From: Deltaproteobacteria bacterium
Lineage (GTDB): Bacteria; Desulfobacterota; Desulfomonilia; UBA1062
NCBI GenBank assembly: GCA_029552245.1
Contig: JAKPDW010000005.1
Coordinates: 124,001 to 188,000, forward strand
Direction of reading: 5' to 3'
Length of the DNA stretch: 64,000 nucleotides
The notes under the pieces are model-generated. The model saw only the letters and a list, made by a program, of their open reading frames with translations. It was not told the origin of the DNA and ran no database searches. The position numbers and the translations under genes were made by a program. Of this stretch, positions 1 through 64,000 are shown piece by piece (positions within the stretch are counted from its first letter, which is position 1; every line of letters starts with the position of its first letter).

Positions 1-370
1 TGAGGCTCCCCATGGAGTGACCGAGGACGAACCTGGGGACATCCGGCATGCGGAACCTGATCACTTGGAGGTAGAAGAGGTGCTCGTCGTCCACGAAATC
101 CTGGAAACGTCGCACGTGCCCCCTCCTGCCGTCGCTCCTGCCGTGACCGCGGTGGTCGTTGCCCATCACCGCGTACCCTGCGGGAACCAGCTCGTTCACG
201 ACGTTGGCATAGCGGTCCACGTGCTCGGCGTAGCCGTGGATGAGGTGGATGACCGCCTTGACATCCCCTTGAGGCAGCCAACCCTTCCAGAAGAGGGAAA
301 GACCTCCCGACCCGACGAAGCTCCCCGTGACGGTCTGCATGCCCGACGACCCTCCTTCCAATGCAGCCAT
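1..370 (-). CDS. Alpha/beta hydrolase, lysophospholipase/monoacylglycerol lipase-like (5' part)
   Basis: Reading leftwards from an ATG at 370, the frame stays open to the window edge, giving the first 123 residues. An HGYAEH segment around residues 43-48 fits the oxyanion region of the serine aminopeptidase S33 / lysophospholipase family. NDHRGHG follows, and a GHSMG nucleophile elbow lies at residues 117-121 with Ser119 as the expected nucleophile. The rest of the gene, with the acid and His of the triad, lies outside the window. It is transcribed away from the acyl-CoA dehydrogenase at 580, so both may share the 371-579 control region. The substrate is presumably a lipid ester (inference). 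Confidence 0.8.
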   Translation of the reverse strand, partial: MAALEGGSSGMQTVTGSFVGSGGLSLFWKGWLPQGDVKAVIHLIHGYAEHVDRYANVVNELVPAGYAVMGNDHRGHGRSDGRRGHVRRFQDFVDDEHLFYLQVIRFRMPDVPRFVLGHSMGSL

Positions 371-485
371 GGTATCGTAAACCCCGCCCGCAAGACCCGG
401 ACTCGCCAGATAAGCGTTTCGAGGACGACGCAAACAAACGAGATGTCTTTATGCACCAGGTCCGCGAAAAAATCAAGAACCTCTG

Positions 486-515
486 TTGACATAAGCACCG
501 CATGTGGGGTATAAG
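486..515 (+). promoter_or_regulatory. Sigma-70-type promoter of the acyl-CoA dehydrogenase gene
   Basis: A perfect -35 box TTGACA at 486-491 is followed after 18 nt by TATAAG at 510-515. The predicted start of transcription is near 522, leaving a leader of about 58 nt that carries the ribosome binding site AAGGAGGG at 568-575. Confidence 0.7.
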
Positions 516-531
516 AATGAGTGCTCATTCA
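514..531. promoter_or_regulatory. Palindromic operator resembling the TetR-family FadR site
   Basis: Two perfect 7-bp arms, GAATGAG at 515-521 and CTCATTC at 524-530, flank a 2-nt centre. The site overlaps the last base of the -10 box and covers the predicted transcription start, where a repressor would block RNA polymerase. It resembles the Bacillus FadR consensus TGAATGA-N4-TCATTCA, with 13 of 14 defined bases matching. Control of an acyl-CoA dehydrogenase by an acyl-CoA-responsive TetR repressor is the obvious inference. No such regulator is encoded in the window. Confidence 0.6.
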
Positions 532-579
532 TGGGGCTGCAAGACGACACGCAAACGACACTCAAGCAAGGAGGGTATT

Positions 580-2403
580 ATGGCTAGTCAATGGGTGGAC
601 CTGAGGGACCTCAAGTTCATACTGTTCGAGGTCTTCAAGATGGGGGAGGCCCTTCTCGGCAAGGGCCAGTTCGCCGACCATGACGTCGACATGGTGAACA
701 TGGTGCTCGACCAGGCCGCGAAGTTCACCGAGAACGACATCGCCCCAACGTACCCCGACGAGGTTCAGCGCAAGCCCGTCGAGGCCGTGTACAAGGACGG
801 CAAGGTGTACGTGCCCGAGGCGTACCACCGGCTGTACCAGCTCTACTGCGAGGGCGGGTGGATGACCGTGTCCGACAGCCCCGAGGTGGGAGGCCAGGGC
901 TTCCCGGCGGTGGTCGCCGCGGCCTGCGCACAGATGTTCCTCGCCGGCAACCAGGCCTTCCTCATGTATCCCGGTCTCACCCACGGCGCAGCCAGACTCG
1001 TGGAAGACCACTTCCAGCACCCGCTCCGCGACATCATCCTCGAGAAGATGTACACGGGCGTGTGGGCCGGCACCATGTGCCTCACCGAGCCGGGCGCCGG
1101 TTCGGACGTGGGGGCCCTGAAAACCACGGCCAAGAAGAACCCGGACGGCACGTACTCCATCACGGGCACCAAGTGCTTCATCTCCGCGGGCGACCATAAC
1201 CTCACCGAGAACATCATCCACCCGGTGCTCGCCCGCATCGAGGGTGACCCCCCAGGAACGAAGGGCATCTCCATCTTCATCGTGCCCAAGATCCGCATCA
1301 ACCCCGACGGCACGCTCGGCGAGCCCAACGACGTGACCTGCGGCGGCATCGAGAGCAAGATGGGAATCCACGGCAACGCCACCTGTACGCTCAACTTCGG
1401 CGAGAACGGCAAGTGCATCGGCTACCTCATGGGCGAGGAGCGCCAGGGCATGCCCATCATGTTCCAGATGATGAACGAGGAGCGCCAGGGAGTGGGCACC
1501 ATGGGCGTGGCGCTCTCCACTGCGGCATACCTCCACGCGCTGTCCTACGCCAAGGAGCGCCTCCAGGGCGTCAACATCATGCAGATGAAGGACCCCAACG
1601 CGAAGCAGTGCCCCATCATCCAGCACCCCGACGTCCGCAGGATGCTCCTCAAGATGAAGTCCATCACGGACGCCATCAGGATCCTCGCCCTGTACTGCTA
1701 CTACGCCATGGACCGCAGGGCCCTCGCCGAGGACGAGGCGGAAAAGGACAAGTGGCAGGGCATGGTCGAGATGTACACCCCCATCGTCAAGGCGTACTGC
1801 ACCGACATGGGTGACGAGGTCACCAAGCTCGCCGTCCAGACCTACGGCGGCTACGGCTACTGCCGCGAGTACCCGGTCGAGCAGATGATGAGGGACAACA
1901 AGATCAACACGATCTACGAGGGTACCAACGGCATCCAGGCCCTCGACCTCCTCGGGAGGAAGCTCGGCATGAAGAAGGGTCTCTACTTCATGAACATGCT
2001 CGGCGAGACCCAGGCCGAGGTCGCCAAGGCCAAGACGAACGACAACCTGAAGGCCGAGGCGGAGATCGTCGAGAAGGCGCTGAACGCCTGCGCGGCCACG
2101 GCCATGCAGTTCAGCCAGCTCATCAAGACCAACCCGTTCATCCCGCTGGTCGCAGCCTGCGACTATCTCCAGTGCCTCTCCGAGGCCATCTGCGGCTGGC
2201 TCCACATCTGGATGGCGAACGTCGCCACCGAGAAGCTCGCCGCCAACCCCATCGAACAGGACAAGCTGTTCTACACGGGCAAGGTCGAGAGCGCGAAGTT
2301 CTACATCAACAGGATCACCGCCCTGGTCCCGGCCAAGTGCGAGATCCTCACCAAGGACGAGATCAGCTGCATCAGGATCCCGGACGAGGCCTTCGCCGTC
2401 TGA
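580..2403 (+). CDS. Acyl-CoA dehydrogenase, DmdC-like long form
   Basis: A flavoprotein oxidising an acyl-CoA to the enoyl-CoA. At 607 residues it is longer than classical acyl-CoA dehydrogenases (about 380) and fits the long subgroup typified by 3-methylmercaptopropionyl-CoA dehydrogenase, which carries an extra C-terminal domain. Visible motifs are PEVGGQG near residue 101, the flavin/substrate segment TEPGAGSDVGA near 168, and YEGTNGIQ near 446 with Glu447 at the usual catalytic-base position. The ATG at 580 is chosen because AAGGAGGG ends 4 nt upstream; the frame is open further upstream but lacks such a site. It is monocistronic, followed by a strong hairpin. The true substrate cannot be read from sequence. 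Confidence 0.92.
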   Translation: MASQWVDLRDLKFILFEVFKMGEALLGKGQFADHDVDMVNMVLDQAAKFTENDIAPTYPDEVQRKPVEAVYKDGKVYVPEAYHRLYQLYCEGGWMTVSDSPEVGGQGFPAVVAAACAQMFLAGNQAFLMYPGLTHGAARLVEDHFQHPLRDIILEKMYTGVWAGTMCLTEPGAGSDVGALKTTAKKNPDGTYSITGTKCFISAGDHNLTENIIHPVLARIEGDPPGTKGISIFIVPKIRINPDGTLGEPNDVTCGGIESKMGIHGNATCTLNFGENGKCIGYLMGEERQGMPIMFQMMNEERQGVGTMGVALSTAAYLHALSYAKERLQGVNIMQMKDPNAKQCPIIQHPDVRRMLLKMKSITDAIRILALYCYYAMDRRALAEDEAEKDKWQGMVEMYTPIVKAYCTDMGDEVTKLAVQTYGGYGYCREYPVEQMMRDNKINTIYEGTNGIQALDLLGRKLGMKKGLYFMNMLGETQAEVAKAKTNDNLKAEAEIVEKALNACAATAMQFSQLIKTNPFIPLVAACDYLQCLSEAICGWLHIWMANVATEKLAANPIEQDKLFYTGKVESAKFYINRITALVPAKCEILTKDEISCIRIPDEAFAV

Positions 2404-2425
2404 TCGACACGAGTTCCCTGACAAC

Positions 2426-2458
2426 AAGGGGGTGGTAGCCATTGGCTACCACCCCCTT
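2426..2458. terminator. Hairpin terminator between convergent genes
   Basis: A perfect 15-bp stem (2426-2440 with 2444-2458) closes a 3-nt loop just after the acyl-CoA dehydrogenase stop and is followed by a weakly T-rich stretch. It lies between convergent transcription units and could stop both. Confidence 0.75.
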
Positions 2459-2784
2459 CATGCCTTTCTCCGGGTCTTGCGCCTGGATGCAGCCGGACCC
2501 TTGAGCGTTCCTCATCGGGCTCTGCCGGAACCCCCCGAGTGATACCTGCCCGCAGGGACACCGCGGCACAACAGCCTCACGAGCCGCGAACCCTCGGTCC
2601 CCCGGCCAGGGGCCTCTTGACGGGCCGACAATGCTCCCTCGGAAGGATCAACACCGCACTCCCTCAGCTCTTGCCCGCTCTGTGTGGCATCTCCATGGGT
2701 GTGCGGGTGATCGGGGCGTCCTGCAGACAGAACACCTCGAACCCGCGGACAGGGGGGCTCGCACCCTGTCGGCCCGGGTGCAAC
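2459..2784. other. Intergenic region, no gene seen
   Basis: After the terminator I see no reading frame with family resemblance, no RNA gene and no clear promoter. Both flanking genes end here, so it is a convergent intergenic spacer. Confidence 0.6.
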
Positions 2785-3258
2785 CTACCTGTCACCCCTG
2801 TACCTGCCCTGGTACTCGCGCGTCGTGAGGGCTTCGCCATCCTTGACGATCCCGCCCGAGGTCACGCGCGCGACAAAGAGCGTGTGGTCTCCTGTCTCGA
2901 TGGCGCGCTCGACCGTGCAGTCGAGGTACCCCACCGCATCCTTGAGGACCGGAGCCCCACCCGGCGAAAGCTCGTACTCCACCCCCTCGAGTTTGCGCCT
3001 CCAGTCGCTGATCTTGAAACGTCCTATGTCCTGCAGGGCGTCCACCGGCAACACGTTTATGGTGAACGCCCCCGAGTTCATGATCTGCTCCCTGGAGAGC
3101 CTCGTGTTCCTGATCGCGAGCGTGATCAGGGGCGGCTCGTGGGAGCACTGCGCAACCCACGATGCGACCATGGCGTTGTACATCCCGTCGGATGCGATCG
3201 TCACGAGGTATATGCCGTAGTGGAACCTGTCCAAGACGTCCTGCCACGATCTTTCCAT
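2785..3258 (-). CDS. Flavin reductase-like domain protein (FMN-binding split barrel)
   Basis: 157 residues with the layout of the flavin reductase-like split-barrel family. The N-terminal half has FHYGIYLVTI, then MVASWVAQCSHEPPLITLAI, followed by a small-residue-rich segment with FTINVLP. Members bind FMN or reduce flavins, and many are uncharacterised in anaerobes. The frame is open upstream, but ATG 3258 is preceded by AAAGGGGG in leader context and begins where homologues usually do. It lies last in a minus-strand run after kdsD, separated by 131 bp. Electron donor and partner are unknown. Confidence 0.8.
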   Translation of the reverse strand: MERSWQDVLDRFHYGIYLVTIASDGMYNAMVASWVAQCSHEPPLITLAIRNTRLSREQIMNSGAFTINVLPVDALQDIGRFKISDWRRKLEGVEYELSPGGAPVLKDAVGYLDCTVERAIETGDHTLFVARVTSGGIVKDGEALTTREYQGRYRGDR

Positions 3259-3389
3259 GACGAGCCCCCTTTCTCTCGGCCCCCGAACCATCGGCCGTGT
3301 TCCTCCTATAGGGCACACGGCTCCCGGCGGAAAGCCCAGGTCCACAAGCGGGTGGGCGGCGCAGGCCGCGCCCTGCTTCGGGCCCCTTC

Positions 3390-4370
3390 TCACCTGAAGC
3401 CGAGTTTGCCCCTGCCCAAGAGATCGTGAAGGTGGACCACCCCCTGGAAGACACCCTGCTCGTCGGTGACCACGAGCGAGGTTATCTGGTGTTTCTCCAT
3501 CATGTCGAGCGCGTCGATGGCGAGCTTTCCCTGCTCGATTCGCTTCGGGTTGGGCGTCATGATGTCGAGCGCGACGAGCCCCTCGAGCCTGTTGCCGTGC
3601 TTGAGCAGGACCCTTCTGAGGTCGCCGTCCGTGATCATGCCGACGACGTCCCCGGCGTCGGCGACCAGGGTGAACCCGAGCCCCTTGTCGGTCATCTCCC
3701 GGACGAGCCGCTCGAGCGGGGTGTCCGGCGCCACGAGGGGGATGCGCCGGCCCGTGATCATGATCTGCGAGATCCGCGCCATGAGTTGCCTGCCGAGCTC
3801 GCCCGCCGGGTGGAGCGCCCGGAAGGCCTCGGTATCGAACCCCTTGATCCTGGATACGACCACCGCCAGCGCGTCGCCGAGGGCGAGCTGCGCCGTGGTG
3901 GAGGCCGTCGGCGCGAGGTTGAGGTTGCACGCCTCGCGAGCGACCCTGCACTGGAGCACTATGTCGGACCGCTCCGCCATGGGCGAGGAAGGGTCCGAGG
4001 TGACGGACACGACGGGCACCCCGATCTTCGCAAGGGCGTCCAGAAGGTCCAGGATCTCGCGCGTCCTGCCGCTGTTGGAAAAGATCACCACCGCATCCGT
4101 GCCCATGATGGAGCCGAGGTCTCCGTGAAGGCCGTCGACCGGGTGCATGAATACCGCGGGTATCCCAATGCTCACCATGGTGGACGCGACCTTCCTCGCG
4201 ATGATCCCGGACTTCCCGACGCCGGTGAGCACCGCCTTGCCCTCGAGCCCGGCGATGAGGCGTACGGCCTTGGCGAAGGCGGGGCCGACCTGGTCGAGGA
4301 GGGCGCTCAACCCCTCGATCTCGATACGTACCGCCTCCTTTCCCAGTTCTATGATCTGAGTGTCATCCAT
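3390..4370 (-). CDS. kdsD: Arabinose-5-phosphate isomerase (KpsF/GutQ family)
   Basis: Interconverts D-ribulose 5-phosphate and D-arabinose 5-phosphate, the first step towards KDO for lipopolysaccharide. The 326-residue protein has an N-terminal SIS sugar-isomerase domain (GVGKSG at about 50-55, SNSGRTRE further on) and two C-terminal CBS domains (roughly 205-265 and 270-326), the normal full-length layout. ATG 4370 is preferred over an upstream TTG because GGAG lies 6 nt upstream. It is downstream of rimO with an 80-bp gap. Its presence argues for an LPS-bearing outer membrane. Confidence 0.92.
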   Translation of the reverse strand: MDDTQIIELGKEAVRIEIEGLSALLDQVGPAFAKAVRLIAGLEGKAVLTGVGKSGIIARKVASTMVSIGIPAVFMHPVDGLHGDLGSIMGTDAVVIFSNSGRTREILDLLDALAKIGVPVVSVTSDPSSPMAERSDIVLQCRVAREACNLNLAPTASTTAQLALGDALAVVVSRIKGFDTEAFRALHPAGELGRQLMARISQIMITGRRIPLVAPDTPLERLVREMTDKGLGFTLVADAGDVVGMITDGDLRRVLLKHGNRLEGLVALDIMTPNPKRIEQGKLAIDALDMMEKHQITSLVVTDEQGVFQGVVHLHDLLGRGKLGFR

Positions 4371-4450
4371 GCCACGCTCCAAAGATCAGCCCTCCCGGGG
4401 GCGGCCGAAAGACCCGCGGCCGTCCTCGCGTCGACGATCCCACCTGAAGA

Positions 4451-5752
4451 TCACCCTGTAACGACCCGAACGATCCTCCCCACGAGATCGTACTCCCACG
4501 CCCGGGTGACCTGCACCGCCACGATCGTCCCAGGCCTGGCGTCACCCTCGGTGATCACCACCATGCCGTCCACCTCGGGCGCCTGGAAGGCGGCCCTTCC
4601 GCTCGCGAGGAGGTCCGTCTCGGGGTGGGGACCCTCCACCAGTACAGGTATCTCGCCGCCCACCATGTTTTTCAACCTCTTTTTCGACACCTCCTGCTGG
4701 ATGCCCATGATCCTTCGCCTTCTCCTTGCGGCGACGGCCCTGGCAGGCCTGCCCCGGAGGGACGCGCTCCTCGTCCCCTCCTCTGGCGAGTAGACGAAGA
4801 CGCCCAGGTGATGGACCCTGCCGGAGGCCACGAAGCGCTCGAGCTCCTCGAAGGCCTCGTCGTCCTCACCCGGGTGACCCACCATGAGGCTCGTCCTCAC
4901 CCAGACTTCCGGAGACGCCGAACCAAGGAGATCGAAGGCCCTCCTCACCGCATGGGCGCCGCCTTTCCTGCCCATGGCCTCAAGCACCCTGTCGGAGACG
5001 TGCTGTATGGGCATGTCGATGTAGGGACATACCTTCGGGTTCTTCCCGAGGTGCTCCACAACCGCCCCGGACAATGAGGCGGGGTGCACGTACATGAGCC
5101 TGATCCACTCCAGCCCCTCCACGGTGCTCACCATGTCGAGGAGCCTGGCCAGGCCATCGGTCATGCCCAGGTCCGTGCCGTAGTTCCCCAGGTCCTGGGC
5201 CACGAGGATCACCTCGACCACGCCCTGTCCTGCAAGGATGCGGCATTCTTCCAGGACCTCCTCGGGCGGCTTGCTCACGAGGGGCCCCCTGATGGACGGG
5301 ATGAGACAGTACCCGCACCTGTTGGAGCACCCCTCGCTCACCTTCACGTAGGCGCTGTGGGGGTTCGAGGTAAAGGCCCTCTTCACGACCCCCTCGAAGA
5401 CCGGCTCGAGGATACCCGCCCCCTGCTCGTAGGCCTCGACGATGCCCTCGTACGTACCCGGCCCGGCAAACAGGACTATCTCGGGCATCTCGTGCAAGAG
5501 CTCCCTCCCGTAGCGGCTCACCAGGCACCCTGCGCAGATCACCTCCCTGCCGGAATCCACCGCCTCCAAGAGGGCCGTGATCGACTCCTCCACCGCGGAG
5601 GTCAGGAAGGCGCACGTGTTGATCACCACGAGATCGGCGTCCTCGGCGCCGGGGACGAGCGTATAGCCCGCTTGCACGAACCTCTCGCAGATGTACTCCG
5701 AGTCCACGAGATTCTTGGGGCAGCCGAGACTCACCATCGAGAAGCGCTTCAT
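4451..5752 (-). CDS. rimO: Ribosomal protein uS12 methylthiotransferase
   Basis: A radical-SAM enzyme that methylthiolates the conserved aspartate of ribosomal protein S12. The 433-residue product has the MiaB/RimO domain order. An N-terminal UPF0004 domain carries cysteines 11, 47 and 76 for the auxiliary cluster. The radical SAM motif CSNRCGYC gives cysteines 142, 146 and 149, and a C-terminal TRAM domain follows. The opening MVSLGCPKNLVDSE is characteristic of RimO rather than MiaB. It lies 9 bp downstream of glgC and is probably co-transcribed. Confidence 0.95.
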   Translation of the reverse strand: MKRFSMVSLGCPKNLVDSEYICERFVQAGYTLVPGAEDADLVVINTCAFLTSAVEESITALLEAVDSGREVICAGCLVSRYGRELLHEMPEIVLFAGPGTYEGIVEAYEQGAGILEPVFEGVVKRAFTSNPHSAYVKVSEGCSNRCGYCLIPSIRGPLVSKPPEEVLEECRILAGQGVVEVILVAQDLGNYGTDLGMTDGLARLLDMVSTVEGLEWIRLMYVHPASLSGAVVEHLGKNPKVCPYIDMPIQHVSDRVLEAMGRKGGAHAVRRAFDLLGSASPEVWVRTSLMVGHPGEDDEAFEELERFVASGRVHHLGVFVYSPEEGTRSASLRGRPARAVAARRRRRIMGIQQEVSKKRLKNMVGGEIPVLVEGPHPETDLLASGRAAFQAPEVDGMVVITEGDARPGTIVAVQVTRAWEYDLVGRIVRVVTG

Positions 5753-5761
5753 CGATGGGCT

Positions 5762-6997
5762 TCAGTCGAACACGGTGTTCTTCGGCACGACCACGATGCC
5801 GCCGGGCGAGATATCGAAGCGCCGGGCGTCTTCCTCGGCGTCGTACCCGATGGTGGTGCGAGGCGGGATCTTCACCCGCTTGTCGACGATGGTACGCCTG
5901 ATCCTGCAGTGCCTGCCGACCTCCACGCCCTCCATGAGGATCGAGTCCTCGATCTCGGCGTAGCTGTTGACCCGCACGTTCGGGGAGATGATGGACCTCT
6001 CCACCCTGCCGCCGGACACGATGGACCCGCCGCAGACGATCGAGTCGAGCACCTGGCCTATCCTCTTCCCGTCCTCTCCGCCGGCGAACACCATCTTCGA
6101 GGGGGGGTACGGGCTGTACACCGTGTGGACGGGCCAGGAGGTGTGGTAGAGGTTGCACTTGGGCGTGACCGAGACGAGGTCCATGTTGGCCTCGTAGTAT
6201 GCGTCGAGGGTCCCGATGTCCCTCCAGTAAGACTCACCCATGATGTCCTTGAAGGGAAACGCCATGACGGCCGCGTTCTTGACCATGCGGGGGATGATGT
6301 CCTTCCCGAAGTCGTGGCTGCTCGTCTTGAGCTTGGCATCCTCCACGAGCCTCCGTATGAGCGTGGAGGTGTGGAAGACGTAGATCCCCATGGACACGAG
6401 CACCTTGCTCCGGTCCCCGGGCATGGTGTACGGGTCTTTCTTGGGTTTCTCCTGGAACCCCACAACCCGCATGGCCTCGTCCGCCCTGACCACCCCGAAC
6501 TGGGACGCCGTCTCCACGGGCATGGCCACGACGCCGATCGTCACGTCGGCCTTGGTGTCCAGGTGGAAACCGATCATCTCCCGGTAATCCATCTGGTAGA
6601 CGTGGTCGCCGGAGAGGATGAGCGTCAGCGGGGTGTTCGTCTGCTGGAGAGAGTAGATGTTCTGGAACACGGCGTCGGCCGTTCCCTCGTACCAGCTCGA
6701 CCCGATACGCTGCTGGGCGGGTATGTCATAGATGAACTCGCCCATGGGGTACGAGAAGAAGGGGAGCCACCCGCGCTGGATGTGTCGGTTCAGGGAGTGG
6801 GACTTGTACTGGGAGAGCACATAGATCTTCTTGAGACCGGAGTTCACGCAATTGGACAGCGTGAAGTCGATGATCCGGTACATGCCGCCGAAGGGAACTG
6901 CGGGCTTGGCCCGGTCCTTGGTCAGGGGATAGAGCCTCTCCCCCCTGCCTCCCGCAAGAATGACCACCTCCACATCGTTCGGGTTGACGTATGCCAT
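5762..6997 (-). CDS. glgC: Glucose-1-phosphate adenylyltransferase
   Basis: Makes ADP-glucose from glucose 1-phosphate and ATP, the committing step of bacterial glycogen synthesis. The 411-residue protein starts with the nucleotidyltransferase signature AGGRGERLYPLT and the regulatory motif KPAVPFGG. It ends in a left-handed beta-helix region with isoleucine-rich hexapeptides. ATG 6997 is used because GGAAAA lies just upstream and it follows the preceding receiver gene's stop by 1 nt; a TTG at 7009 would overlap that gene. No other glycogen genes are in the window. Confidence 0.93.
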   Translation of the reverse strand: MAYVNPNDVEVVILAGGRGERLYPLTKDRAKPAVPFGGMYRIIDFTLSNCVNSGLKKIYVLSQYKSHSLNRHIQRGWLPFFSYPMGEFIYDIPAQQRIGSSWYEGTADAVFQNIYSLQQTNTPLTLILSGDHVYQMDYREMIGFHLDTKADVTIGVVAMPVETASQFGVVRADEAMRVVGFQEKPKKDPYTMPGDRSKVLVSMGIYVFHTSTLIRRLVEDAKLKTSSHDFGKDIIPRMVKNAAVMAFPFKDIMGESYWRDIGTLDAYYEANMDLVSVTPKCNLYHTSWPVHTVYSPYPPSKMVFAGGEDGKRIGQVLDSIVCGGSIVSGGRVERSIISPNVRVNSYAEIEDSILMEGVEVGRHCRIRRTIVDKRVKIPPRTTIGYDAEEDARRFDISPGGIVVVPKNTVFD

Positions 6998-6998
6998 T

Positions 6999-7355
6999 TC
7001 ATTTTCCAATCAGAGAAAATATCGTCTTTTTCAGGGCGGTGAGATCGTGGGACTTCACCACGAAGGCGTCCGCCGCCTGGGCGAGGGCGTCGTTCTTGTA
7101 GCTCGGGTATGCGGTGTGGATGACCACGGGGGTCTCCTCCTTCAGCTTGAGGATGTGGCCCATGGTCTCGAACCCGTCCATGGCCGGCATGCGCAAGTCG
7201 AGCACGATGAGGTCGAACTTGGCGTCCGAGCGCAAGAGATCGAGCGCCTCCCTGCCGTTCCCCGCGATACTCGTCGCGTACCCCTCGTCGTTGAGCTCCT
7301 GCTTCAGGAGTTCCTGAATGCTCCGGTCATCTTCAACTATCAGGATACGCTTCAT
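6999..7355 (-). CDS. Single-domain response regulator (CheY-like receiver)
   Basis: 118 residues forming only a receiver domain. The acidic pair lies near residues 9-10, the phospho-acceptor is Asp53 in VLDLRMPAMDG, and Lys101 sits in VVKSHD. No output domain is attached, so it must act by protein contact or in a phosphorelay. The start ATG at 7355 has only a weak Shine-Dalgarno. It is directly upstream of glgC (1-nt gap), suggesting translational coupling. The partner kinase is not obvious; the many kinases of the 34-52 kb region are candidates. Confidence 0.85.
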   Translation of the reverse strand: MKRILIVEDDRSIQELLKQELNDEGYATSIAGNGREALDLLRSDAKFDLIVLDLRMPAMDGFETMGHILKLKEETPVVIHTAYPSYKNDALAQAADAFVVKSHDLTALKKTIFSLIGK

Positions 7356-7452
7356 TTTCAACCAGTAATATTAATGAGATGAGCATACCATGTCAAACCC
7401 TATCAGGGAATCTCCCTCGCCGGGGGCTGAAAGGACAAGCCGCCTGCGCCCC

Positions 7453-7842
7453 TCAGCGGCCCACCGGCTTTGTCGCGAGGGAGATGCGGGCATGGCCTGT
7501 CAGGCGCAGGGTGTCGAGGACCTTCATGACCCTTTCATAGAGGATGCCCTTGGGGGCCATGACCACGACCTGCCTCCCCTTGGGCAGCGAGGCGATCGCC
7601 TTGGCCTCCTCGGCGGCCTTGCTCCCGTCCACCACGACCCCGTCGGCGAGCACGATCACCGTGCTGGCCGGCGAGACGACGTTCTTCCCGCTGATCGTGG
7701 CCGGCAGGTCCACCTCGCTCAGCACGAGCGGGCTGCCCAGGGTAAGCAGGAAAAAGATCTGGAGCAGGAAGACGACGTCCACCAAGGGGGTGACGTCAAG
7801 AACCGAGGTCCTCCTGTCCCTTCGCGCCTTTCTGAACCTCAT
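7453..7842 (-). CDS. exbD: ExbD/TolR biopolymer transport protein
   Basis: A 129-residue inner-membrane protein with a short basic cytoplasmic start, one transmembrane helix at about 18-38 containing the conserved aspartate (Asp22 in TPLVDVVFLL), and a periplasmic domain. ExbD/TolR subunits with ExbB/TolQ form a proton-driven motor energising outer-membrane processes. It overlaps the exbB gene by 47 bp, so the two are translationally coupled. No tonB, tolB or pal gene lies nearby, so the cargo system is unknown. Confidence 0.9.
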   Translation of the reverse strand: MRFRKARRDRRTSVLDVTPLVDVVFLLQIFFLLTLGSPLVLSEVDLPATISGKNVVSPASTVIVLADGVVVDGSKAAEEAKAIASLPKGRQVVVMAPKGILYERVMKVLDTLRLTGHARISLATKPVGR

Positions 7843-8458
7843 GGGCGTCTCCCTTAAGGTATTCGAGGATCCTGGCGGAGGTCTTTTCCATCTCCATGAC
7901 GAGGTAGTCGCTGCGGGCCACGAGCAGGCGATAGCACACGAAGACCGGGATCCCTATGGCGAGCCCGGCCACCGTCGTAATGAGCGCCTCGGAGATGCCC
8001 GCCGCCAAGAGCTGGCTGGAGTTCGCCCCGCCTGCGCTGCCGGCCACGGCCTGGAAGGACGCGAGCATGCCCGTGACGGTTCCGAGGAACCCGAGCAGGG
8101 GCGCTATCGCGGCGATGATGCCGAGGATGTCCAGGTACCTCTCGATGGCGTAGGCCTCTCCCGCTCCCGCCTCCTCCATGTAGTCCTTGATGATCTCCCT
8201 GCGCATGCCGGCGTTCTTGATCGCGACCATGATGACGGGGCAGATCGGGGAAGAGTTTCTCTTGAGGAGCTGCTCGATGTCGCCGAGCCTCCCCATGCGC
8301 ACGAGGCGCTCCACCTCCTCGATCAGGTCCCGCGGGATGATCCGGCTCTGCCTGAGGGCGAACATCCTCTCGACGATGATGGCCAGGGCAACCACCGAAC
8401 AGACGAGCAACGGCCACATGAGCGGTCCGCCCTTGAGAAAGAATTCCCACAGCGTCAT
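7796..8458 (-). CDS. exbB: MotA/TolQ/ExbB proton channel protein
   Basis: 220 residues with three predicted membrane helices (about 13-33, 105-127 and 150-172) separated by the long cytoplasmic loop typical of the family. The LGFLGTVTGMLASF segment matches the conserved pore helix. It partners the overlapping ExbD product. The start has AGGAGGGG a few bases upstream. It heads the minus-strand run ending at 2785. Distinguishing ExbB from TolQ is not possible without neighbours such as tolA/tolB or tonB, none of which is present. Confidence 0.9.
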   Translation of the reverse strand: MTLWEFFLKGGPLMWPLLVCSVVALAIIVERMFALRQSRIIPRDLIEEVERLVRMGRLGDIEQLLKRNSSPICPVIMVAIKNAGMRREIIKDYMEEAGAGEAYAIERYLDILGIIAAIAPLLGFLGTVTGMLASFQAVAGSAGGANSSQLLAAGISEALITTVAGLAIGIPVFVCYRLLVARSDYLVMEMEKTSARILEYLKGDAHEVQKGAKGQEDLGS

Positions 8459-8703
8459 AGCCCCTCCTGCTCGTTCGGCGATACCATACGCGTCTTACCA
8501 CATCGTCTCGAGCATGAAAAGGCCTCTCGCCCCCTTAAGCGCCCCGTCTCGTCGTCCGAGGCAGCACCGCCCGCGCCCATCCCCCCGCCAAGGCACGGCA
8601 ATCACGACCTTTCAGCCCCTCGCACCGGAGAACACCCCGGAGAATAAGCCCGGCCCTTCGCCCCCCGGACACGACCAGCACCCTTTGACCCGCCTCGGTT
8701 CTC

Positions 8704-8732
8704 TTCCCTGAGAAAGATAGGCTTGCTATGCT
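8704..8732 (+). promoter_or_regulatory. Candidate promoter for a leaderless ricT operon mRNA
   Basis: An extended -10 element, TGC followed by TATGCT at 8727-8732, lies 17 nt after a weak -35 (TTCCCT, 8704-8709). Transcription would start at about 8739, which is the ATG of the ricT-like gene. No Shine-Dalgarno is visible before that ATG. Confidence 0.45.
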
Positions 8733-8738
8733 CGCGCC

Positions 8739-9752
8739 ATGGTTGCTAACATGACCCTAATGGAGCAGGAATCGAGAGATATCAGACTCGTGTGCGTGAG
8801 ACTCGAGAACATCCCCTTGACGGCCGTCTACGAGGCGGGCGGGTTCGAGGTCTCCCAGGGGGACCGCGTGCTGGTGAACACCGAATCCGGCCAGTGCGTG
8901 GCCCGCGTGATCGGGTTCGCGGACCCGGCCAAGATACCGGAACTCGAGAACATCAGCCCGATCGTCAGGCCGCTTGGCGCCGAGGATCTCGAGCGTCTCG
9001 AGCGCATCAGACACAAGGAGCGGGAGTGCTTCGAGTTCTGCCAGCAGAGGATAGCCGCCCGGGGGCTTCCCATGAAGCTCATACGTGTCGAGCAGTTCTT
9101 CGAGGAGAACAAGATCACCTTCTACTTCTCCGCAGAGGGCCGGGTGGACTTCAGGGAACTCTTGAGGGATCTGGTCGAACGCTATCGAACCCGCATCGAG
9201 CTCAGGCAGGTGGGCACCCGGCAGGAGTCGGCCATGCTCGGGGGCATAGGGAGTTGCGGCAGGGAGCTGTGCTGCGCGACGTTCCTGACGAACTTCCAGC
9301 GCATCTCAGTCAAGATGGCCAAGTACCAGAACATGACCCTGAACCCCACCAAGATCTCCGGCCTGTGCGGAAAGCTCAAGTGCTGCCTCGCCTATGAGAA
9401 GGAGTCGTACGCGAACCTCATCGAGAACCTGCCGAAACCCGGCAGGAAGGTGTACCTGGCAGAGGGGGAGGCCACGGTGGTGAGCATCAACGTCATCAAC
9501 CAGACCTTCGTGGCGAAGCTCTCCGACAGGCGCTTCGTGAAGGCCCGCGTGGAAGATGTCCTGACAGAGGAGGAATTCAAGAACCAGCCTCAACGCAAGC
9601 CCCAGCTCCCGGAGCCGGAACCCTCCGTGAGCGCGGAGGCGGGGGCCGACGACGGGTTGCCCATGGAGCCCCTCGTGGTACCACAGCAGAAGCCGAAGAA
9701 AAAGAGGCCCAGGCACCGCGGCGCGCGCAAGAAAAGGAGCCCGAAGGCATGA
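8739..9752 (+). CDS. ricT: PSP1 domain protein, RicT/YaaT-like
   Basis: 337 residues with a PSP1 C-terminal-type domain including the Cys-rich GSCGRELCCATFL segment and GLCGKLKCCLAYE, characteristic of RicT/YaaT. In Bacillus, RicT with RicA and RicF binds Fe-S clusters and influences RNase Y and phosphorelay activity; in deltaproteobacteria its role is not established. The last 40 residues are Pro- and Lys/Arg-rich and probably disordered. The first ATG (8739) has no Shine-Dalgarno and coincides with the predicted transcription start. It overlaps metG by ATGA. Confidence 0.85.
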   Translation: MVANMTLMEQESRDIRLVCVRLENIPLTAVYEAGGFEVSQGDRVLVNTESGQCVARVIGFADPAKIPELENISPIVRPLGAEDLERLERIRHKERECFEFCQQRIAARGLPMKLIRVEQFFEENKITFYFSAEGRVDFRELLRDLVERYRTRIELRQVGTRQESAMLGGIGSCGRELCCATFLTNFQRISVKMAKYQNMTLNPTKISGLCGKLKCCLAYEKESYANLIENLPKPGRKVYLAEGEATVVSINVINQTFVAKLSDRRFVKARVEDVLTEEEFKNQPQRKPQLPEPEPSVSAEAGADDGLPMEPLVVPQQKPKKKRPRHRGARKKRSPKA

Positions 9753-11665
9753 GCAGGTATTTCTACGTGACAACGCCCATCTACTACGTGAACGCGAAAC
9801 CGCACCTCGGCCACGTCTACACGACCGTGATCGCAGACGTACTGGCCCGTTTCCACAAGCTTTCGGGCGACGTGGTCTTCTTCCTCACCGGCACCGACGA
9901 GCACGGGGACAAGATCATGGAGACCGCCCGGTCGCTCGGCACCACCCCAAGAGAGCTCGCGGACGAGAACAGCCAGCGATTCAGGGACCTGTGGCCGCTG
10001 CTCGAGGTGAGGCACGACCGCTTCATCCGGACCACGGAACCGGATCACGTGCAGACGGTCCAGCGCATCCTCCAGGAGGTATACGACAGGGGGGACATCT
10101 ACTTCGGCGAGTACGGCGGCTACTACTGCACGGGATGCGAGCGATTCATGACCGAGACCGAGATGGAGGACGGGGCCTGCCCGATCCACAAGCGGCCGCT
10201 CTCCTTCGTCCAGGAGAAGAACTACTTCTTCCGCATGGAGAAGTACAGGCCGTGGCTGGTCGAACACATCCAGGCCAACCCCGATTTCATAAGGCCGGAG
10301 AGGTACCGGAACGAGGTGCTCGGCATGCTCAGGGAGCCCATCGACGACCTGTGCATCTCGCGCCCGAAGTCGCGGCTCACCTGGGGGATCGAGCTCCCCT
10401 TCGACAGGGATTACGTGTGTTACGTCTGGTTCGACGCCCTCATCAACTACCTTACGGGCATTGGCTACCCTGACGGCGCCGGGTTCGACCCCTTGTGGAA
10501 GGAGGCCCAGCACCTCGTGGGCAAGGACATCCTCAAGCCCCACGCCGTGTACTGGCCGACCATGCTGAAGGCCATCGGCCTCGAGCCCTACCGTCACCTC
10601 AACGTCCACGGGTTCTGGAACGTGGACGCCGCGAAGATGTCCAAGAGCCTGGGCAACGTGGTCGACCCCCTGGACCTCAAGGACAAGTACGGCGTGGACG
10701 CCTTCAGGTACTTCCTCGTGCGGGACATGGTCTTCGGCCTCGACGCGAACTTCTCCGAGGAGGCGCTCATCGAGCGCTACAACGCGGACCTCGCCAACGA
10801 CCTCGGGAACCTGGTGAGCAGGAGCACCAAGATGGTGACGAGGTACTTCGACGGTGTCCTCCCGGCCCCGTCCGGGGACACCACGGACATGGAACGTGAG
10901 CTCGTGGACCGGGCATCTGTGGTCGTGGGCGAGTTCAAGGAAAGGATGGAGGCCCTCGAGCTCCATACGGCCCTGATCTCTGTCTGGTCGCTCATCTCCG
11001 CGGCGAACAGGTACGTGGACCGGGCCTCCCCCTGGGAGCTCGCAAAGAAGGACAGGGCGAGGCTCTCCACGGTCATGTACCACCTCGTGGAGACCATCCG
11101 CATCGTGGCGGTCCTCATCAACCCCGTGATGCCGCTCGCCTCGAGGAAGATCCTCGACCTGGTGGGGTGGACGGGCGAGGTGTCCCTCAACGACGTCCTT
11201 CCCTTCGGGAAGCTGACGCCCGGCGTGAGCGTGAGCCCGGCCGAGGCGCTCTTCCCGCGGGTGGAGCGGCTGGCCAAGGCCGCCTGCGACGCCGCGCCCA
11301 CGAAGCAGCAGAAGGAAGAGAAACGCCCCGGCGGCCCTTCCAACCTCGTGGACATCAGCCGGTTCGGCGAGATCGAGATCAGGGTGGGCCGGGTGCTGGA
11401 GGCCTCGAGGGTGGAAAAATCGGACAAGCTCTTGGCCTTGACGGTGGACGTGGGGAGGCGGATCAGGATCGTTGCGGGGATCGGGACCTCGTACACCCCG
11501 GAGGAACTGGCAGGCAAACACATAGCGGTGGTGACCAACCTGAAGCCCGCCACCCTCATGGGGCTCAAGAGCGAGGGGATGCTCCTTGCGACCGACTGCG
11601 AGGAAGGCGGGCTGGCGCTCGTGGGCTTCGACCGCACCCCCAAGGTGGGCGCGAAGGTGCGCTGA
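9749..11665 (+). CDS. metG: Methionyl-tRNA synthetase
   Basis: Charges tRNA-Met. The 638-residue enzyme has the class I HIGH motif as HLGH (19-22), a zinc-knuckle region beginning CTGC, the KMSKS motif at 296-300, and an anticodon-binding helical domain. A C-terminal tRNA-binding (EMAP/Trbp111-like) domain begins near residue 535 with EIRVGRV. The start ATG overlaps the ricT stop (ATGA), and AAAAGGAG lies upstream. The ricT-metG adjacency is a frequent arrangement (family knowledge). Confidence 0.97.
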   Translation: MSRYFYVTTPIYYVNAKPHLGHVYTTVIADVLARFHKLSGDVVFFLTGTDEHGDKIMETARSLGTTPRELADENSQRFRDLWPLLEVRHDRFIRTTEPDHVQTVQRILQEVYDRGDIYFGEYGGYYCTGCERFMTETEMEDGACPIHKRPLSFVQEKNYFFRMEKYRPWLVEHIQANPDFIRPERYRNEVLGMLREPIDDLCISRPKSRLTWGIELPFDRDYVCYVWFDALINYLTGIGYPDGAGFDPLWKEAQHLVGKDILKPHAVYWPTMLKAIGLEPYRHLNVHGFWNVDAAKMSKSLGNVVDPLDLKDKYGVDAFRYFLVRDMVFGLDANFSEEALIERYNADLANDLGNLVSRSTKMVTRYFDGVLPAPSGDTTDMERELVDRASVVVGEFKERMEALELHTALISVWSLISAANRYVDRASPWELAKKDRARLSTVMYHLVETIRIVAVLINPVMPLASRKILDLVGWTGEVSLNDVLPFGKLTPGVSVSPAEALFPRVERLAKAACDAAPTKQQKEEKRPGGPSNLVDISRFGEIEIRVGRVLEASRVEKSDKLLALTVDVGRRIRIVAGIGTSYTPEELAGKHIAVVTNLKPATLMGLKSEGMLLATDCEEGGLALVGFDRTPKVGAKVR

Positions 11666-11675
11666 GGGTGACGCC

Positions 11676-12020
11676 ATGCAGAAGGTCCCGATAGAACTGG
11701 TAAAACCGGGCATGGTACTCGCCAAGACCGTGTGCAACGAGTCGGGCATGGCCCTGTGCGGAGAGGGGACGGAGCTGACCGACACGATCATCGAGCGTCT
11801 CAAGCGCATGAATATCTCGCACGTCGTCCTCAAGGGCCACCCCGTGGACATGGGAGAGAGCAAGACCACCGAGGAGAAGCTCGCCGATCTCGAGGCGAGG
11901 TTCGAGCGATGCCGCAAGGACCCTCTCATGGAAAGGGTGCTCGAGGCCGCTCGAGCGGCGCTCGTCTCCCTCGACGAGGAGCGGGCGGAGCAGGAACAGA
12001 GAGAGGAGGGCTCACGGTGA
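11676..12020 (+). CDS. Small 'KPGM' domain protein paired with HDOD gene
   Basis: 114 residues with no recognised catalytic motif. Residues 1-55 have the pattern L-x-KPGM-V-L-A followed by a glycine turn, then L-x-x-GT-x-L-T, then a helix and HVVL. This is a small beta-rich module often seen attached to HD-GYP proteins. The second half is charged and helical. ATG 11676 follows the metG stop by 10 nt. The gene overlaps the following HDOD gene by GTGA. A near-equivalent gene pair sits at 44548-45781, and the same module is fused to an HD-GYP protein at 46452. Function unknown; a signalling role beside HDOD is inference. Confidence 0.75.
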   Translation: MQKVPIELVKPGMVLAKTVCNESGMALCGEGTELTDTIIERLKRMNISHVVLKGHPVDMGESKTTEEKLADLEARFERCRKDPLMERVLEAARAALVSLDEERAEQEQREEGSR

Positions 12021-12853
12021 GCACCAAGGTGCAGCACCTCAAGGTCCTGGTGCGTCGCATCCAGAGCCTGCCCACGCTGCCGCAGGTGGTGCACAAGCTC
12101 ATGACCATGGTCGAGAGCCCCGACGTCTCGCCGAAGGATGTCGGGAAACTCATCTCCACCGACCAGGTGCTGGGGGCCAGGGTCCTCAGGCTCGTGAACT
12201 CCCCGTTCTACGGGTTCCCGGGGAGGATCTCCTCCATCAGCCACGCGATCATCCTCCTCGGCTTCAACGTGATCAAGGGCGTGGTCCTGTCCGCGTCGGT
12301 CTTCGAGCTCATGGAGAGGACCATGGTGGGCCTCTGGGAACACTCCCTGGGAAGCGCCGTCGCGGCGGGGACCCTGGGCAAGGCGCTCGGCATGAGCGAC
12401 CCGGAGGAGATCTCGACCGCCGCGCTCCTCCACGACATCGGGAAGGTCCTCGTAAAGGTGTCCCTCCCTGACGATTACGCAGAGATCGAGCGGCTCGTCA
12501 CCGAGGAGAGGATCTCCTTCAGGGAGGCCGAGCTCAAGGCCCTCAAGGTGGACCATGCCCAGATAGGCCAGTGGTTGAGCAGGGAGTGGAACCTGCCCGA
12601 GAGGCTCTCCATCCCCATCACCTGGCACCACGAACCGGAGGAGGCAGTCAAGTTCAAGGACCGCTGCGCCGCGGTCCACGTATCCGACGCCCTGGTGAGG
12701 GCATGCGGGGTGGGAAACGGCGGCGACCCATGGGTCCCGAAGATCTCGCAATGGGCGTGGGAGACGCTCGGGATGGACCGCGTGGACCTCAAGGACCTCA
12801 TGAAGAGGATCATGGAGGAACTCGAGGTGGTGGAGATGTACCACCAGTCTTAG
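12017..12853 (+). CDS. HDOD domain protein
   Basis: 278 residues nearly filled by an HDOD domain. SLPTLPQVVHKL opens it, then RVLRLVNSPFYG, and the degenerate HD segment LLHDIGKVLV. HDOD proteins are non-enzymatic relatives of HD phosphohydrolases and appear in bacterial signalling. The start is a GTG overlapping the upstream stop (GTGA), with GAGAGGAGGG at 12001-12010 a good distance away. It is downstream of the small 'KPGM' protein and upstream of a GGDEF-like protein, suggesting a cyclic-di-GMP or phosphorelay connection inserted in a housekeeping operon. Confidence 0.88.
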   Translation: MSTKVQHLKVLVRRIQSLPTLPQVVHKLMTMVESPDVSPKDVGKLISTDQVLGARVLRLVNSPFYGFPGRISSISHAIILLGFNVIKGVVLSASVFELMERTMVGLWEHSLGSAVAAGTLGKALGMSDPEEISTAALLHDIGKVLVKVSLPDDYAEIERLVTEERISFREAELKALKVDHAQIGQWLSREWNLPERLSIPITWHHEPEEAVKFKDRCAAVHVSDALVRACGVGNGGDPWVPKISQWAWETLGMDRVDLKDLMKRIMEELEVVEMYHQS

Positions 12854-12866
12854 GAGTGAACCCCGG

Positions 12867-13790
12867 ATGAAGGCGATATACATCACCGACTGGCCGGATA
12901 ACGCCGAGGCCAGGGATCTCCTCGAGTCCCACGTAAGCTCGCTGGTGACCGTCACACCGACGCAGGACATCATCTCCCTCGTCTACATGGACCCGCCTGA
13001 TCTCATCCTCGTGGACGAACGGATCCTGGCAGGCGCCGGCCGGAAGACCCTCGAAGAGTTCATGGGTACCACCATCGTCGGCCACGTGCCCGTGGCCGCC
13101 GTACTCGAAGGGTACGACAGGGAAGGCGACGAGTGGATGGATCTCCCCATCGACGACTACATCGTGTTGACCGACCAGGAAAGGGCGATGCAATGGCGCC
13201 TCGCCTTCATGGCCAAGCGGTCGACGAGGGAGATGGACCTGAATCCCCTCACGAGGCTGCCCGGGAACGAGTCCATCATCCGCAGGATCCAGGAGGTCAT
13301 CGACGCCAGGGAGGAGGCTGCCATCGCCTGGGTGGACATAGACAACTTCAAGCCGTTCAACGACCGCTACGGGTTCTCTCGGGGGGACGAGGTCATCCTG
13401 GCGACGGCGAGGATCATCACGAACGCGGCGAGGGAGATCACGCCCGAGAAGGTCTTCGTCGGCCACGTCGGGGGTGACGACTTCGTGTTCGTCTGCCCCG
13501 CCGGGATGGTCGGCAGGTTCTGCGAGGACGTGATCGACAGGTTCGACACCGTGATAAAGAACTTCTACAACGACGAGGACGTGGAGACAGGGGGCATCGT
13601 GTCCAAGGGCCGCGACGGCGTTGAAAGGAAATACGGCGCCATGACCGTGTCCATCGCGGTCGTGCTCAACGTCAACGGGAGGTATTCCCATTACGGCCAG
13701 GCCGCGCAGGACGCGTCCGACATCAAGAAGTACCTCAAGGGTCTCAAGGGGAGCAACTACATGATAGACAGGAGGGCGGGAAGGAGTTGA
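12867..13790 (+). CDS. Receiver-like plus degenerate GGDEF domain protein
   Basis: 307 residues. The N-terminal about 125 resemble a receiver fold (DLILVDERIL) but lack the usual acidic pair near the start. The C-terminal part is a GGDEF-type domain with NPLTRLPGN and AWVDIDNFKPFND. The active-site motif reads GGDDF at 202-206 instead of GGDEF/GGEEF. No inhibitory-site RxxD is seen at the normal distance. It may be a weak or non-catalytic diguanylate cyclase, perhaps a GTP or c-di-GMP sensor. It ends in a TTGA overlap with purB. Confidence 0.8.
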   Translation: MKAIYITDWPDNAEARDLLESHVSSLVTVTPTQDIISLVYMDPPDLILVDERILAGAGRKTLEEFMGTTIVGHVPVAAVLEGYDREGDEWMDLPIDDYIVLTDQERAMQWRLAFMAKRSTREMDLNPLTRLPGNESIIRRIQEVIDAREEAAIAWVDIDNFKPFNDRYGFSRGDEVILATARIITNAAREITPEKVFVGHVGGDDFVFVCPAGMVGRFCEDVIDRFDTVIKNFYNDEDVETGGIVSKGRDGVERKYGAMTVSIAVVLNVNGRYSHYGQAAQDASDIKKYLKGLKGSNYMIDRRAGRS

Positions 13791-15082
13791 TACAGAGGTA
13801 CACGAGGAAGAGACTCGCCGAGATCTGGTCCGACGAGAACAGGTACAGAAAGTGGCTCGACGTCGAGCTCGCCGTGTGCGAGGCCTGGGCCGAGCTCGGC
13901 AGGATACCACCGGAGAGCATGGAGACGATCAGGCGACGGGCCGCCTTCAGCATCGAGCGCATCGAGGAGATCGAGGCCGTCACCCGCCACGACGTGATCG
14001 CGTTCGTGAGCGCGGTGGCCGAGCACGTCGGAGAGGACGCCCGCTTCATCCACCTCGGCCTCACCTCGTCCGACGTCCTGGACACGGCCTACGCCCTGCT
14101 CCTGAAAGAGAGCGGAATGGTCATCGTCGAGGACATCCAGGACATGCGGGCCGTCCTCAAAGACCGCGCCTACGAGTTCAAGGACCTCCCGGCCATCGGC
14201 CGCTCCCACGGGGTGCACGCCGAGCCCATCACCTTCGGCCTGAAGTTCGCCCTGTGGTACGCGGAGATGGGCCGCAACCTCGAGCGGATGATGCGTGCCA
14301 TCGACAGGATCTCCTTCGGCAAGATCTCGGGAGCGGTGGGGACCTTCGCGAACGTCCCGCCCGAGGTCGAGGCGTCGGTGTGCGCGCGCCTCGGGCTCAA
14401 GCCGGCGCCCATCAGCACGCAGGTCCTCCAGCGGGACCGTCACGCCGAGTTCTTCTGCACGCTCGCGATCGTGGGCGCGAGCGCGGAGAAGATCGCGACG
14501 GAGATCAGGCATCTCCAGCGCACCGAGGTGCTGGAGGCGACCGAGCCGTTCGGGGCGGGCCAGAAGGGTTCCTCAGCCATGCCCCACAAGAAGAACCCCG
14601 TGCTCACCGAGAACATCTGCGGCCTGGCAAGGCTCCTGAGGGGGTACGCCATGAGCGCGCTCGAGAACGTGGCCCTGTGGCACGAGCGGGACATCAGCCA
14701 CTCGAGCGTCGAGCGCGTGATCGGGCCTGACGCCACGACCGTGCTCGACTTCATGCTCGCGAGGCTCACCGGCGTGCTCAGGGGGCTCGAGGTGCACACG
14801 GACAATATCAGGCGCAACCTGGAGCTCACCGGCGGGCTGTGGCACTCGCAGAACGTGCTCCTCGCCCTCGTCGACAGGGGGGTTGCGAGGGACACCGCCT
14901 ACACGTGGGTGCAGCGCAACGCCCTCAAGGCATGGGAGACGAAGGCGGACTTCAAGGGGCTCCTCCTCCAGGATCCGGACGTCGCCCGCACGCTCGACCC
15001 ACGGACGATAGACGATCTCTTCGACCTGTCACACCACCTGGCGCACATAGACGCCATCTTCGAAAGGGTCTTCAATGAGTGA
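13787..15082 (+). CDS. purB: Adenylosuccinate lyase
   Basis: Catalyses two beta-eliminations in purine synthesis (SAICAR to AICAR and adenylosuccinate to AMP). The 431-residue protein begins IQRYTRKRLAEIWS, the normal family N-terminus, which supports the TTG start at 13787 overlapping the previous stop (TTGA). A catalytic-histidine segment GRSHGVHAEP lies near residue 140, and the fumarase-superfamily signature GSSAMPHKKNP near 261-271. It overlaps pyrE by 8 bp. Confidence 0.96.
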   Translation: MIQRYTRKRLAEIWSDENRYRKWLDVELAVCEAWAELGRIPPESMETIRRRAAFSIERIEEIEAVTRHDVIAFVSAVAEHVGEDARFIHLGLTSSDVLDTAYALLLKESGMVIVEDIQDMRAVLKDRAYEFKDLPAIGRSHGVHAEPITFGLKFALWYAEMGRNLERMMRAIDRISFGKISGAVGTFANVPPEVEASVCARLGLKPAPISTQVLQRDRHAEFFCTLAIVGASAEKIATEIRHLQRTEVLEATEPFGAGQKGSSAMPHKKNPVLTENICGLARLLRGYAMSALENVALWHERDISHSSVERVIGPDATTVLDFMLARLTGVLRGLEVHTDNIRRNLELTGGLWHSQNVLLALVDRGVARDTAYTWVQRNALKAWETKADFKGLLLQDPDVARTLDPRTIDDLFDLSHHLAHIDAIFERVFNE

Positions 15083-15620
15083 CATCGACGATCTCAGGGA
15101 CATCGTGAAGCGCGACGCGGTCCGTTTCGGAAAGTTCATCCTGTCCTCCGGCAAGGAGTCGGACCTCTACGTAGACCTCCGCATGGTCACTCTCCACCCG
15201 AGGGGGGCCTCCCTCATCGGCAGGCTCATCTTCGACCGGATCAGGGACCTCGAGATCGACGCGGTCGGCGGCATGTCCATAGGCGCGGACCCGATAGCCG
15301 TGTCCGTGAGCCTTGCGGCATTCTCGGAGGGCAGGCAGATCGTGTCCTTCCTCGTGCGGAAGGCGGCCAAGCAGCACGGCATGGGCAACGCCGTGGAGGG
15401 CCCTGTCCGCGAGGGTATGCGGGCGCTCATCGTCGAGGACGTGATCACCACGGGTGCGAGCACCATCGCCGCCATCGAGCGCGCCCGCGAGGCGGGCCTC
15501 GTGGTCGAACGGGCTATAGGCGTCCTCGACAGGCTCGAGGGGGGGAAAGAGGCCATAGAGTCCGTTGGCGTGAAGGTGGACTGCCTCCTCACGAGAGCCG
15601 ACCTGAAGGACGAGCCTTGA
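15075..15620 (+). CDS. pyrE: Orotate phosphoribosyltransferase
   Basis: Adds phosphoribose from PRPP to orotate in pyrimidine synthesis. The 181-residue protein has FILSSGKESDLYVDLR near the N-terminus and the PRPP-binding loop VEDVITTGAST at about 119-129. The length is slightly short but complete for the family. The start lies inside the end of purB (8-bp overlap), and the end overlaps the possible TTG start of tsaD. Confidence 0.95.
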   Translation: MSDIDDLRDIVKRDAVRFGKFILSSGKESDLYVDLRMVTLHPRGASLIGRLIFDRIRDLEIDAVGGMSIGADPIAVSVSLAAFSEGRQIVSFLVRKAAKQHGMGNAVEGPVREGMRALIVEDVITTGASTIAAIERAREAGLVVERAIGVLDRLEGGKEAIESVGVKVDCLLTRADLKDEP

Positions 15621-15652
15621 GCCGCATAGCTGGACGCCCGCGCGAGCGCGAG

Positions 15653-16732
<1,080 letters not shown>

Positions 16733-16761
16733 CCCCCCGCGTGGAGGCGCGCGCACGTGGA

Positions 16762-17574
16762 ATGAGACCGAAGCGCTCCCTCGGCCAGAACTTTCTCACG
16801 AACGCGGGCATCGCCCGCAAGATGGCCGAGCTCGCCTGCATAGGCCCCGGTGACACGGTGGTCGAGGTCGGCCCGGGCAGGGGCATGCTCACCCGCTGCC
16901 TGCTCTCCTCTGCGGGAAGGGTCCTGGCCGTCGAGAAGGACGACGGACTGGTCGATCACCTAAGGCACGTCTTTTCGGGCGAAGACAGGCTCGTGCTTGT
17001 CCACGGGGATATCCTCGAGTGCGACCTCCATGAGCTCGTCCCACAGGGCGCCAAGATCGTCGCCAACCTGCCTTACAACATCGCATCCCGGTTCGTCCTG
17101 AGGCTGACCGAGGCGGCGGGCGCAATCGACAGGGCGGTGCTCATGCTCCAGAAGGAAGTCGCGGATCGCCTGTGCGCGAAACCTTCCGACACGGCGTACT
17201 CCGCCCTGACCGTGATCGTCTCCGCCTCGTTCAGCACATCTCCCGGATTCACGGTCGGGCCTGCAAACTTCTTCCCGAGGCCGAAGGTGGATTCCCGGGT
17301 CGTGGTCCTCACCCCGAGGTCTCCCGCCGGGGACATGCCGGATCCGGGTATCTTCGCGAGGGTGGTGAGGTCCGCGTTCAGCCGGAGGCGCAAGGTGCTC
17401 GCAAACACCCTTGTCCACCTCGAGGGCATGGATGCCCGCTCCCTCTCCTCCATCGCCGGGGCGTGCTCCGTGGATCTCAGGTCACGGCCCCAGGACGTTT
17501 CCGTGGATGCGTACCTGTCCTTCTGCAGGGAGTACGAGGCCTTCCTCGGCCAGGGCCGCACCCTGCATCGGTAG
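16762..17574 (+). CDS. rsmA: 16S rRNA (A1518/A1519) dimethyltransferase
   Basis: KsgA-type methyltransferase that dimethylates two adenosines of the 16S rRNA 3' hairpin. From ATG 16762 it has 270 residues. RPKRSLGQNFLTN at the start, the SAM-binding VEVGPGRGMLT near 34 and the catalytic NLPYN near 102 are all present. A GTG at 16729 overlaps the tsaD stop (GTGA) and would add 11 residues; coupling elsewhere in this operon makes it plausible. It is the last gene of the plus-strand run that starts at ricT. Confidence 0.95.
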   Translation: MRPKRSLGQNFLTNAGIARKMAELACIGPGDTVVEVGPGRGMLTRCLLSSAGRVLAVEKDDGLVDHLRHVFSGEDRLVLVHGDILECDLHELVPQGAKIVANLPYNIASRFVLRLTEAAGAIDRAVLMLQKEVADRLCAKPSDTAYSALTVIVSASFSTSPGFTVGPANFFPRPKVDSRVVVLTPRSPAGDMPDPGIFARVVRSAFSRRRKVLANTLVHLEGMDARSLSSIAGACSVDLRSRPQDVSVDAYLSFCREYEAFLGQGRTLHR

Positions 17575-17766
17575 CACCCCCATCATCCTTCGGCGCGCCA
17601 GGCAAGGGAACCGGGTGACAACCCGTTCGACAGCGGGGCAAGCCTCGGGGCGCCCCTGCGTGGAGACCTGCACAGAGGCCCCGCCCCATCAGGCGCACCC
17701 GAGGGCGACGATCCAACCCATGCGCGCCGGGCACCACGCCGGTCGACAGTTACACGGTTCGATCCG

Positions 17767-17792
17767 AGCCCTGTAATCCGGATTACAGGGCT
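17767..17792. promoter_or_regulatory. Perfect 26-bp palindrome, candidate operator
   Basis: AGCCCTGTAATCC is followed directly by its exact reverse complement, with no spacer and no following T-run. It lies about 100 bp upstream of the sigma-54 -24 element, a typical distance for an upstream activating site. A transcript through it could also fold, so an RNA role is not excluded. Confidence 0.5.
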
Positions 17793-17893
17793 GAAACGCT
17801 TGTAACCGTCAACATCGCCGTCATTTTCCTCTCGACATGATCTATCTATTTATTATTTCTGTGCTTTTTGATTGTGCTCTCATCGCCAAGGAT

Positions 17894-17909
17894 TTGGCAC
17901 CCGGCTTGC
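17894..17909 (+). promoter_or_regulatory. Sigma-54 (RpoN) promoter of the subtilase gene
   Basis: TTGGCAC-N5-TTGC matches the -24/-12 consensus TGGCAC-N5-TTGC completely, with GG at 17896-17897 and GC at 17908-17909 separated by exactly 10 nt. Transcription would begin near 17921, about 28 nt before the GTG start. Confidence 0.75.
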
Positions 17910-17948
17910 CTTGTCCCTGTCTGATCATTCGATCATGGGGGGTAACAG

Positions 17949-19316
17949 GTGAAAGGGACACGGATCGTCACTGCATCGGCCATTGTCTTGCTGCTCCTGG
18001 CAAGCGCGCTCCACGCATCTTCCTACCGGACGGACCGGATCATCGTGAAGTTCAGGCAGGCCGTCCCCGGCACGGCATCGGCAGTTGCCGCCCTCTCGTC
18101 GAGGCCCGTCGCGATCGCGGTGGACGACGCCCAAAAGGCCATCGCCGAGCTCGAGGCATCGGGGGAGGTGGAATACGCCGAACCCGACTACATCATCGAG
18201 GCGGAAGAGGTCCCCTCGGACTGGCCGTACCGGGGACAGTGGGCTCAGCTGGCGATCGAGCAGGCGTGGGACCTGTTCTCATCTTCGGGAGGCTCGTCGA
18301 GCGTCATCGTGGCGGTCGTCGACTCCGGTGTGGACTTCTCCCACCCGGACCTCTCCGGGGTCCTCGTCAAGGGGTATGACTTCGTCGCGAAAGACGACGT
18401 CCCCGAGGACAACTCGGGTCACGGCACCAAGGTGTGCGGCGTCCTCGGGGCGGTCGGCGGAAACGGCATCGGCATTGCGGGGGTGGCCTGGGAAGTGGAC
18501 CTTGCCGTCATGCCCCTGAAGTTCATGGACACCGACAGCTCGGGCAAGACCACAGGCAACCTCTCCGATGCGATCAAGGCCATCTACTACGCGGTGGACC
18601 ACGGCGCCCGGATCATCAACGCGAGCTGGGGCTTCTACGACTACTCCAGGTCGCTCGAGGAAGCCATCGAGTATGCGCGAAGCAAGGGCGTGCTCGTCGT
18701 GTGCTCCGCGGGGAACAAGGGCCAGGACAACGATGTCCTCGACCACTACCCTTCCAACTATCCGCAGGACAACATCGTCGCCGTGGCAGCACTGGGGACG
18801 GACGGCACGCTTGCCTCCTTCTCGAACTACGGCGTCAAGAACGTCGACGTGGCCGCTCCCGGGGTTGGCCTCGTCACCACCACGCTCAACGGCGGCTACG
18901 CCTCCTGGGTCTCGGGCACGTCGTACTCCACACCCTTCGTGAGCGGCGTGGCGGCGATGCTCCTGGCCACGGACGACACCATCTCGCCGGAAGAGGCCAG
19001 GGACATCCTCATCCGGTCCTGCTCCCAAAGCCCGCAGGCGGCGTCTTTCGCCATAGCCGGGCTCGGCTGCATAAACGCCTTCGAGGCCCTGGCCCTTGCA
19101 GGCAGCCATGACGAGACCTCCTCCCAGGATTCGGGCGGCGAACCCTCGAGGACGGCGGAGGGCTCATCGGACCAGGGCATGGATGACGGCGGCTCGTCAG
19201 GCGGCTCAGGGTGCCTGATCTCGACCGCGGCGCCTTCGCCGTCGATAGGCATGCTCCTCCCGGTCCTCCTCACGATAGTCCTGTTCCGGACCAGGCGCAC
19301 AGGCCTGCCGGAATAG
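17949..19316 (+). CDS. Secreted subtilisin-like serine protease with C-terminal membrane tail
   Basis: A 455-residue S8 peptidase. A signal peptide covers about 1-24. An inhibitor I9-like propeptide follows (RIIVKFRQAVPG to EYAEPDYIIEA). The catalytic triad is Asp125 (AVVDSGVDFSHPD), His158 (NSGHGTKVCG) and Ser325 (SGTSYSTPF). After the catalytic domain comes a Ser/Gly/Asp-rich linker, then GSGCLISTAA, a hydrophobic helix and RTRR near the end. This resembles a C-terminal sorting or anchoring signal (inference). The GTG start has a G-rich ribosome site 6 nt upstream. Expression is probably sigma-54 dependent. Substrate unknown. Confidence 0.92.
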   Translation: MKGTRIVTASAIVLLLLASALHASSYRTDRIIVKFRQAVPGTASAVAALSSRPVAIAVDDAQKAIAELEASGEVEYAEPDYIIEAEEVPSDWPYRGQWAQLAIEQAWDLFSSSGGSSSVIVAVVDSGVDFSHPDLSGVLVKGYDFVAKDDVPEDNSGHGTKVCGVLGAVGGNGIGIAGVAWEVDLAVMPLKFMDTDSSGKTTGNLSDAIKAIYYAVDHGARIINASWGFYDYSRSLEEAIEYARSKGVLVVCSAGNKGQDNDVLDHYPSNYPQDNIVAVAALGTDGTLASFSNYGVKNVDVAAPGVGLVTTTLNGGYASWVSGTSYSTPFVSGVAAMLLATDDTISPEEARDILIRSCSQSPQAASFAIAGLGCINAFEALALAGSHDETSSQDSGGEPSRTAEGSSDQGMDDGGSSGGSGCLISTAAPSPSIGMLLPVLLTIVLFRTRRTGLPE

Positions 19317-19363
19317 CCTATACCCCCCAGCCCCCCGCCCTGCGGGGGGCCTCCCCAAAGAGA

Positions 19364-19394
19364 ACGGGGGCCGCGCTCAAAACGCGGCCCCCGT
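19364..19394. terminator. Bidirectional hairpin terminator
   Basis: A 12-bp GC-rich stem (19364-19375 with 19383-19394) with a 7-nt loop lies between the converging subtilase and thiolase genes, followed by CTTTCTCC on the plus strand. Confidence 0.7.
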
Positions 19395-19475
19395 GGCTTT
19401 CTCCGGCCCGAAGGCAGCCTCGTACCACCTTCCCCGGGCTTATCCTTCGAGCATGTATCAAGCCCCAAGCCTTCC

Positions 19476-20765
19476 CTAGACCGCCTCCACGGCGAGCGCC
19501 ATGCCCATGCCGCCTCCGATGCACAGGGTGGCCAGCCCGAGGGAGACGTTCCTCCTTTGCATCTCGTTTATGAGCGCAAGCACGATGCGCGCACCCGTAC
19601 AGCCGATGGGATGGCCGATGGAGATGCCCGAGCCGTTCACGTTGGTGATCGACCAGTCCATGCCGAGCTCCCGCATGCAGGCTATCGCCTGGGAGGCGAA
19701 GGCCTCGTTGAGCTCGAAGAGGCCGTAGTCCTTGATCGTGGTGCCGGTGATGCGCAGGAGCTTGCGCACGGCCGGTATCGGGCCGAGGCCCATGTAGGAC
19801 GGGTCGACCCCGCCCGCGGCATACCCCTTGATCCGGGCGATGGGCTTCAGGCCCAAGTCCTTGGCCTTGGCCTCGCTCATCAACAGGAGGGCGGCTGCCG
19901 CGTCGTTGATCCCGGAGGCGTTACCTGCCGTGACCGTTCCGTCCTTCTTGAACACCGTGGGGAGCTTGGACATCTTCTCGAGGTTCGTGTCCATGGGCCG
20001 CTCGTCCACATCGAACACCAGCGGGTCGCCCTTCTTCTGGGGGATCTTCACCGGCACGATCTCGCCCTTCAAGATGCCCGAGGCGATGGCGGCCCTCGCC
20101 CGCGCGTGGCTGTCGACCCCCAGCCTGTCCTGCTCCTCGCGGGTGATCCCGTACTTCTGCGCTATGTTCTCCGCCGTGACACCCATGTGGTACCCGTAGA
20201 AGATCTCGTAGAGGCCGTCGAAGACCATGAGGTCGACGGTCTGGCCGTAGGGCATGTCCATGCGGTAGCCCCACCTGGCCTTGGGCAGGGCGATGGGGAC
20301 GTCGCTCATGTTCTCCATGCCGCCCGCTATCACCACCTCGTTCTCGCCCGCCTTGATGGACTGTGCACCGAGCGCAATGGCCTTCATGCCCGAGGCGCAC
20401 ACCTTGTTGATGGTGAAGGCCGGCGTCTCCTTCGGGAGGCCTGCCCTGATCATCGCCTGACGTGCAGGGTTCTGGCCCTGGCCGGACATGAGGACGTTGC
20501 CCATGATGACCTCGTCCACCATGATCTTCATCGAGCCTTCCGGCCAGTTCGCGTACTTCCCCTCGATCTCGCTTAAGGGCGCTCCCTTGAAGGTGTCCGG
20601 CCCGTCGGCCTTGGCAGGCGCCGAGACCTCGGGCGCGAGCCCCAGCCTGAGGAGGGTCTCGCGAATGACCAGCGCACCCAGATCCTTTGCAGGCACATCC
20701 TTGAGCGAACCACCGAAAGCGCCGACCGCAGTCCTCGCGCCGCCTATGATCACCACTTCAGCCAT
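19476..20765 (-). CDS. Acetyl-CoA C-acetyltransferase (thiolase)
   Basis: A type II thiolase joining or cleaving acetoacetyl-CoA. Catalytic residues are visible as Cys123 (NKVCASGMK), His385 ([13 protein letters not shown]) and Cys415 (CIGGGMGMA). At 429 residues it is about 35 longer than AtoB; the extra segment lies at roughly residues 48-83, inside the N-terminal nucleotide/CoA domain. The start has AGGAGG 8 nt upstream, and a possible extended -10 (TATAGT, complement of 20827-20832) lies in the leader. It stands alone on the minus strand. Together with the acyl-CoA dehydrogenase it implies acyl-CoA oxidation or synthesis. Confidence 0.93.
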
Positions 20766-20893
20766 AGAGAGGTTCCTCCTGAAGATTCGTTTGTCCTTCC
20801 GTCTCGGCCGATCCGGCCGCCTGGAGACTATACCATCGCGCCCGGCTTTTGGGAACCTTCACCTTGGGGCGCACCCGGAAAAGACGACCTTCC

Positions 20894-20922
20894 TTGATTC
20901 ATGCACCTCGAGGGTGTACAAC
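20894..20922 (+). promoter_or_regulatory. Candidate promoter for a leaderless xerC-hslVU mRNA
   Basis: TTGATT (20894-20899), a 17-nt spacer and TACAAC (20917-20922) form a plausible sigma-70 promoter. Transcription would begin at about 20929-20930, coinciding with the xerC ATG at 20930, before which no Shine-Dalgarno is visible. Confidence 0.45.
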
Positions 20923-20929
20923 CCCTCGC

Positions 20930-21808
20930 ATGGAACTCGACTACCGGGCCATCCTCAACCGCTACGCCGTCTCCCTCATGGAGGGGAGGAGGCTCTCGCC
21001 GGAGACGATCAGGGCATACGTGAAAGACCTCGAGGACCTGGTGGCCTTCCTCGGCGAGCACGGTTTCCCGGTGCCGGACCGGAGGCTCGTCCGCTCCTAC
21101 CTGTTGAGGCTCACGTCCCGGTACGACCGCTCGTCGGTCAACCGCAAGCTGAGCGCGGCGCGGGGGTTCTTCGGGTACGTGGCCAAAGTCCACGGCCTCG
21201 GCGCCAACCCGTTCGGCCACGTGAGGTCCCTCAAGCGGGCCAGGTCCCTGCCCAGGTTCCTGTCCCCCGACGAGATCTTCGATCTCATCGAGAAGGTGTC
21301 CGACCCCCGCGACCGCGCCCTCCTCGAGCTCCTCTACTCAACCGGTATCCGCGTCGGCGAGGCGGAGGGGCTGAAGTGCTGCGACGTGGACATGCAGGAG
21401 GGTTTCGTGCTCGTGACCGGGAAGGGATCCAAACAGCGGATGGTCCCCGTGGGGAGCAGGGCCATAGAGGCCGTGAGGACCTACCTCCTGACCAGGGGGA
21501 TAGAGGACCCTCTCTACTGCACCGAACCGCTGTTCTTGGGCAGGAGGGGAGGTCGGCTCTGCTCGCGCGTCATGAGGAGGATCGTCGAGGGCTGGGCGAT
21601 GCAGGCGGCCATCGCCAAGAGGGTGAGCCCGCACGTGATCAGGCACACGTTCGCCAGCCACATGCTCGACGCCGGGGCCGACCTCAGGTCCATCCAGGAG
21701 ATGCTCGGGCATGCAAGCCTCTCGACCACCCAGCGGTACACGCACTTGCATGTGGACAAACTCATGGAGGTGTATGATAAAGCACATCCGAGAGCCAGGG
21801 AGGGATGA
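20930..21808 (+). CDS. xerC: Tyrosine recombinase XerC-like
   Basis: A site-specific recombinase, probably resolving chromosome dimers. The 292-residue protein has the N-terminal SAM-like core-binding domain. All catalytic residues are present: Arg141, Lys165, His235, Arg238, His261 and the nucleophile Tyr270 (TTQRYTH). The frame is open further upstream, but ATG 20930 gives the normal family start. It directly precedes hslV with an ATGA overlap, the same xerC/codV-hslV-hslU order known from Bacillus (codV-clpQ-clpY), though no codY follows here. No integrase-type mobile context is present. Confidence 0.93.
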
Positions 21809-22337
21809 TGGACATCCACGCGACGACGATCCTCTGCGTGAGGCGTTTCGGCAGGGTGGTCATGGCCGGGGACGGCCAGGTCACCATGAGCTCGGTCGTG
21901 CTCAAGGCCACCGCGAAGAAGGTGCGCAAGCTCTACGAGGGGAAGGTCCTCGCGGGGTTCGCGGGGGCCACCTCGGACGCGTTCACGCTGTTCGAGCGCT
22001 TCGAGGACAAGCTCAAGGAGTTCCGGGGCAACCTCACCCGGGCCGCCGTGGAGATGGGCAAGGACTGGCGCACCGACAGGGTGCTCAGGAGGCTGGAGGC
22101 GCTCATGATCGTCGCGGATCCATCCAAGACCTTCCTCCTCTCCGGCATGGGCGACGTGGTCGAGCCGGACGACGAGGTCTGCGGCATAGGCTCCGGCGGG
22201 CACTACGCCATGGCGGCAGCCAAGGCGCTCATCAGGCACACGGACTTGGACGCCCCGTCGATAGCCAAGATCTCCATGGAGATCGCCTCCGAGATCTGCA
22301 TCTACACCAACCGTGAGATCCACCTCGAGGAGCTCCC

Positions 22338-22341
<4 letters not shown>
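21805..22341 (+). CDS. hslV: ATP-dependent protease proteolytic subunit HslV
   Basis: The peptidase of the HslUV (ClpQY) complex. It has 178 residues from the first of two adjacent ATGs; the second (21808) has better spacing to the GGGAGGG ribosome site. Cleavage after HA would expose Thr of TTILCV as the catalytic N-terminal threonine. MAGDGQVTM is a family hallmark. It overlaps xerC (ATGA) and hslU (ATGA), so the three are one translational unit. Confidence 0.96.
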
Positions 22342-23648
<1,307 letters not shown>

Positions 23649-23768
23649 AGACGCTTCCATCGCCGAGAACCGCCCGCGGCGGCGTGCCTCGTGCCCACGC
23701 GCGGCATGCCCCTGACGGGCCCACCCGGGAGGGCCTGCCTGTACGGCAAGGCGCCCCTTTGCCGGGCG

Positions 23769-23797
23769 TTGCCCGGACAAACGGCCGGGTGTATGAT
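23769..23797 (+). promoter_or_regulatory. Sigma-70-type promoter of the YhaM-like gene
   Basis: TTGCCC (23769-23774) and TATGAT (23792-23797) are separated by 17 nt. A start near 23804 would leave a 14-nt leader containing GGAGG at 23809-23813 before the ATG at 23818. Confidence 0.5.
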
Positions 23798-23817
23798 CGT
23801 CGTCTGCCGGAGGACTC

Positions 23818-24801
23818 ATGATACCCAAGGGAAAGTTCGTCTCCGAGATCCAGGACGGGGACCGCGTCAAGGCGGTCTTCCTGCTCGCAGACCGCAGGCT
23901 GTTGACCGCCAGGAACGGCAAGCCCTACGGGAGGGTGGTGGTCTCCGACAAAACCGGCGACATCACAGGCCTCATTTGGGACGACGCACCCGAGCAGATA
24001 TCGGCCGTCTCGCCCGGCGACGTGGTGGGAGTGCGCGCGACCGCCGAGTCCTACGACAGGAAGGTCCAGCTGAGGATCGAGAAGATAACGAGGCTCGCCG
24101 ACAAGGAGGTCGACCTCTCGGCGCTCATCCCCACGAGCCCCCGCGACCTGCCCGCGCTGGAGGCCCTCCTCGACGAGGCCATAGACGGCATGAAGGACCC
24201 CTTCCTGAAGGCCCTCGTGAACCGGGTATTCGCCCGGCCGGGAGTCAGGGAGTCCTTCGTGAAGGCGCCTGCCGCCAAGGGCATCCACCACAACTACATA
24301 GGCGGTCTCCTCGAGCACACCGTGACCGTGATCAGGGCGGCAGACGCACTGCTGCCGGTGTTCGCCCACCTCGAGCTCAACAGGGACATGATCATCGCGG
24401 GCGCCATCCTGCACGACCTCGGGAAGATCTACGAGTACACCTACGGCAAGGTCATCGACATGACGCCGGTGGGAAGGCTCCTGGGCCACATCTACCTCTC
24501 CGCGCACATGGTGGACGAGGAGGCCTGCGCCATCGAGGGCTTCCCCGAGGAACTCAGGCTCCAGATCCTCCACATGATCCTGGGCCACCACGGACAGCTC
24601 GAGTTCGGCTCGCCGAAGCTGCCCATGACGAGGGAGGCCGTCTTCCTCCACATGATGGACGACCTCGACGCCAAGCTCACGGGCATCACGTCCCTCATCC
24701 AGGCGACACCCGAGGACGAGCCCTTCACGGCGTTCTCGAGCGTGTACAACCGCTTCCTCTACACCCGCACCTACAGGGACGACCCCGGGGAAGAGAAGTG
24801 A
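23818..24801 (+). CDS. 3'-5' exoribonuclease YhaM-like (OB-fold plus HD domain)
   Basis: 327 residues. An N-terminal OB-fold nucleic-acid-binding domain (about 15-100) is followed by an HD phosphohydrolase domain. The domain has HHNYIGGLLEHTVTV, HDLGKIYE near residue 199, HHG near 260 and MMDDLDAKL, giving the metal ligands expected of YhaM-family 3'-5' exonucleases. YhaM is best known in Firmicutes; here it follows hslU at 170 bp with its own promoter and is closed by a strong terminator. RNA versus DNA substrate cannot be told from sequence. Confidence 0.85.
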   Translation: MIPKGKFVSEIQDGDRVKAVFLLADRRLLTARNGKPYGRVVVSDKTGDITGLIWDDAPEQISAVSPGDVVGVRATAESYDRKVQLRIEKITRLADKEVDLSALIPTSPRDLPALEALLDEAIDGMKDPFLKALVNRVFARPGVRESFVKAPAAKGIHHNYIGGLLEHTVTVIRAADALLPVFAHLELNRDMIIAGAILHDLGKIYEYTYGKVIDMTPVGRLLGHIYLSAHMVDEEACAIEGFPEELRLQILHMILGHHGQLEFGSPKLPMTREAVFLHMMDDLDAKLTGITSLIQATPEDEPFTAFSSVYNRFLYTRTYRDDPGEEK

Positions 24802-24831
24802 GCCTGCCTGAGCGGTTGGGCAGGCTTTTTT
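24801..24831 (+). terminator. Intrinsic terminator
   Basis: AGCCTGCC at 24801-24808 pairs with GGCAGGCT at 24819-24826 and is followed by a run of T residues. It starts at the last base of the YhaM-like stop codon. Confidence 0.9.
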
Positions 24832-25296
24832 CTTGTCGGCACCCCACGATGCACCGGCCGGGCAAGGGGCGTGACCACACCGCCCAGGCAGGCACCCGCC
24901 AAGACACCCCAGGGGGCCCGGCATATCGCTAACTTCACCTGTCGCCACGTGGCCGGCCGAGCCTGCGACCCGAGGTGAACGGTCGTTCTCTGTGCGGCAT
25001 TCGCGAGGGCGAGGATGGTCGGGCTCCGCACGGATGGGGGCTGGGGGGTGTGCGCCTCTCCTGGTTGCACAGAGGCTGTCTTTGCGCAGGCATGGTCAAG
25101 CACCGGGCACGGTCCCGACCGGCCGCCAGGACCAGGGCCCCCGAGGGAGGGCCGGGGCCTTCACCCGTGCCTGGAGACGAGAAGGGCTCGCGGTCTCATC
25201 CAAGGTGGTCCAGGGTCGATCCATGCATGGTGCGTCCGAACCGTACCGGGAGGGGGCGGTCTCCGTCGCCCCCTCTCCGGCCGCAAGACGTCACGA
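24832..25296. other. Intergenic region, hairpin only
   Basis: No gene is seen. A 9-bp GC stem (25250-25258 with 25267-25275, 8-nt loop) lies just past the minus-strand AtpZ-like gene. It could end that transcript, although no T-run follows on that strand. Confidence 0.5.
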
Positions 25297-25575
25297 TCAC
25301 AGATGGTGGGGTCTCACACGCCTGATGTTCAGCTCGTCTTTGGTCCTGATGTAGTCCGTGTAGATCCTCCCGACGCAGAGCCCCACGGCGAGGACGAAGA
25401 GGCCGAGCATGAACGCCGGCTCGGTGCCGAGCCTGACGTCGATCCACCTCCCGACGAAGAGGAAGAGGAAGGACGAGACCACGAGGGTGAAACTCCACGC
25501 GCTCATGAGGATGATGTGGTTGAGCGTTTTGGTTTTCATCCCTGTCCTTCGGGTCTTTCCGCCTTTACCCCTCAT
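25297..25575 (-). CDS. AtpZ/AtpI-like small membrane protein
   Basis: 92 residues with a basic cytoplasmic start and two hydrophobic helices (about 20-40 and 49-68) joined by GRWIDVRLGTEPAFMLG. This is close to the AtpI/AtpZ pattern of a glycine, an aspartate and LGT-x-P between helices. AtpZ proteins usually accompany F-type ATP synthase operons as Mg2+/Ca2+ transport-associated proteins, but no ATP synthase gene is here. ATG 25575 has AAGGAGGG 5 nt upstream. It lies 71 bp after the small secreted/membrane protein gene and is probably in the same operon. Confidence 0.7.
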   Translation of the reverse strand: MRGKGGKTRRTGMKTKTLNHIILMSAWSFTLVVSSFLFLFVGRWIDVRLGTEPAFMLGLFVLAVGLCVGRIYTDYIRTKDELNIRRVRPHHL

Positions 25576-25646
25576 GGCGCCCTCCTTCCCCGGAGAGTGC
25601 ACGCCCACCGACGGGGCGTGCACGCCGGAACGGATATATGCTCTCC

Positions 25647-25922
25647 TCAGCTCACAATGGTCTTCACCGCCTCGATCACGGGCGCGGTGAAGAGGGCCAC
25701 GAGCACTGCATACAATGCGAAGGAACCGACGGCCTCGCTCATGTAGATCCTCGGGTAGCGGTGCTTCAGGGACACGATGGTGAGCCCGCCCATGATCAGG
25801 CAGCCGAGGTGGAAGTACGGGAAGTTCGACCCGCCGGCGGTTGCCGCAGCGGCGAAGGCGAAGGTGGACGTGATGAGAACGACGAAGAGAGCGACGACCA
25901 CTGTCTGCACTGTCCTTTTCAT
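25647..25922 (-). CDS. Small membrane protein with signal sequence, unknown function
   Basis: 91 residues. A hydrophobic start (about 8-27) ending in FAFAAAA looks like a signal peptide or first helix. Two further hydrophobic segments (about 38-52 and 65-85) flank a basic loop LKHRYPRIY. I do not recognise the family. ATG 25922 has GGGAGGA upstream. A sigma-54-like promoter lies at 25967-25982. It sits in the same unit as the AtpZ-like gene, hinting at a membrane complex (inference). Confidence 0.65.
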   Translation of the reverse strand: MKRTVQTVVVALFVVLITSTFAFAAAATAGGSNFPYFHLGCLIMGGLTIVSLKHRYPRIYMSEAVGSFALYAVLVALFTAPVIEAVKTIVS

Positions 25923-25966
25923 TGTCTTGTCCTCCCGAAGAGTTCTTTTCGTTCCACCCTTGGTAT

Positions 25967-25982
25967 AGCAGGGGGCGTGCCA
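25967..25982 (-). promoter_or_regulatory. Sigma-54-like promoter of the small membrane protein operon
   Basis: On the minus strand TGGCACG-N4-CTGCT has a perfect -24 half and one mismatch in the -12 half (TTGC expected). GG and GC are exactly 10 nt apart. Predicted start near 25956, 34 nt before the ATG at 25922. Confidence 0.6.
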
Positions 25983-26009
25983 GGGTTTCCCGCCGCGGCC
26001 CAGGCTTTT

Positions 26010-26023
26010 TATCATGTTGATAT
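26010..26023 (-). promoter_or_regulatory. 14-bp element shared with 60222-60235
   Basis: The 14-mer ATATCAACATGATA (minus strand), containing inverted arms TATCA-TGT-TGATA, lies 28 bp upstream of the -24 box of the sigma-54-like promoter. An identical 14-mer lies upstream of the sigma-54-like promoter at 60191. It may be a chance match or an activator site. Confidence 0.35.
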
Positions 26024-26239
26024 CTCTGGTTTTTCTGAACTCCCGAGCAGGCGCGCCCCCGTGGAGGCCGTAAAACGAGGCGCTCCGGTTCAAAGAATCT
26101 TTCAAGGGACTCGACGAAACGTCGAAAGGACTCCCGCCCTCGACGCGCGGCGTGCTACAATCGGGATACCCTGCCGAACGCTGCGGCCTTGTCAAGGTCC
26201 GGCCGGGGAAACGCCATGTCCGCCGGGGGAGGCCTTCGG

Positions 26240-26848
26240 ATGAAACGGATGGACAAGATGAACGGGAAAGCCAAAACGCCGCCTAAGGTCCTCGTCTTGC
26301 TGGGGAGCCCCAGGAGAAAGGGGAACAGCACGCTGCTCGCACAGAGGATAGCGAAAGGGGCCGAGAAAGCGGGCGCATCCGTCGAGTACGTCTACCTTCA
26401 CGGGCTCGACATCAGGGCATGCACGGGCTGCATGAAGTGCCAGCGCAAGGGTGCGAAGGGATGCGTGATAAAGGACGACATGCAGGACCTCTACAGGCTC
26501 ATGAAGGAGTGCGACGCGTGGGTGGTCGCCTCCCCGGTCTACTGGTTCACGGTCTCGGCGCAGCTGAAGCTCTGGATGGACCGCTGCCTTGCCTTCACCT
26601 CCTACACCCCGGACGCCTTTTCGGGAAAGCGCATCGCCATCGCCATGACCTACGGCGGAGAAGACCCGTTCGATTCGGGCTGCATTAACGCCCTGCGCAC
26701 CTTCCAGGACGCGTACTCCTACGTGGGCGCCCGCATCGTGGGCATGGTGTACGGCAGCGCCATGGCTGAAGGCGAGATCGCGAAAGACGCCGGGGTCTTG
26801 TCGAAGGCCGAGGACTTGGGCCACCTCCTCGTTGCGGCAGACGGATGA
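26240..26848 (+). CDS. NADPH-dependent FMN reductase / iron-sulfur flavoprotein-like
   Basis: 202 residues with a flavodoxin-like fold. LVLLGSPRRKGNS is the FMN phosphate loop near residue 17. The compact cysteine motif CTGCMKCQRKGAKGC resembles that of archaeal iron-sulfur flavoproteins or related reductases, and SPVYWFTVSAQLK follows. It could carry FMN and possibly an Fe-S cluster for low-potential electron transfer. ATG 26240 is chosen because GGGGGAGG lies 7 nt upstream; other in-frame ATGs at 26216, 26249 and 26258 are possible. Confidence 0.85.
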   Translation: MKRMDKMNGKAKTPPKVLVLLGSPRRKGNSTLLAQRIAKGAEKAGASVEYVYLHGLDIRACTGCMKCQRKGAKGCVIKDDMQDLYRLMKECDAWVVASPVYWFTVSAQLKLWMDRCLAFTSYTPDAFSGKRIAIAMTYGGEDPFDSGCINALRTFQDAYSYVGARIVGMVYGSAMAEGEIAKDAGVLSKAEDLGHLLVAADG

Positions 26849-27299
26849 GGCCTTCGGGTCGACCCGGGCAAAGAGACACCCTCTACCTGCGCCGGGCGAC
26901 CTCGACCCGTTCACGTACTAAGCCTCACGCCCGAGGCCGGGAGGGACGGCCGGAACCCCCGAAGGCCCGGGAACCCCACCCGGACGAACAGGGAACACCC
27001 CGTCACTCTTTTAGGACACCTGTCTCCAAGGGGGAAAAGGGTCAGCCATGAGGTATCCGCAAGCTCTCGGGGAATCCCAGGAGGATCGCCTCCCGGAGGC
27101 ATTCCTCTTTGAGCGGAGGCCCCGGGCAGGGAGAACCGCCCACCGTTTTTTACCGGCGCCCTTGCCCGCACCCGTCGAGACCGAGATCAGGCCGCCCACC
27201 GCTGAGCCTGGCGCCCAGACGGCCCTGACGGGGCAGGGCTCCCCAGGGATCAGCGCTCAAAACGGGTGGGGATCCCCCTCCGGCCTGAGAAAGACGGCC
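26849..27299. other. Intergenic region, nothing identified
   Basis: Between the FMN reductase and the small minus-strand gene I see no recognisable gene. A short CGGGTCGACCCG palindrome follows the stop (about 26856-26867), and a T6 run occurs at about 27146-27151 without a convincing hairpin. Confidence 0.5.
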
Positions 27300-27578
27300 T
27301 CATCCCTGCGGCAGGACCCAGAAGACGTACCACCTCCGCGCCCACTCGTCCACGTAGACCACGGCCGGGTCCGACAAGAGCGCCTCACCCCAGAGGCCCG
27401 AAGAGACCTCCTTGACCGTGAACCCGGGGCGCGAATCCGCATCCACGCCCAGGCCCCCGTCGTCCTCGGCAAAGCCGTGCGCGCCGCACGGGCAGGAGGC
27501 CCACCAGGCGTCGATCCCCTCTATCTCCACCAGATACCGCCTCGTGCAGAAGGCGCACCTCACGACCAGGTAGTCCAT
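27300..27578 (-). CDS. Small cysteine-rich hypothetical protein
   Basis: 92 residues, family unknown. Two cysteine pairs, CAFC near residues 8-11 and CPCG near 29-32, could bind a metal like a zinc ribbon. The rest is acidic with several Trp residues (DEWARRWYVFWVLP at the end). Codon use looks like neighbouring genes and the frame fills the space before the divergent DUF362 gene. GAGGGG sits unusually close to the ATG, so the exact start is uncertain. Confidence 0.55.
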   Translation of the reverse strand: MDYLVVRCAFCTRRYLVEIEGIDAWWASCPCGAHGFAEDDGGLGVDADSRPGFTVKEVSSGLWGEALLSDPAVVYVDEWARRWYVFWVLPQG

Positions 27579-27682
27579 CCCCTCATGTGTGACCCCTCTC
27601 GGGTGGTCTTGTCAATGCCTGCCGCCGCTTGACTGTCGTGGGGAAATGGGTCACAAGAACCCGTAAGGGGAGGACGACAGCC

Positions 27683-28981
27683 ATGGCGAGAGTTCGCTTC
27701 GAGGACACTTCCTGCGGGATCGACGCGGCCGTGACAAAGGCGCTCGACTCCTTCGGTTCGCCGCGGTCCCTGCTCAGGCGCTCGGGGGCCGTGTTCCTCA
27801 AGGTCAACCTCATCGACTCCAAGCCCCACGTGTTCACCTCCGTGGAGGTGGTCAGGGCGATCGTCACCCGCTTCCTCGCGGGCGGCGCCCGGGCCGTCTA
27901 CGTGATCGAGAACAGCACCCAGGGCAACTTCACGAGGCTCGTGTTCGAGGCCACGGGCATGAGGAGGATGTGCGAGGAGACAGGGGCGATCCCCGTGTAC
28001 CTGGACGAGACCGCGGAGATGCCCATGTACCTGGAGCGGCTCGGGAGCTTCGTCAGGATCCCCGACTTCGTCCACGAGCACCTCGTGAGGAAACGTGACG
28101 AGAACCTCTACATCAGCGTGCCCAAGCTCAAGACCCACTCCATGTCCACGGTCACGCTCGGGATCAAGAACCAGTTCGGTCTCCTCCACCACAGAAGCCG
28201 CATCCCCGACCACAACTTCCGGCTGCACCAGAAGATCGCCGACATCTACGCGAACATCCGGCCCGACCTCACCCTCATCGACGCCACGGAGGCGACCAAC
28301 CACGGCCACTACCCCGCAACGGGGTTCGCAAGCGAGTGCGTGGTGCCCCTCGATCTCGTCATCGCGGGCGACGACCCCCTGGCCACGGACGTGGTGGCGG
28401 CGAAGTTCCTCGGGTTCGACCTCCAGGACGTGGAGCACCTGAGGCTCGCGGCCGCGTACCGCCTCGGCGAGTCGGACCTGGGCAGGATCGACATCGAGAA
28501 CCGGCATCTCTTCGAGGAGAGGGCGCAGCACTTCTCCTCGGACCTGCTGGGGCGGTTCCCCGAGGACGTGAGGATCATCAGGGGAAAGACCCTGTGCTGC
28601 AGGGAGGGGTGCATGCGGAACACGGAGACCGTGCTCGAGGTCTTCGGAAGGGACTTCGGCGGCAAGGGGGGCTTCACGATCCTCATGGGCAAGGGGATAG
28701 ACCCGGCAGAGGCGGCGTCCGTGACCGGGAGGGTGCACATCGCAGGCGACTGCGCCATGTCCGAGTGGTACCCCGAGCTCAAGGCACGCCTGGGCGCAAG
28801 GAACGTCACCGTGTCCCCCGGTTGCAACGACCTCGCGAAGACCATCGACGGCCTCGCCAAGCAGATGGGGATCCCGCCGTACAGGCTGTCGCCCCTGAGC
28901 CCGCTCAAGTCCGTGGCGCTGCTCGCCGAGGCATACCTGCACGGTACGCGCTCGAACGTGACGAACGTGTTCAGGATCTAG
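27683..28981 (+). CDS. DUF362 domain protein
   Basis: 432 residues. The DUF362 domain fills roughly residues 35-270, with FLKVNLIDSKPHVFTS, VPKLKTHSMSTVTLGIKNQFG and DDPLATDVVAAKFLG. DUF362 proteins are often linked to ferredoxin domains in anaerobes; here there is no CxxCxxC ferredoxin motif, only CCREGC near residue 310. ATG 27683 is preceded by GGGGAGGA. Function is not established. Confidence 0.85.
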   Translation: MARVRFEDTSCGIDAAVTKALDSFGSPRSLLRRSGAVFLKVNLIDSKPHVFTSVEVVRAIVTRFLAGGARAVYVIENSTQGNFTRLVFEATGMRRMCEETGAIPVYLDETAEMPMYLERLGSFVRIPDFVHEHLVRKRDENLYISVPKLKTHSMSTVTLGIKNQFGLLHHRSRIPDHNFRLHQKIADIYANIRPDLTLIDATEATNHGHYPATGFASECVVPLDLVIAGDDPLATDVVAAKFLGFDLQDVEHLRLAAAYRLGESDLGRIDIENRHLFEERAQHFSSDLLGRFPEDVRIIRGKTLCCREGCMRNTETVLEVFGRDFGGKGGFTILMGKGIDPAEAASVTGRVHIAGDCAMSEWYPELKARLGARNVTVSPGCNDLAKTIDGLAKQMGIPPYRLSPLSPLKSVALLAEAYLHGTRSNVTNVFRI

Positions 28982-29020
28982 GACACGGGCGCCGCTTGGG
29001 CCGTTGAGGGACGAAACGAC

Positions 29021-29842
29021 ATGATGGCACGCGTGGCGGTGTTCTTCCGGGCGGCAGCCCTCTGGGCCCTTCTCCTCGCCCTTTTCCCCTCTCCCCGGGC
29101 ATCCTCCGCCCACGCCGGGGAGACGCTCGTCTTCGCGCTCTGCTACCACTCGTTCCTCGGGTCGGCGAGGTATGCGGGCGACGTCTCGCCCGCCGAGCTC
29201 GCCGGCCAGCTGGACGAGCTCTCCTCGCGGGGGTTCAGGTTCGTGACGCTGTCCGACATCGATGCAGGGCGTCTCAGGGGAACCCGCAACGTGCTCGTCA
29301 CCATCGACGACGGCAACGCGAGCGTGTACGACGCGTATTTCTCGGTGTTCAGGCCGCGCGGGATCAGGCCCCTCCTCTGCATCTACCCCGGGGTCATCGG
29401 CAGGAAGTCCTACAGCCTGACGTGGGAACGGCTCGCGAGGCTCGTGCAGGACGGGTGCGAGGTGGCGTCCCACGGTTACTACCACCTGGGTCTGACATCC
29501 GCCCTGTTCGAGGAGGACAGGCAGGCCTTCGAACACGAGATCTTCGGGTCGCGGAAGAAACTCGAGGAGCGGCTCGGCGTGAGGGTCCGCTCGTTCGCCT
29601 ACCCGAGCGGCGTTCACTCGCCCCAAGCGCGCAGGCTCCTCGCCGAAGCCGGCTATTCCTACGCGTTCACCATCCTCTGGGGGCCCGTCCGCCTGCCCGG
29701 GGACCTCGACGGTTCGCGCCTCACGCTCCCGAGGTACATGATCTACCGGGGGAACTGGCCCGTCGTCCTCGGCGCGGTCTCGAAACGCGCTTCTAGCGCT
29801 TCGGCGCAGCCGGCGGCATCACAAACGCCTGGCGGCCGGTGA
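29021..29842 (+). CDS. Secreted polysaccharide deacetylase (NodB/CE4 family)
   Basis: 273 residues with an N-terminal signal peptide (about 1-32). TIDDG gives Asp96 and Asp97, and SHGYYH gives His151 and His155, the catalytic base and metal ligands of CE4 deacetylases. FAYPSGVHSP is a further conserved loop. It likely removes acetyl groups from a cell-envelope or exported polysaccharide. Its 3' end overlaps the convergent larE gene by 50 bp, so the last 16 residues are encoded opposite the larE C-terminus. Confidence 0.85.
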   Translation: MMARVAVFFRAAALWALLLALFPSPRASSAHAGETLVFALCYHSFLGSARYAGDVSPAELAGQLDELSSRGFRFVTLSDIDAGRLRGTRNVLVTIDDGNASVYDAYFSVFRPRGIRPLLCIYPGVIGRKSYSLTWERLARLVQDGCEVASHGYYHLGLTSALFEEDRQAFEHEIFGSRKKLEERLGVRVRSFAYPSGVHSPQARRLLAEAGYSYAFTILWGPVRLPGDLDGSRLTLPRYMIYRGNWPVVLGAVSKRASSASAQPAASQTPGGR

Positions 29843-30623
29843 CGATCCTGTTCAACGACCCGCTCGAAAACCCCTCGAGGTCCAGGCTCACGAACAGGAA
29901 CCCGAGCCCCCTCATGAACCTCGCCACCTCGTCCCTCATGCTGACGAGCCTCTCCGTCTCGGCAACCTGGATGAGGGCAGTGTCGTAGGGAAAGCACCTC
30001 ACGCGGACGTCGCCGAACCCCAGCTGCACGAGCTTCGCCTCGGCCGCCTCCACCCTGCGAAGGAGCTCCCGGGTGAGGGGGAAACCGGCCGGGAACCTCG
30101 TGCACAGGCAAGCGGAAGGCGGCCTGTCCCATGGGCCGATCCCGTCTCTTTGCGCCAGGGCCCGGATATCGGCCTTCGTTATGCCGAGCTCCACGAATGG
30201 CTGCCAGATGCCGTCCTCTTGCGAGGCGATCATCCCGGGCCGGTAATCCCCGAGGTCCGAGGCGTTCGACCCGTCGGAGACGACCGGGAACCCGTTCTCG
30301 CGCGCCCACGCAAGGGCGCGGCCGTTCCTCATCTTCCTGCAGATGTAGCACCTCTCGGGCGGGTTCGCCGCGAACGCAGCCTCCTCGAGCTCGTCCATGG
30401 GGAGGAGCACGTGGGCGATCCCTATCGAGCCGGCGGTCTTGCATGCCGCATCGAGTTCGCTCGCGGGCATGACGGGAGAGGCGAAGGTGAGCGCCAGGGC
30501 CTGCCCGCCGAGCTCCCTCTTCGCCACGGACGCGAGCACGGTGCTGTCGAGCCCGCCGGAGAAGAGCACGATGAGACGGCCCTTGTCCCTGATCGCCTCC
30601 GCAAGCCTATCCACCCATTCCAC
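29793..30623 (-). CDS. larE: ATP-dependent sacrificial sulfur transferase LarE
   Basis: Converts the pyridinium biscarboxylic mononucleotide made by LarB to its bisthio form, a precursor of the nickel-pincer nucleotide cofactor. 276 residues with the PP-loop SGGLDST at 22-28. Three cysteines, Cys172 and Cys174 in SACLCTRF and Cys210 in RVRCFPYD, suggest the cluster-dependent three-Cys type rather than the single sacrificial cysteine of Lactobacillus LarE (family knowledge plus inference). It overlaps larB by 17 bp and the convergent deacetylase gene by 50 bp. Confidence 0.92.
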   Translation of the reverse strand: MEWVDRLAEAIRDKGRLIVLFSGGLDSTVLASVAKRELGGQALALTFASPVMPASELDAACKTAGSIGIAHVLLPMDELEEAAFAANPPERCYICRKMRNGRALAWARENGFPVVSDGSNASDLGDYRPGMIASQEDGIWQPFVELGITKADIRALAQRDGIGPWDRPPSACLCTRFPAGFPLTRELLRRVEAAEAKLVQLGFGDVRVRCFPYDTALIQVAETERLVSMRDEVARFMRGLGFLFVSLDLEGFSSGSLNRIVTGRQAFVMPPAAPKR

Positions 30624-31407
30624 CAGCGGCCCTCCTCACGGCGTTCAGTATGCGTACCGCTGCGGCGGCAGCGCCCACGCTGTTGCCGATGTTCACCACG
30701 ACCACCCCGGGGACGCAGCACTGGAGCATGGTGCCCAGCGCGGCATGGCCCGCTCCCCCGTAGCCGTACCCCACGGGGGTGGGCACCGCCACGACGGGCC
30801 TGTCCGTGAGCGAGGCCACGAGCGTCGGGAGCACCCCGTCCATGCCCGCGAACACGACGAGCACGTCCGCGTCGCGGGCCTTCTCGAGCCCTATGAGCGG
30901 ACGGTGCATGCCCGCCGCCCCCATGTCGAGGGCCGTGATTACGCCGTACCCGAGCGTCTCGAGCATGAGGCTGCACTCCTTAGCATAGGGTATGTCCGAG
31001 GTCCCCGCCGTGATGATGCCGGCACAACCGGTCCCGGTTCCCGCCTCATTCCTGCCCACGAGGAGAAGCCTGTTCTCCCTCCTCACCTCCATGCCCGCAA
31101 AGCGTTTCCTGAGCTCGGCCTCCTGGGACCCGTCCGCACCCCAGACGAACACGAAGGGGTTCTCCCCGAGCAGCCCGGCGGCGGCGTCGATCACCTGCCT
31201 CGTCGTCTTTCCCGGCGCGTAGACCACCTCCGGGAAGGCGGTGCGCCGTCTCCTGTGCACATCGAGGAGGAGCCCGGGGCCCTCCTCGTAGACGAGCCTC
31301 ATGAGCCCGGCCTGGGCCTCGGCGGCGTCCACGCGCCCCTGCTTGTACTCGTCCAACAGGTTCTGCACCCGCTCGGAAAGCGTTCGCCTCTCGCCGCGGT
31401 CATCCAT
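30607..31407 (-). CDS. larB: Pyridinium-3,5-biscarboxylic acid mononucleotide synthase LarB
   Basis: Carboxylates nicotinic acid adenine dinucleotide to start nickel-pincer cofactor synthesis. 266 residues with a variable N-terminal part and a PurE-like C-terminal domain: AGIITAGTSDIPYAKE, VFAGMDGVLPTLVASL and PVGYGYGGAGHAALGTML. ATG 31407 has GGGGGG 6 nt upstream. It lies 357 bp downstream of larC and overlaps larE. Confidence 0.93.
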   Translation of the reverse strand: MDDRGERRTLSERVQNLLDEYKQGRVDAAEAQAGLMRLVYEEGPGLLLDVHRRRRTAFPEVVYAPGKTTRQVIDAAAGLLGENPFVFVWGADGSQEAELRKRFAGMEVRRENRLLLVGRNEAGTGTGCAGIITAGTSDIPYAKECSLMLETLGYGVITALDMGAAGMHRPLIGLEKARDADVLVVFAGMDGVLPTLVASLTDRPVVAVPTPVGYGYGGAGHAALGTMLQCCVPGVVVVNIGNSVGAAAAAVRILNAVRRAAGGMGG

Positions 31408-31764
31408 CGAAATCCCCCCATCAGGCGGCCCGGGTCCGCCCGGCGCCGACGACCCATCCCCTGTGACCTCTCCCGTCGTTTACCCCCCGTGCCCACCACC
31501 TCCGGGCACGAGGCCTCGCCCGTCCCGCGAGGGGCCGCGCGGCCCCTGGGAGACCCCGCTTCGTGCCCGGGGCCCCACGCGACCGGCGGAACCCGCCTGG
31601 CACCGGGTGCGGCCTGGACACCTTAAGGCGGCCTGAGGGTTAGCGTCGGGCAAGGCGGCCGGGCCCTTTCCTGCCCACGGGCCGACCCTGTGAATCCGCC
31701 GGTCCCCACGGACCCGCGGGGCTCGCCGCACACCCGGGCCGACCCCTGACCCTCACCCACGCCC
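31408..31764. other. GC-rich spacer between larC and larB
   Basis: No gene is recognisable in any frame. This is an unusually large gap within an otherwise compact cofactor operon. I see no promoter of clear quality for larB in it. Confidence 0.5.
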
Positions 31765-32946
31765 CTAGGTGGGTTCGTCCCCTTTCCGGCCCGCGATGGC
31801 GAGCTCTACCTCCGCCCTGAGCTCCAAGACGCTTTTGCCTGTCCGGCTCGATATCCGCTCCAGGTCCCTGTGCTCGGGCTTGACACGAACGGTGCCGTCC
31901 GGCAGCACCGCCTCCTTGACGGAGATCTCCCCGAAGGGCGTGTCCACGCCGTAGACCCGCCTCGGCAGCGCGAGGCGCTCGACCGCATGGTAGCGAACGC
32001 CGAGGGTCGACGTGTGCTTCACGAACGACTCGACGACCCGGGCCAGGACGCCCTCCGGGCAGATCGCCTGGATGGTGTAGCCCGGTCTCGAGCGCTTCAT
32101 GGTCCTGTGCGTGAAGCCCGCATCCAGCGCGCCGGCCTCCATGATGCGCGCGAGGGCCGAGGACGCGTCCTCGGGGGTCATGTCGTCGATGTCCGCTTCC
32201 ACCACGAAGACCCTCTCGCACCCGCAAGACCCCTCATCCTCGCAGAGCACCAGCCTGCACACGTTGGGCCAGTTCTCGAACCTCTTGGATCCGCACCCGT
32301 AGCCGGTTCCCGATACCCTGAGCACGGGCGGCCGCCGCAGGGGGCTTGCGAGCGCCGCGATCACCGCAGCGCCCGTGGGGGTGGCGATCTCAGACGGGGG
32401 CCCTTCGAACCTAACCGGGAAACCCTCCAGCAGCCTCATGGTCGCAGGGGCGGGCACCGGCAGCCGCCCGTGGGACGAGTCCACCCAGCCCGACCCGAGC
32501 GGCACGGGCCTCGTGTAGAGCCTGCTCACGCCGAGCCGATCGAGGGCCACGGCGATGCCCACGATGTCGAAGATGGAATCCAGGGCGCCGAGCTCGTGGA
32601 AGTGCACGTCTTCGGGTTCCACCCCGTGCACGGCGGCCTCGGCCCGGGCGAGGACCTCGAAGATCCTGGCCGCCAGGTCCCGGGGGCCGGGCTCGAGCCT
32701 CGGCAGGATCACGTCGCGTATCCGGCGGTAGGGCCTCTGCTCGTCGTCCCGGTTCGCTTCGAACTCGACATGAAGGCAGCCGACGCCGCCCTCCTCTCGC
32801 CTCGTCACCTTGAGGCCGCACCTGCCGAGGCCGAGCGCGTCCAAGGACTCCTCGACGAGCCCGGGAGGGCAGCCGAGGTGGATGAGCCCGGCCAGGATCA
32901 TGTCGCCCGCGACGCCGCCTGCGGGATCCACGACGAGCACCTTCAT
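31765..32946 (-). CDS. larC: Nickel insertion protein LarC (single polypeptide)
   Basis: Inserts nickel into the pincer nucleotide, completing the cofactor used by lactate racemase and LarA-like enzymes. 393 residues beginning VLVVDPAGGVAGDMILAGL, with HFHELGALDSIFD (metal-binding histidines) near residues 114-126 and EADIDDMTPEDASSALAR in the C-terminal part. In Lactobacillus LarC is made by a programmed frameshift from two frames; here it is one uninterrupted frame. AGGGGG lies 6 nt before the ATG. Confidence 0.93.
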   Translation of the reverse strand: MKVLVVDPAGGVAGDMILAGLIHLGCPPGLVEESLDALGLGRCGLKVTRREEGGVGCLHVEFEANRDDEQRPYRRIRDVILPRLEPGPRDLAARIFEVLARAEAAVHGVEPEDVHFHELGALDSIFDIVGIAVALDRLGVSRLYTRPVPLGSGWVDSSHGRLPVPAPATMRLLEGFPVRFEGPPSEIATPTGAAVIAALASPLRRPPVLRVSGTGYGCGSKRFENWPNVCRLVLCEDEGSCGCERVFVVEADIDDMTPEDASSALARIMEAGALDAGFTHRTMKRSRPGYTIQAICPEGVLARVVESFVKHTSTLGVRYHAVERLALPRRVYGVDTPFGEISVKEAVLPDGTVRVKPEHRDLERISSRTGKSVLELRAEVELAIAGRKGDEPT

Positions 32947-33171
32947 GGAGAGCCCCCTGTGGTCATGGTGTGAACCGGTCTGTCGTCATCCGAAACGTCT
33001 CCTGATCACTACCCTTTTTCGTCACCCGCGGCAAGAGAGTCTCGACAGGCCGCGCCATCCCCGATGACACCTCGGCCTGATGTTGGGTGTTGCGCCGTCT
33101 TCGTTCAGGGTGCATGATGGGGAGGGGAGTACCCAGGCAAGACTATGCATTCCATGAAAGGGGGGTGTGGC

Positions 33172-33732
33172 GTGGAACTCCAGGATGCCATCGAGAGGCG
33201 CAGGAGCGTACGAAAGTTCACCGACGAGCCCATAACCGACGAGGAGATACGGCGGCTCCTCGAGGCGGCCAGGCACGCCCAGTCGTGGGCGAACACCCAG
33301 GTCTGGGAGTTCGTGGTGGTGAGGGACAGGCAGAGCATCGAGAAGATCGTCTCGACGTACGCGCAGGGCAACCCGGCGACGAAGTGCTCCCTCGCCGCCT
33401 CGGCCCTTGTGGTCGCCTGCGCGAAGACAGGGGTGTCGGGTTGCTACGGCGGCAAGGACGTGACCAAGTTCTCGAACTGGTTCATGTTCGACCTGGGCGT
33501 GGCGGTCCAGAACTTCTGCCTGAAGGCCTGCGAGCTCGGGATCGGCACCGTGGTCGTGGGGCTCCTCGACCACGACGCGTGTAAGGAGGTCGTGGGGCTG
33601 CCGGAGGGCTACGAAGTGGTCGCCGTGCTGCCCCTGGGCAGGCCGGCCACGGAGCCGAAGGCGGGCCCGCGCAGGAAGGATCTCGGCGAGTTCGTGCACC
33701 TGGACCGCTTCGGGACCCCGTTTCCAGGGTAG
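33172..33732 (+). CDS. Nitroreductase family protein
   Basis: 186 residues of the FMN-dependent nitroreductase fold. IERRRSVRKFTDEPI at the start provides the FMN phosphate-binding arginines, and AQSWANTQVWEFVVV and LGIGTVVVGLLDHD follow. The GTG at 33172 is preferred because AAAGGGGGG lies just upstream and it gives the usual family start; an ATG at 33145 would add 9 residues. It is 6 bp upstream of the crotonase gene, so the two are likely co-transcribed. Substrate unknown. Confidence 0.88.
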   Translation: MELQDAIERRRSVRKFTDEPITDEEIRRLLEAARHAQSWANTQVWEFVVVRDRQSIEKIVSTYAQGNPATKCSLAASALVVACAKTGVSGCYGGKDVTKFSNWFMFDLGVAVQNFCLKACELGIGTVVVGLLDHDACKEVVGLPEGYEVVAVLPLGRPATEPKAGPRRKDLGEFVHLDRFGTPFPG

Positions 33733-33738
33733 GGCGCC

Positions 33739-34557
33739 GTGGACAGGGGGTACGGGGTCAGGCTCGAGAGGCAAGGGCCCGTGGCCGTGGTCACGTTCGA
33801 CAGGCCGGAGCGGAAGAATGCCTTCGACGAGCACATGTGGGGGTGCCTGGAGGCCGCCGTTGCAGACATCAGGCAAAGGCCGCCGCGCGCGGTGGTCGTC
33901 ACGGGCGCAGGCGGGAGGGCCTTCAGCGCCGGCTTCGACGTCAACCCCGACAATCCCATGGTGGAAAGGCTCGCGCGCGCCGTCGAGAGGCACGACCGCG
34001 GCCCTGCATGGGAGCTCATCACGAGGATCCGCGGCGCGGTCGACTCCCTCGTGTCCATCGAGGTGCCCGTCATCGCGGCGATCAACGGCCTCGCCTACGG
34101 GGGCGGGGCCGAGATCGCGTGCAGGTGCGACCTCCGGGTCATGGACCCCTCAGGCGTCATCTGCTTCTCGGAGACGAGGCTCGGCCTCATGCCTGACCAC
34201 GGCGGCGTGGTCGGGCTCGCAAGGCTCGTCGGGGCGTCCCGGGCCGCTGACCTGATCCTCACCGCGAGGGAAGTCGGCGCCGAGGAGGCGCTGTCCATGG
34301 GGCTGGTCAACCGCGTGAGCGCGCCCGGCAAGGCCCTGGACGAGGCCATGGACCTCGCTTGCGCCATCGCGTCCAATGGCCCGCGCGCAGTACGGAGCGC
34401 CCTGTCCGTCATACGGCGGGTGGCGGATTTGGACGCACTCTCCGCGCTCGAGCTCGAGACCGAGACCGCGGTTGACCTCATCGCCTCCGGCGAGTGCATC
34501 CACGGCATCACCGCCTTCCTGTCCAAGCAGAAGGCGGTGTTTCCCGACCCGGCCTGA
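33739..34557 (+). CDS. Enoyl-CoA hydratase/isomerase family protein (crotonase)
   Basis: 272 residues. FDRPERKNAFDEHM and the oxyanion segments AFSAGFDVN and INGLAYGGGAEIACRCDLRV are typical. Both hydratase-type glutamates are in place (Glu125 in GGGAEIA and Glu145 in FSETRLGLMPD), so hydratase chemistry is possible. PDHGG replaces the common PGxGG. The GTG start lies 6 bp after the nitroreductase stop. It converges on the histidine kinase gene with only 17 bp between them. Confidence 0.9.
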   Translation: MDRGYGVRLERQGPVAVVTFDRPERKNAFDEHMWGCLEAAVADIRQRPPRAVVVTGAGGRAFSAGFDVNPDNPMVERLARAVERHDRGPAWELITRIRGAVDSLVSIEVPVIAAINGLAYGGGAEIACRCDLRVMDPSGVICFSETRLGLMPDHGGVVGLARLVGASRAADLILTAREVGAEEALSMGLVNRVSAPGKALDEAMDLACAIASNGPRAVRSALSVIRRVADLDALSALELETETAVDLIASGECIHGITAFLSKQKAVFPDPA

Positions 34558-34574
34558 GACCGGGGGCCGCCCCA

Positions 34575-37142
34575 CTATCCAGCGGTGAGGCGGGGTGCAC
34601 CCATCGCGCTCATGACCACCCGGGCGAGATCGAGCCTCTTGAAGGGCTTGAGGAGGAAGGCGCGGACGCCCAGGGCCTCGGCCTCCGTCTCGAGCAAACC
34701 GTCGTGGGTGCCGGAACAGAGGATGACGGGCATACCGGGCCTGATCTTCAGCACCTCGCGGGCGAGGTCAACGCCCGTCATCACGGGCATGGCGACGTCG
34801 GTTACCACGAGGTCGTAGCCGGTCGGGTCTTTCCCGAAGAGATCGAGGGCCTCGATGCCGCTCGAGACAGACGTCACCTGGTACCCGAGGCCCGAGAGCA
34901 TCTCGTGCGCAATGACGGCGATGGACTGCTCGTCGTCCACGAAGAGGATGCGGCCGGAGCCCCTGGGGCTCTCCTCCTCGCTTTCGGCCTGCACCCCCTC
35001 GCCCTCGCCCTCGAAGGCTGGGAACAAGAGGTCGAACCTCGTGCCCGATCCCACGACGCTGTTGACCTCCACGAAACCGCCGTGCTCCTCCACGAGGGTC
35101 TTCACCATGAACAGGCCGAGGCCTGTTCCGCCCCTGTCGTGCCTGGTGGAGAAGAAGGGCTTGAAGATGTCAGGGAGGATCTCCGGGGCTATCCCGCACC
35201 CAGTGTCCGAAACCGAGACCTTCACGTACGTCCGGGGTGCGGCAGCTGTGCCTTGTACCCCGGCGGGGGCCTGGGTGTCTTCGACGTCTATGGTGATCCT
35301 GCCCGGGCGTGAGCCGATGGCCGCCGCCGCGTTGACCACGAGGTTGAGGACCATCTGGTGGAGCCTCGCAGGGTCCGACAGGATCCGGGTGGTGCTTCGG
35401 GCGTTCAACGCGATCTCGATGTTCGCGTGCACACAGGACCGCATGAGCCTCATGGTTTCCCTGATGACCTCTGCAGGGCGGAGCGCTGTCGGCTTCTCGG
35501 GCGTCAGCCTGCTCAGGTTGAGGAGACCCCTGACGAGGTCCCTCGCCTTCATGGAGGCGTCCAGGATGGCGGCCAGGTCCTTGGACCCGGCCGCGTCGGA
35601 TCCTGCCTTCTCGAGCATGAGCTCGGCATACCCCACGATGGCGGACAGGATGTTGTTGAAGTCGTGGGCTATGCCTGCGGCCATCGAGCCAAGGACCTCC
35701 ATCTTCTGAGAGGCGAGAAGCTGGCTCTCGATCTCCTTGCGCCTGCCGATGTCCCTGGCCACGCCGAGAACCCCTTCCACGACCCCCTCCTTCACCAGGG
35801 GTGCGGCGCTGATCTCGATGAAGGACTTGCCACCGCCGGGGAGACTGATGACGAGTTCCCTGTTCCTCACCGTGGCGCCCGAGCAGACCTCGTCGAACGC
35901 CCGAACGGCATCCAAAGCGTCGTCCCCATCGAAGAAGTCGGTGAACCTCATGCCCGTAAGCTCCGTCACGGGCCGACCGAACAAGCGCCCCGCGGCCGGG
36001 GAGAGGTACTCGACGAGCCCTTCCCTGGCGAGAAGGAAGATCGTGTCCGGGTTCGTCTCGGCCATGATCCTGAAGCGCTCCTCGCTGCGCGCGAGGAGTG
36101 TCTCCGCTGCCAGCCGCTCGCGCTCGTTGCGCAGGGACACGACGTGCACGGCCATGTCCTCGGCGAGCCCCGAGAGCAAAGACACGTCCTCCTCGTCGAG
36201 GGCCGCCTGTTCCGGCACATACAGGAGCATGACGCCGATCGGTCTGCCCTGGACAACGAGGGGGACGGCCATCTCGCCGACGTAGCCGAACTTCACCGAG
36301 TTGAGAGAGACGTCCCTGCACAGGCCGTCCCACGGCGGCGTCCTGACCGCTATCTTCCCGCTCCTCATGCACTCCGCTATCGGGCACGCCTCGTAGCCTT
36401 GGCCCAGGCACGCCTGTGGCACCCTGAACTCAACGCCCGGCAACCGGCACCAGGAGGCTTCCGGGTGAACGAGCCCGTCCGGGCCCACCATCCCGATCCA
36501 GCACACGGAGAACCCGCCCGAGTCCACGACCACCCGGGCTATGGACGAGAAGAGGTCCTGCTCCTCTCGGGAGTGCATGAGGGCGCTCATGCACTCCTTG
36601 ATCATCCTCAAGGAGCGGTTCTTCCGTTGGACCTCCAGGAGGATGGCGTTGCGCCTGCCCCTCTCCTCCTCGAGCTCCTGCATCTTCCCTTCCAGCTTTC
36701 TCACGAGCCTTTCGTTGTAGAGCTCGAGGACGCCTCCATCCACCTCGCCGGGGCTGGTCGGGGCAGGACCGGACCGCCCCGCCGAGAGCAACCCCTCGAG
36801 TTTCGCAACGAGCTCGTTCGGGGACAAGGGCTTGCGGAGGAACAGGTCGGCCCCGAGGCTGTACGCCAGGGCCTCATCCCTCTCGTCCGTGTAGGTCCCG
36901 GTGTAGAAGACGAACAAGATATCCCGGAACCTCTCGTCGGCCCTGCACCTCCTGCACAGGGTGTACCCGTCCATGACCGGCATGAGGATGTCGGAGATCA
37001 CCAGGTCGAAGCCCGCCCTCTCCATCTTTTCCAGGGCATCCAGCCCGTTGACCGCCGCGGTCACTTCGTGTCCGGATGCCTTCAGGATCGTCTCGAGAAG
37101 GTAGCGCGAGTACTCCTGGTCATCTACGATCAGTATCCTCAT
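34575..37142 (-). CDS. Hybrid sensor histidine kinase REC-GAF-PAS-HisKA-HATPase-REC
   Basis: 855 residues. An N-terminal receiver (about 1-120, acceptor in VISDILMPVMDG), a coiled segment, a GAF-like sensor (about 165-330, with several cysteines such as CLGQGYEACPIAEC), a PAS domain (about 360-480), HisKA with AAGIAHDFNNILSAIVGYAE, an HATPase domain with SDTGCGIAP and GGTGLGLFMVKTL, and a C-terminal receiver (VTDVAMPVMTG). No membrane helix is seen, so it is a cytoplasmic phosphorelay kinase. ATG 37142 has AGGAG 7 nt upstream. Signal unknown. Confidence 0.92.
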   Translation of the reverse strand: MRILIVDDQEYSRYLLETILKASGHEVTAAVNGLDALEKMERAGFDLVISDILMPVMDGYTLCRRCRADERFRDILFVFYTGTYTDERDEALAYSLGADLFLRKPLSPNELVAKLEGLLSAGRSGPAPTSPGEVDGGVLELYNERLVRKLEGKMQELEEERGRRNAILLEVQRKNRSLRMIKECMSALMHSREEQDLFSSIARVVVDSGGFSVCWIGMVGPDGLVHPEASWCRLPGVEFRVPQACLGQGYEACPIAECMRSGKIAVRTPPWDGLCRDVSLNSVKFGYVGEMAVPLVVQGRPIGVMLLYVPEQAALDEEDVSLLSGLAEDMAVHVVSLRNERERLAAETLLARSEERFRIMAETNPDTIFLLAREGLVEYLSPAAGRLFGRPVTELTGMRFTDFFDGDDALDAVRAFDEVCSGATVRNRELVISLPGGGKSFIEISAAPLVKEGVVEGVLGVARDIGRRKEIESQLLASQKMEVLGSMAAGIAHDFNNILSAIVGYAELMLEKAGSDAAGSKDLAAILDASMKARDLVRGLLNLSRLTPEKPTALRPAEVIRETMRLMRSCVHANIEIALNARSTTRILSDPARLHQMVLNLVVNAAAAIGSRPGRITIDVEDTQAPAGVQGTAAAPRTYVKVSVSDTGCGIAPEILPDIFKPFFSTRHDRGGTGLGLFMVKTLVEEHGGFVEVNSVVGSGTRFDLLFPAFEGEGEGVQAESEEESPRGSGRILFVDDEQSIAVIAHEMLSGLGYQVTSVSSGIEALDLFGKDPTGYDLVVTDVAMPVMTGVDLAREVLKIRPGMPVILCSGTHDGLLETEAEALGVRAFLLKPFKRLDLARVVMSAMGAPRLTAG

Positions 37143-37316
37143 CGTTCTTCTCCTGCGCGGCCTTTCCCTCCAACCCGTTCTGTGTACCGAGAAGGCCCTT
37201 CGCGACCTCCAGCGGCATCGTCCGTTCCGTACACCCTGCATACACTCCCGTTTGCGCCCGGTACACGAGAGGCCCCATGGGCCTTTCCGCGCAGGCGCGG
37301 CACCCTGCGACGCGCC

Positions 37317-38477
37317 CTACCCGGCACGACCCGCGGGAAGCATCACCTTGAACGTGCTCCCCTGCCCGTACGTGCTCTCCGCGCATATGTCCCCGCCCAG
37401 GTGATTGACGATCTTCTTCGAGAGGTACAACCCTATGCCCGCCCCCTCGCGGGGCTTGTCCTGGTCCGGCTCGATCCTGCAAAACGGCGCGAAGAGGTCC
37501 TCCATGCGTTCCGCCGGGATCCCCCGACCCGTGTCCCTGACCTCTATGACGAGGACGCCCCGCTCTCTTGCGGCATCGATGCTCACCACCCCCCTCTCTG
37601 TGAACTTGACGGCGTTCCCCACGATGTTCACGAGGACCTGCTTGAGGAGCTTCCTGTCGGTGAGGGTCCCGAGGGGTCCCCTCGTGCGGACCTCCACACG
37701 AACACCCTTGGACGACGCCATGGCCTCCATCATCCCGGCCACTTCCCTCACGAGCCCTTCCACGTCCACGTCCTCCGGGTGCATGTCGACCCAGCCGGAC
37801 TCTATCCTCCCCACGTCGATGAGCCCATCGATGAGGGATTTCAGGTGCCGGGCGCTGTCCATCACGATGCCCAGCTGTTTTTGCTGCTCCTTGGTGATCT
37901 CCCCCGAGATCCCCTGGAGCATGACGCCCGTGAAGCCGATGATCGCGTTCAGCGGTGTCCTCAACTCGTGGCTCATGGCGGCTATGAACATGTTCTTCAG
38001 CCTGTCGAGCTCCATGAGGCGGTCGTTGGAGGCCCTGAGCTCCGCTGTCCTCTCCTCCACCATGCGCTCGAGCTCGGCCTTGGCCTCGCTCATGATCCGC
38101 CCCGCGATCTCGTGTTCGCGCACCTCGATCGAGAGCCTCCTCGCCCTGAGGAGGATCTCCACGCGGGCGCAGAGCTCGATCTTCATGATCGGCGCGGTGA
38201 CCAAGTCGTCGACCACCTCCCACAGGTGGCTGCTGATGAGGGTTACGTCCTTTCTGGAGACCACCGCCATGAAGGGGAGGAAGAAGTCTTCGCTATGCCT
38301 GCGCTCCACGATGAGCCCCCTCTTCATGCTGAGGACCCTTGCGTCGACGATCCCGAGGTCGAAGCTTTTCCCGAGATCATCGTCCTCGACGCCGATCACC
38401 TCGTGGTTGTGCGCCAGGCAAGCCGCGATGAGGTCCCTGTTCGGACCGTGCGGTACCATGAGGAGAATCTTCGCCAT
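37317..38477 (-). CDS. Histidine kinase with pseudo-receiver N-terminus
   Basis: 386 residues. Residues 1-125 look like a receiver fold (ILLMVPHG, then FDLGIVDARVL) but lack the acidic pair, so phosphorylation is doubtful. A coiled-coil follows, then HisKA with SHELRTPLNAIIGF and an HATPase domain with RDTGRGIPAE and GAGIGLYLSKKIVNHLGG. There is no membrane segment. The start at ATG 38477 has only a close GAGGA. It lies upstream of the hybrid kinase (174-bp gap) on the same strand. Confidence 0.88.
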   Translation of the reverse strand: MAKILLMVPHGPNRDLIAACLAHNHEVIGVEDDDLGKSFDLGIVDARVLSMKRGLIVERRHSEDFFLPFMAVVSRKDVTLISSHLWEVVDDLVTAPIMKIELCARVEILLRARRLSIEVREHEIAGRIMSEAKAELERMVEERTAELRASNDRLMELDRLKNMFIAAMSHELRTPLNAIIGFTGVMLQGISGEITKEQQKQLGIVMDSARHLKSLIDGLIDVGRIESGWVDMHPEDVDVEGLVREVAGMMEAMASSKGVRVEVRTRGPLGTLTDRKLLKQVLVNIVGNAVKFTERGVVSIDAARERGVLVIEVRDTGRGIPAERMEDLFAPFCRIEPDQDKPREGAGIGLYLSKKIVNHLGGDICAESTYGQGSTFKVMLPAGRAG

Positions 38478-39134
38478 GTCCTCACACACCCCGCCGCCCG
38501 CGTTCTTCCTCCCACCCATGCCGTCCGGGCGGCCGTGCATATCCACGGCAGCCGAGAGCGCCGCGGCGGCCACGCCCTCACACGGTTTGTCGGCCCCTGC
38601 TCACGGCCCTGCCGGAGCCCGGCTATCCCATCATACCGGGACTTGTACCTGGGAGAGGCTTCGCCACGCCTCCGGGGATCCCGCCTTGCCTCCCGCTTCC
38701 CCGAAAAGCAGCCCTTGATCCTTAACCCTGCCGAGGGTTTTAGCCAATTCAAAATCAACAAAATAACCACCCATCCTGGATTGTCAAGGGCCATCACTCC
38801 TTTTGTGTCAAGACTCGTTAGAAATGTCCCCCTTGTTCAACTCGTCGAAAATGACCCCTGCCCGTATGTCCACCTGAGCACCGTTCAGTAAACACTCGAG
38901 GGGGTGGCCTCATCCCTGTTTTCTAAGAAAGATATCCGGCAGATGGGAGCGTATTCCGTCGCGATGGGCCGGGCCCTATCCTTGGGGTTGGGCCCGGCAC
39001 CGACCACCAGGGGGTTTCCGGAGGACTGTCTCCTCGAGAGACATGATCACTGGGCCGTGCTGACGCCTCTCCTTACGGCTCGGTCCGACCCGGCGCAGGG
39101 GGCCCCCTTACCCGAGGTGAGCACCCCCTCGCAC
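38478..39134. other. Control region upstream of the histidine kinase
   Basis: No gene is seen. An AT-richer part (about 38715-38880) contains a good minus-strand promoter at 38760-38787. Close to the receiver gene end, GGGGGCCCCC around 39100 is a small palindrome that may help terminate that transcript. Confidence 0.55.
38760..38787 (-). promoter_or_regulatory. Sigma-70-type promoter of the histidine kinase
   Basis: Minus-strand TTGACA (38787-38782), a 16-nt spacer and TATTTT (38765-38760). It would give a 5' leader of roughly 275 nt before ATG 38477. Confidence 0.5.
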
Positions 39135-39515
39135 TCACTCCCGGAGCAGGCCTCGAACGAGCGTCATCACCTCCCTCACCGAAAGGGGCTTCACCAGGAC
39201 GCCGCGTGCGCCGTGGGCGAGGCTTTCCTGCTGGATTGCCTGGCTTCGCCTGGGCGAGATCACCAGCAGCATGACGCCCCGGGCCCGCAAGGACTCGCAG
39301 CGCTCCCAGATGTCGCGCCCGAATCCGGCTATGTCGACCAAGGCCAGGCCGATCTCCTCCGGCACGGAAAGCGCCCGGTCCAGTTCCTCCATGCAGGCGG
39401 CGGTGAGGACCCGCCAGCCATCCGCTTCCAGGCTCCGGCCCAGCAATTCCAGGTTGCGGCGGTTGCCGCCCGCCACCAGGATCGCGGGGCTTGGTCTTGG
39501 GGGCCCGTCCCTCAT
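39135..39515 (-). CDS. Degenerate receiver domain protein coupled to KaiC-like gene
   Basis: 126 residues forming one receiver-like domain. The acceptor Asp in LALVDIAGFG and the Lys in GVLVKPLS are kept. The N-terminal metal-binding acidic pair is missing, because the strand reads AILVAGGNRRN. It may therefore not be phosphorylated in the ordinary way. The start overlaps the KaiC-like gene stop (ATGA), so synthesis of the two is coupled and a physical partnership is likely (inference). Confidence 0.78.
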   Translation of the reverse strand: MRDGPPRPSPAILVAGGNRRNLELLGRSLEADGWRVLTAACMEELDRALSVPEEIGLALVDIAGFGRDIWERCESLRARGVMLLVISPRRSQAIQQESLAHGARGVLVKPLSVREVMTLVRGLLRE

Positions 39516-40954
39516 CCAGGAGGCCTCGTCCACTCGGGCGTTCCCGTGAGGATGCCGCGCAGCCCCACGAGCGGCTTGCCCACCTTGAGGCCGTATCGGG
39601 TGATCTGGAACTCGCGCAGCGTCCTTTCGAAGTCGCTCAGCCGCTTTTTCAGGACGCCTATGGCCTTGTGCAGCTCGCCCTGCATCTCCAGGTAGCGTAA
39701 AAAGACGATGTTGTCCGCCAGGTAGCTGATGCCCACCTCGGTTGCGCGGAACTCGCCGGTGATGTGTTCCACCTCGTTGACCAGCAGCACCGTCACGCCC
39801 ATGTTCTTCAGGTACGTGCACAGGGCGTGCAGGTGGCCGGTCATGTCCTCGCCGCGCAGGGAGAGACGGTATCCGGAGACGCTGTCGAGCATCACGATCC
39901 GGGAACCCTTTCCCTCCACCTCCCTGCGAACCGCGCATGCGAACTCCTCAGGGCTATAGCGCAGCGGCTCTATCTTCTCCACGGCGAGGGTGCCGCGCTC
40001 CACCATGATGTAGGCAGGGATGTTGACCGCCTCGCAGCGGGCAAGCAGCAGTTCCACCTCTTCCTCGAAGGTATACATCACCGATCGCTCGCCCCTGCCT
40101 GCAGCCTCCTTCATGAACGCCATGCCCAGCGTGCTCTTGCCCACGCCGCTGGGGCCGGTGAGGAGGGTCACCGTACCGCGCTCCAAACCGCCGTGAAGGA
40201 GTTCATCCAGCTCAGGGATTCCCGAGGGGATGGTCTCGCGGGCGAACTCCTTCCGGTAGGCCTCCGGCACCAGCCTGGGAAAGACCTCCATCCCCCTGCC
40301 GCCAAGCACCATGGCGTGGCGGCCGCCCAGGAAAGAGGACCCCCTGAACTTGCTCACGCTGAGACTGCGGCCCTCGGGCGCGTCATTCAGCCGGATAACC
40401 CCGTCGCAGACGAACTGGAGGTCATCATCCGGCGCCTCCGAGCTGCTTTCCGACGCGAAGAGAACCGTGGCGTTTCTCTCCACTAGGAAACGCAGGAAGG
40501 AGAGCACCTGCTTGCGGTACTGGAACGGGTCGGCAGCCAGGTAGCGGAACTGGGTCATGGAGTCGATGAACACCCGGGAGGGCTTCAGGTTCTCCACCTC
40601 CTCCACGATCCGCCTGGTGATGGGCTCCCGTTCGACCTCCGCGGGAGAAAAGATGTCGTAGGTCTCCACCTCGGCAAAGAACGCCGGCGTGGGGCTCAGG
40701 TCCAGGAAACTCACCCCGCCCAGGTCGAGCCCCTGTCGTTCGGCGTTCCTGCGGACCGAAGACTCCGGCTCGCCAAGGCTGATAAAGAGCGCCTTGTCGC
40801 CTTTTGCCTTCCCTGACACCAAGAAGTGCAGCCCCAACGTGGTCTTGCCCGTGCCGGGCCCGCCGCGGACCAGATAGGTCCTCCCCGGGATGAGCCCGCC
40901 GTCGAGGATCTCGTCAAGCCCCGAGATGCCGGTTGAAACACGATCGTTCTCCAT
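39512..40954 (-). CDS. KaiC-like two-domain RecA-fold ATPase
   Basis: 480 residues with two tandem KaiC domains. Walker A motifs are GGPGTGKTT (31-39) and TGPSGVGKST (about 265-274). Each has an acidic pair after the next strand (SLGEPE; TFEEEVE) at the catalytic-glutamate position, and VFIDSMTQFRYL and VMLDSVSGYRLS are the Walker B strands. Non-cyanobacterial KaiC homologues are diverse ATPases and protein kinases in signalling. No kaiA or kaiB is present. It is translationally coupled to the degenerate receiver and divergent from the MEDS kinase at 42086. Confidence 0.9.
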   Translation of the reverse strand: MENDRVSTGISGLDEILDGGLIPGRTYLVRGGPGTGKTTLGLHFLVSGKAKGDKALFISLGEPESSVRRNAERQGLDLGGVSFLDLSPTPAFFAEVETYDIFSPAEVEREPITRRIVEEVENLKPSRVFIDSMTQFRYLAADPFQYRKQVLSFLRFLVERNATVLFASESSSEAPDDDLQFVCDGVIRLNDAPEGRSLSVSKFRGSSFLGGRHAMVLGGRGMEVFPRLVPEAYRKEFARETIPSGIPELDELLHGGLERGTVTLLTGPSGVGKSTLGMAFMKEAAGRGERSVMYTFEEEVELLLARCEAVNIPAYIMVERGTLAVEKIEPLRYSPEEFACAVRREVEGKGSRIVMLDSVSGYRLSLRGEDMTGHLHALCTYLKNMGVTVLLVNEVEHITGEFRATEVGISYLADNIVFLRYLEMQGELHKAIGVLKKRLSDFERTLREFQITRYGLKVGKPLVGLRGILTGTPEWTRPPG

Positions 40955-42085
40955 GAGTCCGCCTCCCCTCAGTATATCTCTCTTTCACCTTCCTGGGTGT
41001 CTTTTCTTGCAGATCCTTACCAAGGGCAGGGGGCGACTTCCGACAGGAACCACGGCGGCCATTGGGCAATGAACAGGGAAGCGCCGACAGCCCTCGTCAT
41101 TCCCCATCATAATGGGCCGCTCTCCTGTTGCAAGAGGCTGCCAGGCAGAGGCGTCAATGTTCGTCGAAAATCTATGAAAGGACTGCCTCGTCTGCAACGC
41201 CCCCGGCACCCCTGCCGTCTTTGATCCGGAAAGGACCCTGGCAGAATCCGGTCGTGCTCGTGGGACCAGGGCCATGCCCGCACCGGCCGCTCAAGCGCTC
41301 GGCGTCCCGGAGGCAGACAGGCTGTCATCGTGCATCATGCCTTACGTGGGATCTCTCCAGGCAAGACAGCGTTCTCCATGTCAAGGCAGGTGCGGCGGCA
41401 AGCGTACAATCTGCGTCGATGCGCTGTACGGGGCTCTCATCTGTCAAGGCTGCGAAAGGGGTTCGCTCCTTGCATCTCCGCCTCGAGGAGACACCCATGG
41501 GCCGGTTTTGCCTTCTTACCTCAACGGAAGCTCGTTTATGGAGACCTCTCCCTTGCAAACCATGCCCAAACTCATTATTATTATTTAAATATTATCAATG
41601 GAGCAGGGAACGACCGGGGAGACCGGCGTGCATTGCCCTACGCATTCGCCGGCCGCCAGAGGATCTTCTCCACCCATTCCACAACGACGACAGGGCTCAG
41701 GGGAGACGACGGACATGCGCAGCACACGAACCGATCGCGGGTGCGACAGAAAACGGGGCCTGCACGAGACATCGAACCGGTTTCACCCGCAAGGGGAGAC
41801 GCCCCGCGCACCTTTCACGACCGCACCAGCCGGCGCCCCGGCCTGGGGTGAGGGGCCTGCGAGATGCACGAACGTGGGCGTTCCTCAGGATCGTCGATGC
41901 GAAGCCCTCTGCTGGATGGGTGGGCCTGCGGAGGCAGCATGGCCCTCAACTCGGGCCGGGGCCTTCACCTCGCGCAGAAAACACACCTTCGGCAGGATCT
42001 TAGGCCCCGTAACTACCCTGGGTTCCAGGTCAGCCACGCCGGGAACCACTGGGCTTCCGGCAGCAAGGATCGAAAGGGGCCGGGC
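40955..42085. other. Long divergent intergenic region (1.1 kb)
   Basis: Separates the KaiC-like gene (minus) from the MEDS kinase (plus). Open frames exist but none resembles a protein I know. A very AT-rich tract occurs at about 41570-41600 (ATTATT and TTTAAATATT), strikingly unlike the GC-rich surroundings. On the minus strand TATACT (complement of 40971-40976) could be a -10 for the KaiC-like gene. It is the largest non-coding stretch in the window. Confidence 0.5.
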
Positions 42086-44455
42086 ATGAGCAGCGCCCCG
42101 TGGCCTTTCGACAGGGATGGGTCCCTCACGGATTCCAGGAGGACGAGGCATGCCTGCTGCCTCTACCGGGCCGCCGGGGAGGGGTTCGAGCTGCTCAAGC
42201 GCCTCCTCGTCCCCACCCTCGAGCACGGCGGCAGGTGCCTGTGCCTGTGCGGCAGGGGGATCGGGGAAGGGATCCCGGGCATCCTCTCTTCATCGGGGCT
42301 CGACCCGGAAGGGCTCGTGCGCTCCGGCAGGCTCGCGATCTCGACCACCGAGGGGTCATGCACGGTCAACGGCCTGTTCGACGCATCCCTCATGGCCGCG
42401 ACCCTCGCCCGGTTCCTGGGTGCCGCTCCCTTGGGGACCCGCGACGCAGACCTGCTCGTGGTGGACGTGGACTGGATGCCGTGGAACGCCAGCGGCGGCG
42501 CGGTCGACCCAGCCCGGATCGAGACGTGGCTCGCCCCCTTCACCAGTACCGGCCTGGGCGTAAAGACGGCAGCCCTCTACGGGATGGGGCGCTTCACCCC
42601 TGCCCAGGTCATGGCGCTGTCCCTCAGCCAGGAGGTCCTCGTGGTGAACCTCGAGGTCGTGCGCAACCGGCGTGCCGTCAGTCCCGCCGGCCTCTCTACC
42701 CTGATCGCAAGACGGGAACTGTCCGAGGCCCAGCTGCATGCCCATCTCGACCTCCTCTCGGGGCAGGCGGCAAGCGCCCCAGAGGAAACGAGGAGGATCG
42801 CGGACACGGAACGACCGGACAAGGAGCCTGTCGAGACAGCGGCGGCCCTGAGGGCGAGCGAGCGCCACTTCCGGGACATCTTCGAGGCCTTCCCGCTCGC
42901 ATACCTTGCCGTCGACCCCGAGGGCCGCATACTCGAGGCCAACCCCGCGTTCGCCGCGCTCTCAGGTTACGGTCGGAGCGAGGTGATAGGCAAGCACCTC
43001 CACGAGTTCTCGCCGGATGACTCCCGGGATCTCGTGCGCGAAGTCCTGGGGACACTGCTCAACTCGGGGCTCGTGCGCTCGGCGGATCTCCCCGTCCTGA
43101 AAAAGGACGGCCATGTTGTCAATGCGGCCATCGACGGTGTCTTCGTGTGCGACGAGCGAGGGTTGCCGTCCGTCGCCCACGTGGTCGTCCGGGACGTGAC
43201 CCTGGAGAAGGAGGCGGAAAGGGAGAGGGAAAGACTCCAGGCCCAGCTTGCCAAGGCCGACAGGCTCGAGTCGCTGGGCAGGCTCGCAGGCGGTGTCGCG
43301 CACGACTTCAACAACATGCTGGGGGTGATCATGGGCCACGCCGAGCTCGCCCTGGAGGCATGCGGGCCGCACGGCGCCCTCCGGCCGCACCTCAGCGAGA
43401 TCAGGTCCGCATCCGAGCGGTCCGCATCCATCGTGCGCCAGCTCCTGGCCTACGCGAGGAGGCAGCCAAGGGCGCCCGTGCTCCTCGACCTCAACGCCAC
43501 GGTGCAGTCGGTCCTGTCCATGATCAGGACCCTGATAGGCGAGAACATCTCGCTCGTCTGGCTGCCGGGCAAAGACCTGTGGTCGGTGGAGATGGACCCG
43601 GCCCAGGTTGACCAGGTGGTCATGAACCTCTGCACCAACGCGCGCGACGCGATCAGCGGCCAGGGCACGGTCGTGATAGAGACCATGAACCGGTCGTTCG
43701 ACGCAGCCTATTGCACGGAGCACATGGAATGCGCGCCGGGAGACTACGTGCTCCTGTCCGTCACGGACACCGGCTGCGGCATGGACAGGGACACCTCGGC
43801 CAGGATCTTCGACCCGTTCTTCTCCACGAAGGAGCCGGGCTCCGGGACAGGACTCGGCCTCTCCACGGTCTACGGCATCGCCAGGCAGAACGGCGGGTTC
43901 ATAAACGTGTACACCGAGCAGGGCAAGGGCACGACCCTCAAGGTGTACCTACCCCGCTCCATGAAGGCCGCCCACGATCTGGCCGAGCCCCCCGGCCCTG
44001 CATCGCTCGAGGTGCAGGACAGGGTCCACGGTCTCACGGTCCTCGTGGTAGAGGACGACCGGGCGAGCCTCCAGACGACCAGCATCCTCCTCGAGAGGAT
44101 GGGACACCGGGTTCTCGGGGCCCAGAGCCCGGCCGAGGCCCTCGTGATAGCCTCCGAGCGGGGTCACGCCATCGACCTGATCCTGAGCGACGTCATCATG
44201 CCGGGCATGAACGGCAGGGAACTGGCCCGGCGCGTCGAGGAGATGGCCCCCGGCATCGCATGCCTCTTCATGTCGGGCTACACAGAGAACATCATCGTGC
44301 ACAGGGGGGTGATCGAGCCTGGGCTGCACTTCATCCAGAAGCCGTTCACCAGGCGGGAGCTCGAGGTGAAGATGCGCGAGGCCCTGGCCGACTCGCATGG
44401 GGGAGCCGCTCCCCCCCGCACGGGCCCGGTCGGACGAGAGGGGAGGGGCCCTTGA
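42086..44455 (+). CDS. Hybrid sensor kinase MEDS-PAS-HisKA-HATPase-REC
   Basis: 789 residues. The N-terminal about 210 match the MEDS (DcmR-type) sensory domain: HACCLYRAAGEGFELLKRLL, a cysteine-rich CLCLCGRGIGEGI, then LLVVDVDWMPW. MEDS is a RecA/KaiC-related fold thought to sense small molecules or redox state. A PAS domain, HisKA (GGVAHDFNNMLGVIMGHAEL), HATPase (DTGCGMDRD, GSGTGLGLSTVYG) and a C-terminal receiver (LILSDVIMPGMNG) follow. ATG 42086 has AAGGGG upstream. It is divergent from the KaiC-like gene, and the shared fold suggests one pathway (inference). Confidence 0.85.
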   Translation: MSSAPWPFDRDGSLTDSRRTRHACCLYRAAGEGFELLKRLLVPTLEHGGRCLCLCGRGIGEGIPGILSSSGLDPEGLVRSGRLAISTTEGSCTVNGLFDASLMAATLARFLGAAPLGTRDADLLVVDVDWMPWNASGGAVDPARIETWLAPFTSTGLGVKTAALYGMGRFTPAQVMALSLSQEVLVVNLEVVRNRRAVSPAGLSTLIARRELSEAQLHAHLDLLSGQAASAPEETRRIADTERPDKEPVETAAALRASERHFRDIFEAFPLAYLAVDPEGRILEANPAFAALSGYGRSEVIGKHLHEFSPDDSRDLVREVLGTLLNSGLVRSADLPVLKKDGHVVNAAIDGVFVCDERGLPSVAHVVVRDVTLEKEAERERERLQAQLAKADRLESLGRLAGGVAHDFNNMLGVIMGHAELALEACGPHGALRPHLSEIRSASERSASIVRQLLAYARRQPRAPVLLDLNATVQSVLSMIRTLIGENISLVWLPGKDLWSVEMDPAQVDQVVMNLCTNARDAISGQGTVVIETMNRSFDAAYCTEHMECAPGDYVLLSVTDTGCGMDRDTSARIFDPFFSTKEPGSGTGLGLSTVYGIARQNGGFINVYTEQGKGTTLKVYLPRSMKAAHDLAEPPGPASLEVQDRVHGLTVLVVEDDRASLQTTSILLERMGHRVLGAQSPAEALVIASERGHAIDLILSDVIMPGMNGRELARRVEEMAPGIACLFMSGYTENIIVHRGVIEPGLHFIQKPFTRRELEVKMREALADSHGGAAPPRTGPVGREGRGP

Positions 44456-44529
44456 CCCGGCAGAAGGACCCGGGACGTACGGGCCGAACAAAGATCGTTC
44501 GAGCAGGTGGGCGGCAGGCTTCCAGCCGA

Positions 44530-44552
44530 CCTGAGGGCCCCTGACCCTCAGG
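44530..44552. terminator. Candidate hairpin between convergent genes
   Basis: CCTGAGGG (44530-44537) pairs with CCCTCAGG (44545-44552) across a 7-nt loop at the junction of the MEDS kinase and the HDOD gene. No T-run follows, so confidence is limited. Confidence 0.4.
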
Positions 44553-45441
44553 CCGAAAAGACCAGCGAGTCGACGAGGTCTTCGTAGAGCTCGTCCGCCT
44601 CTTCCATGACGCGGCCGAGGGCTTCCACGGGGATGCCGGTGAGCGTCCACAGCCCCTCGGGGATGGGAGAGACCAGGGGATCCACGGTGTCGCCCATGGC
44701 CATGGCCTTTGCGAGCTGGTCCGCAATGAAGACAAACACCCCGAGCATGCCCCTGTGCGGGTCGACGGACGCCGGGAGGTTCTTCCTCGCCCTGGCCTCG
44801 CATGCCTGTGCAGAATGGTGGTACCTGATGGCGTGGACGAGGGGCTCTGGGAAGTGCCACCTGGAGGCGAGCGCCGCTCCCACCTCCGCGTGGCTGAAGC
44901 CTATGGCCTCCCTTTCCGCTTCCGCCTGAGAGTCGAACGCGCCGGATGCGAGCGCTTCCTTGACGCGGACCATGTCTTCCTCGGCCGCCTCCAAGAGCAC
45001 GATGAGGCCGATGTCGTGGAGCAGGCCGGCCATGAACGCCTCTTCCTGCATACCTCGGCCGGCCTCGCCCGCGAGGACCCGGGCGGAGGCCGCGCACCCG
45101 AGGCTGTGAAGCCACAGCAGCTCGGGCTTGACGAGCGTGAAGGTGGCCCCGGCGAACGCCCGCACGACAGCCGCCATGCCCACGAGCCCCCTGACCGTGT
45201 GCAGGCCGAGCACGGAGAGCGCGGTCGTGACCGACCCTACCTTCTGCGCGAGCCCGTAGTAACTGGAATTGGCCAGCCTCAGCACGGCCGCCGCCGTGGG
45301 CGGGTCCTTCTCGATGACCGCCGCGATGTCCCTGAGGGAGGCGTCCTCCCTCGAGACGAGCCTCTCTATTTCCATCACGACCGAGGAGAACGTCTTGAGG
45401 TGATGGACCCGCGCTATGAGAGATTCAACGGTTCGCTCCAC
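44548..45441 (-). CDS. HDOD domain protein (second copy of module)
   Basis: 297 residues almost entirely HDOD: AAAVLRLANSSYYGL, a long helical part with LLHDIGLIVLLEAAE, and AIRYHHSAQ. It has the same layout as the HDOD protein at 12017 but is diverged in sequence. Its start overlaps the upstream small 'KPGM'-type gene by 17 bp, copying the arrangement at 11676-12853. It is not expected to be enzymatic; it is probably a signalling scaffold. Confidence 0.85.
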   Translation of the reverse strand: MERTVESLIARVHHLKTFSSVVMEIERLVSREDASLRDIAAVIEKDPPTAAAVLRLANSSYYGLAQKVGSVTTALSVLGLHTVRGLVGMAAVVRAFAGATFTLVKPELLWLHSLGCAASARVLAGEAGRGMQEEAFMAGLLHDIGLIVLLEAAEEDMVRVKEALASGAFDSQAEAEREAIGFSHAEVGAALASRWHFPEPLVHAIRYHHSAQACEARARKNLPASVDPHRGMLGVFVFIADQLAKAMAMGDTVDPLVSPIPEGLWTLTGIPVEALGRVMEEADELYEDLVDSLVFSA

Positions 45442-45781
45442 CCTTGAGCCTCTTTCTCGCCTCGACGGACAGTGCAGCCCTCGCGATCGCCTCCATGAGG
45501 GCGCCCGAGGGCCTTTCCCTGAACCTCGCGGCGACCTCCCCTTCCACGCTGGCCTGCATGGCCTCGAGGTCCGCCGCCGACCATTCGCAGGCCGCTTCCT
45601 CCTCTATGAAAACCTGCGCGATCCCCTTGCGCTCGATGGCCTCGATCAACGCCCGGCTGAGCACGGTCCCCTGCGCGACGAGGACCACCCCTGAGCCCGA
45701 GAGCACGGACTCGGCGAGCACCATGCCCTCGCGGGCATCCTTTAACGCTATGCGCTTCCTGGCCTTTCCCACTGGATGCAC
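45425..45781 (-). CDS. Small 'GM' domain protein paired with HDOD gene (second copy)
   Basis: 118 residues. Residues about 12-60 show the same module as the 11676 gene: DAREGMVLAESV, a glycine turn, LVAQGTVLSRALIEAIERKG and QVFI. The remainder is helical and charged. The GTG start at 45781 has a weak ribosome site. The overlap with the HDOD gene implies co-translation. Function unknown. Confidence 0.7.
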   Translation of the reverse strand: MHPVGKARKRIALKDAREGMVLAESVLSGSGVVLVAQGTVLSRALIEAIERKGIAQVFIEEEAACEWSAADLEAMQASVEGEVAARFRERPSGALMEAIARAALSVEARKRLKGGANR

Positions 45782-46451
45782 CCCATGAACGTCACCCCAG
45801 GCATCCTTGTGCCCAGGCTCCGGTCAAATACGATACCAGATCCTTACCTGATAACACACCTGAAGATGTTCGTACCACAGAAATAAAGAAAGATGACAAC
45901 CTGTTCGCCTGGTTGAGAAAAATGATATTCCCTGATGACACGATCGTACTCCCGGCTCATCACCAGCAACCCTTCGCGTGACTGGCCGCCTCTTCCGCCA
46001 TGATGCACCACCGATTGTTTTCGATATCCCGTTGCAGGATGCATCCGCCAGGTTATTCAGGCCGGGGGCCTTCTCACTAGCCGGCATCTTCGAGAAGACG
46101 CCGACCCTATGCTGGTGCGATCACATGGCATGGTCGTCTCGTTTGCCGTCAAGAGAAGCCAGCCATGCCCTTTCATGCGCAGAGCCCTCAGCGATGAAGC
46201 TTTGCCCAGGGCTCACCCCTGGGGGCACCCGGCGCCCGCCGAGGTCCTTGTGACAGGCGTTGCGACGGGTGCGCCCTGTCGCAGAGGTATGACCTCCCTG
46301 CGGATGTCTTGTGCACCTCGTTGCCCGAGGGTCACCCTCGAGGGAGGGTGTTGTCGAAGGAGCCGCGTGGGAAGAGCTGGAAAGAGCCGGGCCAGCACAC
46401 CGGCTGTTCGCGGCCGCTTGAAGGGTGGACGCGGCCGAGGCGCCTGCTGGC
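45782..46451. other. Intergenic region with AT-rich part
   Basis: No recognisable gene. About 45825-45960 is AT-rich relative to the genome and may hold promoter elements for the minus-strand module at 45781. The remainder towards 46451 is GC-rich and holds only small palindromes. Confidence 0.45.
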
Positions 46452-47768
46452 TCACCGGTTCATCCAGACGAAGACGCCCTCTCTCGAGGGATCTATCCGG
46501 TGCATGCGGCAAAGCGTCTCGATGTTCTTCTCGGTGAGCCTCGTCCCCTGGCTCAAGAGGAGCACGCCCGTGCCGCTCGTGACGTTCCTGGACACCACCA
46601 TGCCGGGCTTGAGCTCGTGCGGCAACAGCTCCACCTCCGCCGTGCCGCCCTTGGCAGCCACGCGCTCGAGGTACGCCCGGACCACCTGGGGCACGTGCAC
46701 GACGACCTTGGGGTCGAACTCCGTGTTGACCCTGTCCCGGAGGTCTGCGAGGACCATCTCGAGCGCCCTCGGCTTCGCCGGGTTCATGGTAGAGTCGATG
46801 TGGTCGGCAACGGCCATGATCCGTGCGCCGAGCGGGATCTCCTCGCCCTTCACCCCGTCCGGGTAGCCCTTCCCGTCGTATCGCTCGTGGTGGTGGCGGA
46901 TCAGGGCTGAGACGGGCCTGAGGTCCTCTATCTGGTCGACGGCGGCCTGTCCCCTTATGGGGTGGAGCCTGAACTCGGCTATCTCATCGGCGTTCATCTC
47001 GCTTTCTGCCTTGAGGAGCATGACATCTGGCACCCCGATGAGCCCGATGTCGTGCAGGAGAGAGGCCACCATGATGGTCTCCACGTCCGCCTGGGGGAGC
47101 TTCATGGCCCTGGCGATGCCGCACGCGAGCTCGGCGACGTTTCGCGAGTGGTTCCTCACCCGCTTGTTCCTGAGCTCGATGAGCCCTGACAAGGCGCCGA
47201 TCACGCCCCTGATGGTGGCCCGCTCGCGCTGGAGGAGGGCCTTGAGCTTCTCGTTCTGCCTCGTCAGCTCGATGGTCTGTTCCTGGACCATGATCTCGAG
47301 CTGGGAGTTCCACTCCTTCAGCTGCTCGTTCTGGGCCCTGATGACCTCGGCCATGCGCGCGTTCTCGCGGGTGAGCTCGAATCGCACCACCGCCTCGCGC
47401 ACCGCCTGCACCAGCTCGTCGTCGACCCAGGGCTTGGTGATGTACCTACAGGCGCCCGCCTTGTTGAGCGCGTCCTTGATCGTCGCGATGTCCCCGTAAC
47501 CCGTCAGCAGGATGCGCAGGGTCTCCGGCTTGCGTTCCTTGACGCGGGTCAGGAATTCCACGCCGCTCATGCCCGGCATCCTGTGGTCGGAGACGACCAC
47601 CCCGATAGACCCGCTCGCCTCGAGGATCTCGAGCCCGGCCTGGCCGGAGGCCGCGGTCCTGACCGTGAAGTCCTCGTCCATGAACAGCCTGGAGAGCGCC
47701 TTCAGGATGTTCTCCTCGTCATCTACGAAGAGGACCTCTGTCCTTTGCCGGGTTCCTTCACTCCCCAT
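46452..47768 (-). CDS. HD-GYP response regulator with C-terminal 'KPGM' module
   Basis: 438 residues. A receiver (about 10-130, acceptor in VVSDHRMPGMSG) is followed by a coiled-coil, an HD-GYP phosphodiesterase domain (LLHDIGLIGVP, IRHHHERYDGKGYP, VADHID), and a C-terminal module from about residue 385 with LKPGMVVSRNV and LLSQGTRLTEKNIETL. HD-GYP enzymes hydrolyse cyclic di-GMP; HDIGL instead of HDIGK is a small deviation. The module is the one found alone beside HDOD genes at 11676 and 45425. It overlaps the preceding regulator gene by 11 bp. Confidence 0.9.
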   Translation of the reverse strand: MGSEGTRQRTEVLFVDDEENILKALSRLFMDEDFTVRTAASGQAGLEILEASGSIGVVVSDHRMPGMSGVEFLTRVKERKPETLRILLTGYGDIATIKDALNKAGACRYITKPWVDDELVQAVREAVVRFELTRENARMAEVIRAQNEQLKEWNSQLEIMVQEQTIELTRQNEKLKALLQRERATIRGVIGALSGLIELRNKRVRNHSRNVAELACGIARAMKLPQADVETIMVASLLHDIGLIGVPDVMLLKAESEMNADEIAEFRLHPIRGQAAVDQIEDLRPVSALIRHHHERYDGKGYPDGVKGEEIPLGARIMAVADHIDSTMNPAKPRALEMVLADLRDRVNTEFDPKVVVHVPQVVRAYLERVAAKGGTAEVELLPHELKPGMVVSRNVTSGTGVLLLSQGTRLTEKNIETLCRMHRIDPSREGVFVWMNR

Positions 47769-48741
47769 CCTGATCCCCCGCCGTCTTCTCCCCGGCGACT
47801 TCTTCAGCCACGAGGGTGAGGAACACCTCCGCGAGCTCCGGGTCGAAGAAGGAGCCTTTCATGGAATAGAGCATGCCCACCGCCTCCACGTGACTGTGCC
47901 TCGCGCGGTAGGAGCGGTCCGAGGTGAGGGCGTCGAAGACGTCCGCGATGCACGCGATGCGGGCATGTATGGGGATGGCGCCCGCTTTCAACCCCCTCGG
48001 GTACCCCGTACCGTCGAACCGCTCGTGGTGGCAGGCGATGACGTTCACGACGATCTCCGACAGCCGCGCCTGCCTGGCGAGCTCGGCGCCCCACTCGGGG
48101 TGTTTCCTCACGATCTCGAACTCCTCCTCGGTGAGCGGGCCGGGCTTGTTCAGGATCGCCTCGGGCACCCCTATCTTCCCGCAGTCGTGGAGCCAGCAGC
48201 CGTATTTCATCTGCCTGACCTCGTTTTCGGGCATGCCGATCGCCTTGCCCACCGCGACGGCGTAGCCGGCCACGCTGTCGCAGTGCCCCTTGGTGTACGG
48301 GTCCTTGAGCTCGATGGCGCTGGCCAGCGACAGCAGTGCCGGCTCGTCTGAGTCACGCATCACCGTGACGATCCTGTGCCTCTCCAGGGACTCCTTGACC
48401 ACACCCACGAGCTCCGCGTTCCGCCATGGCTTCTCGATGAACTTATAGACCCCGCAGCGGTTGATGGCGTCCATGGCCGTCGCCAGGTCGGCGTAACCGG
48501 TCAGCATGATCCTCACCGTGTCCGGGCTCATGGATCTGACCCTGGCGAGGAACTCGGTGCCCTCCATGGCGGGCATCCGGTTGTCCGACACCACCACCGC
48601 CACGCCACCCCCGGCTACCAGGTCCAGGGCCGCCCACGGGTCGTCGAGGACCGTGACATCGAGCCCCGTGTCAGCAAACAGGCGCCTGATGGCCCTCAGG
48701 ATGTGCTCGTCGTCGTCCAGGAATACCACCTTTCCTTCCAT
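47758..48741 (-). CDS. HD-GYP domain response regulator
   Basis: 327 residues. A receiver (VVVSDNRMPAMEG, then LTGYAD and KPW) is followed by a complete HD-GYP domain (HDCGKIGVPEAIL, ACHHERFDGTGYP, CIADVFDALTSDRSYR). All usual metal ligands appear present, so it is a good candidate for a phosphorylation-controlled c-di-GMP phosphodiesterase. It follows the receiver-PAS gene by 1 bp and overlaps the next gene. Confidence 0.93.
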   Translation of the reverse strand: MEGKVVFLDDDEHILRAIRRLFADTGLDVTVLDDPWAALDLVAGGGVAVVVSDNRMPAMEGTEFLARVRSMSPDTVRIMLTGYADLATAMDAINRCGVYKFIEKPWRNAELVGVVKESLERHRIVTVMRDSDEPALLSLASAIELKDPYTKGHCDSVAGYAVAVGKAIGMPENEVRQMKYGCWLHDCGKIGVPEAILNKPGPLTEEEFEIVRKHPEWGAELARQARLSEIVVNVIACHHERFDGTGYPRGLKAGAIPIHARIACIADVFDALTSDRSYRARHSHVEAVGMLYSMKGSFFDPELAEVFLTLVAEEVAGEKTAGDQDGE

Positions 48742-48742
48742 C

Positions 48743-49561
48743 TCAGTCCTCTCTGATCGCCGCGATCACCACGCCTTCCCTCTTCGAGGGAGATCCCAGC
48801 TCGTTCCCCATGAGGGTGACGGGAGATCCGTACAGCTCCCCTCTGCACCTCGCCGAGCCCTTCTCGATCACGAGGCCGCAAAACGAGTTGATGACCTCGG
48901 GCAACGCGTCGCGCCTGTCCATCCCGATGAGCCCCCTCCCGCCGACGCCGAGGATCTCCCGCGCGGCCCTGTTCGCCTGGACAACGATCCCGTCCCCGTC
49001 GACGCCAACGACCGCGAGGGGGAGGCTGTCGAGGATCTCCTGCGCCCTCATGAGGATCCTGTTCTGGACGAGGAGTTCCTGGGTCTGCTGTTCCACCATG
49101 GCCTCGAGGTTCTCGTTCAAGACCTTGAGTTCGTCGTTGGCCCTCTGAAGATCCCTGTTCAGCCTGGCGTTCTCCGTGGCGAGCCTGTAGTGTTCCACGG
49201 CGTTGTGAACCGTGTGCTTCAAATCGCGATCGTTCCAGGGCTTTGCCATGAACTTGTAGATGCCGGCCTCGTTGACCGCGTCCACCACCGCCGCGGTGTC
49301 CGCGTAGCCGGAAAGCACGATCCTCACGGAATCGGGCCACCTCCTGCACACCTCTTTCAGGAAATCAACCCCGTTGATCCCGGGCATGCGGTAGTCTGCG
49401 ATCACGACCTGCACCGGCTGCACCTCGCTTAGGATCCTGAGCCCGTCCTCGACGCTCGTCGCGGTGAGCACCTCGTAGTCTTCGTCGATGAAGACCCTCC
49501 GTATCGCGCTGAGCACGTTCGGCTCGTCGTCCACGCAGAGAATTCGAGCAAGGCCGCTCAT
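48743..49561 (-). CDS. Response regulator with coiled-coil and PAS output
   Basis: 272 residues. An N-terminal receiver (ILCVDDEPNVLSAIRR, VIADYRMPGING, SGYADTAAVVDA, MAKPW) closely resembles those of the next two genes. A coiled-coil (about 125-170) and a PAS domain (about 175-272) without an enzymatic domain follow. The start overlaps the kinase stop (ATGA). It probably acts by protein contact or as a relay step. Confidence 0.88.
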   Translation of the reverse strand: MSGLARILCVDDEPNVLSAIRRVFIDEDYEVLTATSVEDGLRILSEVQPVQVVIADYRMPGINGVDFLKEVCRRWPDSVRIVLSGYADTAAVVDAVNEAGIYKFMAKPWNDRDLKHTVHNAVEHYRLATENARLNRDLQRANDELKVLNENLEAMVEQQTQELLVQNRILMRAQEILDSLPLAVVGVDGDGIVVQANRAAREILGVGGRGLIGMDRRDALPEVINSFCGLVIEKGSARCRGELYGSPVTLMGNELGSPSKREGVVIAAIRED

Positions 49562-51672
49562 GAAGCCCCCCTGTGCACGGGCAGCCTCACCGTGAAGGTC
49601 GACCCCCTGCCCGGCTCGCTCTCGACGCGTATCTCGCCGCCGTGCCGCCTCACGATGTCGTAGGAGATGGACAGCCCGAGCCCTGTCCCCTTGCCCTTTT
49701 CCTTGGTGGTGAAGAACGGCTCGAAGATCCTCTTCAGGTTTTCCCCCGGGATCCCGCATCCGGTGTCCTCGACGCTCACCTCTACCCAGCCGTCCTTTTC
49801 CCTCGACTTAACGATGATCTCCCCGCTGCCGTCTATGGCGTGCGCGGCGTTCACGAGCAGGTTCATGAAGACCTGGTTGATCTGCTGGGGGTAACACCTC
49901 ACGGAGGGGAGCTCGCCGAGGTCCTTCCTGAGACGCGCCTTGTACTTGATCTCGTTCCAGACGATGTTGATCGTGCTCTCGATGCACTCGTTCAGGTCCG
50001 CCTCCGTCTCCTCGGGGGCGTCGCTGCGAGAGAAGCTCTTGAGGTCGTGGACGATCTTCTTGACCCTCTCCGCACCCTCGAGGGACTCGGAGATCACGTT
50101 CATGACGTCATCGAGGATCGTGCCTATCTTGAGATCCCGCCTCCTCTGCATGGCTGTCTCCCACGCACCCTCCCCCCGGAGTTGCCCGGAGAGCTCCTCG
50201 AGGAGCCCCAGGTACTCGAGGAGCCTGCCCAGGTACTTCTCGAGCGTGTTCAGGTTGCTCATGATGAACCCGATGGGGTTGTTGATCTCGTGGGCAACCC
50301 CTGCGGCGAGCTGCCCGATGGACGCGAGCTTCTCCGCCTTGATCACCTGGGTGTGCGCATCCTTGAGCTCCGTGTATGCCTTGCGCAGTTCCTCGTTGGA
50401 CCGCTCGAGGCCCATCTTCATCTCCTCGAGCGCGGCGTTCTTCTCCAAGAGGGCCCGCTCGAGCGAGACCCTCTCGCTCACGTCCCTCACCACCCCCCTG
50501 AAGCCAGCCTTTTTTCCCGCACTGTCCACGACGAGGGAGATCGTCGCCTCGGCGTGTACGGCGCCTCTCACCCCTGACCTGATCACCAGGGGAAAGTTCC
50601 TGATCGGCTTCCCGGTCGTGTAGGCCTCCTCGAAGGCGTCGTGGAGAGACTGCACGCTCTCGTCATCGAGGATCGCGAACACGTCCGTCTTCAGCAGGGC
50701 CTCCATGTCCATGCCCGCGGCCCGGCACATGGAGGGGTTCGCGAAGGTGAACCTGCCTGCGAGGTCCGTCTCAAAGTATCCCTCTTCCATGTTCTCGAGT
50801 ATCGAGCGGAACTTCTCCTCGCTCTTGGCGAGCGCCTTCCTTGCCATGACCATGTCCGTGATGTCGCGGGCGAACCCGCGCACTCCGACGGGCTCGCCTT
50901 CCTTTCGCACGAGGTGATTCGAGTACTCGAAGTAGTGGCGGTTCCCCTCTGCATCATCCACCGCAACGATGCCCGAGTCGCTGCCGTTCTCGAGGATCCT
51001 TTGCAGGTAGTCGTCGAAGCCGGGTTTCAGTCTCTCGGGGATGAGGTCCCGTATGTTCATCCGGGAGACCTCGGCGCCCACGAGGTTCCTCCACTCGCGC
51101 CTGAGGGAGAGGTTGCTCTCGGAGTCCACGTAGTTGCCTTCCAGGTCGTGGTAGTAGAGGATGTCCGACACGTTCTCGAAGAGCTCCCGGTATTTCGCCT
51201 CGCTCTCCCTCAGGGTCTCCTCCGCGCGCCTGGTCTCGGTGAGATCCAGCATGACGCCGACGATCCCTTCCGGGGTCCCCTCGGCCCCCGCCACAACGGC
51301 ACGTGTGAACCTGACGTCGCGGATGTCACCCGCCGCATTCCCGATCGCCACATCGAACGACTGCTCGCAGGGGTTCTCGAGGATCTCCCGGTCCTTCTCC
51401 CTAAACAGGCGCACCTTCTCGTTCGACGTGACGAGGTCCTCGACCCTCAGCCCCCTGAGGTCCTTTCTCGAACGGCCCGAGAAACGCTCGAACGCCTTGT
51501 TGCACCAGAGGTACGCGCCCGAGCGATCCTTAAAGAACACCGGCACCGGCAGGGCGTCCAAGATCCGCTGGAACAAGGCTTCAGCGCCCACTGCAGGCGG
51601 GCCATCGCTGCATCCGGTCGCAGGATTCGAAGAGATCGTTTCTTCACCATGGATGTCAGGTGGGTGTTTCAT
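49558..51672 (-). CDS. Multi-PAS sensor histidine kinase
   Basis: 704 residues with three or four PAS/PAC units ([57 protein letters not shown]), a coiled-coil, HisKA with [20 protein letters not shown] and an HATPase domain ending [19 protein letters not shown]. No membrane helix or receiver is present. ATG 51672 has GAGAGGGA upstream; the frame is open further up but looks non-coding. It heads a four-gene relay operon with three receivers. Confidence 0.92.
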
Positions 51673-52006
51673 GAATAACGTCCCTCTCGTGTCGTACCGC
51701 CGGTGTCCTGCCTTCTCCTCGACACGTTCCACGTCCGCGGGCCTTTGAAGCCTCACGCCCCTGCCTGCCCGAGACGCCACCGGCAGCGCGGGGTCATCGA
51801 GGAGACCCGTGGGACACCTCCGTCTTCTTCTCCCTTCCTGGTATATCGTCACCTCCGGCCTGCCTCTTGAGCATCATATCCCTGAGAAAAGCAAGCCCAT
51901 CACCCTGTCCGGCCGAGGGCTCAGGGTGGGGTCGGTACCACCGGGTGCCCCCCGAAGGGACCCCATCCCTTTGACATCTTTGTTAAAGTTATGTAAAACA
52001 TACGCC
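51673..52006. other. Divergent intergenic region
   Basis: Between the PAS kinase (minus) and the acyltransferase (plus). Its only clear signal is the TTGACA promoter at 51971-51999. No gene is seen. Confidence 0.5.
51971..51999 (+). promoter_or_regulatory. Strong -35 promoter of a possibly leaderless acyltransferase gene
   Basis: A perfect TTGACA (51971-51976) and TAAAAC (51994-51999) are separated by 17 nt. The expected start, about 52006, is at the ATG at 52007, with no Shine-Dalgarno before it. Confidence 0.5.
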
Positions 52007-52699
52007 ATGTATTGGACGCTCAGGACAGTCTTGGGTTCGTACCTCTACATCGTGGTCATGATCGTGCCGCACGTGATCGCCTCCCTGTTCAGCAAAACGG
52101 GCGACCTCCCTCACCTCATGGCGAGACGGTGGGCCCGCTTCACCCTCAGGTGTTCGGGATGCAGGGTGATCCTCAAGGGCGTCGAGAACATACCGCAAGG
52201 GCCGGCGGTCTACATGGCCAACCACGTGAGCCACTTCGACGTGTTCGCGCTCCTTGGGTACCTCGAGGTGCAGTTCCGCTGGACCGTGAAGAAGGAGCTC
52301 TTCCGCATACCCCTCTTGGGGCTCGCCATGAGGAGGGCGGGCTACATCCTCGTGGACAGGTTCAACCACGAGAAGGCCATGGAGAGCATGAAGAGGGCCG
52401 CCGCCACGATACGTGCCGGCACCTCCGTCCTCATCTTCCCCGAGGGGACGCGATCCTGCGACGGCGAGCTGAAATACCCATTCAAGAAGGGCGGCTTCCA
52501 CCTGGCCAGGGAGGCGGGAGTGCCCATCGTTCCGGTCACGGTCAGCGGAACGTACCGGATCCTCCCCAAGGGGGGCGCGATCGTCAGGCCGGGGACCATC
52601 ACCATCGTGGTGGGCAAGCCCATCGACCCGGCCGGCCACGACATCCCGTCGCTCATGGAGGCGGTATACACGGCCATGAAACTCGGTTATACTCTTTGA
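52007..52699 (+). CDS. plsC: 1-acyl-sn-glycerol-3-phosphate acyltransferase-like (PlsC)
   Basis: 230 residues with an N-terminal hydrophobic helix (about 10-30). The acyltransferase signature is NHVSHFD (His73, Asp78), with FPEGTRS and VPVTVSGTYRILPKGG further on. It likely makes phosphatidic acid from lysophosphatidic acid at the inner membrane. ATG 52007 fits the family start but has no visible ribosome site. It lies 3 bp upstream of a second acyltransferase gene. Confidence 0.9.
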   Translation: MYWTLRTVLGSYLYIVVMIVPHVIASLFSKTGDLPHLMARRWARFTLRCSGCRVILKGVENIPQGPAVYMANHVSHFDVFALLGYLEVQFRWTVKKELFRIPLLGLAMRRAGYILVDRFNHEKAMESMKRAAATIRAGTSVLIFPEGTRSCDGELKYPFKKGGFHLAREAGVPIVPVTVSGTYRILPKGGAIVRPGTITIVVGKPIDPAGHDIPSLMEAVYTAMKLGYTL

Positions 52700-52702
52700 C
52701 CG

Positions 52703-53965
52703 ATGATCGATGACCTGCTCTACCGCTGCCCCCTCTGCGGCGCTTTCGACTGGCTCGACAAGGACAGGTGCGTTTCGTGCAGCGCCACGTTCAGGCTCAC
52801 GGGGAGGTCGGCGGCCGAGATGAACGGCGAGCGGGCCCCCCTGTCGTACTGGTACGACAGGACCAGAGGGTTCGACCTCGCGTGCGGCCCTGACGGCACG
52901 ATCGCGAAGAGCCGCCGCGTCACGCTCTCGAGAGAGGCCGCAAGCGGCATGTACCATGGCTTCGCCGGCATCACCGCGTACCACTTCACGAGGGCGAGGA
53001 TCGACGAGGGGACCCTGACGCTCACCCCCTCGAGCCTCACCTTCGCCGGGCTCGCCGCCCGGATGACCATCCCCATGGAGGGCATCCTCTCCCTCACCAT
53101 CGAGTCCAACACCCTCATCGTGGTGGGTGCGGGGCACGGCGCCCTCTTCTTCGATTTCCACGAGGAGTCGGGCAAGAAGTGGGAGGACCTCCTGAGAAAG
53201 ACCCTCGAGCGCCACTACGAGGGAGACGAGATCGTGGAGTTCTACCCGCGGGTGCGGTTGAGATCCGGCATCACCCGCACGCCGCGCACGGAGGCTCCCG
53301 CAAGAGAGCTCCGCGCGCCCGCGAGGAGATGGTACAGGAAGGACACGAGCCTGCTCGAGACGATCCTGAAACCCCTGGGGAAGTTCTTGGTCAGGGCGCT
53401 GCTCACCGTGGAGGTGAGGGGGGTGGAGAACATCCCGAAGAGCGACCCGGCCGTCATCCTCCCCAACCACGAGTCGTTCCTCGACTCGGTGATCCTGCGC
53501 TTCCTGACGCCCAGGACCATCTGGTTCATGGCCAAGAACTCGGAGTACAGGGGCGCTTTCATGAAGTGGTTCCTCAGGCACGCATCGACCTTTCCCGTCA
53601 GGAGGTACACCATCGACGTGCTGGCCGTGCGCAACGCCGTCAGGGTGGTCTCCTCGGGCAACCTCCTCGGCATCTTCCCCGAGGGCGAGCGCACCTGGGA
53701 CGGGAGGATGCTCCCGATCCGCATGGGCGCGGCGAGGCTCGTGCTGGCGCTCGGGGTCCCGGTGATCCCAGTGGGTATATCGGGCGCCTACGATCTCATG
53801 CCCCGGTGGACCCACTCCATCCGCAGGGCCGATGTGCGGGTCGCGATAGGAGAGCCTCTGAATCTCCCCAAAATACCGGTTTCGAGGCAGACCGCATCCG
53901 ACATAGACGCGGCGTCCCGCGCGATCAGGGAAGCGATCGAGCGCCTTCGCGGGGGATCGGCGTGA
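52703..53965 (+). CDS. Zinc-ribbon protein with C-terminal PlsC acyltransferase domain
   Basis: 420 residues. A zinc-ribbon-like N-terminus (CPLCG and CVSCS, residues 9-28) is followed by an unfamiliar middle region (about 60-200). The C-terminal acyltransferase domain has NHESFLD (His256, Asp261), FPEGERTWDGR near 326 and VPVIPVGISGAYDLMPRW. The zinc ribbon plus middle domain joined to PlsC is unusual. It is co-transcribed with plsC and overlaps the RNase J gene (GTGA). The lipid substrate is unknown. Confidence 0.82.
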   Translation: MIDDLLYRCPLCGAFDWLDKDRCVSCSATFRLTGRSAAEMNGERAPLSYWYDRTRGFDLACGPDGTIAKSRRVTLSREAASGMYHGFAGITAYHFTRARIDEGTLTLTPSSLTFAGLAARMTIPMEGILSLTIESNTLIVVGAGHGALFFDFHEESGKKWEDLLRKTLERHYEGDEIVEFYPRVRLRSGITRTPRTEAPARELRAPARRWYRKDTSLLETILKPLGKFLVRALLTVEVRGVENIPKSDPAVILPNHESFLDSVILRFLTPRTIWFMAKNSEYRGAFMKWFLRHASTFPVRRYTIDVLAVRNAVRVVSSGNLLGIFPEGERTWDGRMLPIRMGAARLVLALGVPVIPVGISGAYDLMPRWTHSIRRADVRVAIGEPLNLPKIPVSRQTASDIDAASRAIREAIERLRGGSA

Positions 53966-55581
53966 ACCGAGTGAAGGTCATTCCCCTGGGGGGCGTCAGG
54001 GAATTCGGCCTCAACTCGATGGTCGTCCGGACCTCGGCAGGCGCCGTGCTCATAGATGCGGGGCTCATGTTCCCCAAGTTCAACTCCACCGGGATCGAAC
54101 AGCTCATCCCCGACTTCTCGTACGTGGTGGAAAACCAGGAGGCGTTCCAGGGGATCGTGCTCACCCACGGCCACGAGGATCACATAGGAGCACTGCCGTA
54201 CCTCCTCAGGGAGGCTCCGATCCCGGTCTACGGCCACCCGTTCGCCCTCGAGCTCGCCAGGCGCAAGCTGAGGGAGTGCGACGCTGACGTGCGGGCGCGG
54301 CTCGTGCCGGTGTACCCCGGCGACAGGGTGGAGCTGGGGGGGATGGAGATCGCCTTCACCGAGGTCGAACACTCGACCATCGGCTGCTACAGCCTCTGCA
54401 TGAGAACGCCGCAGGGCATCGTGGTCCACTCAGGAGACTTCAAGACCCTGCCGCCTACCGGCTTCTGCCCCTGGGGCGCGCCCGTGGAACTCTTCGTCTG
54501 CGACAGCACCAACGCCGAGATAGACCCCAGAAACGCGGACGAAAAGGTGGTCTGTTCCTGCATCGAGGACATCGTGAAGAACACCGAGGGCGCCGTGGTC
54601 GTCTCGACGTTCTCCAGCAACGTGATGCGCATCAGGATGCTCTACGAGATCGCCGTGACGCACAACCGCAAGGTCACCATCATCGGGAGGAGCCTCACCC
54701 AGGTGGTGGACATAGCGACCGACCTGGGACTCCTGGAGCTCGAGTCGCGCGACCTCGTGAAGCCGGAAGAGATCACGACCATGGACAGGTCGAGGCTCAT
54801 GGTCATCTGCACCGGCACCCAGGGGGAGATGTACTCGGTCCTCTCGCTGATCGCGAGGGGGTGGCACCGGTTCAAGGTGCGCTCGGGCGACAGCGTGATC
54901 ATCTCCGCGCGCATCATCCCCGGGAACGAGATCGCCATAGGCAGGTGCATCGACCAGCTCATCGACTACGGGGCGAGGGTCTACTACCCGGACGTGGCGC
55001 CGGTGCACGCCACCGGTCATGCCACGCACCACCAGCTCGTGGAGGCCGTGAAATCCCTCTCCCCCAGGATCGTCATGCCGGTCCACGGCGAGCTCAGGCA
55101 CATGAAGGCGCTCGCCGAGCTCGTCTCCGGCTCTCCTGGAGCGAGACCTGAGTTCGTGTTCGCCAGGGCGGGCCAGGAATGGTCCCTCGCCGACGGCAGG
55201 ATGGAGCTCACCGGCGAGGTCCCCCACGGCAAGTGCTTCGTGGACGGCGAACTCACGGGCGACATCAAGGACGTGGTGCTGAGGGACCGCAGGCACATAT
55301 CGGAAGGCGGCCTCATCGTCGTCTTCACGGTGCTCGACTCGGCGAACGCGGAGATCGTCCTGGGCCCGGACATCATGTGCAAGGGCGTGGTGCCGGCGAG
55401 CATGGAGGCCGAGATCGTAGAGGAGATCAAACAGGTCGCGGCCTCGGCCCTCGAAGCCTCCCTCACGAGGGACACCGACACGCAGGTGGCGAAGAACCGG
55501 GTGCGGGAGTCCATAGGGTCCATGATCAAGGCCAGGCTCGGCAAGAAGCCCATGATCATCCCTGTGATCATGGAGCTGTGA
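53962..55581 (+). CDS. rnj: Ribonuclease J
   Basis: A metallo-beta-lactamase/beta-CASP RNase with endo- and 5'-3' exonuclease activity. 539 residues from a GTG that overlaps the previous stop. VIPLGGVREFGLNSMVV opens the lactamase domain, THGHEDHIGALPYLL near 68-82 gives the zinc ligands, and PVHGELRHM and the C-terminal RNase J domain follow. Length is normal. An alternative GTG at 53971 exists. RNase J instead of RNase E matches many deltas and Gram-positives. Confidence 0.93.
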   Translation: MNRVKVIPLGGVREFGLNSMVVRTSAGAVLIDAGLMFPKFNSTGIEQLIPDFSYVVENQEAFQGIVLTHGHEDHIGALPYLLREAPIPVYGHPFALELARRKLRECDADVRARLVPVYPGDRVELGGMEIAFTEVEHSTIGCYSLCMRTPQGIVVHSGDFKTLPPTGFCPWGAPVELFVCDSTNAEIDPRNADEKVVCSCIEDIVKNTEGAVVVSTFSSNVMRIRMLYEIAVTHNRKVTIIGRSLTQVVDIATDLGLLELESRDLVKPEEITTMDRSRLMVICTGTQGEMYSVLSLIARGWHRFKVRSGDSVIISARIIPGNEIAIGRCIDQLIDYGARVYYPDVAPVHATGHATHHQLVEAVKSLSPRIVMPVHGELRHMKALAELVSGSPGARPEFVFARAGQEWSLADGRMELTGEVPHGKCFVDGELTGDIKDVVLRDRRHISEGGLIVVFTVLDSANAEIVLGPDIMCKGVVPASMEAEIVEEIKQVAASALEASLTRDTDTQVAKNRVRESIGSMIKARLGKKPMIIPVIMEL

Positions 55582-55723
55582 GCGGGCTCTCCTCCACGGG
55601 CTGGGAAAGACGGCGCTCGAGGGGGGCATGCCCATGATGCGACACCCGAAACCCTCCGGGACCGAGCGCCATGACGACCGACGGACAATCGCCTCCGGAG
55701 AACGCCCGCTCATCGAGAGGACT

Positions 55724-55751
55724 TTGACTTCTTCATGATTTCTGGTATGGA
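55724..55751 (+). promoter_or_regulatory. Possible promoter upstream of ftsK
   Basis: TTGACT (55724-55729) and TATGGA (55746-55751) with a 16-nt spacer, about 78 nt upstream of the ftsK ATG. Moderate match only. Confidence 0.3.
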
Positions 55752-55828
55752 CGATACGAGGGCTTTGAATTACAGCATGATGCAGGAAATGCATCGATAG
55801 GCGGGAAACCGGGCAAAAGGGGAGGGTC

Positions 55829-58054
55829 ATGCCTGCAAAAAGGGAGCGCGCAAGCGATCTGCCTCTTCACATCATCGGGCTCGTGCTCCTCTTCTGCGCC
55901 GTCTTCGTGTTCCTCTCCCTTGTGTCGTACTCACCGGACGACCCGGGTTTCTCGCTCTCCAGGAAGGCGGACGAGGTCCGCAACTGGATGGGGTTCGTGG
56001 GCTCGTACCTGGCCGACGGCCTGTACCTCCTCGTGGGCGTCTGGTCGTTTTCCCTGCCCGCCTTCATGGTGGACTACGCGTACCGGTATTGCCTCAGGAA
56101 AAGACAGGTCCGGTGGCTGCACCCCTCGAGCACGGCGGTCATATCGTTCGCGGTGCTCGGCATGCTGCACCTGGCGTTCCCCGGGGGCGTCGGGTTCATT
56201 GACCCCGGGATGAAGGCAGGCGGCCTCCTGGGAAAGATCATCGCGGAGTCGCTCACGGCATACCTCAACTACTGGGGGTCGGTCGTCCTGCTCCTCATGC
56301 TGCTGGCTGGCGGCATCATGCTCGGGTACGAGCCGAGGTCCGCGCTGAACGCGCTCGTCGCATCCTGGGCCGGCCTGAGAGAGCGCATGGCAAGAAGGCG
56401 GGCCTTGACGCAGCCGGCGCGCCCCAAGCCGAAGAGGTCAGGCCAGGACACCGGCCAGGCACAAACCCCGGCCAGGCAGGAGGGGGTCAAGGAACCCCGG
56501 ATCACGCTGTCGGACAACGAGCCCGCCGTCGCCCTCGAGGTACCGAAACAGGTGACCCTCGATTTCATAGAAAACTACCAGCTCCCCTCCCTCTCCCTGC
56601 TCTCCAACCCCCCCTCGCGGGGGCGCACCATCACGGAGAAGGAGTTCAGGGCGAACGCGTCCTTGATCCTGTCAAAGCTCAAGGACTTCGGCGTGGAAGG
56701 CGAGATCCTCGAGATCAGGCCCGGGCCGGTGATCACCATGTACGAGTTCACGCCTGCACCGGGCATCAAGATCAACAAGATCGTCTCGCTCGCCGACGAC
56801 CTCGCCATGGCGCTCAAGGCCTCGCCCGTGAGGGTGGTGGCCCCCATCCCCGGCAAGGACGCGGTGGGCATAGAGATACCCAACCGGACGAGGGAGATCG
56901 TGGGCCTCAGGAGGATCCTCGCCAGCAAGGAGTTCACCACGTCGACCGCGCCGCTCACGCTCGCCCTCGGCACCGACATCGAGGGCACGCCCGTGGTGGC
57001 GAACCTGGCGAAGATGCCGCATCTCCTCATCGGGGGCGCAACGGGCATGGGCAAGAGCGTGGGGCTCAACGCCATGATCCTCTCGCTCCTCTACAAGAAC
57101 AACCCCTCGGAACTGAAGTTCATCATGATCGACCCGAAGCGCATCGAGCTGTCCCACTACGAGGGGATCCCCCACCTCATCCACCCCGTGGTCACGGACC
57201 CCAGGCACGCCCTGCCCGTGCTCAAGTGGGCCGTGCACGAGATGGAGCAACGCTACGCCCTGTTCAAGGAGCACGGGCTCAAGGGCATCGACTCGTACAA
57301 CAAGAAGATCAGGAAGGACGACCCGAATGCGGGCTCGACGCTCGCGTGCCTGGCGAACGAGGACGGGACCGCCCCCCTGGGCGTGCTCCCGAAGATCGTG
57401 ATCGTCATAGACGAGATGGCGGACCTCATGATGGTGAACCGGGAGGTGGAGGTCTACATAGCGAGGCTTGCCCAGATGGCCAGAGCGGCGGGCCTCCATC
57501 TCATCGTGGCGACCCAGAGGCCCTCGGTGGACGTGATCACCGGGCTCATCAAGTCGAACTTCCCCTCGAGGATCTCGTTCAGGGTCTCCTCGAAGATCGA
57601 CTCCCGCACCATCCTCGATTCTTCGGGCGCGGACCAGCTCCTGGACAACGGCGACATGCTCCTCCTCACGCCCGGGACCACCCACCTCAAGCGGATCCAC
57701 GGCGCATACGTCTCGGAGGAGGAGATCGAGAAGGTCATCTCGTTCATCAAGGAACAGCAGGAGCCCGAGTACGTCAGGGAGATAGACACCCACATAGAGG
57801 AACTCGCGCAGGACGACGGCCTCACCGGGGCAGACCCCGGGTACGACCCCATGTACGACGAGGCGCTCGAGTTCGTGACGAGCAAGGGGACGGCATCCAT
57901 CTCCCTCATCCAGCGCAGGTTCCGGATCGGCTACAACCGGGCGGCCAGGATCATCGAGCAGATGGAGTCCGAGGGCATCCTGGCGCCGGCGGATGCGGCG
58001 GGCAAGCCGCGGAAGGTCTTGGTGAAACCGTATGCACGCGAGCTCGAAGAGTAA
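55829..58054 (+). CDS. ftsK: DNA translocase FtsK/SpoIIIE
   Basis: 741 residues. About four membrane helices lie in the first 175 residues, followed by a Lys/Arg-rich linker. The RecA-like motor has Walker A GGATGMGKSVGLN near 402 and Walker B IVIVIDEMADLMMVN. The C-terminal winged-helix gamma domain ends YNRAARIIEQMESEGIL. It moves the chromosome termini through the division septum. GGGGAGGG lies before the ATG. It overlaps lolA by 23 bp. Confidence 0.96.
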   Translation: MPAKRERASDLPLHIIGLVLLFCAVFVFLSLVSYSPDDPGFSLSRKADEVRNWMGFVGSYLADGLYLLVGVWSFSLPAFMVDYAYRYCLRKRQVRWLHPSSTAVISFAVLGMLHLAFPGGVGFIDPGMKAGGLLGKIIAESLTAYLNYWGSVVLLLMLLAGGIMLGYEPRSALNALVASWAGLRERMARRRALTQPARPKPKRSGQDTGQAQTPARQEGVKEPRITLSDNEPAVALEVPKQVTLDFIENYQLPSLSLLSNPPSRGRTITEKEFRANASLILSKLKDFGVEGEILEIRPGPVITMYEFTPAPGIKINKIVSLADDLAMALKASPVRVVAPIPGKDAVGIEIPNRTREIVGLRRILASKEFTTSTAPLTLALGTDIEGTPVVANLAKMPHLLIGGATGMGKSVGLNAMILSLLYKNNPSELKFIMIDPKRIELSHYEGIPHLIHPVVTDPRHALPVLKWAVHEMEQRYALFKEHGLKGIDSYNKKIRKDDPNAGSTLACLANEDGTAPLGVLPKIVIVIDEMADLMMVNREVEVYIARLAQMARAAGLHLIVATQRPSVDVITGLIKSNFPSRISFRVSSKIDSRTILDSSGADQLLDNGDMLLLTPGTTHLKRIHGAYVSEEEIEKVISFIKEQQEPEYVREIDTHIEELAQDDGLTGADPGYDPMYDEALEFVTSKGTASISLIQRRFRIGYNRAARIIEQMESEGILAPADAAGKPRKVLVKPYARELEE

Positions 58055-58655
58055 CCTCGTGTTCTCCATCCTCATCCTGGCCCTGGCCATACCCGCCATG
58101 GCGCCGGCGGCCGGCCTCGAGGCCATCCAGAAGCGTTACGGCGGCGTCACGGACTTCAAGGCCTCCTTCAGCCAGGAGACCTTCCAGGCCCTCTCCGGGA
58201 AGACGGTGCACTTCGAGGGCGTGGTGTCGTACAAAAAGGGATCGGGCGTGAGGATGGACGTCACGAAACCAGAACGCCAGATCATCATCCTCAAGGGATC
58301 CACGGTGCTCGTCGTGCTGCCCGACTCGGGGACGTCCCAGGTTCAGGACGTCCCGCCCGAGATCGCCGCCCAGAACATCCTGGGCTTTTTCTCGGGCCTG
58401 TCGTCCATCGAGGAGTTCTACTCGGTCCAGAAGTTCGAAGACCGCATCGTGCTGGTGCCGAAGAACGGCACGGGCTCCATCACCGTCTGGGTCGACAAGG
58501 ACAACCTCATCAGGCGCATCGGCCTGAGGGACGCCATGGGCAATTCGAGCGACGTCAGCATACAGGGCTACCTCTTCAACCAGGGCATCCCGGACTCCGC
58601 GTTCGGGACGAACGCCGCGTCATTCGAGCAGGCAGGCAAGGACAAGGCCAAGTAA
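58032..58655 (+). CDS. lolA: Outer-membrane lipoprotein carrier protein LolA-like
   Basis: 207 residues with a signal peptide (about 1-27, ending APAAG) and a LolA-type half-barrel: ITDFKASFSQET-like motif at VTDFKASFSQETFQ, then YKKGSGVRMDVTKPE and WVDKDNLIRRIGLRDAMGN. It shuttles lipoproteins across the periplasm. The ftsK-lolA order is conserved in many Gram-negatives. It starts 23 bp inside ftsK. Confidence 0.9.
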   Translation: MHASSKSNLVFSILILALAIPAMAPAAGLEAIQKRYGGVTDFKASFSQETFQALSGKTVHFEGVVSYKKGSGVRMDVTKPERQIIILKGSTVLVVLPDSGTSQVQDVPPEIAAQNILGFFSGLSSIEEFYSVQKFEDRIVLVPKNGTGSITVWVDKDNLIRRIGLRDAMGNSSDVSIQGYLFNQGIPDSAFGTNAASFEQAGKDKAK

Positions 58656-59032
58656 GACCGCGGCTCACCCGGGTGCACGCAGGCGCCGGCCCGGGCCACA
58701 TGCCGCCAGCGCTCAAAACGTCAGAGGGCATGGCGACGACGCGCCCCTTGCACACGCAGCCGGGCTTCCGCCGAAGCCTTGGGCGGCAACCGCCGTGTTC
58801 GAGCACGCCCCTGCCCGTTACGCCCTCCAACCGTCGAGCCGCCGTTTTCGAGCTCGAACCCGTGGTGAATCGTTACCAGGGGGGCGACAAGGGTTTTTAG
58901 CACCTCGAACGACCTGATATCTCGCGTGATCTCTTCTTTTTTATGACCACTGTAAAGATTTTTCCCCCGTTTCCCGAAACGAACGCATCGGCAAAGGGAT
59001 CGCGTGCAATCTGAATCAAGGAGGATGAAGGA
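58656..59032. other. Intergenic region upstream of secreted protein
   Basis: No gene is seen. The last 130 bp are AT-rich (TTCTTTTTTATG and GATTTTTCCCCC) and probably contain the promoter of the 59033 gene, but no clear sigma-70 or sigma-54 boxes stand out. Confidence 0.45.
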
Positions 59033-59533
59033 ATGAGGAAACTTTGGGTAGGTTTGCTGGTGGGGGTCATGACTTTCGCAATCGGCGGCATCGCCAAGGC
59101 GGCCACCGACACCTCGACCGTCCAGGTCACCGTCGCCGCGATCGATGCGCTGGTGGTGACCGACGGCGGAACCATCACGCTCGACGAGGTGGCCGGCAAC
59201 AACATCACGGGCGACCCTGACACCACGGCTCGTCTCAGCTACACGCACAACTTCGCAACGAACAGGATGATCACGGCCGAAGTCCTGGCAGGCGGAATGC
59301 CGGCCGGTACCCAGGACATCACGCTCACCGTGGCGGTCGCAGGCGGCGCAGGCACGGTGACGCTCGTCTCCGGCGGCACCCGGTACGGCAGCCCCCAGGC
59401 GGTGTGGAACAACATACCCAGGGGAGCGATCAGCGACGCGACCGTGACCTACGGCGCGAGCGCCACGGCATCCGGGACCGAGGCCGGGTCGTACACGTTC
59501 ACGGTCACGTTCACCAGTACGGACCAGACGTAA
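59033..59533 (+). CDS. Secreted beta-rich protein of unknown family, paralogue A
   Basis: 166 residues. A signal peptide (about 1-23, ending AKA) precedes a Thr/Val/Gly-rich domain with alternating strands. VLAGGMPAGTQDITL lies in the centre and YTFTVTFTSTDQT at the end. It recalls small exported beta-sandwich proteins but I cannot name a family. An excellent AAGGAGG site precedes the ATG. The convergent gene at 59633 encodes a paralogue, and a 68-bp stretch is nearly identical between them. Confidence 0.75.
   Translation: MRKLWVGLLVGVMTFAIGGIAKAATDTSTVQVTVAAIDALVVTDGGTITLDEVAGNNITGDPDTTARLSYTHNFATNRMITAEVLAGGMPAGTQDITLTVAVAGGAGTVTLVSGGTRYGSPQAVWNNIPRGAISDATVTYGASATASGTEAGSYTFTVTFTSTDQT
59270..59337 (+). 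repeat. Left arm of 68-bp inverted repeat within paralogue genes
   Basis: This segment matches the reverse complement of 59823-59890 at 65 of 68 positions, with 43 consecutive identical bases (59285-59327). It encodes the shared ITAEVLAGGMPAGTQDITL core. Confidence 0.9.
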
Positions 59534-59590
59534 GCTCAACCAATCCCGAGCCCGCACTCGGGATGGCACCTTTCCCTTTGTCGAGCACGG

Positions 59591-59617
59591 GCCCCCGGCA
59601 AGCCGGGGGCCTTTCTT
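59591..59617 (+). terminator. Hairpin terminator of paralogue A
   Basis: GCCCCCGGC (59591-59599) pairs with GCCGGGGGC (59602-59610) and is followed by CTTTCTT. It sits between the convergent paralogues. Confidence 0.75.
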
Positions 59618-59632
59618 GTTCGAGATCTCCGG

Positions 59633-60175
59633 TCATTGATCGTCGAGACTGGTGAACGTAACCGTAAACCCGTATGTCCCGGCGGATGTCTTACCCGCTG
59701 TCGCGCTGGCACGATACGAGACAGGGACCGAAACGTAAGCCCCCCTCGATAAGCCTTGAAACACCTCGTGTGGCCCGGCAGGCACGCCTGAACTCACCAC
59801 GACGACCTCGGGACCCGAGCCCACCGCCACGCTGAGCGTGATGTCCTGGGTACCGGCCGGCATTCCGCCTGCCAGCACCTCGGCCGTGATCTTCTTTGCG
59901 CCGGGCGCGTTGTGCACGTAGTTGAGCCGGGCCGTGACGTCAGGGTCGCCCTCGAGCAGGGTGAGGCCCGCGGCCGCTTTCAGATCGAGGAGGATGCCCC
60001 TTTCGGCGTCTGAGACCGCGAGCTCGTCTACCGGCGCCACCGCGACCACGACCCTGCTGGTGGACTGAGCGGCCATGGCCCCCCATGCCGACATGACCAC
60101 GGCCGCCGCCAGGAATACCTGCAATGCATATCGTATATAGCTGCTCCTGGATTCCATGGAATTGCACTGCGTCAT
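59633..60175 (-). CDS. Secreted beta-rich protein of unknown family, paralogue B
   Basis: 180 residues with a signal peptide (about 15-42, ending MAAQ) and the same domain as its convergent neighbour: DVTARLNYVHN, VLAGGMPAGTQDITLSV and YGFTVTFTSLDDQ. ATG 60175 has AAGGAA upstream; an ATG at 60157 is an alternative. A sigma-54-like promoter and a 14-bp element shared with 26010 lie upstream, so control may differ from that of paralogue A. Function unknown. Confidence 0.72.
   Translation of the reverse strand: MTQCNSMESRSSYIRYALQVFLAAAVVMSAWGAMAAQSTSRVVVAVAPVDELAVSDAERGILLDLKAAAGLTLLEGDPDVTARLNYVHNAPGAKKITAEVLAGGMPAGTQDITLSVAVGSGPEVVVVSSGVPAGPHEVFQGLSRGAYVSVPVSYRASATAGKTSAGTYGFTVTFTSLDDQ
59823..59890 (-). 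repeat. Right arm of 68-bp inverted repeat
   Basis: Reverse complement of 59270-59337 with three substitutions, one of which changes a residue in the neighbouring codon context (Thr to Ser). The arms are 485 bp apart. Confidence 0.9.
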
Positions 60176-60190
60176 GGCAGGTTCCTTAAT

Positions 60191-60206
60191 TGCAGGGGTC
60201 ATGCCA
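60191..60206 (-). promoter_or_regulatory. Sigma-54-like promoter of paralogue B
   Basis: Minus-strand TGGCATG-N4-CTGCA has GG and GC exactly 10 nt apart, with one deviation in each half from TGGCAC/TTGCA. Transcription would begin about 4-6 nt before the chosen ATG at 60175, so the next ATG at 60157 may be the real start if this promoter is used. Confidence 0.45.
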
Positions 60207-60221
60207 CCTGGCCTCACCAGC

Positions 60222-60235
60222 TATCATGTTGATAT
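60222..60235 (-). promoter_or_regulatory. 14-bp element shared with 26010-26023
   Basis: ATATCAACATGATA on the minus strand, 16 bp upstream of the -24 box. It is identical to the element upstream of the 25922 gene. Confidence 0.35.
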
Positions 60236-60546
60236 TCCTTGCATTACCCGAAACGACACCATCTCCCGCGTCTATCATTTTGAGAGTCGCCCAGGACAGG
60301 CTCTCATTTTGAGTCATGGCCCTTCCGCGTTGACCACCGCGGTCGGCCGCACAGGCCTGTCACAGGGTCCCGCACCACGCGGGCACCGAGGCCACGCGCC
60401 TCCCCGAAGAACATGGAAAGGACCGAGAGGCGGCCGAGAGGAAGACCGCGCATCCACCCCGTGACCGGCAGACGGCCCCACGCGCAACGCATGGGGCCGG
60501 GCGCCTTCACGGATACAGCCGCACGCAAGGGCCTCGGCCGGCGGGC

Positions 60547-61935
60547 TCATCCACCCCCAGGCTCTGAGGCCAGCCCGTAACGGGCGAGCTTCCGGTAGAG
60601 GGTGGCCTCCCCGATACCCAGGATGCGCGAGGCCTTCTTCCTGTTGCCCCCGCTCAAGGAGAGCGCGTTGACGATCGCCGCCCTCTCGTAGTCCCTGAGG
60701 CGCGATCCCTCGGGCCGCACGAGACCCGCCGGGCTGCCCTTGGCCTCCCTGATGGTGGGCGGGAGGTCTTCGGGCATGATGAGTTCAGACCTCCCGAGGG
60801 CCGCGGCCCTCCTGATGACGTTCGCGAGTTCCCTGATGTTCCCGGGCCAGTCGTAGCGTTCGAGGAGCTCCACCGCCTCCGGGGAGATGTCCCTCACCCT
60901 GGACACATCCCGCGAGGACTCCATGACGAAGTGCCTTGCCAACAGCGGGATATCCTCCTTGTGCTCCCTCAGCGGGGGCACCCGTATGTGGACCACGTCG
61001 ATCCTGTAGAGGAGATCCTCGCGGAACCTCCCCTTGCCGACCTCCTCGCTCAAGTCCTTGTTCGTCGCGGCCACGATCCTGATGTCGACGGGATAGCTCT
61101 GGGCGCTGCCTACGGGCCTGACCTCGCGCTCCTGGATGGTCCTCAGGAGCTTGACCTGCATGGGAAGCGGCAGGTCCCCGACCTCGTCGAAGAAGAGGGT
61201 GCCGCCGTCGGCCGCCCGTATGAGACCCTTCGCGGCGGTGTGGGCCCCCGTGAACGCGCCCTTCACGTGGCCGAAGAGCTCGCTCTCGATCACGGTTTGT
61301 GCGATGGCCCCGCAGTCAACGGGCACGAACACGCCCCGACAACGCCTGCTCTGGTGGTGGATGGCCCTCGCGACGAGTTCCTTGCCGGTTCCCGTCTCAC
61401 CCTCGACGAGCACCGATGCATCCGTGGGGCCCACCTTGGTGATGAGCTCCTTGAGCCTGAGCATGACCGTCGAGTCTCCGACGAGGCTCTCGTAGCCGAA
61501 GCGCATCTCGACCTTTTGCTTGAGCCTCTCGTTCTCCCTCTTGAGCTGCCATATCCGGTAAAGGTTCCCCACCCTGGACCTCATGGCCTCCACCGAGAAC
61601 GGCTTCTCCATGAAGTCCGTCGCGCCGAGCTTGATGGCCTGGACCGCCTCCTGGACTCCCCCGTGCGCCGTGACCATGATCACCATGGTCCCGGGGTGGG
61701 CCTCACGCATGGTGGAGATCAGCTCGAGGCCGTCCATCTCGGGCATCATGTAGTCCACGAGCGCGGCGTCTATATGCACCCTGCCCATGATATCGAGGGC
61801 CTGCCTGCCGCTCGATGCCGTGTGGATGTCGTACCCTTCCTTCTCGAAGATGCGCTTGATGATGGCGACCACGGTGGGGTCGTCATCCACGCACAAGAGC
61901 GTGAACCTCTCGTTCTCGAAACCATGACCTCCCAC
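60547..61935 (-). CDS. NtrC-family sigma-54-dependent response regulator
   Basis: 462 residues. A receiver (acidic cluster 17-19, Asp61 in LVDYMMPEMDG), an AAA+ domain with Walker A GETGTGKE (179-186) and GAFTGA (226-231, contact to sigma-54), and a Fis-type helix-turn-helix with KKASRILGIGEATLYRKL. All parts needed for an active enhancer-binding protein are present. The GTG at 61935 is chosen because AAGGGGAGG lies 5 nt upstream. No kinase gene is adjacent. Nearby sigma-54-like promoters (60191, and more remotely 17894 and 25967) are candidate targets. Confidence 0.93.
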   Translation of the reverse strand: MGGHGFENERFTLLCVDDDPTVVAIIKRIFEKEGYDIHTASSGRQALDIMGRVHIDAALVDYMMPEMDGLELISTMREAHPGTMVIMVTAHGGVQEAVQAIKLGATDFMEKPFSVEAMRSRVGNLYRIWQLKRENERLKQKVEMRFGYESLVGDSTVMLRLKELITKVGPTDASVLVEGETGTGKELVARAIHHQSRRCRGVFVPVDCGAIAQTVIESELFGHVKGAFTGAHTAAKGLIRAADGGTLFFDEVGDLPLPMQVKLLRTIQEREVRPVGSAQSYPVDIRIVAATNKDLSEEVGKGRFREDLLYRIDVVHIRVPPLREHKEDIPLLARHFVMESSRDVSRVRDISPEAVELLERYDWPGNIRELANVIRRAAALGRSELIMPEDLPPTIREAKGSPAGLVRPEGSRLRDYERAAIVNALSLSGGNRKKASRILGIGEATLYRKLARYGLASEPGGG

Positions 61936-62249
61936 GGGCGCCTCCCCTTGCGAACTCCCTCCGCGACCGAGTCTATCAAAATGATAGCCACATGCGCAAC
62001 CCGCTTTCAGCCGCGCCCGTGACGTGACCCCTCTTCGCCTTCGCAAACGTCGTGGACTTTCCACAAAAGTACCATCTTCGATCAAGGTGCGTGGCATTCA
62101 CCGTCAAGGTATTCCTTGCGTCGGTGCGTTTCTGCCGAGCGAGCGCTCTCTTTCTTGGAGCGTTTGGAGGCAAGGCGGGCATCATGGAGTGACTTCCCGG
62201 GGTCCGCACCCAGACCCTTAGGATCCATTTCATGTACCGAGGAGTGCTC
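61936..62249. other. Divergent intergenic region
   Basis: Between the sigma-54 activator and the crotonase remnant. No gene is seen. The remnant still has GAGGAG at 62239-62244 before its ATG. Confidence 0.45.
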
Positions 62250-62765
62250 ATGGCGTATGAAACCCTCTTGCTTGCACAGCGGTGTCAGATCGCGGTGCTC
62301 CCCCTGAACCGGATACCCACCGACTCGGTGAGCCCCGCCGTGCTCGGCGATATCGACAAGGCCCTGGCCGCAGGGCCCCTCGATACAGTCTTTGACCCAG
62401 GCGATCTCACGGGAAAGGACACCCAGACCTCGTCCTCACATGCAGAGCGCCCCTGCCTCGGCAAGGGGCATCGTCCGCACGGCAAACGCGTACTGCCACC
62501 AGGGGGCCGAAAAGGGGTCGAGGCCGTGGCGGGAGGGTATCAATGGCCCTGGCCAGGGTTTTGTTGCAGCGCAAAAAAGATTCCCAGGTCCCGACGGTAC
62601 GGGGAAGACCCTCTTCCCTGTACTTTTGGCATGGCGCCGAGATCCAGGAGAGAAGACCGCGTCCTCCTGCCGCAGGTACGCCCGGCCAAGCCCACGGGCC
62701 TCATTCCAGGCACCCGGCGACAGTGGCCCGGGCCGCGCTACGGGGTAGCGAGGCTTGATCTTTTT
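62250..62765 (+). pseudogene. Enoyl-CoA hydratase (crotonase) remnant
   Basis: A start and ribosome site (GAGGAG) are intact, and MAYETLLLAQRCQIAVLPLN reads like a crotonase N-terminus to about 62440. The next recognisable part, IVRTANAY to INGPGQGF (about 62467-62557), is in a different frame. A third, GLIPGTRRQWPGPRYGVARL (about 62697-62756), is back in the first frame and matches the LGLIPG region. The oxyanion and catalytic segments are scrambled and the C-terminal third is absent, replaced by the hisF remnant. It is a decayed relative of intact crotonases such as the one at 33739. Confidence 0.6.
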
Positions 62766-62820
62766 CCCGCATGCCGGTACACTGGATGTCCTCGATGCAC
62801 ATCCCCACGAGGATGTTCCC

Positions 62821-63584
62821 ATGGCAGCAGGAAAGATCATGCCGCGTTTCGACATGAAGGAGGGCAGGCTCGTCAAGGGCATGCATTTCCTAGACATCCG
62901 CGACGCGGGAAACCCGGTGGAGCATGCCCTGTTCTCCCGGAACGATGGCGCGGACGAGCTCGCCGTGCCGGGCATCGCCGCGACGCTGGGAAACCGTACG
63001 ACCAAGCTGGAATGGGGGACACAGGTCACCTCGGTCACCGACATCCCGCTCACCGTGGGCTGCGGCATCGGCACGCCGGCCGACACCGAGGCGGTGTTGG
63101 GCGCAGGGCCTGACAAAATCTCCACGAACTCCGCCGCGGCGAAGAACCCCGGGCTCGTGCGCGAGGCCGCCAGTGCCTTCGGTTCACAGAGGATCACCGT
63201 GGCCGTCGATGCCCAGAGGACCAGGGCCAGGGAATCGGGATGCGAGTCCGCTGTGTCGGGCGGCAACGTCACGGCGGCCAGGCACGCGGTGGCCCGGGCC
63301 CTCCAGTGCGAAGAACTCGGCGCAGGTGTGCCGCTGCCCACGAGCATGGACGGCGACGGCACGCTCAAGGGCAATGACATCTTCTTCACCCGGGCCGTCG
63401 TGGGAGAGATGAACATCCCCATGGTGGCGTCCGTGGGTGCGGGAACGCTGGAAGACTTCGGGAAGGCCGCGAAGGGGGCCACGCGAGCATCGTGAGCGTC
63501 GCCCAGGTCTTTTTCTTCAAGACCTTCGGCCTCTCCCATGTGATGGACTTCCTGGGTCCCCGGGGCATCGAGGTCGCGGCCTGA
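62821..63584 (+). pseudogene. hisF: Frameshifted, diverged hisF (imidazole glycerol phosphate synthase cyclase)
   Basis: MAAGKIMPRFDMKEGRLVKG aligns with the HisF start, and VAVDAQR, TSMDGDGT and NSAAAKNPGL are clear HisF segments. The catalytic aspartates are kept. The phosphate-binding glycines are damaged (VGCGIGT for VGGGIRS; SVGAGT for SGGAGS). The frame ends early at 63495, but the HisF tail continues in another frame (GHASIVSVAQVFFFKTFG to EVAA, stop at 63582-63584). The switch lies in a run of five G at 63474-63478, where one extra G would restore the frame. No other histidine genes are adjacent. Confidence 0.8.
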
Positions 63585-63659
63585 GACTGTTTGCACACCG
63601 CCCACGAGTGCCCGGCGGCCTGAGCGCCATCGAGACATTTCCGGAAAGGGCGAGGGGAC

Positions 63660-64000
63660 ATGAAGAAGCTCCGCACAGCAGCCATCGTCTTTGTCTGCCT
63701 GCTGGTCGTGTTCACGATCACCGGGTTCTACGTCCTGCCCCCGGTGCTCGTCTCGGTGGCGTCCAAGAACCTCTCCAAGGCGCTCGAGCGCCGGGTGACC
63801 ATCCAGGAGATCAAGGTCAACCCCTATACCTTGGTCGTGACGGTCAAGGGCCTTTCCATCAGTGACCTGGACAGGCACAGGACCTTCGCGTCCTTCGACT
63901 CGCTCATGGTCAATGCCGAGTGGGCATCCCTGTTCAAACGGGCCCCGGTGGTCAGGGAGGTGCGGCTCCACCGTCCTTCGGTCAGGATCGTCCGGTTCGA
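63660..64000 (+). CDS. DUF748 / AsmA-like envelope protein (5' part)
   Basis: The first 113 residues of a gene running off the window. An N-terminal membrane helix (about 5-28) is followed by LERRVTIQEIKVNPYTLVVTVKG-type sequence (shown as LERRVTIQEIKVNP), LSISDLD, FDSLMVNAEWASLFKRAPVV and VRLHRPSVRIVRF. These match the opening of DUF748 proteins, large periplasmic AsmA-related proteins tied to envelope lipid handling. ATG 63660 has GAGGGG close upstream. Confidence 0.8.
   Translation, partial: MKKLRTAAIVFVCLLVVFTITGFYVLPPVLVSVASKNLSKALERRVTIQEIKVNPYTLVVTVKGLSISDLDRHRTFASFDSLMVNAEWASLFKRAPVVREVRLHRPSVRIVRF

Follow-up and report, generated by a model that had tools for sequence, protein, structure and literature searches.

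The convergent genes A and B, encoded in a 64-kb stretch of deltaproteobacterial DNA that was analysed as a whole (hereafter, the window), share a short patch of near-identity in inverted orientation, which the sequence comparisons described below identify as gene conversion, ordinary in kind, recent and lineage-specific. Taken as a whole, it is quite likely that one segment was copied, probably from A to B, between paralogues that are most likely subunits of a chaperone-usher-like fibre. The features are collected in Table 1.

Table 1. Features of the A/B locus (positions in the window)
Feature	Positions	Strand	Description
Gene A	59033-59533	+	ORF; 166-aa secreted beta-rich pilin-like protein
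Second matched block in A	59209-59251	+	84% identical to 59909-59951 in B
Repeat arm in A	59266-59337	+	72 nt; probable conversion donor (site polarity)
3'-terminal coding block of A	59483-59518	+	83% inverted match to 59648-59683 in B
A-B intergenic region	59534-59632		99 nt; two hairpins, one terminator-like
Gene B	59633-60175	-	ORF; paralogue of A, convergent with A
Repeat arm in B	59823-59894	-	72 nt; probable conversion recipient (site polarity)
Sigma-54 promoter-like site of B	60191-60206	-	TGGCATGACCCCTGCA, 20/20
Palindromic activator-like site	60221-60235		CTATCA-N3-TGATAT
Palindromic activator-like site	60272-60286		CTATCA-N3-TGAGAG; counterpart upstream of B in G003
NtrC-type response regulator	60547-62097	-	Response_reg, Sigma54_activat, HTH_8 (Fis-type DNA-binding)
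Perfect palindrome	61973-61987		CTATCAAAATGATAG; upstream of regulator's probable start; also in G003

The first-pass annotation of the window described A and B as convergent secreted paralogues, and this was borne out: the two proteins are ~50% identical and both carry apparent signal peptides (approximately residues 1-23 in A). The start of B is uncertain. An in-frame ATG at 60157 (minus strand; MESRSS...) is kept in the congener G003 and is a candidate start, and a good ribosome-binding site, AGGAG, lies between this ATG and a conserved ATA codon at ~60136 (minus strand) that aligns with the start of A. Among ~100 related genomes, G003 (JAKPQL010000077.1, a deltaproteobacterial metagenome assembly) was the sole other carrier of A and B, and close homologues of A were found only there. 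In G003, the pair keeps its place and orientation between lolA and the NtrC-type regulator gene, with an intergenic region of the same length (99 nt). In three other congeners, the genes upstream (ftsK, lolA and one for a beta-CASP-type ribonuclease) are retained, and the stretch examined contains neither A and B nor the regulator. The comparison of the pair is thus one between two genomes, both draft assemblies; A1 and B1 denote the genes of the window's genome, and A2 and B2 those of G003.

The repeat arms are identical at 68 of 72 nt, and the earlier counts of 65 matches in the best 68-nt stretch and of 43 identical bases in a row proved exact. This is the longest exact inverted match within the window; in 20 first-order Markov copies of the window, the longest such match was 15-20 nt, compared with the 43 nt observed. 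The remaining inverted pairs across the window are 36-39 nt long and 71-75% identical. The two genes were also said to have diverged outside the core, which holds overall, although two lesser matched blocks (84% and 83% identical; Table 1) depart from it. The block nearer the repeat is possibly an older conversion; its site polarity is mixed and its tree retains the species grouping. The 3'-terminal blocks are equally spaced in both species (59483-59518 and 59648-59683 in the window, 5462-5490 and 5618-5646 in L005). The last ~15-20 coding bases (GTYACGTTCACCAGT) are near-identical in A and B of both species, and neither the window's genome nor G003 has GTYACGTTCACCAGT anywhere but at the ends of these two genes.

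When codons that encode the same residue in A1 and B1 were compared, 16 of 18 were identical in the tract versus 30 of 59 elsewhere (Fisher p 0.005), and none of 20,000 codon permutations reached an identical run of 43 nt. Codon comparison of the four genes gave tract nucleotide identities of 91% for A1-B1, 67% for A2-B2, 71% for A1-A2 and 65% for B1-B2; in the flanks, A1-A2 identity was 70-74% and A1-B1 identity 51-58%. In G003, only 8 of 13 same-residue codons of the tract were identical between A2 and B2, and the 72-bp inverted repeat was not found in its A/B pair. The identity of synonymous positions in the tract, together with the absence of the repeat from the G003 pair, indicates a recent and lineage-specific conversion, in support of one of the two readings put forward in the first-pass annotation. 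In the core of the tract (codon columns 103-118), ~10 positions unite A1 with B1 against a different base that A2 shares with B2, indicating that the copying postdates the species split. Of the informative sites that remain within or next to the core, ~10 are A-like and 3 B-like, and on the strength of these ~13 sites, A was probably the donor and B the recipient. The topology favoured in the tract pairs A with B, and that favoured in both flanks pairs A with A; the tract offers only 66 sites, and there the AU test does not formally reject the species grouping (p 0.09).

The other reading in the first-pass annotation was an invertible, phase-variation-like switch, in which the ~485-bp interval is turned round by recombination at the arms and the gene 3' ends change places, so that chimeric proteins alternate. 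The arms are in codon register, so both products would stay intact, and 43 bp of exact identity is sufficient in principle for homologous recombination. Nevertheless, the repeat is missing from G003, where the orientation and the pairing of the gene ends are unchanged, and a search of the window's genome for a serine recombinase (PF00239) found none. Moreover, the two halves of A best match the A of the congener (46 of 56 and 48 of 63 residues), whereas the match to the B of the congener is 28-29 of ~60 residues. Since the 3' half of A agrees with A2 at 48 of 63 residues and with B2 at 29 of 60, no lasting flip has taken place in either lineage. The switch is therefore unsupported, and we regard it as very improbable. 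It is just as hard to credit that constraint at the DNA or RNA level maintains the repeat as an inverted sequence with a function, be it structural or regulatory; the separate 3'-terminal inverted match, which both species retain with equal spacing, would suit such a constraint, but the 72-bp repeat itself was not retained in G003. An assembly artefact, in which the assembler copied or collapsed the segment, is conceivable for a draft assembly of 95 contigs, but here too the probability is very small, because the arms differ at 4 positions, the exact match of 43 bp is shorter than the usual read length, and both A and B are intact. The least probable explanation is protein-level constraint, which would hold the segment alike in both genes since the tract spans the conserved motif of the family (ITA...MP.GT...I.L); this is refuted by the identity of synonymous positions and by the orthologous pair of G003, which differs at one third of the tract bases.

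In the gene conversion that we favour, ~45-72 bp of one gene, probably A, would have replaced the matching segment of B after the split from the congener, either by RecA-type recombination between the inverted paralogues or by a polymerase template switch. The outcome would be a single patch of identity and no functional invertible element. Conversion between paralogues in one bacterial chromosome is documented for tufA and tufB of Salmonella (PMC5485169). The present case resembles it in the non-reciprocal copying within one chromosome, and differs in that the tract is only tens of bp long and the paralogues are ~50% identical, closely spaced and inverted. In yeast, template switching homogenises short inverted repeats, sometimes with inversion of the spacer, and was described in coding genes, for arms of 7 bp or more and spacers of at most 70 bp (PMC8604942); it also occurs at quasipalindromes of E. 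coli (PMC7202029). The likeness to these cases is that one inverted arm templates the other to give a cluster of changes, although the A/B spacer of ~485 bp is much longer than theirs. The repeat thus offers a small and clean case in which paralogues that lie close together in inverted orientation have undergone gene conversion.

The first-pass annotation assigned A and B to an unknown family. This remains true of the databases, as Pfam and NCBIfam scans of A and B gave only sub-threshold, mutually inconsistent matches and no database family fits, but the analysis now allows a description of both the family and its operon. Searched with a profile of all four A/B proteins, G003 yielded a weak relative, X, just past the regulator. 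X heads an operon of the order X, Y, a chaperone-like protein (273 aa) and an usher-like protein (930 aa), where "chaperone-like" and "usher-like" are names that reflect no more than the position, size and domain type of the proteins. The window's genome carries the X operon on a separate contig, C32. A and B align with the X proteins along their length. The homologue search was extended to several hundred further genomes of the phylum, and the operon, with one or two X-type genes, was found in eight of them (G197, G177, G442, G528, G529, G607, G569 and G704); with G000 and G003, the genomes that have the subunit family and operon number ten. In G529, G607, G569 and G704, the usher-like gene would fall past the stretch examined, and in the stretch of G528, Y was not seen and the usher-like gene was seen only at its start. 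The three congeners without A and B are also without the usher-like gene of the X operon; two congeners have this gene as well as A/B, and three have neither. By these alignments, A and B are diverged members of a secreted family of ~160 residues, unnamed in the databases, that has a conserved operon. No relatives turned up when viral contigs were scanned.

The chaperone-like protein had no PapD match in Pfam; only sub-threshold matches to fn3_5 and WxLIP_PGBD were obtained, the latter, in this protein and its distant relatives, with E values of 0.001-0.009 that lie under the curated cut-offs. The usher-like protein had no match to Usher (PF00577), and showed CarboxypepD_reg and NEW3-type matches instead. 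In G442, the usher-like protein (L051, 2904-6206) ends in a C-terminal SPOR (peptidoglycan-binding) domain. The chaperone-like protein has remoter relatives (24-28% identity) in G365, G108, G103, G051, G235, G335 and G067 (L036-L042), and no subunit genes were recognisable in these stretches.

The locus is predicted to be under the control of sigma-54. A response regulator of the sigma-54 type, like that beside A and B, adjoins the subunit operon in three of the ten genomes; relatives of the regulator (40% identity) do so in G197 and G442. The promoter-like site upstream of B has a counterpart scoring 19/20 at the equivalent place in G003, and six more genomes (G197, G177, G442, G528, G529 and G607) have motifs of 19-20/20 no more than 400 bases upstream of their subunit genes; the window background for such scores is ~0.05 per kb and strand. 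B thus combines a predicted -24/-12 site with an adjacent NtrC-type activator, and this combination, the mark of sigma-54/NtrC control, is conserved. A candidate site upstream of A (16/20) was rejected because its score is at background level and it is not conserved. Within the window, palindromes of the form CTATCA-N3-TGATAG (at least 11/12) are confined to the A/B locus, with two upstream of B and one upstream of the probable start of the regulator, whose true start is probably downstream of the site at 61973. They recur at equivalent places in G003, and five simulated windows contained none at this threshold. As the motif was first derived from the region upstream of B, the independent finds are those upstream of the regulator and in G003. 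We infer from this arrangement that the regulator may bind the palindromes. The C32 subunit operon of the window's genome has neither a sigma-54 site nor a palindrome. Elsewhere in the window, the gene at 25647-26023 (minus strand) encodes a predicted membrane protein of small size (MKRTVQTVVV..., from 25922) and is preceded by a B-type motif pair, namely a sigma-54 site TGGCACGCCCCCTGCT (25982) and a palindrome TTATCATGTTGATAT (26009). From these motifs, this gene is a possible second target of the regulator.

An AlphaFold model of A built with 4 sequences was useless (pLDDT 36), and a 19-sequence alignment was used instead. The resulting model was beta-sandwich-like (pLDDT 73, pTM 0.66). Of the solved structures, it is mostly fibre subunits that match it best: pilins (CS17, CFA/I, CooA, EcpA, type 1, P, Caf1 and Csu), fibres of the TasA-like kind and filaments of archaea. 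The structural Z values reach at most 7.5, where the level of trust is 8 and a common arrangement may suffice below it; the likeness to pilins is therefore a strong hint and no proof. Foldseek with the same model gave a best E of 0.008 and nothing at E <= 0.001. In a profile comparison with the PDB, a "needle protein" (9vzi) matched at E 0.004, but E rose to 0.6 with the larger alignment and the match was dropped. The mature N-terminus of A (approximately residues 24-36) lies outside the modelled core, a position that fits that of a donor strand. The paralogous exported beta-sandwich proteins A and B most likely serve as subunits of an extracellular fibre, and they are probably extra subunits of a chaperone-usher-like fibre system that lacks a name. 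The module would comprise the sigma-54 response regulator, pilin-like subunits, Y, the two-domain chaperone-like protein and the large usher-like outer-membrane protein, and it may assemble the fibre by a route resembling the chaperone-usher one, with the chaperone-like and usher-like proteins in the corresponding putative roles. A bolder version casts A and B as pilins of a hitherto undescribed chaperone-usher-like fibre that is switched on by its own sigma-54 regulator, with conversion between the convergent genes reshuffling subunit diversity; this is a tentative suggestion that we consider rather doubtful. No description of such a module was found in the open-access literature. The wider gain of the analysis is the description of this unannotated, patchily distributed module, which may give little-studied deltaproteobacterial lineages a surface fibre of a new type and is amenable to direct structural testing.

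The module is similar to chaperone-usher pili (class 5/alpha CFA/I, CS17 and CooA; archaic Csu) in its small, exported subunits of beta-sandwich type, whose N-terminal segment is loose, and in the two proteins encoded with them, one exported, Ig-like and of two domains, the other large, beta-rich and of outer-membrane type. Unlike those pili, it has no Pfam match to a pilin, a PapD-type chaperone or an usher; its large protein has NEW3-like and carboxypeptidase-regulatory domains and, once, SPOR; and a regulator and sigma-54 promoters are attached to it. The likeness to the chaperone-usher systems is one of anatomy and membership is not claimed, as the Pfam chaperone and usher models fail. With the Gram-positive WxL and WxL-interacting proteins, the module has in common the weak, sub-threshold match of the chaperone-like protein to WxLIP_PGBD, although it shows no WxL motif and all of the matches are under the curated cut-offs. 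The model of A also aligns with TasA-like fibres (Z 6.9). Unlike the WxL and TasA systems, the A/B module belongs to diderms and is accompanied by a partner of outer-membrane type.
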